Source of the DNA: Polytrichum commune | Taxonomy: Eukaryota; Streptophyta; Polytrichopsida; Polytrichales; Polytrichaceae | Reading direction: 5' to 3' | Assembly (NCBI GenBank): GCA_950295325.1 | Contig: OX485806.1 | Location: forward strand, 35,278,001-35,342,000 | Length of the DNA stretch: 64,000 nucleotides | Shown here: piece after piece, positions 1 through 64,000 of the stretch | Layout: each line of letters starts with the position of its first letter | Position numbering within the stretch: position 1 is the first letter of the stretch | Made by a program: the position numbers and the translations under genes | The notes under the pieces: model-generated | The model's input: only the letters and a program-made list of their open reading frames with translations | Database searches by the model: none | What the model was told of the DNA's origin: nothing

Positions 1-1030
1 CGTGTGTGTGTGTATGTACGAATGGAGACGACATAATTGAATTGAATTGAATTGAAATTGGTTTGGACGGAGGAGAAGTAAAGGGCCACAAGGGGAGGTC
101 AGGCCACAATTGATAGGTTGGTGGGCTGGTAACATGGCAGCAGCGGCCAATGGGCTGGGAAGCGAAAGCAGCAGTCCAGTGCTGTGATGTACTTGGGCCC
201 TTTCTTTCTTCCTTTCTTTCTTTGTTCCTCCAGATCCCTGAAAGCCAAGCATCCACAGCAGGTGCCCAGCGAGCGGTAGGGCCCAAGCCCTGCCTTCCGC
301 TCGTTCTCACTCGAAGAAGCTTCACCGAATTCTCTTCCCCTCCGCCCATCCGGATTCTCTCCAATCCCCACACCCGGTCACCCTCCCATTTCCCCTCCCT
401 CCCTCTCCCTCTCCCTCGCCCCCCCTCCCTCCCTCCCTCTCTTCATCGATTGATTGCTTGGAGTCGCTTTGCACCTTGTGGGGATGTTCTAATATCCTCC
501 TCGCTTGGTCCCTGTGCAAACCAAGCTCATCCAGCATTCCTCGATAACTCATTTTTGCATTTGCCTTTTCTTCCCCCCCCCTTCGTCCTTCTTGCCTCAG
601 TAGCTTCACTAGCTCTGGTCCAGTATCCGTCGGGGTTATTGTGCGTTTCGCATTCTTACTCACGCACTTCCCACATCTTACTCTACTTCTCTGTTCTCCC
701 GCCGAATTACATACTTGTGTTCTCTTCTCTTTCATGCGTGAAGACATTCTGTGCAGGTTCAGTTCTTCCGCATTGCATTTTTTTGGGGGGGTCGGAGCTG
801 CGGAAGAAGCTAAAACTGCCACTTTTAGTCATTCCCAGTTGCAATTCGCCGACACTGCTTATTGATCCATCTCCTTTTGGGGCTAAGTTAAGAACGTGGA
901 AGGCGATTTTTGGTAGAGCTTGACATTTTTATTTTTAGTTTATTTTGGGTGGTGTTTGGGCGATTGACTCGAGGGCTCTACTGTGGTGGGAGAGAAGTTT
1001 GGTTTTTTGAGGTTGTATTGAGGTGCAGCG
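1..1030 (+). promoter_or_regulatory. Upstream region and 5' leader of the AGPase small-subunit gene
   Basis: No coding region is supported here. The stretch from about 200 to 460 is strongly pyrimidine-rich on the plus strand, with repeated CCCT/CCTT blocks around 385-450, as in plant Y-patch core promoters and 5' leaders. Open frames on both strands in this stretch are low-complexity artefacts. Transcription probably starts in this kilobase. A leader intron is possible but cannot be placed. Confidence 0.5.
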
Positions 1031-4000
1031 ATGGCGGCTGCATTGGCAGCAGCAGGAGCAGCTTCGACCTCCTCTGTTGCTGCTACAGCTACGAGAAATG
1101 TCAGATCCAGTGGAAACGCTCAAAATTTAGGTTCAATGTCATCATCTCTGCGAGGGAACAGCATCACATTCCCTTCTTGCAATCTGAGCAGCAACTTGAA
1201 GCATCAGCAGAGGAAGAACAGTGTTGTGGTGTCACCACGGGCGGTATCTGATTCTCCAGTTGTTGCAGATGCTCTCTTGAATCCGGATGCCAGCAGGGTA
1301 AGCTCGCTCTCTCTCTACCTATTTAATTCCGACTTATGGTCACAAAAATCTTGATGTTTGATGTTTTTCGATCATGGTGAGAAGTGGGTTGGAGGAAAGA
1401 AATTTGGGAAGATGACGATAGTGTCCAATTCCACTCAACTTGAATGCTGCACGGATCTTCGTTGTTTTGGAAGCCCTCAAAAACCATGAATAGGGTGAAG
1501 CTCATGGTGTGCGCATTGACCACTTAGTCTTTGTTTGTTAACTGGGATGTTAGCAAAATAGTGTAAACTGTGTAATTTTTGGCTCCTGTTGTTCCTACTA
1601 GGTGCTTCAGGGTTTTGGTTTTGGTTTCCCTCTTCTGGTTTCCTTGTGTTGACGAAATTGAGGTCTTAGTACACATGCTATTTCCTACTTATTGTCATAA
1701 ATTTGGTGTTTTTCGATCACTACGATCTTCGAGTGTTGCGTTTAGGAGAAATGGGTAGGAGGAAGAAGTTTAGAAAGATGATGGTTGTGCAGTTCCACTT
1801 AGTTCGTGTGCGCTGGAGTCCTTGAATGACCTTTGTTGTTTTCGAAAGCTCTTAACCCTATTCTTTGCGGTGTTAAGCTCACGGTGTTGTGCACATTGAT
1901 TGGTCTTTGTTTACTGGGTTGTTAGCAGCATAGTGTGAACTAAATTTCAGGGGTTTGCCTTATCTCTGTCTCCTGGTTTCCTTACATTGACGAAATTGAG
2001 TTTTTAGTGGCGATGGGTTCCTGTTGACGGTTACCATCTTCTTTGCAGGAATATGTATGTTGTTGCAGGAATATGTACTTTAGGTTTTTAGTGAGTGTAA
2101 AGACCTTGGTTGGCTGCGTTGTGGAATGTCGATCCTGGGGAAACCTCTGTTATTGATTGAATTTGTGGGTGTGAAAATTACCCTAAGTTTATTGTCATTT
2201 GGAAAAATGTGAGCATTGCATTGCCCAGTGTAAGTTCACAAGCATTTCAAGCAGCAAGTATTTGGTGCAAAGCCCCTTCCTTCATGGAAAGGCAACATGT
2301 GAAGAGAGAGACATGATGATGCTTTAGAGCAGGTGTAGAATTGATTCAAATTAAGATACTTGTATGCAAGGTCTTAGTGCACTTGTCTATGCAATGTTGC
2401 TGAAATTAAGGTCTTACTACACATGCTATACTATACAACTAATTGCATGAGTCTTCTTTAGATGTAGCAGAAGCTTGATATGAGGATCCATTGTGAGTGG
2501 GATATATGTTGTGGAAGGTGGCTTTTCGTCCATGCATATAGATTGTTGTGGAAGATGGCCCCTGCTCAAAATGGTTTGCCACTATTTGGCTATTGCCACA
2601 TATGTGTAATGTTTTCTATTTTGTTCTAGTTTCTGATTGCTTCCTTTTGATTCATTTGTATTGAGTATGTAATTCTAAAAGCTTTGGATTAACTATCTCT
2701 CTTATTTTGTGATCAACATATAAAAGAACAGGGCTAGTACGAAAAACTACTGGAGGTGATAAGCAGGTTTGGCACTTTGGTGCTGAAATGTTAATATATT
2801 GAGGTGACAAATGGATTTTATAGAGGCTGTGACCAATAGAAAAGTGACAAAGGGCACTTTGCACACTATCTGAAGTAATTTGTGCTGAACCTGCTTGTCT
2901 CATATGGGTATATTTGTTGGGTTAGTGGAAAATCATGTATATGGCAAAGTTGACCTTGCACTAGAAAACATGGTTTTATGTGTAGCTGACATAAAATGTG
3001 TCTGCTTTTTTAATGTGCAGAGTGTGCTTGGTATCATTCTGGGTGGAGGAGCAGGATCTCGGTTGTATCCATTAACAAAGAAACGTGCGAAGCCAGCTGT
3101 GCCCTTGGGTGCCAACTACCGATTGATTGATATTCCAGTCAGCAACTGCATTAACAGTAACATCAACAAAATCTATGTGCTCACGCAGTTCAACTCCGCA
3201 TCTTTGAATAGGCATCTGTCTCGAGCCTATTCAAGCAACATGGGAGGATACAAGAATGAGGGGTTTGTTGAGGTTTTGGCTGCACAACAGAGCCCTGAGA
3301 ACCCCAACTGGTTTCAGGTACCGTAAACATTGCTTCCAAAAGAAGGTCCTCAAACTGTAGTAGGCAGAGGATGGAAAATTTTACATTAGCCCAAATTGAC
3401 TATGAGCACTTTGATTAATGAAATTGCGTATTCGAGTAGTTTCGGTGGTGGTGGTTCAGGCCCGCTTTTAACTACAAGTAAGATTGTCTTTGTTTACACA
3501 CAAATACTTCCGGTAGTTGAAGAATGGATTTGATCTCAATGATTGGCCCTTCCACTATTGGTGCAATCTGTGAATTGGAGACAGACAATTTATGGGTTTG
3601 AGTGGAAAGTTTGTCCAAGAGTAATTGCCTCCTACAAATCCTCTTCTCCTAAGCTTTGGCCTTGAAGTTCTCCTATTCCCACCAAGTAACTACAAACACA
3701 ATAGAACCAAAGAAAGTTAATTACAACCATCGCAACTACTCCCAATTACATGTAGTGTAGTGACTTGTATTGTAGTTGGGCAAGGTAGAGTAGTTTGTGG
3801 TGGTGGTTGTCATCAATGTGCCTTATCCCTTCTTACCTTTTAAAAATAGAGCCAAAGAGAGTGAACTACAACCACCAACTACCAAAATGATTGTTGTGTG
3901 TGAATGCACCTTGAGGAGGTTTATGTAATTTGTGACCCCTTTAATTCTGCTCTATTATTGACACAAGCCATTTTTTCCTTCTAAATTTTCAGGGAACCGC

Positions 4001-7000
4001 TGATGCTGTGAGGCAGTACCTCTGGCTTTTTGAGGAGGCCCAGGTCCTGGAGTACGTGGTTTTGGCAGGAGACCACTTGTACCGAATGGATTATCAAAAA
4101 TTCGTTCAAGTTCATCGCGAGACAAGTGCTGATATTACCGTGGCGGCTTTGCCAATGGACGAAGCACGAGCCACTGCCTTTGGGTTGATGAAGATTAATG
4201 ATTCCGGCCGAATCATTGAATTTGCCGAGAAACCAAGTGGGGACGAGCTTAAGGCCATGCAGGTACAACCATGTGTTTGGCATTTTGATCAAGTTTAAAG
4301 GCTTGAATTTCTATTTTCTCCGGTCTTGAATGTTGATTATACTCAGTGCTGCTAAAGCAAGGGTTGTGAGGCATTAGTGGGATCCTTTGGCATGGGTTCA
4401 ATTCTACTTGAACTAGGCACAAGAGCAACATGTGGCAACCCCAGGAAACTTGAGGAGGTTGTTATTGTTGAAGAGGAATAGTGATCCACTTCTAGTTTGC
4501 TCACTGTTTGAAAGAGTGTTTGAACATATTTGGAACAAAGCAGGTTCACAAATATGTGTATAAGAATTCATGCATCCTTTCTTCCTTCATCTATGTGGCG
4601 AGCAGGTGGACACAACTATCCTGGGGTTGGATGCTGAGAGGGCCAAAGACATGCCTTACATTGCTAGCATGGGTATATATGTAGTCAGCAAGGAGGCTAT
4701 GATCTCTCTTCTTCGTGAGCACTTCCCGGAAGCAAATGATTTTGGAAGCGAAGTTATTCCTGGAGCTACAAAGATGGGCATGAAGGTATACTTATTTCCT
4801 ATGTGTCTGTTCCTTTTCATAGCTCAACTACTCTAAATTATCCTACTAGTGTTGGTGGAAAATGAATTTGGAATTGATTAATGTGGGCCACTCTAATTAT
4901 CTAGTCAGGGGGGAAATAATGTGAGCCCAAAACCCCGGATTTTCCCCTAAGTCTTTTGACCAATACCTTGAGTATTAGTTTAGGGACAAGAGTAGCAGAA
5001 AATAAAATAGCCACCCACATCAATTTCCTACAAAAACAATTAAGGTGGCCCGCTCTAATTTAGTACTATAAATGCATGGGTTGAAAATTGATGTGGGTTC
5101 TAGGGAATTACTGTGGCCCACACTTATAGGACAATGTAGCTGCTGTGCTCTAGCTGGATATTACACAGGATAACCTTCCTGAACCTTAAAAACGCTCCAT
5201 TTGAAGGACTCTGGTCCCTCTAAGTAGGAAAAAACATTTATCTTGTGGCCAGGTTATCCTATCGTATACAGGCCTAATTTGATCACTTCATCTAAATCGG
5301 ACACCTTATATTTGAGTGGTGTGGTGCGGCTTGCATATAAGAACAGACACTAAACAGACGTGTTTATAAGAGATCGGATTATGTATTCAAAATTTGTTCA
5401 CCATTCTAGGCTAAATAGTCAACATTATTGCTGATCATTTAATAGGAAAGAAAATCTAGACTTTGATAATGAATACTTTGATCTCCAAAAAGAAGAGGGA
5501 AATGGTTTGTGGCATTGACTGGGATTTGCTGAATATCTTGCACTAATCGCATGTTTCATATCCTAGGAGAAGTGGGTGAAGAGCTAACAGTGTCTGTTTT
5601 AGGCCTGCTTACCTTGATGAAGCTTTAGAAGCTGTTGTGGACTGCTTGTGAAAATCTCTTTCTACAAATTCACACTATCTCCTTGAGTTACAAAGGAAAT
5701 AGTTCGCTCGACTTTCTCTGCTCAATGGTGTTTAATAAATAGTGTGATTACTAATTCAACACTAAATCAAATAAATCAGGTGCAAGCTTACCTGTATGAT
5801 GGCTACTGGGAAGACATTGGAACTATCGAAGCTTTCTACAATGCCAACTTGGGCATCACGAAGAAGCCTGTACCCGACTTCAGGTGAGAATTGTCACAAA
5901 ACTTACATATCAATATTTCCCTAATATTAGTAAAAATAAAATAAAATGCAAACTGGCTCAATAGTTGCTTCAGGTCCATTGGTAGTTGCATTACAGAGCT
6001 TATGATTCACAAAGCATATTGATGTCTGCACTTTGTAGAGAAGTGAAAGTTGATTGGAAATGTAGACTAACTTCAGCTAAGCTGCAGTACTGATTGATTT
6101 TTGTAAACGTGTTTGTGTTTGTAGCTTCTATGACAGATCAGCTCCAATCTACACACAAGCTCGTTTCCTACCGCCATCAAAGATGTCAGATGCTGATGTC
6201 ACAGACAGTGTCATTGGAGAGGGTTGCATCATCCAGGTGAGAATTTCCCAAGTTAAAACTTAATCCTTGAAGGTCTGGGGGTGTGTTCATAATGGCTAAG
6301 TGACAATCTGTATGAACCCCCAAGTCTTGAAATGATATTTTATTTGGTCAATGGTATTGAATCAATATTAACACAATCTATCTAAAAGAGGAACCGAAAA
6401 TTAATTTTTATGTGACTATGGCGATTAGATATATGTGGTTTGTATTAGAGTCAAATCTCTCTATAGTTCAATTTATACATGCTTTTGCTCCGATTGGAAA
6501 TATGCATCAGATAAATGGACTGATATCACATTATGGTATCTTCTGACACTTTTAGCTTAAAATAAAGAAGTAATGCTAAACCTCCAAATGACACCTCTTA
6601 AGGGTTGAACTAAAGTTATAAATGATTCTCTTTTGCAGAACGCTAAGATTTACCACTCGGTCGTCGGTCTACGATCATGGGTTGCTGAAGGTGCTGTGAT
6701 AGAAGACGCCCTTCTTATGGGTGCTGACTACTATGAGGTCTTTTATCTTTTCCATTCCTCTTACACTTTGATGTGAAATTGTTAAAATATTTTAACAGAG
6801 GCCACCTATTTCTACATGACACTTGTTATTGAACCATTTGTGTATGTTATGGTGTAGTGATTGATCTCCACTTGCCTGGCTTGATTGTAGTGTTGGGACT
6901 GATCTCATAGAAGAAGTGTATGACAACATTTTTCTCAATACTTGTTGTGCAGACTGATGAACAGAGGAATGAGATGTTGTTGTCTGGTGGTATTCCCATG

Positions 7001-8170
7001 GGCATTGGCAAAAACTCAATTGTGAGGAGAGCGATTGTTGACAAAAATGCACGCATTGGGGAGAACGTGAAGGTGAGTTCCACAAAGTTGTTAAGCTTTG
7101 AAACACGATTGCATCCATATGGGCTGTATATTGTGAAGAAATTTTCAGTAGAGGTGTTAAGGGTCATCCTACCGAAAGTCAGTCTTTATCTTATTGGTTG
7201 CACCTCTTGGCCTACGCCCTTAACGTTCATATACAGGATATGTGATGATTCTGTACGAATCCTAAACAAGTATCGAAACAATATGTCATTTGGTCTATGT
7301 TAATGAATCCGGACTTGGGACAACTTTTAGGAGGAGGAAGAGAAAATAAAGTCATTTGTGACAACAGTCATTTGATATATGTGGTAGGTATTTGAGTCTA
7401 GGCCATTTATACAAGCTCAAATTTCTTGATAATTCATGTTACATATATGTATGCTATGATTGGAGTAATGCATTATATGAAAGGGATTGTTAAAACGACC
7501 ACAGAGATGTGTCGTGCGGTCACATAACCTTTCAAATTTTGAACAATTCTAGATGTAAAGAAAGAGGAAGCAGAGCTGATACCTTGCTCCTCTTCATGTA
7601 TGTGATTGAAAATTCAAAGTTTGACAGGTCATATGACCGCACAATGTGTCTTTGTGGTCGTTTTAACAAACTATGTGGTCGATTTAACAACCCCCTATAT
7701 AATGTGACTAATTCTAGATAGGACATTTTTGACATTTAAAGCTAAAAATATCAATAAGTAATTTGAACTCCTGTAGAGGACAATTTCAGGCCCAGAGTGG
7801 GCCTTTGGGACCTTTAAGGGTTGAGCGAACCAATGGCAAATAAATGCTCTTCATGTTGCTGCTATAAATTACACCGAGGGTTGTTTACTCTGTCAACAGG
7901 GCAAGATAACTTGGCCCTACTTGAGAATCGATCGACCATAGATCATTACTTCTACCATATCAAATATTGAGTGGTTTAACTTCAAATGTGGTCTCTATAT
8001 GACGATCAATGCAGATTTTGATGGATGAATGGATGGATTGGACTTTTGTGCAGATTGTGAACAAGGATGATGTTCAGGAGGCCGCAAGGGAATCGGATGG
8101 CTACTTCATCAAGAGTGGGATTGTAACAATAATAAAGGATGCAATCATTCCTGATGGAACCATAATTTAG
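1031..8170 (+). CDS. APS1: ADP-glucose pyrophosphorylase small (catalytic) subunit, plastid
   Basis: Makes ADP-glucose from glucose-1-phosphate and ATP, the committed step of starch synthesis in the plastid. Nine exons join in frame: 1031-1297, 3021-3317, 3993-4262, 4606-4785, 5780-5883, 6125-6236, 6639-6737, 6953-7072 and 8054-8170 (stop TAG). All introns are GT-AG, and the product is 521 aa, normal for the family. Residues 1 to about 70 are Ala/Ser-rich, like a plastid transit peptide. The nucleotidyltransferase signature [18 protein letters not shown] starts near residue 97. The catalytic AGDHLY (Asp215) and the glucose-1-phosphate-binding FAEKP (Lys268) are intact. The C-terminal third is the left-handed beta-helix domain, ending IIPDGTII. 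The usual small-subunit redox cysteine before DPDASR is absent (ALLNPDASR here). Identity is very secure; enzyme regulation is inferred. Confidence 0.97.
1370..1960 (+). repeat. Diverged direct duplication inside AGPase intron 1
   Basis: Two similar stretches lie in tandem, about 1370-1560 and 1705-1935. They share in order: TTTTTCGATCA, a GGAGGAA.GAA block, a CCACT block, TTCGTTGTTTT-like text, CTCA.GGTGT, GTCTTTGTTT and ACTGGG.TGTTAGCA. The copies differ by many substitutions and small indels, so the duplication is old. No function is evident. Confidence 0.7.
7482..7695. mobile_element. MITE-like inverted-repeat element in AGPase intron 8
   Basis: The left end GTTAAAACGACCACAGAGA is mirrored by TTTGTGGTCGTTTTAAC at the right. 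The arms extend about 55 bp, with GTGCGGTCA against TGACCGCAC and TTCAAATTTTGAA against TTGAAAATTCAAA. A second, partial right end (GTGGTCGATTTAACAACCCC) follows 29 bp later and fits a GGG(A/G)TTGTTAAA terminus. A clean target-site duplication is not visible, so the outer boundary is approximate. Confidence 0.7.
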
Positions 8171-10480
8171 AAAGAGTCCCTTAAACCAACTGCTTGTGAA
8201 CCAGGTGCAGCCTTCCACTTGTCTGCTTAGGTTAAGTGTGATTTCCTCCCTGCAGCCATGTTTGCATGAAATTTTAGGCCCTTCAATCAATGTGATTTAC
8301 TTCTGCCACCAGGGGTTAGGGCTAGAAATGCCTGGTTACGAGACAGCACATTGTGCCTTGTCCCATTTTCCATGGCAACATTTCTGGAGGGTGATCACAT
8401 TTTTGGAAAGGTACCTGATTTATAATGTAGAACAAGATCAAACATTGTAGATTATCAAGCCACACAAAAAATGGAAGTATCCAAGCTGTATATTTATATG
8501 TTTCTCTGCACAAGTCTTGGTCTTTTTAGACCAGTAAGATGAAGCTTTTCCTTAGCTCCAGTTGAAACTGTGCAGATCCTAGTGTCAATGTGTTGACACC
8601 ATCTGTCCTCTTGCTTGAATAAGAGCTAATTGTCGAGGTTCAGAACATGAAGTAGCGATTTAGAATCATAGGAGTCTTGAAAGAAATTGGAGGATTGATA
8701 CTTATTTGTGAGAATTTTGGAATGCAGAGAATAAGGTCTAGAAGCATGTACACTGTATGCATGGTAGTCTTTCGTTGGACATAGTCTTTAACTTTGAATG
8801 CTGACTCTGTAGCCATTGATTTGTTAACCTCAAAAACTCAAACTCCCATTCACACTGCACCACTTCCATTGCTGCCCCTGGTTGTCACCTAAAAGTTTTC
8901 CTGATTTCCTAAAATGGATGCAGACATGTTTCTGGTGATGGAAACAACTACCTATTTGCTTACTTCAGTGAACATGTATTTGGTTTACATGAACCAAAGC
9001 CAAGTGAGGATAAATTGATTTGTTGACCTTAGTCAAGGTTAATTATGTGAGCATGGAAGTCGACAGCAATGAAATATTTATGAACTGCAAATTATAAGTT
9101 TGTGGAAATTCTAGTTTGGGCCCATGACGATCTGGTCTGTTGCATCTGTGAACTGAACATGTTGTTTTGGAACTTACGCATGGCAACTGCCACAACTCTC
9201 ATGGGTCTTGCTGTTCCCAAGTCCCTTGTGAATCCCCCTTCACCCTGCTGTGACAATTGCCTCACTTGCAAATGAACATCTTTGGACATGACAAGTGTCG
9301 TGATGACAACTATTTCAATATTTACATGTAGACAATATTAAAAATGCAGTAGTTTGGGCATGTGCTGAACCAGCACGTTGCACCTTTGCATTTGAATAAA
9401 TGTTCCATGTCATTCCCCAATTGTCTTAATCAATATGTTGATGTTGAAGGCCAATTGAATTGGCACTTTGGAATGGAGATTGTGTCAATATCCATGTGCC
9501 CTCATTTCAATGTTCCATAATGTTTAGATGGTTTGAGCCTGTGCTGTCCCTGCCTATCACACCTGTGCATTTGAATTAATCCCCGCTCAATCAACCATCC
9601 ATACTGGAGCTTTGGAATAGTGACTTTGTAAGTTCCCATACATCCTCACTGTTCAACCCATTCAAATTGCATAGTAGATTACCAATACTTGTGGCCATGT
9701 GCCTATTGGTAGATGTCTTACCTCTTTGTCTCCGCATCCCCTCATCTAGTTAGTGAAGGTGACAATTTTGTGTGCGCCTCCTAGTTATGATTCATGAATG
9801 TTCTTAGAAATCAAATTGTGAGCAATCAAAACAGGTGCCATGTGAATTTCTGGGCATGGTTTTATAGATGATGTTCATATCTATCTCATTTGATTAATTT
9901 TAAAAAAAAAAACGAGTTACGGCTTCATATGTTGGAAGCCTAGACACTCAAATATGTGAGATGTAAGAGTTTATTTTTATTTCTGGGGTCAACATTGTCC
10001 ATATGCCGATTACTTTGAAAAGTGAAGGTTCACACAAACCTTGAGGTGAACAATTCTAAGATTTGAGTTGTGATGGAGGAAAGTTGTGCAGCGATCCTTG
10101 ATCCATCTCCTTAGGGTTTGATGAATTTGGTGATGGTGGATGAAGGTGTTTACACCAACTAATTCACTCCAAAGTCTTTGATTGTATCCTTGTCATTTAT
10201 CTTGGTGTTTTTATAAAAATATATATATAGAGAGAGAAAATACCAAGGTATACAAAATATCCAAGATTCATTTGCGAGAATTTATGCATGTGTATCAAAG
10301 TTTCAATGATGCCTCCATAAATACCCATATGAAATGGGTGATGCTATATGTGCATAATTTGAGAGGGAGGTTCCAAGTTTCTTTGCAAATTCAAGAACAA
10401 ATTTGCACCAAAATCAAATTTGGTGAGGAATGAAACGCGTGTTGCTCTTGTTATAATATTAAGATGCACAATGACGTGGT
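8171..10480. other. 3' flank of AGPase and intergenic DNA
   Basis: The first few hundred bases are probably the AGPase 3' UTR. Beyond about 8700 I see no gene. Two loosely similar stretches (about 9355-9530 and 9530-9660) share GTGCTG..C, CACCTTTGCATTTGAAT and CTTTGGAAT blocks and look like an old tandem duplication. Confidence 0.5.
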
Positions 10481-10489
10481 GCTTGACTT

Positions 10490-10981
10490 TTGTTAGCTGA
10501 AGAGAAGTTGGAGGAACGGCGAAGAACATCTATATTTGGGACCTTCCGCGAATTTGTGAATGAAATTGATGAAGGAACCAAAGTTGTCAAAGGTGTCGAT
10601 CATGTTGATGGAAGCAAAGTTGAAGAACATGTAAGTGAAAAAGATGTTGTTGAAGGTAATCTACAAGGAAACAATGACAAAGAAGTTGTTGACAAAAGTG
10701 GCCTCACAGGAAGTGGGGAAGATGTGGTGGCCGCCAAGTCCTCAAGTAATCCTCCAATGCCCAACATTGAATTGACTGTTTTCCGGCATACAAAAGGAGG
10801 TATTGAGGAGGTGGGTGCAAAGGAGATGAGCACGGGTGACCATCAACTTTTTGGTAATATAGGATCTAACGATGGATCCACGGTTGTTGCCCAAACCTCA
10901 AGTGAATGGTCGGCGGCTAGCACCGTGTTGGCTGAAAAAGAAAGTGGTCAAAAACGCTTCAAATTCGCCTACCAAGGTTAG
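10490..10981 (+). CDS. Unrecognised acidic open frame (hypothetical)
   Basis: A 163-codon open frame rich in Glu, Lys, Val, Ser and Gly, with the N-terminal part LAEEKLEERRR and no recognisable domain. The first codon of the open stretch is not ATG, so the frame may be an exon or a relic rather than a complete gene. The composition suggests a soluble, disordered protein. There is no similar neighbour and no clear splice context. It is listed because the frame is long for this AT-rich intergenic DNA, but coding is uncertain. Confidence 0.25.
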   Translation: MLAEEKLEERRRTSIFGTFREFVNEIDEGTKVVKGVDHVDGSKVEEHVSEKDVVEGNLQGNNDKEVVDKSGLTGSGEDVVAAKSSSNPPMPNIELTVFRHTKGGIEEVGAKEMSTGDHQLFGNIGSNDGSTVVAQTSSEWSAASTVLAEKESGQKRFKFAYQG

Positions 10982-12051
10982 GACTTACGAGCATCTATCC
11001 TACATATAAAGCCATACAACATGTCATTGTGACTCATCGAGAATTTAAGAATTTCTCTTTCAATGGCATGATAAAATAAAGTTCATAAATGATGATGGGC
11101 CATTACAATATGAATTTGATTTGAGCAATTTCATGATTCGTTAATCGTGCTTTTTGAGATCAAATCCGTAAACTTAATTTGTGGCATTTCCACTCATGGA
11201 GCTGAAAACATGTTTTTATCATTGGCTTTAAAGGCATTGTAAGACAAGATTGGATGCTATATTCTACCGCCAAAGTCCATACATATTCCAAAATCCTTAG
11301 TGCCCATAGGTATTTCATAGAGACCCTTCTCTCAACAACCCTTCTGCTCATCATAACTATGAGAGAGAGGGCCTCTATGACATTATTGATGAACATTGAC
11401 ATTTTCATACGCAATCAAAAGTTTATAGGTGGGTGGTACCATGCAACCTTGCCTAAGAGAGGCCTCTAGCTTAATGAATGGAGACACCCTAAGAAGCAAC
11501 ATGAACAAAATACCACAAGGCTATTGAATGTGCACTTTATTGTTATTGTACTTGTGGGTCGAGTTTATCTTCTATCAATGGTTGTTTGCTACGATCCTTA
11601 TTCCGTCCCCTCTAAATGCACCCATTGCCAACACATGTTGATTCTAAATATGTCAATTACTCAAGAGAGGACCCAATCAACTTGTCACACCACTTACCTA
11701 ATTTAACATCTTGAGGGTGAACTCAAAATATATTGTATTTGTGGGTGATGAATTTAGACACCCAATTGGCTTCTCAACTTCAATAATTCATAAGATACAC
11801 AAATAATCCAGTCAACGGTTCATTCAACATTGATCCAACTTTGTAAATCAACATCTTGGGTGTATTTGAAGTACTGAAAAAAGGGATTAGAATTGGAACC
11901 ATGTGTTTGGTAGGGGTTCAGTCGTCACGGTAGTCTGCATGTGACTGAGATGATTCAATGAGAAATCAATGCAATATATGAGATTGAAGGTTTGTGTTGT
12001 ATGTGATTCACGGTCATGCTGAGCTCATATACATGTACATCTGTGTATATA
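10982..12051. other. Intergenic, nothing recognised
   Basis: AT-rich sequence without convincing coding frames, repeats or RNA genes. Confidence 0.5.
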
Positions 12052-12054
12052 TGA

Positions 12055-12453
12055 GGATACACAGTGTATCAAAAACTTAGGCATCCATTCCGGCGCTCTC
12101 GGTCCCGGTCAGGGTCCCCGGATGCCAACCATCTCACGTATGTGAATGGAACAACAGTTTATGAGAAGCTCCGGCACCCATTTCACAGCAACCAAGCAGT
12201 TGAGGATGAGGAGCAGCGGTCGGGGAAGGTCAAGTTTTTGTTCACACTCTTCAACATAGTCTTGCGGTGGCTAAGATTCCACCCAAAGGTCCGGGCCATC
12301 CTCGCAATGAGCATCCTCACAGGAATCGTAGACTATTTTTTCACATCTAACGGAGTGCGCCGCGTTATTTGCAATTGCCTTGAGGAGAAGTCGTGTATCC
12401 TCAATATCGCATTCCGCTACTTGAGGCTCATGGTTTTCTGTTTGGATCAATAG
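12055..12453 (+). pseudogene. Open frame with duplicated TVYxKLRHPF motif (gene fragment or exon)
   Basis: About 132 codons are open from just after a stop at 12052-12054 to TAG at 12451-12453, with no ATG at the start. TVYQKLRHPF near the start recurs as TVYEKLRHPF some 32 residues later. An Arg/Ser-rich linker (RRSRSRSGS) lies between them. The second half is hydrophobic and basic (two stretches that could be membrane or amphipathic helices), then ends VFCLDQ. GC content is higher than in the flanks, as in a coding exon. I do not recognise the family. It could be an internal exon of an unannotated gene or a captured fragment. Confidence 0.35.
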
Positions 12454-14400
12454 AATTCAAACCCTAATTATACCATGTGCATCAAAGGTTTGACACACAT
12501 ATTTCAATATTATTCTCTGCCTAACTTATGCATATCACGAGTGCTCAATGTTGAGTCAGAGTTGACAAACTTGATGTTGAGTCATGTTGAAATGCATACC
12601 TTCCACGATTGAAATATCGTCTCAGTTCTAACTCGTCCTTTAGCTAATTAATGATTCATTCAATATTGATTAAAGTAATAAATCATTTAGTCTAGGTCAT
12701 ATAATCTACCTTAAGTTGTGCTAACTAGTATTTTAATCCTTCGTATTTGCAGTTGCTTAGTTCAACAATTAGTTTCTTGGTTTTGAGATGCACTCAAATT
12801 AAAGAACCTCCGGCCCTTGTTATTTACAAATATTCAAAGAACAGTGGTAGTTTTCATGAAAGAACCGGAAAAGAATGTTATTTTTTAAAGAAAATTAGCA
12901 TTATTTGACCTAATATTGGTTTTCATGGAACTTCAATTATGAATCAAATCCAGTTATTTCCTATTTCTTAGAACCATATTTATGAATGTAAAGGATAAAT
13001 AGTCGGGTTTGGTGCTAGTAATAATTGCCAAAGATTGCTATTGACCAACTCAAAGATCTCCTTCCATACAACTTACTTTAGTATCCACCCTTACCCACCC
13101 CAAATAACCATTAACCATAGGACAATAAAAGGCGATACACTCAGTCATACCTCTTTATACTCTTCCTTGAACCTCTCCTAAAATGGCTTGTAAAAATACT
13201 TTTAGAATCACTTTAAATTCCTCCAAATCCATATGCAGCACCCCAATCTTTGCATGATGATTGAACACTACTAGCCAATGACAAAACACACATTCAACCT
13301 TAAATCAACAAACTAATTTTTTTGTTGAATGGGCAAACATGGACCTAAATGTAACCAAATGTACAATCACATGCCACCCAAACACAAACCAAACTGAATT
13401 TATAAATCATCAATGCATTCATGCAAAGATACATATTCACATATCATAACAAATGATACCCAAGACACTCACAAAATAAATCATACACCTACTTAGGCAT
13501 ACAACTAGTCCCATCCTTCAAACGATTATGGAAAATGAAATCAAAATCAACAAAGAAAAAATGAAATGCAAACTACTACTAAGCCCCCAACTCCAATTCG
13601 TCATAAATATCAAAATACAAATTCTAAACCATATGCGTTCTACGCCATCCCATTTTCCAACCCATACATTATAATGACTAAAGAAAACACTAAGGAGAGT
13701 CATCACAAACTTATGCAACATCCTCAAAAACACAACGAACATTCATACTCACCTTCCAATTCCAAACTTTGAATAGACATCACATTCCTATTACCCAAAT
13801 GCATCATTTGCATATGAAACTAAATGATGGAACCCCTTGTTGACCAAGGCCAACTAGGCACATATACCAACATCTCACCAAATTCATAGTCACTAAATAC
13901 AGGATCTCCCAACACCTACTTAAACCAATTTACCAAAAATAAACAATATCCCTCACACCCATAACTCTATTCTCACTAGAAAAGAATATGAAATCCACAC
14001 ATCCACTCTCAATAAGTCCTTCACACCAAAAACATTACACTGGAAAAAGAAAAAAGAACTCAAATTCCGACTTGATATAGCTCCCCCAAGAACAAAAAAA
14101 CCAACACAAATTATTTCTTAATTAAACTAGTACCAAATTACCATCATCCCAAGCCAACTACCCCAACAAAATCCTCATTACCCGCATCATTGACCTCCTC
14201 AAAAAGGCTTACCTACAACTAGATTTCTTAGTGTAGTTCCTTTTATGATCTCTGACCCATCATTATCTAGAATCTTGTGGGTGATCAACATACATGGAAG
14301 CTCACTCTTAATATGTCAAGGCCATTTTTGTAGACCACTTTGCGTGAGGAGAGAGGCACCTCCATGTTAATGCCATACGGACTTAAATTGAATTCTTTAA
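12454..14400. other. Intergenic, becoming A/C-rich on the plus strand
   Basis: From about 13000 the plus strand becomes dominated by A and C with few G or T, the same skew as the LINE that follows. Short open frames here reflect the composition and have no domain support. It may contain further decayed copies of the same element family. Confidence 0.5.
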
Positions 14401-14449
14401 GTATGACTTTGAACTAAGTATGAGTGGTAGAGATTAGAAACGATCGAGA

Positions 14450-14728
14450 GTGAAAAGAATGGAGTCAACAGCCTCACAAAGCCCATCGAGGAGTAAGCGA
14501 GGGCCACCGAAGAATGTGAAGAACAACCAACAGACAACCGGTAAGACCCAACAAGTAACCAACCAGCTAGAGCAGCGAGGAGTGCAAAGCAACAAGCGTG
14601 ATCTGCTAAAAAACGACAAGCACAACAGTAGAAAGAACCAAGATGCTACAACATGCAAACACCGAGGAGCGGGACCCAAAGGAGAGAGGAGAAACATATT
14701 AGATCTAGATCATGATCTAGGAATGTAA
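14450..14728 (+). pseudogene. Basic open frame, possible start of LINE ORF1 region
   Basis: 92 codons, rich in Lys, Arg, Gln and Asn, opening with GTG just before an in-frame ATG (14459). The basic composition would suit a nucleic-acid-binding N-terminus of an ORF1 protein, but there is no domain and a 1.2-kb gap to the clearer ORF1 remnants. It may instead belong to an older insertion. Confidence 0.25.
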
Positions 14729-15963
14729 GAAGAAGAAGAACATCACAGACTAGCAACATTAGGGTTTTACCCTTACTCATAAAATGGGTGCTCATAAGCA
14801 TCATTGCCTTGTGTGCCTACACACACCACAATGTTAATCCCCACAATCTACCCACCAAGCTATCACCCACCAATGATGACCCCCAATCTACCCATTAAGT
14901 TGTCACCTCTCCACTTCAACTCCACCAAACTACCCACAAAATTGTCACCCATCAATGACAATTCATCCACTCAAATGCCACTCCTCAATACCACCCTACA
15001 CAAAACACTCATCAAACTACCACCAAGGTCTAACTCCAAAATCCAAAAATGCTCCACGCATAATAATATCGCCATCGCCACCCACACAACACAAAACCAC
15101 ACACACAAAGGTAAGCAAAACCACTTGCACTTACCACCAAGCAAGCACACACCCAAAAAACTCCAAAAATGCAAGCACACACTATCTATAAAATCACCTC
15201 TGAAAAGATACCACCGCTGCACCATGCCTCCCCACACAGTCGCATGTCAGCTCCACCCATATGAGAACCTCACAAAAACCCATACATGACAACCAAAACA
15301 CTGCCAAAAACATCAACCCACTCTAAGATCAGAAAACACCCAATCCAGCCCCGCAAAATGCTGAAACCCCAACTACCACCACCAATCGACACGACGCCTA
15401 AACCCTCAAATCAAACAACCCACCATCCCCTCTCAAGGCAGATTACCCGAATCCCACGATCAAGCCACGAATACTACCATCCACGACTGACCAATCGTCG
15501 AAACACACAACCTGCACGAACAAGCCACAAACGCCACCACCCACAGCAAACCAACCGAAATACCCCAGTCACGCGACCACACCTCCACCCAATGTTGACA
15601 GATCGTCGCAACTACAAGCACAACTCACCCAAGCTGACACCCGATCCAAAATGGAAGAAATTGCCATCAACCCACTCAAACTGCACAACCCAACAGCAAA
15701 CACCGCCATCCCCACCTTAAACCAAGACATCAGCCATGCTATCAAATACCCCCACACCACATCCTTCCTCATCCCACTATCCTCCCTCCCTCTGCACTCA
15801 ATCATGGCATCCAACAATTCTAATCTTCCCACCATTAAGCAAGTACAAAGAACCCTAGGAGCGAACAACCACGAATCAACACAAGAACCGAGAACCAGAC
15901 ATAAGGGAGGTAGCGGCACAAGCATGGAAGGCTCTAAAGCAGCGGAACCGACGTCCTAGCAGA

Positions 15964-18015
15964 ATGGAACCGGAGAGAGCTAGGGGAGCACTACGCTGCA
16001 AGAGCGGTCCTAGGACCAGCGCCAAGGAGAGGCCGGCCAACATGAGTGATGGGGTTGGGGCCAACTCCAGGGACGGGGTCGAGGCCAACATCAAGGATGG
16101 GGTCAGGACCAACACTAGGAGTGCAAGCAGAAAGAGAGCCCTTATCCAAGCCTACAACGACGACGAAGAAGAAGACACTGCCCCCCCCCAGCAGCTAGCC
16201 AACCAACAACCTTTAAGGGACAGACCACCCCATCCCATGATTTAAATATAGACATGCATCTCAAAGATGTCTCACCCGAGCATGGGGGGGGGGAGCTCCC
16301 TTCAAATTTCAACATCACATGACGAGTACATAGCCGCCCCCAATCAAGTTGCCATATCGTTAGCTCGATTAGACGCCATCAACCTAGCTGAAGCAACATC
16401 CTCACCGAACTCACACAAGAGCTTTGGGAAGGAGACCGCAATCGACACCCAAAGCGCTAAACGGAGAAGGAGTGAAGTAGGAAGACATGGAACCAACTCC
16501 GACACAAGCAATGTTCATCATATGCTGACCAAAGAGGCAATCCCAAGCATAGATATCGTCTCACAAATGTGGCTAGGATTCTCAATATATGAAGTCATCG
16601 TTTTACAAAGGGGTAAGAGGATCATTCATGAGCATCACACCAATGAAGAATTTGCGAGGTTAGGGACCCCCTCGAGAGAAGTCATAGATTTCAAGGCACT
16701 CCGGCGAGCATTCCCGCGGATTCCACAATTATGCTACCCAAACGAGAGGCTAGATGCGAGTCCCGGAAACCACTTCCACTTCACACAAATCTCAAGAGAA
16801 GAGAGGATTGATCCCACAACCAGACTATCTGAAGGCTTCCACATCACCATCCATTTCGACTACGGCTTCAAGAGCATAAGTAGGCAAGAAGCAAGAGGAG
16901 CTTGTCTCGAAAGACTCCGACAAATGGATATCTCTCTCGGTTCAACATACTCAAACCCAATCGACATCATACTCAACGCCGTCACCAAGCTCTGGGCGGG
17001 GTTTATTAAGGTACACCTCTAAAACCCACAACAAGATGGTATAACACTCCTTAGATGTCATAGAGTATTCATCATGGAAATTGAGGACGGTGAGAGGGTA
17101 ATAGGGCAAGGTAGAAATTGGGTACGAACTAGTCACCAAGGCCCGTAACCTCCGGTTGTATCTCAAGGGAAAAATACTCCGTCATGAGCATGTATACACC
17201 ATCTTCGAAGCGCTAGTACGAGAGAGTTACTACATCGGACACCAACACAAATTCATGGGCCTTACCAAACCGGAATTAGATAAGAATTTTGCATTCCTCA
17301 CCCTCATTACGGAAGAAAGGGGCATAGTATTCAAGGACGGACTCGCTACAACAACGAGAGGCTTCAAGTTAGCATCACACGCAATCGCGGAGCCGGCAAC
17401 CTGTCGGAACTCCGAATTAGCACAACATTTGTCACCAATAACCTCCCATAATGCGAAACGTAAACTGCCATCACAAGGGCCATCAAACAAACATTTGGGA
17501 GGGACAACATAGTCAGCATTAGCTTCGGCAACACTAACCAAGCCAATACCAACAAACAAGCGGGGTGGTGCCATATCTAATGCCTCAACGCCGCAGTCTA
17601 TACGGAATGATTCCACAAGTCCACCTATATCTTTGGGCGACGCATTGACTTCATCCCACACCGCGGGAGTATTGACGGCATGCACCCCAATAAAACAACA
17701 ATCCGATTACCGCAAGCCCCCGTAAGAAAAGTCATTGCAGACAAAATTCTAGCTATGGGCAATACCACCAATCCCAAAACACTCATCACCGAAAAATATC
17801 TGACACAAATCATGAAGGAGTTCGAAGACAAGCTAGACGAGAAGTTTGGCACACTCATTACCACAATTAACAACCACACGGATCGAAGACACAAGGCAAC
17901 CACGACAACAATCATTCACCACACCACCAACCTTCAAGCGCTTCTCGAACGAATAGCCCACGAACTTCAACAAAAGGCAACCCACCATACATCATCAAGG
18001 ACCTCACACATTTAA
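15964..18015 (+). pseudogene. LINE ORF1-like remnant (gag-like, C-terminal coiled coil)
   Basis: Pieces in successive frames read as one broken protein: an acidic/basic linker (15964-16245) and a 250-residue block (16267-17022) ending KLWAGFIKVHL. After a stop comes text resembling DGI.LL..HRVFIMEIEDGE (about 17035-17100). A segment at about 17460-17680 ends FGRRIDFIPHRG, and a final 111-residue piece (17680-18015) is rich in charged heptads, likely a coiled coil. The order (globular core, RNA-binding-like segment, coiled coil) suits a LINE ORF1 protein. At least three frame breaks are visible. Function as RNA-binding ORF1p is inferred from position upstream of ORF2. Confidence 0.5.
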
Positions 18016-18550
18016 TGGATAGTGCCCACATAGCATATCACAAATGGCCCCTCTTCTTTATATATTGTATTTTGTTTTCATTACATAATAAAGAGTCTAA
18101 ACTCTTGTCCTTGCTTTGTTACATGATTCCCGCTTACATCCACACAATCTACCACCACTCACCTCCCCACCAAACACACCCTCACATCACAAAGCCTCAC
18201 TACACAAAATCCCCACTAAATCATCACATAAACCCACTCCCAAAATATACCCTCCTAATACTTGGCATAACATGGCTAATACTAAAATACCCCCCCCCCC
18301 CCGATAGCAACCAAGCAAACCATGTATGTAAAAACTTACACACATCCCTCAACGGGACCAACATCACAAACCCACAAAGTACGGCACTAACCCTTATACA
18401 AAAGGAAACACTAAACCTCCACAACACGGGTACACTACCACCATCCCCCCCCCCCCCCCCCCAACCCCACAAACACCCCCAATACCCTACCTCACACTTT
18501 GGCCACAAATCCAATACCTAGGCAATGGCCATATACACTGCACCAACGCC

Positions 18551-18829
18551 ATCTCAATCACTTTTTACATAATAAAGCGCACCCACCTTAAGCACCCAAC
18601 ATACCACAAAGACACCGCATACATAATTGACCTCCAAACACTTATGCTACTTGGCAGAGATATACAACCCAACCCCGGACCAACCACACAAATCCTCAAT
18701 AAACCTCCCAAAAGATTACACAAAGAGACAAAAACAATATTTCATAGCACACACCCTAAACCCAAAACCACAATACCAACACCTAAAAGAGTTCTTAGCC
18801 CCATATTTGGCTCAACCCACCTCAACTAA
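18551..18829 (+). other. ORF2 N-terminus with 2A-like motif DIQPNPGP
   Basis: One frame is open through the residues LMLLGRDIQPNPGPTTQ; DIQPNPGP is encoded at 18656-18679. The 2A ribosome-skipping consensus is D-x-E-x-N-P-G-P, and 2A-like motifs after a Leu-rich run are known at the N-terminus of some LINE proteins. Here Gln replaces the consensus Glu, so activity is uncertain. An 18-base C run (18445-18462) lies just upstream. Confidence 0.6.
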
Positions 18830-19299
18830 CCAACACCCAACACTGCCATATGTCCAAAGACACAGTCTCCTTCTCTCAAGATACCCCCCACACTACCAAA
18901 CGCATGCCTTCATAACCGCCATTAGCCCAATGCCCCATAAATGTAACGAACAACTCTCCAGCCATCTTGACCCAAGATGCCTCACCATACTAAGAAGACT
19001 CCAAAATAATGAACCACATCAGTACACATGACCCCCCTCTCACAAACACTCATCAAACAAGCATCACAAGCCCCCTCAACAACGCCCATACACAACCACA
19101 TCAACAAACAAATCGCACAAGGAATCCCCGTCACCCAACAAAACCTTACTCAACAATTCCCCCTCATACCTACACAACTGCTCCAAAACATAGCCAAACG
19201 CACCCACTAGATCAACGGTTTCACATCGACCCATAAAATGTAACCAAAATCTCCACTCCAACCAACATCTCATCTTACCTACAAGTTCTCAAAATAGCT

Positions 19300-19730
19300 A
19301 ACAAACTTTTAACACCAATCCTCATTATAAATCTATATATGCCATCGCACCCACACGATCTAAACCTCATACCGGAAATCATAACCCAAATAGCATCATA
19401 ATAAAACACCACCACACATACAAAACCATACTAGCATGTGACTTCAACAAAAATATCCTCTTGCAAGGACACGCTCACGAAGGCACACCCCAAGCCCCCA
19501 CTAGTGAAGACAAGGAATGGGCAAGATGTATGCAAACCCTAAACCTATACCCAATCCAAAACACTAAAACCCTATCTCGACAAGGTGGACACAACTATTC
19601 ATCCACCAGTCTCATAGACGGATTCTATACTAATACACCACAACACTCAAATATAATATGCACAACCCTACTCCACCAAAATTAAAACTCGGATCATTAC
19701 CATGTTAGCCTAGCCCTTGGCCCCAACACA
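19300..19730 (+). pseudogene. APE-type endonuclease remnant of LINE ORF2
   Basis: Three hallmark motifs of the exonuclease-endonuclease-phosphatase fold appear in order. LIINLYMPS (19318 onward) corresponds to the usual NVYAPS-like strand. LACDFN (19431-19448) corresponds to GDFN. SLIDGFYTN (about 19608-19640) and SDHYHV (19689 onward) correspond to the SxIDxxF and SDH motifs. The first motif is in a different frame from the rest, and two stops separate them. In LINEs this domain nicks target DNA to prime reverse transcription; this copy is dead. Confidence 0.7.
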
Positions 19731-20779
19731 CTAATCCAAAAAATTGATAACCCCACAAAACATACCCCATACCACCTGGAAAAATCCAAAAAATATTCAC
19801 TCAATTCTAAGAAGCCACCAATCTTGACATACAAGCACTCACCCAAAAACTACACACCCTACACCTCCATCATACGGACTGGGAAGAAGCCCAAAGAAAA
19901 TTCCAAGATATAATCACCACACTAAGTCCATACATTGAAGAAACATGCCTCAACACACAAACCATTCGCACCCTCCCACATAGAGCTCGCCAGCAAGGAG
20001 GCTTCCTCCCACGCAAGCAACAAAAATTATGGAAACACCACCTTAGGATCTACCATAGCATCCGAAAAGCAATCCAAACCACACATCCCCTACCACGTGC
20101 AAGCTGGCAAAATCACCCCAATATCCATCAAATTTACACACTTAAAAATACAACCGTCCCCTTCACCCTAGACAATGACACAATGGTAAAAAAAATGGAT
20201 TGAAGAACTCGCAACCATAGGACGAACAACCAAAGTGGAAGCCCACATAATTACCACTAACCAAACGGCCATTAATTGCAAAAAAAACCATGACAAGATA
20301 TAGGCTTCTACTAAATACCAAACCTAAAAGTATACATAAAATTTTATTCAAACCAACCACAAACACACCCCTAGAGTGCCTCAAGGATATAAGAGACAAC
20401 ATACTCACAAACCCAATAGATGTTAACCATGAAATTTCACAAACACAACAAAACTCCAATAGAAAAGCCCCTCTATGCGACAACATGCCGACCACCCCAC
20501 AATATGCCATTGCACAGTCATAAATATCCATGGCTTGACCACGAAGGATTCATTATCAAGAAACGAGGTCCCCATAATGCCAAAATAGCGGGAAAGTTCA
20601 CCCGAGAAATATTCGATAAAGTATAGTCTTAGGCGACTAGCCAAGGGAAAAAACCTTGGGACCCGACAACATTCCAAACAAAAAATTTAAAGCCCTCAAC
20701 CCAACCTTTCCATGATATGTTGTTTCTTTTCTTCCGGCAATGTTACCATAAAAAAAAACATACCCCAATATTGGAAACA

Positions 20780-21740
20780 TAGTAAAACAATATTTCTCCA
20801 TAGAAAACTCGACCCACTAATGCTCAATAACTACATACCTATAGCCTAGGCCAATACTATATATAAGCTCTATACTAGCACACTCACTGCCCTACTCACA
20901 AGCTATGGCGAAAAATACAAAATCATCCACTTTAGTCAAGAAGGATTCCGGCCATAAAGAAACATAACTAGGCATATTCAAATGATAATAGCAACACTAG
21001 AAGATGCACGACTAACTAAAAACGACATCTACCTCACCTACGTAGACTTTAGAAATGCCTTTGGATCCATAAACCACACAAGACTCCTCGCACTAATGAA
21101 GGACCTTGGATACCCCCGAGATGCCATTGAACTAATAGGCAATATTTACACAAACTCAACCACCTTCCATGGTAATCACTTCAGAACAACCCCACCCATA
21201 CAAATTAATAGAGGCACCATCCAAGGCGACACCCTAAGCCCCTACCTCTTTCTCATCTTCCTAGACCCACTTCTTCGATGGCTAGAAAAAGACAACATAG
21301 GCTACCACTTCAAGACATCACCAACCACGTGTAACACCACAACATATGCGGACGACCTTGCCATCCTCACCGATAACATAACACATATCCAGCCACAAAT
21401 ACACAAACTCCAAAAATACTCAGAATGGGCGCACTAAGACCTTAATCTCTCTAAGTGCGCAATTACAAGATGCCCAAACAAATCAAACCTAAAACCCACT
21501 ACCTTCAAAGCATAGATACAAGCCCAATGCATCCACTTCAAAAAAAACCCTTCCCTACCCTCACACAAAACGAACCATACACGTATCTTGGCATAAACAT
21601 GGTTCCCTCATTAAAATGGAACATCCAAAAAAACATCACCATAGAAAAAGCCAAAAAGCAAAGCAATTTATTAATGACATCCCCTACTACAATTAAGCAA
21701 AAAACATACATCTTAAATACAATAATAAAACCAGAATGAG
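20780..21740 (+). pseudogene. LINE reverse transcriptase remnant
   Basis: LNNYIPIA (about 20821) matches the LINE motif NYRPI. A 151-codon open frame (20982-21437) contains TYVDFRNAFGSINH (motif A), RGTIQGDTLSPYLFLIF (motif B) and the catalytic TYADDLAIL (YADD at 21344-21355). A stop follows EWAH, and the thumb-like region continues to about 21739 with YLGINM. This is a clear non-LTR reverse transcriptase interrupted by stops. Confidence 0.92.
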
Positions 21741-23660
21741 CATACGCCTATTATGCAGTCCCATTTTCTAAACCAGACATAAAGAAACTAGACAAAATTC
21801 TTAGTAAGCTAACTAAAGAAATATGTAATCTACCTAATAGCATAACAAACATACTAACCCACCTCTCCAACGAAGACTTTGGCATTAATACCACCTCCAT
21901 CCTCCCCGACGAAATCAACTGTATTGGTAAACAACTACTAAATGCCCTCAACGACCAAGGCCAGCTAGGGCAAATCTAACAAGGCCTCACCAAATACATA
22001 ACAACAAAATATGGAGGATCTCACCACCTTCCATGCCTTTAATACCAAGCATGTGCAAGATCGCCCGTATCTCACACACTTTATCTACTCGAAAGGGAAT
22101 ATGAAATCCATGTACACACCTCCATCCAAAGCTTTCCTATAAAACATTTAGCAATAGAGCTTGCATGGACACAAACTGCATAATATGCCCTCTTCTCCCC
22201 AAACCAACAACAAGCCGCTAAAAGATACCTCAACAAAGTACACACGTACAATATCAATACCCTCAGCCAAATCCAAAACCCTGACACACACCAAAATTAA
22301 TACTATCCCCTAAAGAATTCAAGCAAAATTCAAAGTTGCCCCAAAACTAATCAAGGAAGCCTTAGCACAAGCCCATCTACTATTCCCGCATAATTCACCC
22401 ACAACCCTCCTTCACAACAAATACCACCCACAACACACAACCTACCCACAAATCCCCATAACCAAGTAGACCCCACGAGCGGAAAACCAATACAAGCCAT
22501 CATAAGCACTAAAACCACAACATATAAAGATAAATGGGGAGCAAAGCCATAAAGCAACACTACCTATGTCAATGGGACACCTACCCAATCAGCATAACAA
22601 AATGGATAAAAGCATCACTACTCCTCCATCATGATAATATCACACTAGACCACAACATATTTATACTCCACAAATTCCTACAAAACCAACATAAAACCAA
22701 CACCCTAGCCACCTAGCACTCATGCATAAACTTTTCACAATCTAAAGATCAAAGATTTATTCGCCCAGCCATCATCGCCCCAAACCTCACACTAAACACA
22801 AAGGAGTGCAACCTAGATAAAGACATCATTGCCACCAAACCCACCATACAAATACAAGGAATAGAAGCCAATATATACGACGAAAACAGGGCCTACATCT
22901 CAACCATGCCAAGCATAAGATTACAATGGTTGTGGGAACGATATAATCAAAACCAAACGCACCCCATGATACACTTCCTTAACCCCCCGCCCCAAGACTT
23001 TGCCACCGAAGTCTTATGGCTAACCCAAAGATATGTCACAACCCTCCCAAAAAGGAAACCCAAACAACAACCACCAAACCCTAATAGCAATCTACAACGA
23101 CAGTATAACTCATACTACTCCTCACCCCTTACCTACCCAATGACACTCACACAGTTTAACTCCCCACACAATAGAGATATAATTTTTGGATTAACTGGCC
23201 TAGCCCATTCATCAAAGTGGGAAGGCAATGGCCTACCTCATCTCCTAGACCTTAAAAATGCGATGACATCAATCCACTGTGCCTGCATGGCAACCCAAAC
23301 AAGCCATAACACCACAACCATCGTCATAATCAACCATAAAAAAAAAACACCCTCCCTATCACCCATGCAGAAATACACATAATAGCAACCATCCTTCCTA
23401 ACACCATGCAATACAACCCCACACCGGAATGGCCAAAATACGTACATCAATTAGAAAACCAATACACCATCATAATAAGAATCCACAAACATGGTCCTCC
23501 CCCAAATAACCCCCAATACCCAACGCAACCACCTCCAACATACTTGGATTGTATAATGTTAAAATTAATAATAACCCAACCCAAACTATCCCCCATATAA
23601 AAAATATTAAGAAAAACTCCAATACAATATCCATCCCCTTAAATTCAAGCCTCAACAATG
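21741..23660 (+). pseudogene. LINE ORF2 linker between RT and RNase H
   Basis: A/C-rich sequence with short open frames in all three plus frames. It sits where a connection domain would lie and is heavily broken. No motif is confidently recognised. Confidence 0.4.
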
Positions 23661-23661
23661 C

Positions 23662-24210
23662 ATATATACTGACAGTTCATTCATACCCCCCGACAAACAT
23701 GGTATAGGCAACACAGTTGGATCTAGTGTTTACTCCCCCGTCAACAACATTAGGATCGCGGAAAGACTCCTAGGTCTCCAAAGCATCCTTAGAGCGTAAC
23801 TAAACGCCATCCTTATAGCAATCTAAAGTACACAACACCACACACAAGATATCCACATCTTTACATACATCCTCAATAGTATATACCTAATAAACAATCA
23901 CACACGACATCCATCATCCCAACACAACCACTTGGATAAACTACTCATAGCCGCCATAGTCAACCACATAACATGGTCCACGCACAAAATCATAATTCAA
24001 AAAGTCAGAGCACATACATGCATAATAAGCAATGGAATAGCATATCAACTAGCAAATGATGGAGCCCTCCTAAACAAACTCACCAACACACCCAGGATAC
24101 ATACGGCCCATACGACACCAAACTGGCTCAACGCGGTCCCAGCAAGTACCCACATAGGTGCCATACGAAACCTACAAACATACATCAACAAAGAACATAG
24201 AAACCAATAA
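23662..24210 (+). pseudogene. LINE RNase H domain remnant
   Basis: One frame reads IYTDSSFIPP (the first catalytic Asp strand), then IAERLLGLQSILRA, two stops, IFTYILNSIYLINN, and after a short gap KVRAHTCIISNGIAYQLAND. The last block matches the usual K(V)RAHxGIxGNExADxLA end of retroelement RNase H, with several key residues changed. RNase H removes the RNA template after first-strand synthesis. Confidence 0.75.
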
Positions 24211-24411
24211 TTAAGATTAGCACAATCCAAATTCACGTACATATACAAAGGGACATCCAATGACCAAATAAACCACAAACTCTCCAATCAATTTTGGAAA
24301 ACCCTTGGGACCACAAATGCCCAAATCACACAAACTCTAAAATTCCGCTACACCCAATACATGGGTAACCACCGTAAACATATATTTTGGCCCAACTTAT
24401 ATCCAAACCCG

Positions 24412-24471
24412 AATTGTACACTATGCCCCAATAAATCCATAGATACATGGCCGCACCTACTATCTACATGT
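24412..24471 (+). other. Zinc-knuckle motif (C-x2-C...H...C) after RNase H
   Basis: Reads NCTLCPNKSIDTWPHLLSTC: Cys-x2-Cys, then His and Cys at typical spacing. Such knuckles follow the RT/RNase H part of many LINEs and precede restriction-like endonuclease domains. Confidence 0.6.
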
Positions 24472-24681
24472 TCAAACCCACACATGAAAGGCTTGTGAAT
24501 AGCACACCATAATAAAGCAATCCATCAAATTATACATATGTTGCAATCAAAAAAAACACACAAGATGCTATACACTCGTAAATGCAGGCCACCAAGACTC
24601 CAGACCACAAGACAACATAGTCCCACAATGGCTACTCCAATGCACATGTACCACTACATCATGCACATGTCCAGCTAAACT

Positions 24682-25055
24682 GAGACCAAACATATTATGT
24701 GTAATAGGCACTCCCACAGACGACCAACTGCCTTTAAGGCCTACCCCATCACATACCATACAATTCATCGAATTCACCTACTGCCATGACCGATTCCCAA
24801 ATAATGCACACAATGAAAAAACCACTAAATACAATACACTCTTACACACACTTAGAAGAGCCGGCTGGCAAGTCAACCCCCTCATCACCATCACATGAGG
24901 TGTTAGAGGGGTTATTCATGAACCACCAATTAAAGAACTAGAAAAACAAAAAATACCCAAAACCGAGGTCAAAACACTTATGAAACACCTACACGAAATT
25001 GCCATCAAATACCTCACATGCTTAATACTCAACAAAAGAAAGCCAGACAAAAAAA
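24682..25055 (+). pseudogene. C-terminal PD-(D/E)XK-like nuclease domain of the LINE
   Basis: RPNILCVIG, then FIEFTYCHDRF, NEKTTKYNTLLHTLRRAGW, and after one stop GVRGVIHEP. The pattern RP(D)...(I)E-x-T...E-x-K..KY..L...L...GW...(G)xRG matches C-terminal domains next to RT in several LINE groups, and resembles restriction-like PD-(D/E)XK nucleases. The Asp of RPD is Asn here, and a TGA interrupts the final motif. Fold assignment is inference from motif spacing. Confidence 0.5.
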
Positions 25056-25300
25056 CAACCCCCAATAGACCCCCCCTAGATCCTCCCCTGGATCCCTTAT
25101 ACCATGCATACCCTATTAGGTGTTAGGTACCACACCCCCTCGAAAACTATCGGAGCCCACCCCCCAAGAGGGAGGAAGTACTCCTACGGTAAAGCTTGGT
25201 CAAACATGAACACGGTAATAAGGAACATGCTCCCATTCACGTCGGAGTACAAACCAAACTCCGATGTTACTTTTATTTATTTTATTTATTTGTAATTCCT

Positions 25301-26175
25301 TTTACATGGAACCTTACACGTTACACATGACCAACCATAAAGTAGACCCCCAAATCAACACCTACCTAACATGCACAAACCCTACCTAATACTCTTAAAT
25401 TGACTATACGTAACACCCCACCAACAAACACATATTACAACAACTAAAACCATATGTGCATGAACAATATAAATCAACACACACATTATCCCAAATACTC
25501 ATACGTTGTCAAATGGAAGAACAACTCCCACGTGAACAAAACCCTTTCCCATCACTTTTGAGCCACACTAGGAATGCACAAACACATATTGAATTACATA
25601 CACCGTAAGATTCATATATGCTTAGTATATTTGCAGCCCAAGAAAACAACTTTTAATAAGATGCCACAAGCAAGATAACATGACATGTCACCTCTACCAC
25701 CTCAACAATATAGATACATATGGGTCCACCTTCTTAGTAGTTGGAACAACTCTACAATCAACAACATAAGAACCACCACCCGCCATTGCAATGTTCGAAA
25801 TTCAAATACTTTGGCTCCTTAGCAATTAAGAAACTATCCAACCAACATAACAATACTCAACTGCCCTGACTTCAAATTCAATACGAAGCACTAGGATTCC
25901 GGCATCTAGAGACTGTATTCTCAAATCTATTGCATGACCCATGAACAAAACTCATCAATTGAGTGATAATATGAAAGAAAAAAACTCATAGATGTCACCA
26001 AAACAATCTCATACCAAAACATGCACCCCACATTAACAAAACTTACTCATAAAATCATCCAATGTAACCTCTTATACCGAATTCTTCTTCCCCTTATGTG
26101 CCTCCTAACAATAAATAAAAGTATAACCTACCACATACAATAGACATGATATTTGGCTTTGAAACTGTTGCTTCT
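25301..26175. other. A/C-rich tail, no gene
   Basis: The A/C bias of the LINE persists, with no domain-bearing frame. Probably older LINE debris. Confidence 0.4.
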
Positions 26176-26187
26176 CCTCAAAATGCC

Positions 26188-26539
26188 ATGGGCTAAATCA
26201 CATATGTGTTTGGTTGGGCCCCGCCCCCCCACGCCTCCTTCACTGCATGGTCTTCTTGCCCGCACCTGCATGGGAACTCTTCCTCATTGGGAACCAATGT
26301 GACAATACTTGGTCAAAAATTTCAAATACTCAAGTTGACATTCACTTTCATTATTCCCAAGTTAATTGATGGAGTTCCTTCACATGCCAAAGGAGCTTAA
26401 TGGCTTAAGTGACCATATATTGTCACATTAGTTCCCAACGGGGAAGAGTTCACACGCATGTGCGGGCAAGAACCATGCAATGAAAGAGGTTTGGGAGGGG
26501 TGGGGCCCAGCCGAACACATATGTGATTTAACCCGGGGC
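26188..26539. mobile_element. 352-bp foldback element with 12-bp target-site duplication
   Basis: The direct repeat CCTCAAAATGCC flanks it at 26176-26187 and 26540-26551. The ends are long inverted repeats. TAAATCACATATGTGTTTGG at the left is mirrored by CCGAACACATATGTGATTTA at the right. Inner arms (GGGCCCCGCC..., TGCGGGCAAGAA..., TTGGGAACCAATGTGACAATA) also pair. The whole unit could fold into one long hairpin. It encodes nothing. A 12-bp duplication is longer than for most MITE superfamilies. Confidence 0.85.
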
Positions 26540-26806
26540 CCTCAAAATGCCCTTAAAAACAGTATGGACGAGGAATAGCCCACCCAACATATCACCAAAC
26601 TACTCTAGAAGCCATTCCCTAGGCTAGAATGGCAACAACATAAATCAATGCACCATAACCAAATAAACCTATGTACCCGTAACAATTGGACCACCAGTAA
26701 AATAGCAAGAGACTCCAATAAAGATGTCCACAAGCTCACCATCGTCACAACTCCATGTTAGTAGAATGGCCGAGCTACCACAAATAATTGAAAAATCATT
26801 CGATCG

Positions 26807-27115
26807 TTGATTTTTACACAACAAAACTCACTCAAACAAACCTTAACAATGCCCTACAAAACAATTTCCTCCCCCCACCCAAAAAAGAACACACCTAGCA
26901 TGATTTTGACGGACAATCTTAAAAGTGCAAAACAACTATTGGATGCCAAAATGTCACGTGGATTAAAACTCTATGCCAAACTCCTATCTGCCATACACAT
27001 CATAGAAGACACAAAAGATATATGCATATTTACAAATACTAGCCTCAATATCATACTCTTGATCAACAAATACATTTGTCATCCCAACAAAATCACCCAT
27101 CTAAAGCATCAATAA
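26807..27115 (+). pseudogene. Second RNase H fragment from a related LINE
   Basis: The open frame reads MSRGLKLYAKLLSAIHIIED, then DICIFTNTSLNIILLINKYI, followed by HLKHQ. This is the middle of a retroelement RNase H (alpha-helix with RAELLAAI-like text, then the TDSL strand and INKYI helix). Its A/C-rich composition matches the LINE at 14.4-25.3 kb, so it is probably a fragment of another family member. Confidence 0.5.
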
Positions 27116-27129
27116 CATCCATCATACAT

Positions 27130-28320
27130 GAAATTATGTATTACATCACTATACAAAAGTCTAAGCGCATAGATGCATTAAAAGGAAATATTATATAATT
27201 TCTAACACCCCAACAAACTCATGACTATGTTATCGAAGACTTGTGCCAAATTTGTGGTTGTTTTGCAAGTTGTTGTTCTACCACATAAAGGAATTTGGGT
27301 CTTTCGTCGGGTCACTTGCTACCATAATGTTTTGGATAGGCCACCACCAATTATGTAGATAACTTTAATACACATATATGAAACAAGTATTTAACAAAAT
27401 TGATCACATTTCAGAACATCCAACGGTCGCAAAGTTTAAGTTTTCATGTGAATATAGACGTTGGCTAATTTTGGATGATGAATAAAATATGCTCATGTTC
27501 ATTAATAGTTGTAAATGTTCAAAAATGGAGTACAAACATGCGATGATACAATTGTCTAAATATAGATTACAAATGCATAGTTGAGGCCATAGCAATTTCC
27601 TCAAAATATGGAGTGCTCATTTAAATAGCTTATTCGTTATCAACTTGAAGATTCTTTTTTTCTTAAATGCCAATCATGTAGGTTCTTCGGTAATGTTAAC
27701 TACTAAACCTAAGATAATTTCCAAAAATTAAGCACGTACTCCAATCTCTTGTACAATGCCCCAATGGGTGTCCACTCTTAGATCCACACCTATCCACACT
27801 CTATATTCGAGTGGAACCACTCAATATAGATGTCCGATTAAGATAAATAATCAAATTTGCCGGGTTTACATTACAAGATCCAACCACATATTGGAAGATC
27901 ATTATCCTAATATATATATATATATATATTTTTTGAGACAGAAGGCAAACACCGCCAACGCCAAGTGAATTGAAAACAAAAAACAACAAAACCGCACCCA
28001 TCACCGAGGGGAGGCGTTATCCTAATATTCAAGTGAACTCACATGCAACATTTATGAATCTATTATTAAAACTCAAGGGAATGTATATTTCAAGAGGGCC
28101 ACCAACTTCACCGCATGATAAGGCCATGAGTTGGATTTTACTAGGAAAAGAAGGTCACATGACCCTTCTTTGTAGAAAACAATATTAATGTAAGGGACAC
28201 AATGCACATGTTACTAAGGCATGGAAAAACCTCCCTATTCCTTCCCTATGATTGGATTCAAACAATAGTTTAATCAGTTATTGGACGTGGATTTCAAGCC
28301 TCATGGTAAGGGTATTTAGA
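27130..28320. other. Intergenic, AT-rich with a (TA)n run
   Basis: No gene recognised. A short TA microsatellite lies near 27911-27929. Confidence 0.4.
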
Positions 28321-28327
28321 TGCTTAA

Positions 28328-28753
28328 GGGCGTCCCCAGCAGCCTCGCCATAGGGCATGCCAACGCCAAAAATGGGGCATCCCGGGTTCTTAGGTGGCGG
28401 TACCGGCATAAATTGATCCCCACCAATGTCCGGTCCGGCATAATTTAGAAGCGGCCCGGGTATAGTAAAGGCCTTCCAACGCCATAAATGGTTCATATGG
28501 CGGCCCTCCTCCGGCCCGCCAAGAGATTACTTTAATATTAGATACTCCGATATCCTACTTTATCCCATGTCAGATAATAGGTGTCGTTTCTTATTGATTG
28601 CTTCCTAATTATACCGGGGGTATGCCTAGGCTTTGGTGGGCTCTGACTCAAGATGAGCGGCCCCGCCCAAGATGGAGGGCTCCCCAAACACCCTAAACAC
28701 CATATAATATATTATTTTTGGCGGGTTGCTTACTATCTCTCCTGGGGATGCCC
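28328..28753. mobile_element. GC-rich MITE flanked by TTAA
   Basis: TTAA at 28324-28327 and 28754-28757 flanks inverted ends: GGGCGTCCCCAG at the left and CTGGGGATGCCC at the right. The interior is much richer in GC than its surroundings (28330-28700). TTAA duplication is typical of piggyBac-like elements. A Harbinger-like TWA duplication is an alternative reading because TTAA is palindromic. Confidence 0.7.
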
Positions 28754-28759
28754 TTAATG

Positions 28760-31040
28760 AGATCCTTGGGAGTTGGTTACCAGGCACATGTAAGTGTTGC
28801 ATGGATAAAGTTAGTGGTGAGAATATTTATTATAGCCAACCCATTATGTAGTCAACAATTATTGACTATGTGAACAGGAATAGTAGTAATCCAACCCATG
28901 AGATCTGCTTGCATACAACACCCTAGTACCCTACTAAGCATAACAATTCTAAATTCATTACTAATTCACATGCTGTCAAAAAAATCATAAAATAAATTGA
29001 CATACGTTCAATAGCATTTTCTTTATCTGCAATAAGAAACTGTGCATTGTCTACATGCTAAGATTGCTCATGATACTACACAGAGATCAAGTTGCATCCC
29101 ATCAGCTGCACATTGCCATGTTAGAAACTCGTATTGCCGTGAGTAGTTCCACTTGGTTACTTTAAGATGCTGCCACCTCCCACGATGCAAAGTAAATGAA
29201 GCAAATGTTTGCATATAATGAACATTGATGTCATCCTTGACCGTGCATTCCTTACTGGCCACATGTCAGTCATCCAAAAAGTGGAATGAAACTTCAGCTC
29301 TGCTAGCCTTCTTGGTTTGATTGGGTGAACTCGTAGACTGTGGAATTCCAAAACTGGGATGTGGCTTGCTGATCCCTTATTAACAGCAGGGTCACAGCAG
29401 AAAGGATGACCATTGACTTTGATTAAATATGTTGCCAGAAGTGATGGTAATAAAATCTGTTGGAAAGCGTGCCTATATATGTACCAATGGCGCTTGCAAA
29501 GATGGCAAAGTGATGAAAATTCCTTACTTTCACAAAGAAAAAAACAGAGCATTCTAATTGGTAGCAATTCTTTGTGACGAATCACAAGTTATTGTAGTTG
29601 CTTGAGTTGCCGACGCCACAACACAGTTATCACAAGGATAACTGTAATGTTTGGGTTGGCAATTTTGAGTGATGGACAGAATCTGCGGTTCAGTAAAAAC
29701 AAGCAGCAGGGTTCATGCAATTCAACTTATTGGTGGAGTCCTCATGGCTTGTGGATATCTGAAACTGGGATGTAGCTTGCTGATCCCTTTGTTCCTGGTG
29801 ATGTGGAGAGAGGGTGACGGTTGATCTTGACAGTAATCTAAATGAACTTGACGAATACCGAATGCACTTGTACGGAACAGTGCTATACTATACATTTGAT
29901 TTAGGCTGGCCCACATTTGTTCATCATCGACACATTGACCCATGACTGTATATGGTCTTACCATCATTGGGTGGCAATCAAAGAAGGTGACATGGGACAC
30001 TTGCTGTCACGTGACAAGGTTACTTTAATCAACATGGCATATCGTAGATACAATGTACATATACATGGTGCATTTATTTGTTTTTTGGTGGGGGTAGTTA
30101 TCAACACTCAAAGAGCCTACATTGAAGTATATCACTAAATGATGTTGATATGGGAATTTTGAAAGCGTCACGCTTGTGTAATAGTGTTTTCATAACATAA
30201 CACACACACACAAAGCATTTATGACGTATCAACAATAAAAGTGCTTTAGTTTTTAAAAAGTTATTGAACCTCATTACAAACTATATGTGGGCCCAGGAAT
30301 AAGATGGTCGTTTCCTTTATATCCATTGACACCTAGATTCAATTCTCAATTTGGAAGGGACAAATCACATGTCAATTGATTTGTTGAGTCGACCAATAAA
30401 CCCAATTCCAATGAATAGGAGGTAGACACACGCACCATGCGGGAAACCATGCAGTGGCTAGGAGCAACAAGGTAGGCTTGTGTGCATGTTTGTATTATTA
30501 TCTTTTCATTCATTTCTTGCTTTTATTTGCAAATGCCATGGCCATTGCCGGTCGCCTGTAGTGCAATGAATAACACATGGACGTATAGAAAGAGAACACA
30601 ATGATGACACTGCTCAGAATTTATGAAGTTTGCTTGTCACAATGTGGGGTTGACATTTCACAGATTTGACATTCTCCAGTGTTGTAAAAGAGCAGCAGCC
30701 AGCACTACTGTACTAACATATATGGCCATGAGTACTTGGTCATCACACCATAGCTGCTCATGCAAATTGTGCAACGTGAAAGTGAATTTGCATTGGCACT
30801 ACTACAATGATGGTGATGAGGATGCACCAACACGCAGCGGACACACTTCCGCAAGCCCATCTGGAGTGTGGAGGGAGGTTGCTCGCTCGCAAGCTCATCA
30901 TCAACATCATCATCCGCGACACTTTTTAACATCTAACTTAACTTACCTGCTTTATGAAGATTCAGGGCCGGCTCGGGGATTGAAGTCGCTATAGCTGGAA
31001 GCGCCTCCCTCTCACCAGAATCTCGCCATCTGGTGGACTT
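28760..31040. other. Intergenic with a duplicated ~80-bp block
   Basis: ACTGGGATGTGGCTTGCTGA at about 29356 recurs as ACTGGGATGTAGCTTGCTGA at about 29764, followed in both by TCCCTT and, further on, GTTGA/ATTGACTTT-like text. The surrounding similarity spans about 80 bp. No gene is supported. Confidence 0.5.
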
Positions 31041-31863
31041 GTGGTGGGGTTAGCTAGGCTAAGTAGCGACGACGAGTCGACCGACCGACACAGATGGAAG
31101 CGGGCGGGACGGAGGAATCTGGAGGAGTGTGCCTAGATGGGCAAGGCCAGAAGACGGCCACATCGACTCCCAGACTGGCCCAGCCAACATGGCTCACATA
31201 GCATCCTCTTCGGAGGCTCCCTCGATCCCACTTCCCCCACATTCCACCTCCCCTTCGCAACATCCCTTTCCAGCCCCTGTGGGCGCGTGGTCATCGAGCG
31301 CTCGCTCCTCTTTTACTATCTTTAGCATCTCCCACCGGAACGTTCCAAGATCTACATTTCAAGTATATTTTCCACTTCCAGCAGCAGGAGTGTCTACCTT
31401 TTTCCTAGATAATGAGCTTTAGTCGTTCTTGCCTTTACTCGCCTACAAGACATCATCAGCCCTCACATCTCATAATCTACGATAGGAATAGATGCTTCAC
31501 CCCTAGCAGCAGTAAAATTAACCACTTTCTTAGATATAGAGCTGACCTTCCTGTGCCTTCACTTGCCTACAAGACCCCATCATCTCGCCAGCTCGTTCAA
31601 ATCCCATCGCCACTCGCAGTCATCCGATCCGACCTGGTTCGACTGAACCGAACTCACTCACTCGCTCACTCACTTGCTCATCCCTGGCCAGTCGACGGTG
31701 AGAGTACGAAGATTTACTCGCATGCATTGCATCGCATTGCTGGGAGGCGATCATCTCCGTGTCGTTGAGCGCCATTGTCGTTGACACTGTAATCTGACCT
31801 GCGCGCTGCATTAACACAGTGACTACGGTAGCTTAAGTTTGGAAGCTTTTGAAATTGTGCAAG
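31041..31863 (+). promoter_or_regulatory. Upstream region and leader of the cytochrome b561 gene
   Basis: Gene-free and GC-richer than the DNA further upstream. It holds a loose ~125-bp direct duplication: AGCAGCAGGAGTGTCTACC..CTCGCCTACAAGAC at about 31380-31452 and AGCAGCAGTAAAATTAACC..TTGCCTACAAGAC at about 31505-31575. A run of CTCACTCGCTCACTCACTTG lies at 31652-31675. Confidence 0.45.
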
Positions 31864-33443
31864 ATGGCGGCCACTGCACGGAGATTGGGATGGGAGGCGG
31901 CCCTGGTGACGGTGATGAGTTTGGGTGCTTTGAGCGGAGCTTTGGCACAAGCTGCTGCTCCTACGGCTGCAGGTCCGGCAGCTTCGGATCCCAACCAAGG
32001 AAACCCATGCTCAATTGAATGGTTCGAAGCGCACGGCTGGCTCATGTGGCTGGCTTTTGGAATTTTCTTCCCTTTGGGTATTTTGGTGTCCCGATATGGT
32101 CAATTCTACTTCCGCCAATGGTTCTTTGTGCACATCGCCTTACAGGTATGTATGATTTTTCTCTGCACTCCCGCTTGATCGATTCATGCTGTATATGTCC
32201 TTATACTTAATGATGTTAGAATTAGAGAGAGAGAATCCAATGGAGAAATGCTCCGCACCCTTCTTAGAGGCGGAGACTACATAAGGTGATGATCTTCCTC
32301 TCGCCCCCGAGCCTCTTGTATCCAATTGTTGATGACATTTGTAGCCACTTGATACTCGACCACCATTAATCACTTGGTTGGTCATCTACTTTAAAGCTTG
32401 AGTTTTCATGTAGAATGTTCACTTTAGATTGTTTTGGTGTTTTAGCTAACTGAGACTGAACTCAGAACTCCAACAAATGCACGTGTGCGAGTTCAGGAGT
32501 GAATGTGAAGATTTGACGCTAACTGGATGAGTTATATTTTTGCGATAAATGGCAGGTAATGGGAGTGATTCTCTCGACAGCTGCAGTTTCGATTTCCATC
32601 AACAAGTTTCCTGTGGTGCCCCCGAATAACACTCATGTGAAGCTTGGTTTTGCCGTCATGATCCTCGTGTGGTTGCAGCCTCTTCTTTCTCTCTTCCGGC
32701 CCAAGAGGTGCTGTCAAGAATTACATTCTCTCTCATGCACGTTCATATGTAGATGATAAGTTCCAACAATTGTTTTCAGGAAGAATGTTCGTCTGCTCTC
32801 ATTCGAGATTTGAGCATACCCTTGATGGCCACTCTAGATCTGCTCAATGCAGGCATTGATGTGCGTACGTGTGTGTCTGCAGGGATAGCGCCGTGAGGGC
32901 AGCATGGTATGTGGTGCATTGGCTGTTCGGCACTGCTCTGGTCATCTTGGGATGGTTCAACATCTTCAAAGGTTTGGATGAATATATCCAAAGCTGGGCA
33001 GGTGGTGAGCGAAAGGTAAGATCGATCACAATATACACAACAGTAGATTGCTTTTATTGTAAACCAAGAAAGGCACGCACCTCCTTGTTATCGAATTCAA
33101 AAAGAGCAAGTACGGTAGGAGCTTGAAATTGGTCTTGGCCTAGTTTTTGACGATAAGTACACCTGCGATACTGAATCTGAAATTTTATGTGTTCTGACAC
33201 AATTCTGACGTTAACCCATTTCTTTACACTTTTGTGCAGGCGTGGTATGTAATTTGGGGCGTGCAAATTGCGCTTTTGTCGTTCATCTACCTATTCATGG
33301 ACCGCTTGCCCCACATCCAACGTCAATCGCAGGACCCAAGCTTCATCAATCCTAATGTGGCCAAGGATATTCCTCTGGGAACACATGACAAGGCTCTTGG
33401 CATGGAGAGAAGCAAATTCGTAAGTGGTCATGGTTCGGTGTAA
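31864..33443 (+). CDS. Cytochrome b561 domain protein (no DOMON domain)
   Basis: A membrane haem protein that passes electrons across a membrane, usually from ascorbate. Four exons join in frame: 31864-32145, 32556-32707, 32883-33015 and 33240-33443 (TAA), giving 256 aa. The first ATG follows a short leader and starts a hydrophobic signal/anchor segment (ALVTVMSLGALSGALAQ). The b561 core follows, with conserved His in HGWLMWLAFGIFFPLGIL, FVHIALQ, THVKLGFAVMIL and VVHWLFGTALVILGW, each in or beside a membrane helix, and a last helix AWYVIWGVQIALLSFIYLF. The RPKR-x-AW linker before helix four is typical of plant b561-only proteins. There is no N-terminal DOMON domain. Whether it reduces iron or monodehydroascorbate is unknown. 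Confidence 0.88.
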
Positions 33444-34865
33444 ATGTAGGACAGATGATGCAGGTCTATAATCTACTAAACCTTAGTATCGAATCAAAAA
33501 GGTGATCGAGAAAAGGTCCATTGCATGTAGGAATTCTTAGCGCCTTACATAACTGATATTTCCTGATCTCTCTACATCCACAGCAACATATATTCTTTGA
33601 GCATATTGTGCACGGAGGTGAGTCAGCGGATTGTATGATGAGGAAGTTCTATGCAGTTGTTAGGATGGCATGAAATTGAATACTCCAGAGAATCAGGCGA
33701 TCGGGTGTAGCTTAGGGCTTTGTATGGCAGATTTGTCAAGTTAGTGCAGAGGTAGGACATAGTGATGAAAATGTAACATACTTAATGATGTAAACACACA
33801 ATGGCTTGGCAGGTTTTTTTTCCAAATAAATGTTGCAAGTTTGCTGATTAATGTTGTTGTTAGTCTATGTCACTCGTTGTGCCCATTTGAGTGGCTCATC
33901 ACCGATGCTCTGGGCACAAATATATGACCAAAGTGAAGCGTTTTTCTCCTGAACCACCTCTTCGTTACTCAAATCTCACTCCTTGACATTCAATGTCACA
34001 ACGCAAATGCCAAAATCAGAAACAAATGTACATCACCCGATGGAAACATGACATAATTTACACAATTCTTCGAAGACAAGTTTGATCTATATTTTAGAAA
34101 TTACGCGATGTCAATTAGTGGGCACAACAGTGTAAGATCCATGTCCGTAATCATCAGCTGACTGATGAAATGAAGTAAGCAAGCTGCAAAATTTTCTTCC
34201 GATTTGCTACTTGAGAATCTTTCTGACACGGAACTAAGCTCCACAGGATATGAAGTGACTATGGTAATTATAGCTTGCGCTGAAAGGGCTACACAGTATA
34301 TAATTTATGCACAATTTCCCACTCCATTCTCCTGATGAATTGAAGGTAGTCTCACAGATTGTGGAATTATCTCCGAACTTCATTTTGGGAATAATCATGT
34401 GGAATTCCGCTAACTCGTTCGGCATTATTTCCTGTGCTCTAGTCTCGCGCTTTTAGGAATAACATTCTTTGGAGCATGAATCTGAAAGGCTGCTGCGTTG
34501 CCACATCGATCGATATTTGCAATTGACCGTCCCCAAGTACCAATTGACCCGATTCAAGCCTGCTTCCGAAGCTCATCATTAGTCTTACTCTGGGGAGGGT
34601 GGATCCGAGTGCTCATCAACTTAACTTAGGTAGCAAGTCCCAAGAATGTGGGCCCTTTGTAGGCACTTCCAAACTCCACAAACAATTTTGGCCGTTGGAT
34701 CGGATCGGGAAATGATTGTGAATCCCGAAGACTATAATTTCAAGTTTCAAGTTGGAAAATTGAACTTGAGATGCAAAAGTAATAAGAGGTCAAAGTAACG
34801 ATCCTCCTTTTTAAGTGCCAAGTCCACATAGGTCCTCACAGTTGTCTTAACTATTGAATCTAGAA

Positions 34866-34903
<38 letters not shown>

Positions 34904-35174
34904 CAACACGTACTCCAATTTTATAGTGACACATGACCATTTTATTATTATTGTTGGTTCATAACTAGAAGTCTTGCCACGTATTGCTCAAATATAAGTG
35001 TCCGTATCAAGATCATTGACCACATAAGGCCCAAATATCTCTTAAAAAAATCTAAAAATATATTTTAATATATGTGTGCCCAAATCCAATGGTTTGCACC
35101 AGTTTCATGCATGTGGGGCTTTAAATGTACGGTTGTAATACATAGTGTAACTTGGCTTTGAAGTTAGTTGTTGG
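33444..35174. other. 3' flank of b561 gene and intergenic DNA with TA microsatellite
   Basis: The 3' UTR is likely within the first few hundred bases. A (TA)n tract of about 35 bp lies at 34868-34902. No gene recognised. Confidence 0.5.
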
Positions 35175-35176
35175 TA

Positions 35177-35334
35177 GAGTAAACTCTCTCTAAACTAATA
35201 TCCTTGGGACCGGCCAGAAGATATTAGTTTATGGAGGATATTAATTTACACAAATTATATGGGGGGTAACAAATTATACGGGGCATGTGCCCGCATATTA
35301 GTTTACACAGTATTAGTTTAGAGAGAGTTTACTG
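35177..35334. mobile_element. Emigrant/pogo-like MITE, 158 bp
   Basis: The right terminal repeat, read inward from the end, is CAGTAAACTCTCTCTAAACT (35334 back to 35315). The left one is GAGTAAACTCTCTCTAAACT (35177 on). Both ends abut TA (35175-35176 and 35335-35336), the Tc1/mariner/pogo target duplication. The terminal sequence is close to that of Arabidopsis Emigrant/Lemi1, which begins CAGTAAAACCTCTATAAATT (established knowledge). The interior holds a further inverted copy of the arm (ATATTAGTTTA...). No transposase. Confidence 0.85.
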
Positions 35335-35336
35335 TA

Positions 35337-36376
35337 TTGGGTATGCCTACCTTAAGTAGGGCAACAAGTCCCACTAGTTCTATTGCATTTCATGACTTAA
35401 GGACATACTTCCATGTGTCGGCTACAAAATTGAAGGAAATTAGACCTCACTAATGTTGTAGAAGGTTTGAACATGATCAAGGTACATTTTGTTGACCAAG
35501 CACTTCCATTTGGAGTAGGAGGTCAACATTTTGGAGTGTAGGTTTGCATTGTTATCACAATACAATTTGAAATGTGATCAACATCGCATCTACCAAATTT
35601 AAATATTGCATGCACACATGTTGAGCTTTATATCTTGGAAATTCCTTAATATAAAAATAAGTGTAAAAATCACGTCAAATTTTAAAGGAAGGTTTGAATA
35701 AGGCCTGCATTACACTTCAACTAGAATTCAAGTTTGCAAACTCCCACTTTAGAGGTGAAAGTCCCACCTTTGTAGGCCCTGGAAGTGGATCAAAATTTGA
35801 AGAAATTGCAATGACTTGGGGTGCCATAGTGCGAAGGCCAAAGCCCAAGTTCAAGTCCTAAGTCCCATATGTTTTGCAAAGGGCCAAGCCTTAAATGTTA
35901 TCCACTTAACGATGTCAACTCTTGGAAATCACCAATTTTAGCTCCTTTAGTGTGGTTACAAGAGGGATTTTTTTTTTATGTTTGTTTATTTTTGTTATTG
36001 CCCTCTTTGTAGTCATGAATATAATCATTGTTGGTCTTTTACATAACATTACTCAATTATGTGGGTTCTCATAATACATAACAATGGAATGTTGGGAGCT
36101 CAACATGAATCTAAGTCTTCATGCGCATCTTTTTTAGCATCCAATTATTATATTTTGAGGATTCATAGAATGAGAGTTGAACGTTAAGTAATGTTATGTG
36201 TCATCCCAAATACATTGTTTATGGTATTTAGTGTCATGTACACACTATTTGCAAAGGGCCTAAATTAGATGCCTAGAGCTCTCAAAGTGTCATGCCTGCT
36301 AATTGCCAATATGATTACGTTCGTCAACATAGGTTACTTCTTTAAGTGAGAAAATATTTATATTATGACATTTAGA
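35337..36376. other. Intergenic, nothing recognised
   Basis: AT-rich, no coding support. Confidence 0.4.
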
Positions 36377-36379
36377 GTA

Positions 36380-36883
36380 CAGTAATTTCCAGCTTAAGTA
36401 TGCACTTTGAACCAAAGCCGTTGGTGCGCACTTAGTTGGTAGGTGCGTACTTTACTCATACCGCTTTTAAACCCTCAGTTTCGATGAATCGCAACAGAAA
36501 ACGGATAAACCTAAGGCAACCCGCTTGACCGAAATCCAACCTATCGAGACATTGGCTGAATTTGAAAGTGCTACCGACTTCAAAAGCTTTGAAGCTCTAC
36601 ACAACGTTGCCCTCCACATCGACGACCAATTGCTTTGCTATGATGTTCAAATGGAAACTAGACATATGTATGATGAAATGTGACGATCGTTTGAGAGATT
36701 TCAGCGAAACGTCAACAAACTGACATTGAATGTCATGAGAAAAAAATGAATGCATTTGCGACAAATGATTATGCATGACATGTTCAAACAATAAAGTATG
36801 AACCCTTATTTTTGTCAAAAAAAATTGCACACTTAACCAGGATGCGTACTTAAAGGGGTGCGTACTTAAGCAAGAGATTACTG
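36380..36883. mobile_element. Pogo-like element, 504 bp, with transposase-like remnant
   Basis: The inverted ends are CAGTAATTTCCAGCTTAAGT at the left and, read inward, CAGTAATCTCTTGCTTAAGT at the right, followed by A(T/C)GCAC. TA flanks both sides (36378-36379 and 36884-36885). The interior has a ~65-codon open stretch (from about 36530) reading ...TLAEFESATDFKSFEALHNV..., ending at TGA. It could be the C-terminal part of a Tigger/pogo transposase, but the match is not decisive. Confidence 0.75.
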
Positions 36884-36885
36884 TA

Positions 36886-38380
36886 GCACATTGGGGTACA
36901 TTAGATGATAATCTTGTGTTTTAATATTCAAGGGGAAGATATTTTTGAGCGTACTAATGACAAGTGGGTGCAAGCATGGTAAAGTGGACCAAAAAAGTGC
37001 TATGGTATACTAAAACCATCATTCTTTTGGTCAAAGGCCTAAAAGTAGTAGCAAAGTGTTATTTAAATTGGATTTTTTTATGAGGACCTTCATTATTGTG
37101 TTAAATACTCAAATGTAGAATATCAAGTTGAGATCTTCAATACTGAGCATCAAAAGCGATGCTCAAAAGCAAATGGTTAAGTCTAGTTTTGGACGTAGAT
37201 TTCATGACCTTAACTATTTTGAAGTTGAAACTTTTTTATATTCCATGAATTCATTATGTACTTGAGGGCATCATCACAAAACCTTGTAGAAAACCATCAA
37301 TTAAATGTAATTTTATCATATTTTAAGCAAATTTTGTATACTCACTTGTACAATATTGTCTACTTGCACACCACTTGCACCGTCTTTTGAAATATGTAGA
37401 CTTTTCATGGAATTTGTTTTGTCATCATAAATTGCTTGGCTTTGTAGATGAGTATGTTTTTAAAATGTCTATGATTTTTTTCTTCACAAAATTCAAATTT
37501 AGTACATGAAATTGAAACACTTTCACTTAACATTGGGCAAGGATCAAGAGTTGTCCACTTTACCATGCTTACACCCAAGTGTCATGTGTGTTACAATTTA
37601 ATATGCAAGAGAAAGACATTCTTCAACATACTAATGGCGTTTGTGTACACTTTAGCCAACTTGTAAACAATTGCGTAACATAGGCATGCATCTCATAACA
37701 TTATTAAACATACTCATGCCAAGATATTAGTAAGCGCACTTCAATGCCAAGTGTCATAAGATAACAATTATGGTGAAGTTATTGATCATTAGTGCAACCT
37801 AGCATACACCTCAAAATAGGGTAAGTGACACTATTTCACATTTGACACTAAATACCATAAACGGTGTAGTGGTTTTTGTGAACAAATGTCAAATTGTTGA
37901 TTATGGCTATTTTTATTATCAAAGGAAGTTGAACCACCAAAGTGAAAATGATCAAAATGGCAATTTCCAAGAATGAGCGCATTTTTTTGTTTCATATTGT
38001 AATCTTGGACTTTTGTAAACCGGTTGCTTTTGTGTTTATATATGGATGACATGTGTTGAATGTTTGTGACAATTAGTACATCAACATTTAAATGTTCTAT
38101 TCATTTAAGGGCCCTGCCCTTGAGATAGATAAGTGCCAAGTTGGCTTGTCCACGCCCATGCACCTTTGAAAGGAGGCAGTAGTATTTGGCGGAAATCTCA
38201 TTTTTGTATTGCTCGTATCGGGATTATATATAAACTTAAACCAATTTGAAAACAAAGAAACACTAACTTTCACATTGGTGGCAACATCTCTTTTTTTTTT
38301 TTTTTTTTTTTCTTGCTTGATTAGTTTAATGTAAAATATCATAGGGACTTTGCCTTGGAGTGGGTCACCATTGTTGCCTT
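36886..38380. other. Intergenic, nothing recognised
   Basis: AT-rich; a T-run of about 22 bases lies at 38291-38311. No gene or RNA supported. Confidence 0.4.
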
Positions 38381-38396
38381 ACTAAAGATAGATAGA

Positions 38397-38762
38397 AGAT
38401 AGATAGAAACTCCGGTCCCTTTTTTAAGGGGCCGGCGTGAATAAAGTGTCCGTTCGTAATGCCAATGACCCGATGCCCACTGGACAAGGGGACATTGGGA
38501 CAATACTACTCTCCCCTTTCGAGGATGGACACTATAGTGACACACTATGCTAGTTCCTAGCTAGCCACTAGTGCCTTGAAGATACCGGACATGGTATCCC
38601 CCCAAAGGGCTTTGAGGTACCCATACAACAAGGTCCAAGGACCCCCCACCATAGTTGGGTGGACTAAGGTGGTGAGCACCACGCCGGCATGGGGAATAGA
38701 ACCCACAACCTCCTCATTGGGGGCCATGAGCCCTAACCACCAAGCCAAGGCCCGTGGTGCCT
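38397..38762 (-). mobile_element. tRNA-derived SINE, 366 bp, with 13-bp target-site duplication
   Basis: TTGCCTTACTAAA flanks it at 38384-38396 and 38763-38775. On the minus strand the head resembles a tRNA: an A-box-like TGGCTTGGTGGTTAGGG near the start and a B-box-like GGTTCTATTCC about 35 bases later. The 3' end is a (CTAT)n-type tail, seen as GATAGATAGAAGATAGATAG on the plus strand at 38389-38408. Pol III head, tail repeat and perfect duplication together define a SINE. Confidence 0.88.
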
Positions 38763-38775
38763 TTGCCTTACTAAA

Positions 38776-40310
38776 CTCCAATGTAGGGTTCCAACTTCTT
38801 GGTGCCATACTCGATGCTATGTAGGATATCGGGGTTGGGATTTGGGATAATATTGGAGTCGTAATGGTAGATATATACAAGTCATGTTTCTTTCCAAAAA
38901 TCAAGGTCAATTCTAGCTCCATAATAAAATCCAGTCAGTTCCCCCTCCTCGAACTTCAACTTCTCATTAGAACTAAATCTCGTTGAATCTTTTGCTCTTG
39001 GTGAAATGTAAGCACACTCCCATGTAGATTGGAGGGGGGGGGGGGGCTTGGGAGAGGAATGAATTCTATGTCATCTAGGGGTTTGACCGATTTGGTTGGC
39101 ATATGGGAGTGTGAGTATGTTGGTCAAAAAACTACTCATGGGTTACCCAATCCACTATACATTTGGTGTGAACTTCTGGCCCTCGTGCATATAACATAGC
39201 ATAATATTATATTTAACTTCTATTGGCCTTCTTATACTTATGTTATTATTTATTTGCTTACTTTGTTGTTACAAATAATGTCCTCAACATGTTGGCATAC
39301 TTCCACATTATTTTGGGGTTGCATCCTTTGCAAGTATTTTACGACCTTCCAACCCACCCACCCAATTCGTTACATACTCATCCACATTTTATCTACCACA
39401 TGGTCCCCACATGTGTAATGTGCAGAGGCCAACCTAATAGATTATTAAGAGGTGTTGTGAAGAGATGTAACACAACATTTTGACAAGATTACTATCTACT
39501 CCCTTTTCTAATCCTAGTACAACCTCTTTGAACACTATGGCGCTACAACATCTATTGGATTGTCCCTCGAACCCCGGAGATTCTTTACTTGAGTGTTCCG
39601 TTTCAATACTTGTTGTCATGTACTCTATCACATGAAACATGCAAACATGTTTGAATAGGTAATGTTACGACACTTGGGACACATTAAAACATTATGAACG
39701 TGCTTGCTTGCTTACCAACTACATCTCGCCGACCTACTTAAGGTATGGAGGCCTTAAAGTGTCAGTTTAAGTGTTTTTTTTTTTTAATTTCAAAATGTTA
39801 GAAATGTCACAATAATTGCAAAACAATGTCGTAAAATAACAAACACGAGTTGGATTGAAGCATCTAAGTTACAACACAAACAAAATTTGTATGATTCAAG
39901 GGCAAAATCAAAAAGATCATTCTTTATTCGAGCCTTTCAATGTTATGTAGGGGGGTCTATTCATATGTGCATGCTCCCTTGTCCTCTAACCACTTATGTA
40001 ATTGGAAGTAGCTTGAGAGGCACATGCTAGCTACACTAAATATGATATTTAGTGTCGTACAGTATTTAATGTCACTATAGTAGCTTTTCGGATGACACTT
40101 CTTATGAATAGGTGAAATCATGATGATGGATGTGTTCATCCATTGGCCAAAACCCTACCTTCTATTGTCAGCAACTTGTGATGAAATATTGTCATGGATT
40201 ATTGAAATTTGGATGAAAAACCACTTGGCAAGTGACAGTTATTGCAACACTGTAAATATATAATCCTCCAATTTTTTTAGAATGAAAGACAATTAATGTT
40301 GGGTTAACAT
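38776..40310. other. Intergenic with a G tract
   Basis: A run of about 14 G lies at 39031-39046. No gene recognised. Confidence 0.4.
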
Positions 40311-41240
40311 TAAGACCCACTTCACACATGAGCCAAGAGCCGTGACCATGAAATTGTGAGAGCCCAAAAGAAAGTGTCCAAAGGCCATCATAAGGCACCT
40401 CCAAAATCACGTAGTGTGGTCATGGATCCTCAAGTTTAGTGTGAAGCCATATGTGACCAAGTCCTCAACAAATGCTATTTCAATGAATTTCTATTCACAC
40501 GGATCCTCACACATGATAAAATAAAATCAATCAACAGTTGTGAGCATTCAGAGTGCCATGGTCTCTTGGTTTTGTGTTAGGCCTACCCCTAAGAGGTGGA
40601 TTTTGAAAATAATCCAAGTGACCATGAAACATGATCCATTTGATGCAATGTAGGAATCCACACAGACTTTACATCCATCTCTCATTCACATACTCCGTTC
40701 GTCCCTCAAGGGTACGTAGTGTGAAGCAAACTTGGACTAGCTCCACCTTTTCCACCAATGAAAGTGCTTAAACTATAATGGTCACAGGCTCTTAGTCTCA
40801 TGCGTGAAGTGGCCCTAAGTGTTGGTGACACTATAGCGTGGTTTACAATTAGTATTAAGCAAGACATTAGAATCGGTGACACTAAAAATTATATTTAGTT
40901 CAAAATAGAAATCCAAATTAGGTGTCACTATTGGACATGTGTTACTTTAAGGCTTAGTGCTTACCTTTGAAAGGTGCATAAATTCCATGTGCTAAGGGCA
41001 AGCTAAAGAATTAGTAATAGATGTTGAGAGGTAAAGCATGGGGCACACTATAAACTTGCCAACATTGGAGATATTCTTATACAATTATTTTTTGAATGAA
41101 GTGGTCTAAGGGCCACTTCACACAAGAGCCAAGGGCCATGACCATTGAAATGGTGAGTGCCCTTGACTATCATCCAAAGGCCGTAACATGGGTGTTGGGA
41201 AAGCCATTTTGTGTAGTGATGGGCCCTCAAACATAGTGTG
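40311..41240. repeat. Three copies of one MITE family (CCACTTCACAC ends)
   Basis: Copies at about 40317-40447 (plus), 40718-40815 (minus) and 41112-41239 (plus). Each runs from CCACTTCACAC(A/G).GAGCC.A.GGCC through a (C/T)GACCAT block to TAGTGTGAAG. The third ends in a perfect mirror, GTGTGAAGTGG. The copies differ by many substitutions and by internal deletions. No target duplication is obvious and nothing is encoded. Confidence 0.65.
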
Positions 41241-43080
41241 AAGTGGAAATAGACCATATTGAGGGACCATTGCATGTTTTATTAGTGGGGAAAAAAAGAC
41301 AACTCTACCTCATTAGTTACATATGTTCATTTTTATTTTTATTTCACTTTCTTCTTCAATTTTACATTGGTGGGGAAGAAAAGGAGAGCATGATGGATCA
41401 TCTTGAGAGAAGAGGAAGGATTCTTGTTGAATTGGCTTTATATTGGTGTTCGTACATGATTGTGCAACATGTGTTTGATATGCAAGCTTATAAGAGTGTC
41501 TTATATTAGAGTCTAAGATTGAAAGTTGGGTGAAACTACTTGGACTTCCTTTTCCAATCCACAAGCTTTTGGGAGATCTTCAAGATCTAAAATCAAGTCC
41601 ACCCATGATCCTTGCAACCCTAAATCCTAGATCTATCTATGCAAGGTTAGTTTGACCCACTAATTATAGTATGATGAGCCATAAAGTTGTTTTTGTAGAG
41701 TCCAACCCCATTCTTTTAGTAGTAGTAGTAGTAGTAGTAGTAGTAATAATAATAATAATAATATAACGCCGACTTATGTAGGAAGCAAGTATAAATGAAA
41801 AACTTCTTCACCCACGTGCTACTCCTACCTTTCAATTGTTCTTTTAGCATGTTATTAACTTAAGTCTAAAAAAACATGGGTGACTTGACGTATAAGTTGT
41901 CAAACTAACCTTTTTAAAGCCAACTCACCTATAATTTCATTTGGAGAGGAGAAACGAAGAGAGAACTCGAGCAAAGAGAAGCTAATTTGTAATTAGACGC
42001 GTAAAATAATTAAGAGGAGAACATTTAACCTTGGAAATATAAATCTAAAATTTGAGGAGGAATCAATGCCACAAAACCATGAACCTTGTGTATGTGACTA
42101 AAAAACACTTCTATCATAGCTTTGCTCCATACACCCATTTTGGTTTCACTTATGAGCTCAAGCCTATCCACCATTCACACCAACTCAAGCAGTTGGTATC
42201 GTCTCTCTCTATATGAGTGTCTAAATTGAATGGAAGGTCAGGGTCGTCCCTCCACCACAATACACTTGAACCTAATGTTGTTATCCAATTGTGATCGACT
42301 GACAACCACTTGAACCTTGGCTCGTACGTGGCTTGAACATACCATATACACTTTGGGTCCCCATATCATATAAGATAAGCACTTCGGAATTCCCTGTTAG
42401 TCATGGATGAAAATACAACCGATTGGATGATATATTGACTAGGTGAACAACCATGACCATATTTGTAGCCTCACCCTAGAGAGTGTGCAAATGATTGAAT
42501 GCTTTGGGTGTTATGCAACTTAGGACGAGCTTACATTAGGCTCCAAGAGCAAAAGAAAGACATAATTAAGCAATTTTATTGAGGAAATTTGTTGAGCTAA
42601 CGAGTTTACACCACGGCCCTTGTCCCATTAGTTGATCACATAGGTCACCTACACCCATGTTACTTATTGTGGCTTCTCAAAGTTTTGAATCCCAAAGCTT
42701 CGCAATACAAAGGTCACACCCTCTCCACCACATACAAAACTAATCCGAGGTGACGTCCAATTGGACTTATAATCTTATATCATACACCCAACTTCACACC
42801 CATGATCCCACCCCACAACGTTTTGATGCGACCAACTCTTACTTACAACATGCACACTTAGTCCCTATCACAAACTCCCCACGTGAAAGTGACATAAGCC
42901 CGTGGGCAAAGAGACTCTTTATTCATGCTTCTTTCCTTCACGAACTTATCATTTTTATCTATCTATGTAGTTTTATCTATCTATCAGTTGTCGGTCCTTC
43001 AAAACCTTTAACCACACCTACCCTAAGATACATAGAGATGAAATTATGAAAATTGGGTTTCATCCATATTTTGGATAGAA
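41241..43080. other. Intergenic with trinucleotide and tetranucleotide microsatellites
   Basis: (AGT)n followed by (AAT)n at 41720-41763 and TATC repeats near 42957-42985. No gene recognised. Confidence 0.5.
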
Positions 43081-43157
43081 TAGTCTCCTTCACTTTGATG
43101 GTGAGCGCCATCTTGGCCTCCTCAAAAATATGAAAAAAGCTTTGATGAAAGACGCTC

Positions 43158-43174
43158 TTTAGGGTTAGGGTTTC
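43158..43174 (+). promoter_or_regulatory. Telo-box upstream of snoRNA cluster
   Basis: TTTAGGGTTAGGGTTTC contains overlapping AGGGTTT/AAACCCTA telo-box units. In plants these elements mark promoters of ribosomal-protein and snoRNA-cluster genes (established knowledge). It lies about 240 bases before the first snoRNA, and a pyrimidine-rich stretch follows at 43206-43270. It probably belongs to the promoter of a polycistronic snoRNA transcript. Confidence 0.6.
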
Positions 43175-43402
43175 AATGGCGGCCTCGCACTGGAGCGCAC
43201 CATAAGAACTTCGTCTCCCCTGCTTCCCTACATCGCTCTCTCTTCCCTCGCACTCTAGCAGGTTTTCTTTTTTGTGAGTTACAATGCTGCTATCGTAGCG
43301 TCTTGTGCTGTATGTCCATATGCTAAGACTATGAAGTGTTTTTCTTCCAATGTCAATTTTGTTCTAAGTTGGCATTTTATATGTCGTACGTTTTCTGTAA
43401 CG

Positions 43403-43573
43403 CTCTCTGTGATGACGATCTTAGATGACGAATCTGAGTTTTAGGGACTAGGCTACTGAAGGGAAACTTTCTGCGAGATGTTTTATCTCGCAGTTCTGGG
43501 AACCTTCAGGATTCCTTGTTTCCGCTGGCTTGCCAGTTACTCTGAAGCATAAACGAGGCATTTGTCTGAGAGG
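43403..43573 (+). ncRNA. U15: U15-type C/D-box snoRNA, copy 1
   Basis: The terminal stem CTCTC/GAGAG brackets box C (GTGATGA, 43409-43415) and box D (CTGA, 43566-43569), giving about 171 nt. This is unusually long, as in U15. The guide before the internal CTGA (43434-43437), TTAGATGACGA, is complementary to 25S rRNA TCGTCATCTAA. The guide before the terminal box D, ACGAGGCATTTG, is complementary to CAAATGCCTCGT. The two targets abut in AAATGCCTCGTCATCTAA. Counting five bases from each D box, the methylated bases are the G of CTCGTC and the third A of AAATG, equivalent to yeast 25S G2288 and A2281. The middle holds a perfect hairpin, CTGCGAGAT/ATCTCGCAG. All boxes are intact, so this copy is probably functional. 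Confidence 0.9.
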
Positions 43574-43604
43574 AAACAAAGTGATTTATCAACAGGGTCC
43601 ACTG

Positions 43605-43688
43605 CTCGGGTGATGAGACATTCCCTTTCACGACGGTCATCAGAGCTTCGGCTATGTTGATGCCAACATGGAATCGTTATCTGACGAG
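43605..43688 (+). ncRNA. C/D-box snoRNA, predicted 25S guide (snR69-like), copy 1
   Basis: The terminal stem CTCG/CGAG encloses box C GTGATGA (43610-43616) and box D CTGA (43681-43684), about 84 nt. The internal guide TCACGACGGTC is complementary to the 25S rRNA segment GACCGTCGTGA. If the following CAGA is a weak box D', the fifth base pairs with the first C of GACCG. This is the region methylated by yeast snR69 (from memory, C2948). The segment before terminal box D has no target that I recognise. Confidence 0.8.
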
Positions 43689-43730
43689 TTTGTCACGCCT
43701 GGAAAGGGGTTTAGGGCTGTATTTTGGTCG

Positions 43731-43811
43731 GAGCCTAATGATGTATGTCAAATAATCTTTGAGACCTGATGCCTTTTGGCAGTGTTGACAACTAGCAGAC
43801 CCTGAAGGCTC
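43731..43811 (+). ncRNA. snoR66: C/D-box snoRNA, predicted 18S guide (snoR66-like), copy 1
   Basis: The stem GAGCC/GGCTC closes box C (AATGATG) and box D (CTGA at 43802-43805). Box D' is CTGA at 43766-43769 and a C'-like TGTTGAC follows. The D' guide AATCTTTGAGAC is complementary to GTCTCAAAGATT near the 5' end of 18S rRNA. The D'+5 base pairs with the second C of GTCTC, about position 38, the site I recall for plant snoR66. The segment before box D (ACTAGCAGACC) has no target that I recognise. Confidence 0.82.
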
Positions 43812-43906
43812 GTACATTTGCTTCCATGAAATAAGAGATTCTGGATACATCAGCCTTATGGATTTCATATATGTAGGTTATCACAAGTTCTGAATATATG
43901 CGACAA

Positions 43907-44077
43907 CTCTCCGTGATGACGAACTTAGATGACGAATCTGAGTTTAAGGGGCCAGACTACTGGGGTTGAGCTTTCTGTGAGATGTTTTATCTTGCAGTCC
44001 TGCGAACCTCCAGGATGTTTAGTTCCCGCTGGCTTGCCAGTTACTCTGAAGTATAAACGAGGCATTTGTCTGAGAGA
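43907..44077 (+). ncRNA. U15: U15-type C/D-box snoRNA, copy 2
   Basis: Same organisation as copy 1: CTCT stem, box C GTGATGA (43913-43919), internal TTAGATGACGAATCTGA, terminal ACGAGGCATTTGTCTGA (box D 44070-44073) and GAGAG. Both 25S guides are unchanged, while the middle differs at many positions. That pattern indicates selection on the guides. Confidence 0.88.
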
Positions 44078-44160
44078 CCTGCATTGAACTTTTGTTGGTC
44101 ACAAAAGTATAAGTAGCACAAAATAGTCTTGCTGTGTTTTTATATGTCAAATGTTTCGTG

Positions 44161-44243
44161 CTCGGGTGATGAGACATTCCTATCACGACGGTCTTCAGAG
44201 CTTCGGCAATGTTGATAACAACATGGAATCATTATCTGACGAG
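44161..44243 (+). ncRNA. C/D-box snoRNA, predicted 25S guide (snR69-like), copy 2
   Basis: CTCG/CGAG stem, box C GTGATGA near the 5' end and box D CTGA at 44236-44239. The guide TCACGACGGTCT is retained and is one base longer in its match to 25S AGACCGTCGTGA than in copy 1. Length is 83 nt. Probably functional. Confidence 0.8.
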
Positions 44244-44282
44244 TCAATTACGATCATGCGGAAGGGTATATGGTGTGAACGG

Positions 44283-44348
44283 GGGCCTAGTGATGTTTGT
44301 CAAATTAATCTGAGATAGTGTTAATATTTAGCAGACCCTGAATGCTCA
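44283..44348 (+). pseudogene. Decayed snoR66-like copy 2
   Basis: Box C (AGTGATG) and box D (CTGA, preceded by TAGCAGACC) remain, but the D' guide has lost CTTTGAGAC: GTCAAATTAATCTGA replaces the longer segment of copy 1. The closing stem is also weak. It could no longer guide the 18S site. Confidence 0.65.
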
Positions 44349-44423
44349 TGTCCTTTGTGCCTACAAGCAATTTCACTTCGCATTCTTGGTGAGGGAGATT
44401 TACTACGGTGAAAGTTATACAAT

Positions 44424-44593
44424 TCTCTGTGATGACGACCTTAGATGACGAATCTGAGTTTAAGGGGCTAGGCTATTGGAGCGGAGCTTTCTATGGGATG
44501 TTTTATCTCACAGTTCGGCGAACCTCCAGGATGCTTAATTTCCGCTGGTTTGCCAGTTACTCTGAAGCATAAACGAGGCATTTGTCTGAGAGA
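44424..44593 (+). ncRNA. U15: U15-type C/D-box snoRNA, copy 3
   Basis: CTCT stem, box C GTGATGA, TTAGATGACGAATCTGA, ACGAGGCATTTGTCTGA (box D 44586-44589) and GAGAG. Both guides are intact. No companion snoRNAs of the other two types follow this copy. Confidence 0.87.
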
Positions 44594-44685
44594 CCCACAT
44601 AAATAGCTTAAATAATTTACTTCTGGCAACAACTTGAACTTCTTGAAATGTACGATGTTGTGAACCCTAATGCATTTCTATAATG

Positions 44686-44823
44686 CTCTGTGATGACCTT
44701 AGATGATGAATCTGAGTTTAAGCGACTATGGTGGTGGTTGTCAGCTTTTGTGAGAACTGCGAACCTCCATGGTGCCTGTATTTCGCTGGCTTGCCAGTTA
44801 CTCTGAGGTATTTTTCTGAGAGA
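44686..44823 (+). pseudogene. Decayed U15 copy 4
   Basis: Box C and the first guide remain in altered form (TTAGATGATGAATCTGA). The terminal guide ACGAGGCATTTG is deleted, so GGTATTTTTCTGAGAG follows CTCTGA directly. Length is only about 138 nt. It can no longer match the A2281-equivalent site. Confidence 0.7.
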
Positions 44824-45010
44824 TTGGGAGTTCAATTCATTCGACAAAAAATGAAGTCCCACAGGTATCTGCAAGCACATACAGAAAGTATGTGGATAAC
44901 AAGATTCTGCGAGTGTCAAGTGGTGGAGCAGACAATTGGTGTTGATAGTTGTCGTGCGAAGCAGTCTCGTAGTCATCGGGGTACCCACATAAACTACTTG
45001 TAGACATCAG

Positions 45011-45145
45011 GTTTGAAAGACCATTTGACAAACATCTTTACGCTCTATGCAACACGACAAGAATAAAAGACCCGTCAGATAATGATGCCATTTGACATCG
45101 ACATTGCCGAACCTCTGAAGACCATTGTGATAGGAATGACCCGAG
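45011..45145 (-). pseudogene. Inverted relic of the snR69-like/snoR66-like pair
   Basis: On the minus strand, CTCGGGT at 45145-45139 is followed by CATTCCTATCACAATGGTCT, CTTCAGAGG, and TTATCTGACGGG (45086-45071). This is the snR69-like RNA with box C deleted and two changes in the guide. Further along, GATGTTTGTCAAATGGTCTT (45036 onward) is a piece of the snoR66-like RNA. The order of the two is the same as in the plus-strand units. Confidence 0.7.
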
Positions 45146-46035
45146 TATGAATTAACAAGTTCAAGTAATCATGCCACGAAATATGAAAGTCGATAAAGAT
45201 CGTGTTCCATCCATTTCCTTGAACATTTGCACCTACCAATTACTGTATAATGAAGCATGTCAGCGCTCTCTTAAAAATCGTAATAGTTTAATGACGGAAA
45301 GGGCTACAACTTGAATCAATTCTGTATAATGCACATTATTTAACAACCATACAAGTAAAGTTGCAAACTTTACAAGAGAACTGTTTACAGCTCTTGTTGC
45401 GTCCTGTTAGATTGGCACTAGTTCTCTTCTCTGCCAAAAGGGGAAATTCTCTATGCAAAAAAAAGCTCATCAAGCACTTGCCACATACCATGGGAAAGAT
45501 GAAACAATGCATACACTCGTTCCTTGTTAGAAAGCGTACAGCTCTGAAGGTGGGAAAAACTGCTGCCGCGACGTGTGCACACAAATACGTGCCATTTATC
45601 AACCACATACGTGTTGTGACTATTCTACATGGCACCGATCCATTTTATTACTTGCTCCGCCCATCTTCTCCCCATATTGTACATGGCTAAATCATCCGAT
45701 GACCAATAGGAGTTACCTTCGGCTCTGCTACTGATTTCCCATTTTCACACACCATCGATAAATGAGATTTTACATAATGTGGGAACGGCAGACGTCGACA
45801 CCATGGAACGTTTTCACAACAATTGTGCCAAATTATGCTTCTCACAAAAATTGCTTACAAAACTTAAAGTTTCTAATTTCTCTGGAATGCATAAAGTGCC
45901 ACAATGGTTCTCACAACAATGAATAACAACAATCATCTGCTCAACTGCACACAGGGTTTTGTTCTACTATAGTTTCTGTATGTACTTGCATATAGCAATA
46001 GCTTTTCATCTCTCTTGTCTAATGGCAAATTTTCC
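45146..46035 (-). other. 3' flank of the CYP98 gene
   Basis: Probably holds the CYP98 3' UTR (minus strand) and a short intergenic gap. No coding region is supported. Confidence 0.4.
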
Positions 46036-48213
46036 CTAAAATCTTCTGTACAGGTCTTCGGCAAGGCGAGGTGTAGCAATTGCTTCGACCGGCTTAGCCA
46101 TGAAGGTGACTACACCAGGACGTTCGGTAAGATCAATAGAAGTTGGGCTCATTCCTGCTGGAGGAGACCACGAAAACTGGTGTAATAATCTGGCAAGCAT
46201 GAGGTGCACCATGTTGAGACCTAATTGTGCGCCTGGACACACCCTTCGTCCTGCGCCGAATGGCAGCAACCGATAGTCATGTCCCTTGATGTCGATGTCC
46301 TCCTCGATAAATCGTTCAGGTCGGAATGTAAGCGGCTCTTTCCAGATGGTAGGGTCCCGTGAGATAGCATACACATTGCAATGCACAACTGAGCCTTTGG
46401 GAATGTCGTAGCCACCAATCTTCACATTCTCTGCAGCCTTGTGTGGTAGCATGAGTGGTGTGGGTGGGTGCAGCCTTAAAGCTTCCTTGGCAATAGCTTG
46501 CAAGTATGGCAACTTGCTGAAGTCTGCCTCCGTGACTACTCTGTCTCTCCCAACAGCCTGTCATCATCCTCTTGCAAGGTTAGGCAGCTGCAGAGTACTC
46601 AAGCAATCACACATTTGGCATTGTCATTGTACAGGTTGCAACTTGGACTATGACAGAACACTGCTCAGCCTATTAAGCATGTCCTCTTTCTAAACCTAGT
46701 GAACTCTACTCCTCTCTTCCATCCATTTCAGATTTAAGCTGAAATTGACTTAAGGTTCTGCAACCTACATTGTTTATTCTAGAATCAAAGCTCAGGAAGC
46801 TAAGATCATTCCAAGGACAGAGAACAGGCTCTCCCCACTTGATAATGTTATGAACTTCAAATTGACCAGATTCAGTAAAATTCTCTCCTAGGAAAGCCCA
46901 ACTAAGTGATGCACAACATCAGATCACTCCACATTACCCTCAGAACTGATTAGAGTTGATTAAACCCTAGAAGGAGGATACGACTTGGTAATTTCATTAT
47001 CTACACTGCTGAACTCCGAGTGCAGAAAAAATTGTTAAGCTGCACATTTTGGAAGAAATCTGCGTTGGGCATACCTGATCAAGCTCTTCCTGTGCTTTCT
47101 TTTGGACGTGTGGATTGCGCACGAGCTCTGCAATGGCCCACTCCGCTGAGATGGCTGTAGTGTCCATTCCTGCTGTAATCATGTCCTGTAAAAATTCCAC
47201 CAGTATTTGAGACTTGGATGACTCAACCAAGAAACCTGAACAATCTCTCTAGAGAATTTTGCGTGGAATAAAAAATGATAGAATCCAAAAGAGGATGTGC
47301 GAGAGGCTTCGCTCACCCATAGGAGACCGATGACCGTGGTCTCACTCAAGTCATACTGCTTTTGCAAGGACAAGAGAGCATCAACAAAGTGATGTTCACC
47401 ATCGCCATTCTTCTTTTTCTCACTCTCCAGCCGATGCTCTTGCATGATGGTCTTCGTCAGGGTATCCCTTCTCGCACCATGCTTCGCAAACTCCTCCTCT
47501 TGCAACGGGAACATCCACCTCAAATAAGAAACGTGCTCCGACATCTTCAAGGAAGCCCCCAGCTTCATCCCCTGGGAAATGATCTCCTTAAACTCCACAC
47601 CTTGGGCATCAACTCTCCCCTCATCATCCACAAACCTCTTCCCAAACACCATTCGCGTGATATTATTAAACGCCATAGCCGACAAGTACCTCTTCACATT
47701 CACAGCTTTACCTTTACAATCTTTGAACAAGCTCTCCACCATAGCTGATGCCTCGTCCTCTCTCACAGCTTTAAGTGACTCCAACCTCTTTGGAGTAAAC
47801 AACTCCAGGGTGCATACCTTCCGAACTTTCACATAGTGTGGGCCATAGTCTGCCCAGATGAGATCTTGTCCATTTCTGCTAAACCTTGCGGCGGCTCGGG
47901 TAAGGGGCCTGGATGAGAGAGCTTGGTCTTTCTCCTTGAGCATCTCCTTTGCAGCTTCTGTGGAGGAGACTACCACATTCAGTGTTGACCCCATCCAGAC
48001 AGACATCACGGGGCCGTAGGTTTGTGCCCACTCCATAAAGCATTTGAACCGCACCGGTGCAATGTCAGGTAAGTTCCCCACCACTGGCCAGGGTCTCGGA
48101 CCCGGTGGGAGGCGCTTGCTCCACAACGCCTTGTACATAAGAAACATAACCGTGATGGCTATGGCGATGATGGTGTATGTGCTCTCCCATTTCAGCCCCT
48201 CTAAGGATGCCAT
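46036..48213 (-). CDS. CYP98A: Cytochrome P450, CYP98 family (p-coumaroyl ester 3'-hydroxylase)
   Basis: Hydroxylates the ring of p-coumaroyl esters (shikimate, or threonate in mosses) on the ER surface, leading to caffeoyl compounds for lignin or a cuticle-like polymer. Three exons on the minus strand, 48213-47317, 47185-47075 and 46557-46036, join in frame to 509 aa. An N-terminal membrane anchor ([17 protein letters not shown]) is followed by [12 protein letters not shown]. Exon 2 carries the I-helix AGMDTT. The K-helix EALR (Glu361, Arg364) is followed by FRPERF and the haem-binding [10 protein letters not shown] (Cys443). [20 protein letters not shown] and [16 protein letters not shown] are CYP98 hallmarks. 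All motifs are intact. An in-frame ATG 20 codons upstream (48273) is a less likely start. Substrate is inferred from family. Confidence 0.95.
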
Positions 48214-51188
48214 GTCGACGATGATGTGCGGAAATTCGAAGTTGGCAATGAGGAAGATGATGATTGAGACCAATAGCGGCTATAGGCAAAGCTCAATGTC
48301 ACTGAGTTCTTAGCTCCAATAAATTCAAGGAAGTTGTAGGTCCTCACAATGTAGAGCGAGCTCCACTTGATACTCTAGAATTTGATGAGTCTTTGAGTGT
48401 AAAAACGAATTCTAGTCCTATCCTTCGTAACTCCCCACTCGACTAGTTTGCAATGCGAGCACAAACTCATCTACGTCAAAGACCGCAACATCACTACTGC
48501 CGTAGTCAGTAGAGAATTAGAGTGTCTGGACAGAGGAGTGATGAGCACTGCAGAGTGCAACTAGTACATACTAGTGACGGCCATGATGGTAGACCACAGA
48601 AGGAGCTGTGGTCTAATTTGGAGTGTAATTAAGTGAGTAAAGTGCACAACTGAAAAGTGCAACCGTGCATTGAGCAGAGCCCAGACACAAGAGAAGGGAG
48701 GGAGCGCTAGAGAGGCTCTAATTCTCGTCCCGGTTGCGGGGGAAAGGCCACGAGGTTTCCGTCCCACAGAAAGTGTGGCATGCTCCACTTTTCTCTGACG
48801 TCGAAGGGAGGGAGGGACCTCCGAGCTCATTAAGGTAAAGTATGTCTGTAAGTGCTTACGTGGCCCTATTCGTGTGGGCACTTCCAACGCCACAACCACA
48901 ACCAATCACTCACTCATCCAAGAGCACAAGAGTTATCAAACTCATCACAACGTTTCATCCATGGAGCCACAATTTGAAGCGTAATTTTCATGAGTTGATT
49001 GCTTATGATTCATAATCAACTCAATCCTAGGAGGCCGACGATGCACACGTCCGGGTGGCTCGTCATCAACTCTCAATTATCGACCATATCAACAAGGTCA
49101 TTGTTATGTCCGATATCGTACCCTAATCACCTTGCTATGGGTTGTAGCATGGTTCCTTGTGCCACTATCATGACTCCTCTAGTATAACATCTAGTTCATA
49201 ATTTTCAGATTTTGTTTATGAACTAATTGGTTGATGTCCGAATAACCAACTTTGAGTAGGTGGATGACTTGCTGCTCCCGTGGCTCATCGTCCACCCTCC
49301 TCTCTTTGGTTATCCAGTCCCTAGTTAGGTCGGCAAAACTTACACAAAGAAATATGTTATGACGGTACTTGTGTACATGATCTTTCTATTTTCCACCTAG
49401 CAAGTTCAACCATGTATTCATTGGAAATTTTGTGGAAGGTGAAGTATTAGGTGAGTCCTTGATTGCCCGGTAATGAACTAACTTACCTAATTGCCTCAGA
49501 TTTTGGCTATAATAATGACGTGGTTGCACAACTTTTTTGTGGCACACCCACCACATCAAAAATGTTGCGTTGACTAAACAAACCACAGAAACTCATAATC
49601 CCAGACGAGCTACTTTCAGTCCAAATTTCCCATCCAGTGTACACACTAGCTTATCATACTCGATACCTTTGAGCTTGTGCACTCTTGAACCATTTTTTGT
49701 ATGAATGTGATGTAATGTAACCCTTCAAATGACCACAGAAACCTCATACAATCATTTTTCGCTTTCAAGCTCTCACAGGTGCTCTCCTTTTGTTCGGAAT
49801 ACTCTTAGTTGCTTACACTTTGATTTTAAAATAGTAGTGTAGGAAAAGAAAAGAAAAGAAATGTCAAACATCCTTATTCTGTTGACATGATTGATTGTCT
49901 GTTTGACTTATATAGTGAAAGATGTAGAGTCTTGATTCGATTTCAACTTAAATTTGAAGTGAATGGAAGGGAGACAGAGAGTAGGTTTTACTAGGTATAG
50001 AAAGAAAACAATCTTCATAGGTTGAATGATATTACCTACTTCAGTAGTGAGGTCATTTTAACATACTTGAGTGCGATAAAACATGTGAAAGGCCCCTCCA
50101 AAGAATGGACTACAATCTACCCTCTTAAGTTTTACCTCGCGGGAGTATAAAATTTGTAACACTTATAGAACTCTAACACAATACTACTTAGAGAGGGTGG
50201 GAAATTAGAAAAATAAGACTTCTGAGAGTAATAATTACTTGGTAAAAATAAATTTATTAGTAAAACTTATGAAATATCATCACATATATATATTAATAAT
50301 AAAAACTTATGCTTACTTAGTGACCAAAAGAAGATTCTATTATTGTTTGATGAGACTTTTGAACAAGTTTCTAACTATATTCAAACAACTAAGGAGTCTA
50401 AATAAAATTTTTAATCAATTGATGATGATTAACATTGAGTTAATTGGGAATTTATTGGATAGAAGACCTTAAAGAGTAGGAAACAAGAATGGGACCGTGG
50501 GGACCCCTGATGCCCACATTATTCTTATGTTCATAATGTTTGGGAGTCCTCAATGTTTGACATGTTGGAAGAAAGTTTGTGTATGATAATTTGTAACTTG
50601 TGTAATCCTTATATTTAAGCATTGAAGGACATGAGAAGGACAATATATATGGGTGTTCTTTGGTTTGTTTTTCAAGTTCTCCAACTTCTATCAAATTAGA
50701 TTTACACAACAAAATTTTATGTTGCATAAGCAAATCTATGATGGCACATATGCAAAAAGTTCCAGTTTGACGATCGGACCTCCCTTGATTTTATTATGGT
50801 TATTGGAAGTGCATGTTTGTTGATTACTTAGCTAGATATATAGTGCCTCTCAATTGCGTTCACTATTGAGTGTTGAATAGTTATTGATATTTGAAGATGT
50901 AGTCCAATCTCTTTTAGACATGCATCTTTATGATTTATGCTTTTTGATCCTCACCAAACCACATACCAATCAAATATTATAGTGTCCGATGAAGAAAATG
51001 AGTCACTAAGACCATCTACATTATCCATCTTCACCTCGTCGTAGATTCCAAGTGGATGTGTAGGGACTCAAGTAAACTAATAAGATATGTCCAATGTAAA
51101 ATCTGAAGGCTACATAACATAGAGATACAAATTATAATAAACTTGAGTCAAGTAATCTTACAAGCATCTAGGGATATTCAGGGACGTC
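48214..51188. other. CYP98 upstream region and intergenic DNA
   Basis: 48214 to about 48950 is the likely CYP98 promoter and leader on the minus strand. Beyond this I see no gene. A broken Copia-gag-like stretch may lie at about 50320-50480. Confidence 0.4.
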
Positions 51189-51613
51189 CATTTCAAAGCA
51201 TGGATATCTAATTATGAACCTCTGTTAACACTTGTGTAGACTTCAGAGCCTATTGTTAACCACAAGACATGAACATTTCAAAGCATGGATATCTAATTAT
51301 GAACCTATGTTAACACTTGTTTAGACTTCAGAGCCTACTGTTAACCAGAAGACGTGAACATTTCAAAGCATGGATATCTAATTATGAACCTTTGTTAACA
51401 CTTGTGTAGACTTCAGAGCCTACTGTTAACCACAAGACAGGAACATTTCAAAGCATGGATATCTAATTATGAACCTTTGTTAACACTTGTGTAGACTTCA
51501 GAGCCTACTGTTAACCACAAGACGTGAACATTTCAAAGCATGGATATCTAATTATGAACCTTTGTTAACACTTGTGTAGACTTCAGAGCCTATTGTTAAC
51601 CACAAGACATGAA
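51189..51613. repeat. Tandem array, five 85-bp units
   Basis: Units start at 51189, 51274, 51359, 51444 and 51529, each exactly 85 bp. Each begins CATTTCAAAGCATGGATATC and ends around CCACAAGAC.(T/G)GAA. Units differ by only one to five bases, so the array is young or kept uniform. No coding frame is shared. Confidence 0.95.
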
Positions 51614-53509
51614 GTTCTAGTTCCAAACTTAAGGAAAAGGACTCAAGTAAACTTGAGACTAAATAGGGGAAATAAAAGAGCATAATTGGCAAGATTTCAA
51701 CAAGTAGAGACTCTTCACTCTTCTTTTCTTAATTCTTGCTCACGTATTCAGTTCATTGAAACTCTACTCGTTATGTATCATGGTGTTCAGGATAGTCTCA
51801 AGATAAGCAAGCAATTCTCGTGCTATAGTGGTCCAACCTGAAGAGGAGGTGATTTGGGCTCCAATGGAATGCACATAGGCTAATGCAAAATACATTAAAA
51901 GTGTATGTAAGTTTCTACACCTTTACTAAATTCAATGACATTGTCGAATCAGTCTAAATTTTAAGGCTGTAGGCTTTCCTCACCTTAAGTACTTTAGTTC
52001 TTTTTTGTGTAAACTATTTTTTAATGTAAAAGTCTCTTAAAATAGTTTTCTTTTTGTTTATTGATATGCCACTCCTTAATTGCCCTTAGATGTTATGCAG
52101 ACCCAATATCGATGAAGAAATATTCTCAAAAGAATGCTAAGAATCTCCTCCGCTCAAGTTCATCCATATGAATGTGTGGGAAACATTACTAGAGATATAT
52201 GCACTGTGCCGTGTTATGCTTAGATCATGAAACTGTTGGAGGGTCTCCGTTTCCATAAGGTTCATTTATGTATGCCGTAATACGTCATGATGAGGACACT
52301 CTTTCATATTAGATATACTCGGAGATTACATGCGCGTCCTTAATAAAATTTTGTTCATTCAATTTGCGTCGATCGACTTGTGAAGGATTCAACTGTTCAA
52401 TAATGGAAACTGATTGGCACATGACATGATTTTGGTGTTTTAGTCATTTGAGTGTTACAGTGACAGGAAACACATTGGCGCTTTATCAATACCAGCTCCT
52501 TGTTCATTCATATCAAGACTATCGAAACACAAGGTCTAGGAATTGAGAAATTATGATCAAAAGCTTAGAAGACTGAATTTTATATGGTTGCATGCCTCAA
52601 AACCCTATACATCGAATCCTATCGTTGCACACATTGATTGCACGCTAACCATATAACTGCACACCAATCCTACGGTCATGTCGAACTTCTGTCTTCAACT
52701 TCTACTTGACATTAATTTCATACAAAATATGCAACGATAAGTTTCTTCTATAAATGATTCCATTCATTATAGAGCAACTGAATCTATTCAATAATGCATG
52801 TGTTGAAGGAAAGATGACGTATCCAATATGTTGGATTTATTTTCAAAATGGACTGTAAACTCTTTAGATGCATAGTATTCCAGACTCACGAAAAAGATTT
52901 GAATGAGCAAGAACCTGGAACGTGTGCAAAGAAATGGCCTGGGACTCGTTTCATAGTTAGCAACATACTACGATGTTTTATTTTATCCAGAGTTACTTAA
53001 AGCCACGAAATATCTACATTTGTTTATATCAAAATCTGAATATCGGTAGAAATTAAGATGAGTCAACCGTAGAATTTTTTTGTAACACCCACGTTTGGTA
53101 TTGCGGTAGTGATTTGTTTAGTGCGATGTATCCGATGCGTTACTGCAAGTTTTGTTCTTGTAATAAAATAGGTTGCCTTAGTAGATATCGAATGACGCTA
53201 TAAGTTGCCTTGTTGATTATGGTGGTTTATTGATTAATAGCTACTCAATAAGTACAGCTGAGCTGCACTAATTAATATCTATAGTGATTTGGATCCAGTA
53301 GATTACTGTGGCCAAGACAGGTTACAAGACGATTTTAGTCAAAGATTGTCAGTTGATGTTCGTGACACAAGTTTCGTGAATTATACTATTGTCAGGATTT
53401 TGAAAACTTAGCTGACGATTCTAGCTGCAATTGCAGCTAAAAATTCGATTGAACAAAACTGATAAGTCGTTTCGATGAAACTAAGATGATTTCCTGAGCC
53501 TTGACATGG
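51614..53509. other. Intergenic, nothing recognised
   Basis: AT-rich DNA without coding frames, RNA genes or clear repeats. Confidence 0.4.
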
Positions 53510-54240
53510 TACTATACATCCAGATTTCATCAAGTAACTGGATATGAAGTTGCAATCTAAATCAATTGACAGAAAGTTTTGTTGATGCCTTCATCATAGG
53601 TGAAACTCCGTGTCGGGAGGAATCATGATCACAATCCAGATTGCATAGACTGTCACTTGATATGAAGTTGCAATCTGACTTTGGAATTGACAAAAGCTTT
53701 GTGAGTGCCTCCATCATTCAGTGAAACTCCGTGTCGGGAGAAATCATCAGAATCCAGATTGCATAGACTGTAACTTGATATGAAGTTGCAATCTGACTTT
53801 GGAATTGACGAAAAGCTTTTTTGGTGCCTCCATTATTCAGTGAAACCCCTTGTCGGAAGGAATCATCAGAATGATTCTAGATTGCATAGAGTGTAACTTA
53901 ATTGATATGAAGTTGCAACCTGACCTTGGAATTTACAAAAAAGCTTTGTAGGTGCCTCCATCATTTAGTCAAACTCCGTGTTGGGAGGAATCATCAGAAT
54001 CCAGACTGCGTGTACTCTAACTTGATTGATGTGAAGGCGCATTCTGACTTTGGAATTGACAAAAAGGTTTGTTAGTGCCTCCAGTGAAATTCCTTGTCGG
54101 GAGATGATTCCAGATTGCATAGATTGTAACTTGATATGAAGTTGCAATCTGACCTTGGAATCGACAAAATCCTTGTGGGTGCTTGGATCATTCAGAGAAA
54201 CCCATTCGTGTCGGGAGGAATCATCAGAATCCAGCAAGCA
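53510..54240. repeat. Degenerate ~110-130-bp tandem repeat forming the subtilase upstream region
   Basis: The anchor GTGAAACTCCGTGTCGGGAG or a close variant occurs at about 53600, 53721, 53840, 53968, 54083 and 54194. Between anchors come ATCAGAATCCAGATTGCATAG, GATATGAAGTTGCAATCTGA and GGAATTGACAAA blocks. The last unit ends 18 bases before the subtilase start codon, so the promoter and 5' UTR are built from this array. Confidence 0.88.
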
Positions 54241-54257
54241 ACGAGTGTCGAGCAGAA

Positions 54258-56906
54258 ATGAGAATGAGGATGCTGGTGCTTTCGTTGCTGCTCTGTATGA
54301 TTGTGCAGTCAGCAGCTGGACAACGGCAAAGCTATATTGTGCAAACGGAGCCCAGGAGCTCCGGCATTAGCAAAATCGATCTCGATGCTGAAGCTGCCTA
54401 TTACCAGCAGATGGTTTCGGAGGCAATGCAGTTCAGTGCTGAGTTGCAAGGCATTGCGGTTGACAAGGCTGCGGTTGAGGAGTCCAAAATCTTCCATGTG
54501 TACCGGACTGTGATGAACGGATTTGCAGCTAAGCTGACACCGGAGGAGGTGAAGTATTTGCAGAGCTTGCCTCATGTCACCGGTGTGTACCGGGAGCGCG
54601 TAATGCAGGTCGAGACGACCCACACTCCTGAACTTCTGGGACTGAACCAGTTGCAGGGATTGTGGCCCGAATCCAATTACGGGGAGGGCGTAATCGTGGG
54701 GATGATCGACTCGGGTGTGTTTCCAGAAAGTCCAAGCTTCTCTGACCACCTCATGGCGCCTGTTCCCGCACGTTGGAAGGGGAGTTGTATACCCGGTGCA
54801 AATTTCACAGCTGCAAATTGCAACAAGAAGCTCATTGGGGCACGGTACTACTACAAGGGTTACGAGGCCGACGTTGCGCCTTTGAACTGGACCCAGCATT
54901 CCAAGTCGGCTCGGGACACCGAGGGACACGGCACGCACACATCTTCCACAGCCACGGGGCGATGGGCTTATGGCGCCAGCGTGTTTGGGTTTGCCAATGG
55001 TACAGCACGCGGAATGGCGCCGAGGGCTCATGTTGCAGCTTACAAGGTGATCTTCTTAAGGTTTACTTTGCTCTTTTACTTTCCGAAACTCCATCAACTG
55101 TGAAAGTAGATTCTACGGAGTTTAGAATCTACTGAATCTATGGATGTAAATGTAGTAGTGTGCAGAAACATTTTTGAAATTATCGTTCACAAGGTTATTC
55201 AAAGTCTCGTCGTAATTTCAGTCGATATTATTATACTGAATTATTTAACTAGGAAATGTGGCTATTTTAAACTGACATGGGACAGTTTTTGTTGTTCACC
55301 TTACCATGCTTTGACATGCTTTTTGACCTGTTAGGTGTGTTGGGGGGGTGCTTGCGCCGGCTCGGACATCCTCGCCGCTTACGATGACGCCGTCGCCGAC
55401 GGAGTGGACGTGATCTCATTCTCGATCGGTAGCAGCATCGCGGTCGACTACTTTGCAGATACGATTGCCATCGGGTCGTTTGGTGCGATGAAGCGTGGCA
55501 TCTTTGTTTCCGCCGCGGCGGGGAACAACGGCCCTGGCCCGTATTCAGTGAGAAACGTGGCGCCATGGATTATGACAGTGGGCGCCGCGACCGTGGATAG
55601 GGAGTTTTATTTGGATGCGGCTCTCGGTGATGGAAAGATCGTTCGTGGACAATCAATGTACGCGGGCAAGCCATTGGCTGCTGGGAAAACTCCTTTGATT
55701 ATGGGGACCGGTGCTGCCCTGTCGAAGAATTCGCTCAACGCAGCAGGGATGTGCTTCGCGGGATCCTTGAACGCTACTTTGGTCAAGGGAAAGGTGGTGC
55801 TTTGTTGGCGAGGCATCACCGGGCGGGTCGAGAAGGGCCTCGTAGTTAAGCAGGCCGGCGGGGTGGGCATGATCCTTGCAAACACGGCCGCGAGTGGAGA
55901 CAGCCTGATTGCTGATCCCCATGTGCTGCCAGCCACGATGGTTACCCACTCCGACGGGAAGGTCGTTGAAGCGTACGTAAACTCGGCTGTCAACCCCGTG
56001 GTGGAGCTCCTGCTGCCCGCGTCGACAATGTTGGGAGCCAAAGTGAAAGCGCCCGCGATTGCCGATTTCTCGTCCCGAGGCCCCACAGTGCAGACGCCGC
56101 AGTTACTGAAGCCCGACGTGGTTGCTCCTGGTGTATCCATTCTAGCAGCATGGCCGAGTGACGCTTCCGTGTCGGGGTTCAGCTCCGATCCCCGCCGCGC
56201 TAAGTTTAACATTATCTCCGGAACCTCGATGGCGTGCCCGCACATCAGCGGCTTGGGTGCACTGCTCCGCTCCGCCCACCCAACATGGAGCCCCGCAGCC
56301 ATCCGATCTGCACTCATGACCACTGCGACAAATGAGGACAATTCGCACGGCGTGATCACGGATGGCATCGACAAGTCGAAGGCCACGCCGTACGCCTTTG
56401 GTTCCGGCATAGTGCGGCCGCAGATGGCCCTCAACCCAGGGCTGATCTATGACCTCACCCCCCAAGACCACATCAAGTTCCTGTGTGCTTCGGGATACAC
56501 AGCCCGACAGATGAAGGCGTTCATCCACAGCAAGAGTCCTTGCCCCGTGAAACCCATGCGGATCGAGGATTTCAACTACCCCTCCTTCGTCGCGCGATTC
56601 ACCCCGCAAGACGAGGTAAGCTACATGACAGCTACCTTCCACCGAACTCTGACCAACGTGGGACCTGCGCACTCCCATTACACCTCCTCCATTCATGATC
56701 CGCCCAAAGGCTATCACATCTCGGTTAAGCCCCAGACCCTAAGCTTCAAGGCGAAGCACGAGAAGCGCAGCTTCACGCTCACAGTGACGGTGCCGAACTC
56801 CCCCCTCCCGCAGCCTGGCGCCCTCGACACGGCATTCTCGTACCTGCACTGGGAGGACGGAGTGCACGTAGTGCGGAGCCCCATAGCCATCGCCAAGCAG
56901 GGATGA
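54258..56906 (+). CDS. Secreted subtilisin-like serine protease (plant subtilase, S8)
   Basis: An apoplastic peptidase. Two exons, 54258-55046 and 55335-56906, join at AAYK/VCWGG to give 786 aa, normal for the family. The chosen ATG starts a signal peptide (MRMRMLVLSLLLCMIVQSAAG); the open frame reaches further upstream but without ATG. The I9 propeptide follows (SYIVQTEP to about VMQVETTHTPELLGL). The triad is intact: Asp151 (GMIDSGVFPES), His224 (GHGTHTSST) and Ser561 (ISGTSMACPH). The oxyanion Asn327 lies in AAGNNGPG. A PA domain (GKVVLCWRG) is inserted between His and Ser, and a fibronectin-III-like C-terminus ends at IAIAKQG. Exon 2 is GC-rich compared with its flanks. Substrate unknown. 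Confidence 0.96.
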
Positions 56907-58244
56907 TGACACATACAGTTATAGTCATGTTGCTGATGTTTCTGGTTTGAGATCCAGGCTCCCGCCATTGCAGTTTGGAGCGCTTGCCGAAGCAGACTAA
57001 ACGAATTTTATGATGTTGCAGTGGAGGTTAGGAATGGAACATTGGGAGATTGTGAGTTCTGAAGGAGGACAACCTGCCTTGGGAATTCAATGGCTGGCAA
57101 GTTTGCCTTCTTGAAGTTACGAACTGCGTAGGTTTTGGGTGTTTGGTATTCATAGCCCCTACATAGCCTGCTGTGCAGTAGTGCGGAACAATTTTTTTTG
57201 TAGATAATTTGAGATTCGGCATCCAGTTTATTTTTTCTTGTTCATAATCTCAATAAAGCTGGAGAACCTCTTCGTGAAACTTGACAACCTGCGTATCACA
57301 ATCTCAAAGTGCTTCTGACTGAATCAGTAACAATCTCGTAACACTTGGATTGATTCGGAATGAGTTTCAGGTGAGACAACTTTTCAGTAATGGAAAGCCG
57401 GAAGTTCAACATTGATTTCCGGAGGACAAGGGCAGAGAAATCTATGACCGGCTTTGCCCCCGTGAAGCCTTTCAGAAGTAGTAGGTACACTATCTCATCA
57501 TGAGAGGACTTGACCTACTCTAAGTATATCATAGTGATCACTATGTTTATGTATGACTACGTATTATTGCAAACGAGCAAATCCCTCATCCATCTGATGA
57601 CAATGTTGGGGAACATTTATAGTCTTGAATTCTCTTTCTATACTTGATTTGATATTGGAATTTGCTTGAAGATCCCTGACTTAGTTTAATGGGATCCGAT
57701 TGAAATGAGTTAACCACTGATTTACAAGGGGTTGAATTTCTGGTGTAGGTGAGGTACTTGACCTTGTTGTATTCAAGCCTTCATAAAATCTTCAAATGTT
57801 GATAATTCTTTGAGATTGCTCAGAGACATCGAGAGCGAACTCAAAGGGAGGAGCCTCTTCATTGGCACGGAGCCTTTAGTCATGCTTGTATGTAGTGATG
57901 TAATAATTTATGGGGTGCTTTTCAGACTCGAATCTCATGTCACATACATCTCACATAGGTTTCATTGTTTGAACATTGTCATCAGAATATGTCATGCTGT
58001 CTGCCACATTCGGTAGTCCTCCAAAGATATCACATTTCAATCCACATTTACTTCCGTTGCACTATGAAATCGCTCATACCGCCCTGTTAACTTGAAAATA
58101 CCAAGCATGGCTTTGATATCAAGTCGAGACTTTTGGCATGGAAAAGGAACATGTGCATACAATTAATGGTGGAACATAAACCTTGAAATCTTCTCAAGGC
58201 AGCAACTGATCCTCGTAACAAAATCTAATACATAATTTTGATGA
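56907..58244. other. Intergenic between convergent subtilase and PMT genes
   Basis: Contains the two 3' UTRs (plus and minus). AATAAAG at about 57251 could be a polyadenylation signal for the subtilase. No gene recognised. Confidence 0.5.
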
Positions 58245-61200
58245 CTACAATTTTTGTTTCTTTGTCCATTTTGTTTTTTGGCAGTGGAGCAGCTTGTCAG
58301 TACCCATCGGTCCACTCTCTGTGTCTTCAACATGCGACTTCCACTGCAATGCTTCCACGATTTTCTTCACTTGAACTATCATATGTTTGTGGTCCCGGAA
58401 AAGAGCGAATCCACCAGGTCTCAACAGGCGATCAATTTCTTGCAGAATCACACGCATAGAACACCTGCCATATTCATTTCAGGATGTGATAAAAATGCTA
58501 CCAGTCTAGCCACAAACAGAACGTGAGGTATCCACGTGCAGAAAAATAGGAAACTGCCTCAACCTCGGTCCTTAACTACACTAATGTGGATTACCATTGG
58601 TATTTATGCAGTGCCATATGTTTAAGAAAATAATGCAACCTTTTTAGCATCAAAGTTTTATTATGTTCTATAAAGTGCATCCTTATTAAAATACTTACAG
58701 CGCTACATAAGTCCAGAAGGTAATCCACACTAATTGATATAAAAAGTGCATTTCAGACAAAATTCAAATATACTGGCATTGAGATAGAGATATTAAAAGT
58801 CAGATTTCATGTCTTGATTTGTTCTAAACGGTCCATAACATTATTAATCATGTGTGTTCGTTCATGAGGGCCCTGAGAATATAACCATGGGATTCCCCAA
58901 CCTAGTGCCGATTCAGACTTAATTTGAGTCTCCTTGCACTAGGTTGGGGCATCCATGGTTATATTCTCCGGGCCGACATGAATGAACGCACATTGCTTAA
59001 TAATATTATGGTCTTTGCCCTTCTGTTTCTAAACAGTTGTTTCAGGAACCAACCTGTGTTTTGCAGAGAAGAATCCAGAAACGTGGACAAGGTCAAATGT
59101 ACGTGGGTAAGCATCCAATACCTCACACCTGCATCAAGTACAATTCACAAATGTCTGTCTCCCTTGCAATATTTCCCAGGAAAAGAGAGCAACGGCAATC
59201 ACCATAAGCATGAAAGTATCAGCTCTGCAATGAGATGGCATTGATAATTGAAAGCTACCTTTCAGCTCACATTCATGGGTGGCTGAGAAATCTACCCGCA
59301 AAATGGCTGCAATTGCATGACGTCAAGAAATCCTTTGTCATTTGAACCTTGGATCATTAGGTTAAATTGGACATACCAATCATGATATATTCCTAAGAGA
59401 CCACGATCGAAGATCACAGGGAGACGGTTGGGCTCATCAACTGGAACCACATTCAATACCCACCAGGGCACTGGAGGAGTCTTCAGTGCCAGTGCTGCTG
59501 CAAATCTGTGTCACAAAATACACTTCAAATGAGGAATTGGCAAGTGAGTAACGCTCTTGTAGAGATATGAGCTACGTGAGATAAAGGGGTGTTTTCAGGG
59601 GGCTATGAAGTAAAGCGCATATTCACGGAATATTCTACAAATTTGTACAAAACCCCCCCTCTTCCCCCCCCCCCCCCCCCCCGCCCCCCTGCGGTTAATT
59701 TGCATGCGTCGCACTGGATCAACTGGTTCCCACCAAAATAGGCACTAGATTCTTAGTGGAATTTTAGTTGGTTACTGAAACTGAGCCATTTTAGTCACCT
59801 GATTAAAGGATTGCCTGAGTGCTTAGTCCTGAGTGCTAAGGGTTAAGGAGAAGGGGCATAGGCTATACCCTCCATAGCCAGCATTTGCATCCAGAACATT
59901 CCGTATTTCCACCGTTCGCAGTGGGCCGAAGAATCGTAGATAGAAATCTGTCAGGTAATCCCAGTAATTAAAGTCTGCTAAGAATGCTTCATTTTTGGCT
60001 GTTTGCAAGCCAGCAGCCGGGGCACTCTGTAGACGGGTGGGTGGGTTGATGAGACGTGATGTCCAGTTGGCTACAGCCATGAATGCATCCTTGTCTGTAT
60101 TTGCAAGACAATGCTTCATGGCAACTCTCCTATCACACACAGCACGAGGATTAGGTCAATGCAGCAGTTTCAACTCTTGAGAGTGTCATCAGAATACAAC
60201 TTTTATATTTGAAAGCAATGTCCCAAAAATAGGTGCTGAAGATGATTGCTCAAGAAACCACTGTTTTCTGTAGATTCATACAAGCACACTTTTTTTGACT
60301 GAGTATCGTGAGTGAATCTGGCAATAATTGTTGAATACATGTTAGTATAATATATCTTCAGGGGGTTTACGAGCATAAATGCAACCCCCACCTCCACTCC
60401 TCCTGTAGACTTTGCAAGAAAAGTGTTGGAAGTACATTGATTATGCTACCTTCGACTACAAGTTACAATGGATGCCACACATGTGCTTTGCATTTCCTCA
60501 AAGGTTGACCAAAGAATACATCTGCTTAAATTTCCTCCTACACTACAATAACTGTAGCATCGCATGAACATGAGTGATGCAGAAACAGACTTCTCAAGTT
60601 GGGGTTCTCAGAATGACAAGCATAACATGTTCTGTCCACTGATCGACTTCTCTAGCATAAAGCTGGAGATTACCCTTGGTTCACCCTTTCTCTACTTACA
60701 AACCATATCTGGGCGAGAACCTTCTTTTGCTGTGTGTTTTATGGTATTTCTTCCTTCCTTTCTTGCAGTGGCACACCTTGGGGTTTATTTTGTGCAAACA
60801 AATTGCAAGTGACTATCATTCCAAGTTGCAAGCATAGATATCTAAGGCCTACATGCACTAGCCAAAACCCTACACTCACAACAAAAAATCCACAGACCTA
60901 CAGCCATGACCTAATACGTGACAGAAGAAACTTTATTGCACGTTATACTACACGTTGAACTTAGTTGGATATGCTCCATATGTGCTTAAGAAAACGAGGC
61001 AAATATTGTGAAACTCAAAAATGGCTCACCAGGCAGCATCAGCTCCAGGAAATGTTGGACACAATGGTATATGGGTTGCATGACCGCAGTCCATCACAGA
61101 GCGATTTGTGGACTTGTGCCATACAACTATTTGATGCTCCTTTGCCACTAAATTCCAGCACATATTACCAGCCTGCATCTCCATTTCTGCAGTTTCCATC

Positions 61201-64000
61201 CATTTCCAAGGATATGTCACCATTTTCATAAGTGATCAAGAACCATAGTGTCCACCCAAATCAGCATGGCAAGCATCTTTTGAAGATTGTGACGTAAATG
61301 AACGGACTGAACTGTAGCATTTCTGCAAATGTTGTGTGATATTTTAGCGGTGTCTGGTGTGTAGACAAACCTGGCCATGTTAATTTCCTTTTTGATGCAT
61401 CCATCGTCCACACGAAGTATCCACCATTCCTGAGGATGCGATCAGCTTCAACAAAATTCGCACCATCTGCAAGGATGTTAATGTGATCACTAGTGTGAAC
61501 ATGTGAGTCATCAGTCCATGCAGATTTCACTGAGCTCATCCAAGAGTGACCAAAACCTACTCATGAATTCGTTGAACCGTCAATTTAGTCTCTGAACTCT
61601 CTGAATCTTTGCGTTGAACGAAAATTCCAGATTTCCTATGGCAATTTTCTTGGAGACCAGTCATCTTCTTGTGAAAATCCAGAAATTGTATAGATCAAGT
61701 ACTAGTAAAGAACTCAGCACCTTCATTCATTCCATTAAAAATATAGCGTCATTCTTAAGTTCTGCTGAGCAACACAACTTATCTGATCCATTTTTGTAAG
61801 GAAATCACTTGTCAGTTGCTCTTTAATAGTCATCCAAAATAATTGTATCTACAGCCATAAATGATAAGCATCCATCATTTATCTCATACTCTACTTCCAC
61901 TCCTCTAATGCAAGGAAACTTGAGAGGGAGAATAAAACCCACCATGGGTTGACCAGGGGATGTTGCATGAAGCACAATGGAGCAAATCAAAAGCTTGGCT
62001 GGGGAAGGGAAGACGGGTGTGTGAAGAGAAGCTGCGAGTTAGGAGGGCAGGGTAGCCACGCTCCATCACAAGCTGAACTGCATTCTCAGGTGACTCATAA
62101 GGTGCAACACACAGTGTGATCACCCCTCTTTGCGCCAAAGCGTGGCTCAAGCTGCCGCTCCCTCCCCCAACATCCAATACCACTCGGGTGTTGTCGCCTA
62201 ATCTCAGATCTGGGACCAGCTGCCAAAGAAACCATCCCCTTATCATCAACTATGCGTCACTGCCCTATAAAACATGAATTCAAACTAAATATGAATAGGG
62301 AAAGGTCGGGATAAAGTCTTACCTGTACCAAACGGTTGAGGTAGGCTTCTCCGCCATGTGGGTACATGGGTCCACCCGGGAGAAAGAAGATTGCAGAGGC
62401 ATTCACGTACACCCAAGCTTTAGCTTGCCTTGATTGAAGCAGTGGAACATTCGGAACATTTTGCAGTCGTACCTGTGGAAAATGAGGAAGATTTGTGATA
62501 CCACCTTACTTGCCTTGGTTTGTATCTGGTACCTTCTTGATGTATAAGAATGAGAAAGGATTACTCCTGACACAGGTTAGGATAGGGGGTTAAAATTAAT
62601 ATAACAGGTTTTCAAACATGCAGCGCTTGACTGAAATCTGAAACAGAAAGGGAGAACAAGTCAGTTGAATCCGTTGCTGGAAGCTATGTAGATTGTCAAC
62701 TTGGCGGTCTGGCCAAGGAGAATATTATGGGCTCTGATGATATTTGTTGTATGGTTGTGTTTAGTGTAATGCTTGGGTTGAAGTATTTGAACAAAATTGA
62801 CAAGCTAGGGCCTGGACCCTTCAAATCAAGTAAATATATCTCTGGCTAATTGTGGTTGGAAAATTGAATCCCATGTATGTAATCGTAGTCTGAGAGGCAA
62901 TTCAAAGGTTGTCGACTCGGTTGAATCGACAACAACCTGCTCGTACGAAAAACACACTCATGTCCAAAGAAAAATCCAAGCCTCCAAGTAGAGCTCCATC
63001 AATTCTATTACAGACGCAACGACTTTGCTTCTGACGAGAATGCACACCAATAGCCACCAATGCTTTCCCCCTGCCCTAGATTGGAGTGAGTTGAACAAAG
63101 CCACTGAATCAGAGGACATTGAGCTGATTCAGCTGAAATTGTAGGAAATTTTGAAGAGGCGACGCCCTCAAAATGCTCAAAAGATGATAAATTAGAAGAT
63201 GAGAAAGGCATGTGAAGTGTTCACGGTGCGAGTGGGTGGTCAGGTATGGAACTGAAATTGTAGAGTTTTTCTCTGGTGCGGTCCGAATCTCGTCAGAAGC
63301 TCAGTCGGTATGCCTCAATGTCCATGAGTCTCTTATGCAATTTGTACCTAAGCATTTGCCTGGAGTTATGTCAGTCTGGACAGCATGCAGTTGTCTGCTC
63401 TAGGAAATCTTTCACTGAATCATAACGAGGTTCTCACAGCAGAGTATGGATCATCACCATACTTCATGTTCAGAGGAAGAAACACAATACTTCATTACTC
63501 ATACTTCATTGTGTTGATTCATACCCATTCGCCATGTACAGAGTAAGAAACACAAAGTAGGCCAAAAGGCAGCGATCACCTTGAGTTGCGAATGGGGCCA
63601 CTTATATTGGCGCACATAATGTGGAGGAGCCATCACCACACAGTCGTCTGTTCTCTCCTCGGTCCCCTGCCGAGATGGGATATCATCTCGCATATTCTCT
63701 TTACATGGCACAAATGGTCTGATCACCTCTTCCTTACTCATCAATGTGGCATTCGATGTGGCCAAAGTTCTTTCGACCTCCAGCCTGGGAAAAGTGAAAT
63801 TCTCCGTAGCCAAATCCATCCTCATCAGGTGTGCTTCAGAAATGGATCCATCTGAGCTTAACAGGCCAAGTCTCTCCGCTGGGGCTCCCGGTCTAGTAGC
63901 TCTTAGTTGCCCAATGGAACTGAAAGATTGCATTTGCCTCGAGCGACCGTTTATAAACTTGTCGAGGACTCCGAACCTATAGACCTTACCCAGACTTTGG
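58245..64000 (-). CDS. PMT-family putative methyltransferase (Methyltransf_29/DUF248), 5' end beyond window
   Basis: A Golgi-type SAM-dependent methyltransferase linked to pectin methylation in relatives such as QUA2. Minus-strand exons: from the window edge to 63580, then 62472-62323, 62219-61943, 61466-61371, 61186-61030, 60129-59869, 59505-59377, 59128-59054 and 58464-58245 (stop TAG). All junction phases agree. Family landmarks in order: FVPC near the start, QYKWPHSQLKV, FFLPGGPMYPHGGEAYL, the SAM site VVLDVGGGSGSLS, LLHCASCNIPW, DRILRNGGYFVW, MCWNLVAKEHQIVVW, RNVLDANAGYGGFAAAL, PVIFDRGLLGIYHDW, YPRTFDLVH, and EIDRLLRPGGF at the end. About 572 aa follow the in-frame ATG at 63933, but the frame stays open to the edge. 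A membrane anchor is expected upstream, outside the window. Confidence 0.93.
58833..59011. repeat. Long near-perfect hairpin (MITE-like) in the last PMT intron
   Basis: Two arms of about 76 bases with a loop of about 27. CCATAACATTATTAA pairs with TTAATAATATTATGG, and GAATATAACCATGG with CCATGGTTATATTC. CCCCAACCTAGTGC pairs with GCACTAGGTTGGGG at the loop. It lies between exons 59054 and 58464. It is either a foldback MITE or a candidate small-RNA precursor. Confidence 0.8.

What the first reader, a model, noticed from the sequence alone, without database searches (positions are those of the whole stretch)
43403..44823. Tandemly multiplied C/D snoRNA cluster (U15, snR69-like, snoR66-like)
Four U15-type, two 25S-guide and two 18S-guide units lie in 1.4 kb in repeated order U15 - snR69-like - snoR66-like. 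Boxes, terminal stems and guides are seen directly. Clustered multiplied snoRNA genes are a known plant feature, but this combination and its partial decay within one locus may be lineage-specific.
Basis: partly seen in the sequence, partly recalled or inferred. Interest (0 to 1): 0.85.

Follow-up and report, generated by a model that had tools for sequence, protein, structure and literature searches.

The report
Duplicated plant rRNA-guide snoRNA cluster
A run of small RNA genes that tell a plant cell where to chemically mark its ribosomal RNA, copied several times in a row with some copies decaying; this is an ordinary kind of plant gene cluster, with one stray copy of the set inside an intron and flanked by transposon-like ends.

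Summary
The cluster is real. Window 43404-44824 (+) holds four U15-type, two U35-type and two snoR66-type box C/D units in repeated order U15-U35-R66. The second R66 has lost its 18S guide and the fourth U15 is partly decayed; a decayed U35-R66 pair lies inverted at 45007-45145, outside the reported range. No unit reaches Rfam's gathering score. Still, perfect guides of 11 nt or more next to CTGA/CAGA boxes are concentrated here (9 of 63 sites against 1 of 640 elsewhere in the window), and snoRNA segments stay 75-92% identical between repeat units while spacers fall to 25-62%. A telo-box lies 230 nt upstream. The same contig carries a second stand-alone cluster and a copy in an intron of a ZCRB1 (U11/U12-31K)-like gene, where only U35 looks intact and the block sits between inverted arms of a dispersed repeat. 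New member of a known kind (plant polycistronic C/D clusters); transposon-assisted relocation is the novel possibility. No transcript data were available.

The parts
43158..43173 (+). telo-box run (TTTAGGGTTAGGGTTT; AAACCCTA on the other strand at 43166-43173), probable promoter or 5' element
   Evidence: motif scan; conserved at the paralogous cluster L008 2259-2279. Site II (TGGGCY) not found within 1 kb upstream here.
43174..43403 (+). 5' leader, conserved with L008 and in its 3' part with L009; no reading frame seen to be shared, so probably non-coding
   Evidence: alignments; frame statement read by eye
43404..43574 (+). U15-1, intact: C box, D' guide to 25S G(2289-type), D guide to 25S A(2282-type), internal hairpin, terminal stem
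43604..43689 (+). U35-1, boxes kept, 25S guide with one mismatch beside the D' box
   Evidence: (snoZ161_228, same clan as SNORD35)
43732..43810 (+). snoR66-1, intact, 13-nt D' guide to 18S (C38-type site)
   Evidence: (snoR66 25.8 bits E 0.022; snoR72 26.5 bits E 0.62 also listed)
43908..44078 (+). U15-2, intact
44159..44245 (+). U35-2, intact, 12-nt guide to 25S (C2960-type site)
44287..44347 (+). snoR66-2, C and D boxes kept but 18S C38 guide lost; a new CTGA is preceded by a near-background 10-nt match elsewhere in 18S
   Evidence: no Rfam match listed at this place
44424..44594 (+). U15-3, intact
44685..44824 (+). U15-4, shortened: internal hairpin lost, both guides carry changes, C, D' and D boxes kept
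45066..45145 (-). inverted U35 remnant, C box deleted, guide mutated (outside the reported range)
45007..45045 (-). inverted snoR66 remnant, 3' half not found

Best explanation
An intergenic, independently transcribed polycistronic cluster of box C/D snoRNA genes that arose by tandem duplication of a three-gene unit U15-U35-snoR66. One RNA polymerase II precursor, starting near the telo-box at about 43160, would be cut into separate snoRNAs held by terminal stems and C/D boxes. U15 would direct 2'-O-methylation of 25S at the A2282 and G2289 equivalents, U35 at C2960, and snoR66 of 18S at C38. Three U15, two U35 and one R66 copy look functional; U15-4, R66-2 and an inverted U35-R66 pair are decaying redundant copies. 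Shown here: gene anatomy, guide complementarity, target spacing, conservation of snoRNA segments over spacers, and genome copies. Inferred: transcription, processing and methylation.
For: Repeat structure with 504/516-nt spacing. Sub-threshold Rfam matches on the right strand and at the right places: SNORD15 31.0, 27.5, 27.2 and 25.0 bits at the four U15, SNORD35 30.4 at U35-2, snoZ161_228 (same clan) 24.3 at U35-1, snoR66 25.8 at R66-1. Guide duplexes of 12-13 nt whose score shuffled units reached in 0-1 of 40 for U15-1/2/3 (D guide), U35-1/2 and R66-1, and in 2 of 40 for the L008 R66. Enrichment 9 of 63 against 1 of 640 box sites. The two U15 targets lie 7 nt apart on 25S as A2282 and G2289 do in Arabidopsis, and the U35 target lies 11 nt 3' of the snR69 site, as C2960 and C2949 do. 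Between units A, B and the L008 unit, snoRNA segments are 81-86% (U15), 89-92% (U35) and 75-92% (R66) identical; spacers 25-62%. Telo-box upstream in both stand-alone clusters.
Against: No unit reaches its Rfam gathering score (0 matches in the 64-kb window); at R66-1 snoR72 has slightly more bits than snoR66 (26.5 against 25.8) though a worse E-value. No expression data. No Site II element in the 1 kb upstream in the window, though L008 has one. Telo-type octamers are not rare here (41 counted in the window, seven permutations, both strands). Covariation in U15 helices is weak: 17 of 500 shuffles reach the score, 148 of 500 for pairs changed on both sides, and the structure was taken from the fold of one of the sequences. 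The host's own 18S was not found; the 18S used is from an animal-like contig.
Confidence: 0.92

Rival explanations
1. The whole cluster is a graveyard: the working U15, U35 and R66 genes are the stand-alone cluster L008 (C4:26.4 Mb) or others, and the window copies are untranscribed duplicates.
For: Redundant copies exist at C4:26.4 Mb and C4:34.8 Mb; four of the ten elements in and beside the cluster are visibly decayed.
Against: Boxes and guides of U15-1/2/3, U35-1/2 and R66-1 are kept while spacers have diverged to 25-62% identity, which neutral drift would not give; the telo-box and leader are kept.
Confidence: 0.07
2. The 25S-guide units are snR69-type (C2949-type site).
For: The two target sites are only 11 nt apart.
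Against: The 12-nt duplex covers AGACCGTCGTGA and the fifth base faces the C2960-type site. SNORD35 or its clan gives the best Rfam match, and no snR69 family is among the 29 listed matches (7 lower-scoring overlapping matches of the same clans were not shown).
Confidence: 0.02

Closest known systems
Arabidopsis/rice U15a-U15b-snoR7(-snoR18b) cluster (PMC5122169, section 6 and passages read)
   Same: Plant C/D cluster with tandem U15 copies
   Different: Partners are snoR7 and snoR18b there, U35 and snoR66 here; U15-U35-R66 is not among the ten conserved clusters described in that section (the other rice clusters are not described there)
Arabidopsis U15, U35 and SnoR66 guides (PMC8053127, table and passages read)
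   Same: Same predicted sites: U15 A2282 (D) and G2289 (D'), U35 C2960, SnoR66 C38
   Different: Sequences do not reach the gathering scores of the Rfam models; the Arabidopsis RNAs themselves were not compared
Telo-box/Site II snoRNA promoters (PMC4660826, passages read)
   Same: Telo-box upstream of both stand-alone clusters
   Different: No Site II within 1 kb in the window
snoRNA intragenomic mobility, 'constrained drift' (PMC3511168, passages read)
   Same: The same snoRNA set found stand-alone and in an intron
   Different: The intronic copy here lies between inverted arms of a dispersed DNA repeat; the words transposon and transposable do not occur in that paper's main text

Membership tests
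U15 (SNORD15) box C/D snoRNA | C box, D' and D boxes, terminal stem | tested here: met
   U15-1/2/3 intact; U15-4 boxes kept
U15 (SNORD15) box C/D snoRNA | D guide to 25S A2282-type and D' guide to G2289-type site, fifth base rule (rule recalled) | tested here: met
   12-nt and 11-nt duplexes, 1 and 2 nt before CTGA, in U15-1/2/3; U15-4 keeps the D' duplex with a G-U pair. Target spacing as. Target letters come from a 25S fragment on host contig C3, not an rDNA array
U15 (SNORD15) box C/D snoRNA | Rfam RF00067 gathering score 75 | tested here: not met
   25.0-31.0 bits
U35 (SNORD35) | Guide to 25S C2960-type site | tested here: met
   12-13 nt duplex in U35-1, U35-2 and the L008 and L009 copies; not in the inverted remnant
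U35 (SNORD35) | Rfam RF00211 gathering score 36 | tested here: not met
   30.4 bits for U35-2; U35-1 listed only under snoZ161_228, 24.3 bits of 45
snR69 / SnoR69Y | Guide to 25S C2949-type site | tested here: not met
   Duplex lies 3' of that site
snoR66 | D' guide to 18S C38-type site | tested here: met
   R66-1: 13 nt directly before CTGA; R66-2: lost. 18S letters from the animal-like contig C22
snoR66 | Rfam RF00202 gathering score 43 | tested here: not met
   25.8 bits for R66-1; R66-2 not listed
Plant polycistronic snoRNA gene with TeloSII promoter | Telo-box and Site II within 1 kb upstream | tested here: inconclusive
   Telo-box yes, Site II no in the window; both in L008
Plant polycistronic snoRNA gene with TeloSII promoter | Single precursor transcript | not testable with these tools
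   No RNA data
Captured segment in a TIR DNA element (L009 copy) | Inverted arms of a dispersed repeat family on both sides of the block | tested here: met
   Arms 2581-2674 / 3229-3323, 78%; arm query has 50 listed genome matches with 8 other opposite-strand pairs, 7 of these 8 also with inverted arms by self-comparison, L014 not
Captured segment in a TIR DNA element (L009 copy) | Target-site duplication | tested here: not met
   Flanks GGA and TTC differ
Captured segment in a TIR DNA element (L009 copy) | Other members of the repeat family carry segments with a parent copy elsewhere | tested here: not met
   One element tested: the long interior of L020 matches only itself

The most novel reading that the evidence does not exclude
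A non-autonomous terminal-inverted-repeat DNA element took up a whole U15-U35-R66 unit with part of its leader, and carried it from a stand-alone polycistron into intron 1 of a gene for a minor-spliceosome protein (ZCRB1, U11/U12-31K), in the sense orientation. There only U35 was kept. This would be a concrete DNA-transposon vehicle for the known wandering of snoRNAs between independent and intronic homes. Beside it, snoR66-2 may be a retargeted guide (18S TTAATTTGAC), though its 10-nt match is near background.
Probability: 0.3. Interest if true: 0.55.

Novelty: new member of a known kind. Interest (0 to 1): 0.36.

Why it matters
It adds a probable bryophyte example of plant snoRNA clusters. 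It shows that Rfam gathering thresholds can miss every unit of a real cluster. It also puts stand-alone, decaying and intron-borne copies of one snoRNA unit on one chromosome-sized contig, which makes the question of how snoRNAs move into introns testable by synteny.

Tried and rejected
Rejected: snR69 identity for the 25S-guide units. Not accepted as shown: a new 18S target for R66-2. Perfect 10-nt matches next to a box occur at 8 of 640 sites outside the cluster, so one in this unit is weak; a second match in R66-2, 11 nt to LSU (3 of 40 shuffles as good), lies 5 nt from its D box, which is the wrong distance. The D-side guides of U35 and R66 gave no convincing target in the rRNA available: the three window U35 copies share their best 18S match (position 867 of the slice used), but it runs into the D box and shuffles reach its score in 12-34 of 40, and the L008 and L009 copies prefer another place. 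L020, the other paired element with a long interior, was used as a control for capture: its interior matches only itself in the genome, so it gives no independent support for capture and shows that arms may simply flank unique DNA. The arm repeat was not found in the window or L008 (BLAST, E up to 0.01), and 44825-46020 matched only itself and U35-2 in the genome. Whole-length rRNA searches gave no answer and were not repeated. Papers: ten searches (two searches returned nothing); no title or abstract start listed named a U15-U35-R66 cluster or a snoRNA inside a DNA transposon, which is no proof of absence, because only open-licence papers are held and I opened five (PMC5122169, PMC8053127, PMC8351944, PMC4660826, PMC3511168), in passages, plus section 6 of the first.

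Full report
What is there. The stretch 43404-44824 holds eight C/D units in the order U15, U35, R66, U15, U35, R66, U15, U15, on the + strand. The long repeat is 182 nt in three copies at 504- and 516-nt spacing, with a fourth, shorter U15 about 260 nt further on. Rfam finds nothing at gathering thresholds in the window. With permissive settings on 42800-45600, matches appear at seven of the eight units, on the right strand: SNORD15 at all four U15 (31.0, 27.5, 27.2 and 25.0 bits; gathering 75), SNORD35 at the second U35 (30.4; gathering 36), snoZ161_228, of the same clan, at the first U35 (24.3; gathering 45), and snoR66 at the first R66 (25.8; gathering 43), where snoR72 has 26.5 bits but a worse E-value; none is listed at the second R66. 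A published remark that plant snoRNAs are not always recognised by Rfam models of the equivalent animal snoRNA fits this (PMC3511168, passages).

Guides and targets. U15-1, -2 and -3 carry ACGAGGCATTTG one base before the D box, a 12-nt match to 25S CAAATGCCTCGT, and TTAGATGACGA two bases before D', an 11-nt match to TCGTCATCTAA. By the fifth-base rule (recalled) these face an A and a G seven bases apart, as A2282 and G2289 are in Arabidopsis, where U15 is assigned to both (PMC8053127, table and passages). Both U35 copies pair 12-13 nt with 25S around AGACCGTCGTGA, facing the C assigned to U35 (C2960); the SnoR69Y site (C2949) is 11 nt upstream, so the label snR69 does not hold. R66-1 pairs 13 nt with 18S GTCTCAAAGATTA directly before D', facing C38, assigned to SnoR66. 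In shuffles of each unit the best score on the relevant target was reached in 0 or 1 of 40 for these window copies, and in 2 of 40 for the L008 R66. The target letters are imperfect stand-ins: 25S fragments on host contigs C3 (one exact place) and C2 (one of eleven exact places), and 18S from contig C22, the only 18S match found. C22's rDNA looks animal-like to me (by recall), so host 18S itself was not seen.

Is it more than chance? In the window the scan took 703 CTGA or CAGA sites on both strands. A perfect rRNA complement of 11 nt or more ending 0-3 nt before the box occurs at 9 of the 63 sites inside 43400-45150 and at 1 of the 640 outside; at 12 nt the counts are 5 of 63 and 0 of 640; at 10 nt they are 11 of 63 and 8 of 640.

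Selection and decay. Between units A and B of the window and the unit of L008, U15 is 81-86%, U35 89-92% and R66 75-92% identical over ungapped columns, while the three spacers are 25-62%. Four U15 helices, taken from the fold of U15-1, pair in 91.7% of cells over six copies, but covariation is weak (17 of 500 shuffles reach the score, 148 of 500 the pairs changed on both sides). U15-1 folds with z -2.49; 5 of 200 shuffles fold as well. Decayed: U15-4 (deletions, hairpin lost, guide changes), R66-2 (18S guide lost), and the inverted U35-R66 pair at 45007-45145, whose U35 lacks its C box. A block of U15, CCGCTGGCTTGCCAGTTACTCTGA, has at most three changes in the eight copies seen, decayed ones and the remnant on contig C1 included. 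In Arabidopsis a common extra pair on the top loop of U15 has been proposed (PMC8053127, passages); this block may play that part, which I could not test.

Expression. A telo-box run lies at 43158-43173, 230 nt upstream of U15-1; L008 has a longer one with a Site II element, and the leader is conserved between them. In the window no Site II was found within 1 kb. Of ten ORFs given to Pfam (21 of at least 130 aa were listed), the nearest with a match on the downstream side are a P450 (46036-48273, minus) and a subtilase (54183-56906, plus), and upstream a reverse transcriptase piece at 20982. I infer a stand-alone polymerase II polycistron.

Other copies. DNA searches of the whole genome listed seven U15-type and four U35-R66 places. 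They fall in the window cluster, in L008 (C4:26.40 Mb; two U15, one U35, one R66, plus a U35 remnant), in L009 (C4:34.83 Mb) and in a 50-nt U15 piece on C1; a model built from six copies scores the C1 place over its full length at 49.5 bits, with C and D boxes degraded. The fourth U15 of the window was not among the seven, so these counts are lower bounds.

The intronic copy. At L009 the block runs from part of the leader through R66 on the minus strand. U35 is intact; U15 lacks its D' region and R66 its C and D' boxes. It lies between two coding pieces, found by eye, which when joined match the RRM of ZCRB1 at E 6.1e-26, next best 4.9e-17; a CCHC-like stretch follows downstream (by eye). That this is intron 1 is my reading. 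On both sides lie inverted arms (2581-2674 and 3229-3323, 78%). On the left the block ends near 2734, 60 nt from the arm, or 28 nt if the arm's second sub-repeat up to 2706 is counted. On the right, similarity found by BLAST starts at 3103, but in the multiple alignment leader-like sequence reaches almost to the arm. The left arm as query listed 50 matches (a lower bound), and besides L009 I count eight opposite-strand pairs 244-738 bp across. Self-comparison recovers inverted arms in seven of those eight (not L014), and in one of five further places fetched (L024 of L021-L025). Against capture: no target-site duplication at L009; TTA beside one end in four of the eight others only; and the other long-interior element, L020, has a unique interior. 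The L009 block is about as close to unit A (79.0%) as to the L008 unit (78.0%), so its parent is not resolved. I hold capture as possible (about 0.3), not shown.

Organism. Seven contigs sum to 406.07 of 407.81 Mb (lengths; total). With a plant-type ITS/5.8S fragment on C5 (judged by recall) this suggests a land plant with seven chromosomes; a moss of the Polytrichum group is my guess from recall and no call shows it.

Verdict. Real, correctly seen in outline, mislabelled in one of three families, slightly under-reported in extent. The kind is well known in plants (PMC5122169, section 6; PMC4660826, passages). This gene combination was not among the clusters described in the section read.

Noticed in passing
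L009 2564-3333 (C4:34827564-34828333): U15-U35-R66 block flanked by inverted arms of a dispersed repeat, inside an intron of a ZCRB1-like gene, sense orientation.
   Followed up: partly
L010 about 991-1080 (C3:19.74 Mb): A 90-nt 25S rRNA fragment, from AAGGTAGCC on, lies alone beside open reading frames (three tested, no Pfam match); by recall this is the stretch where R2-type elements insert in rDNA.
   Followed up: partly
L011 and L012 (C3:16.44 Mb, C2:58.19 Mb): Larger 25S pieces, in part repeated, sit among dispersed low-complexity repeats (by eye); the U35 target pattern has 11 exact places on seven contigs.
   Followed up: no
L006 about 1050-1800 (C5:7.94 Mb): A degraded plant-type ITS1-5.8S-ITS2 fragment lies in what looks like a protein-coding gene region (by eye).
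   Followed up: no
G000 contig C22 (19.9 kb), L007: rDNA with an animal-like 5.8S, probably from a contaminant living with the plant (by recall).
   Followed up: no
window 44287-44347: In snoR66-2 a small deletion (as I read it) makes a new CTGA preceded by GTCAAATTAA, a 10-nt match to 18S TTAATTTGAC.
   Followed up: partly
L026 1109-1267 (C1:44.65 Mb): A strongly diverged U15 with its D guide kept but C, D' and D boxes degraded.
   Followed up: partly
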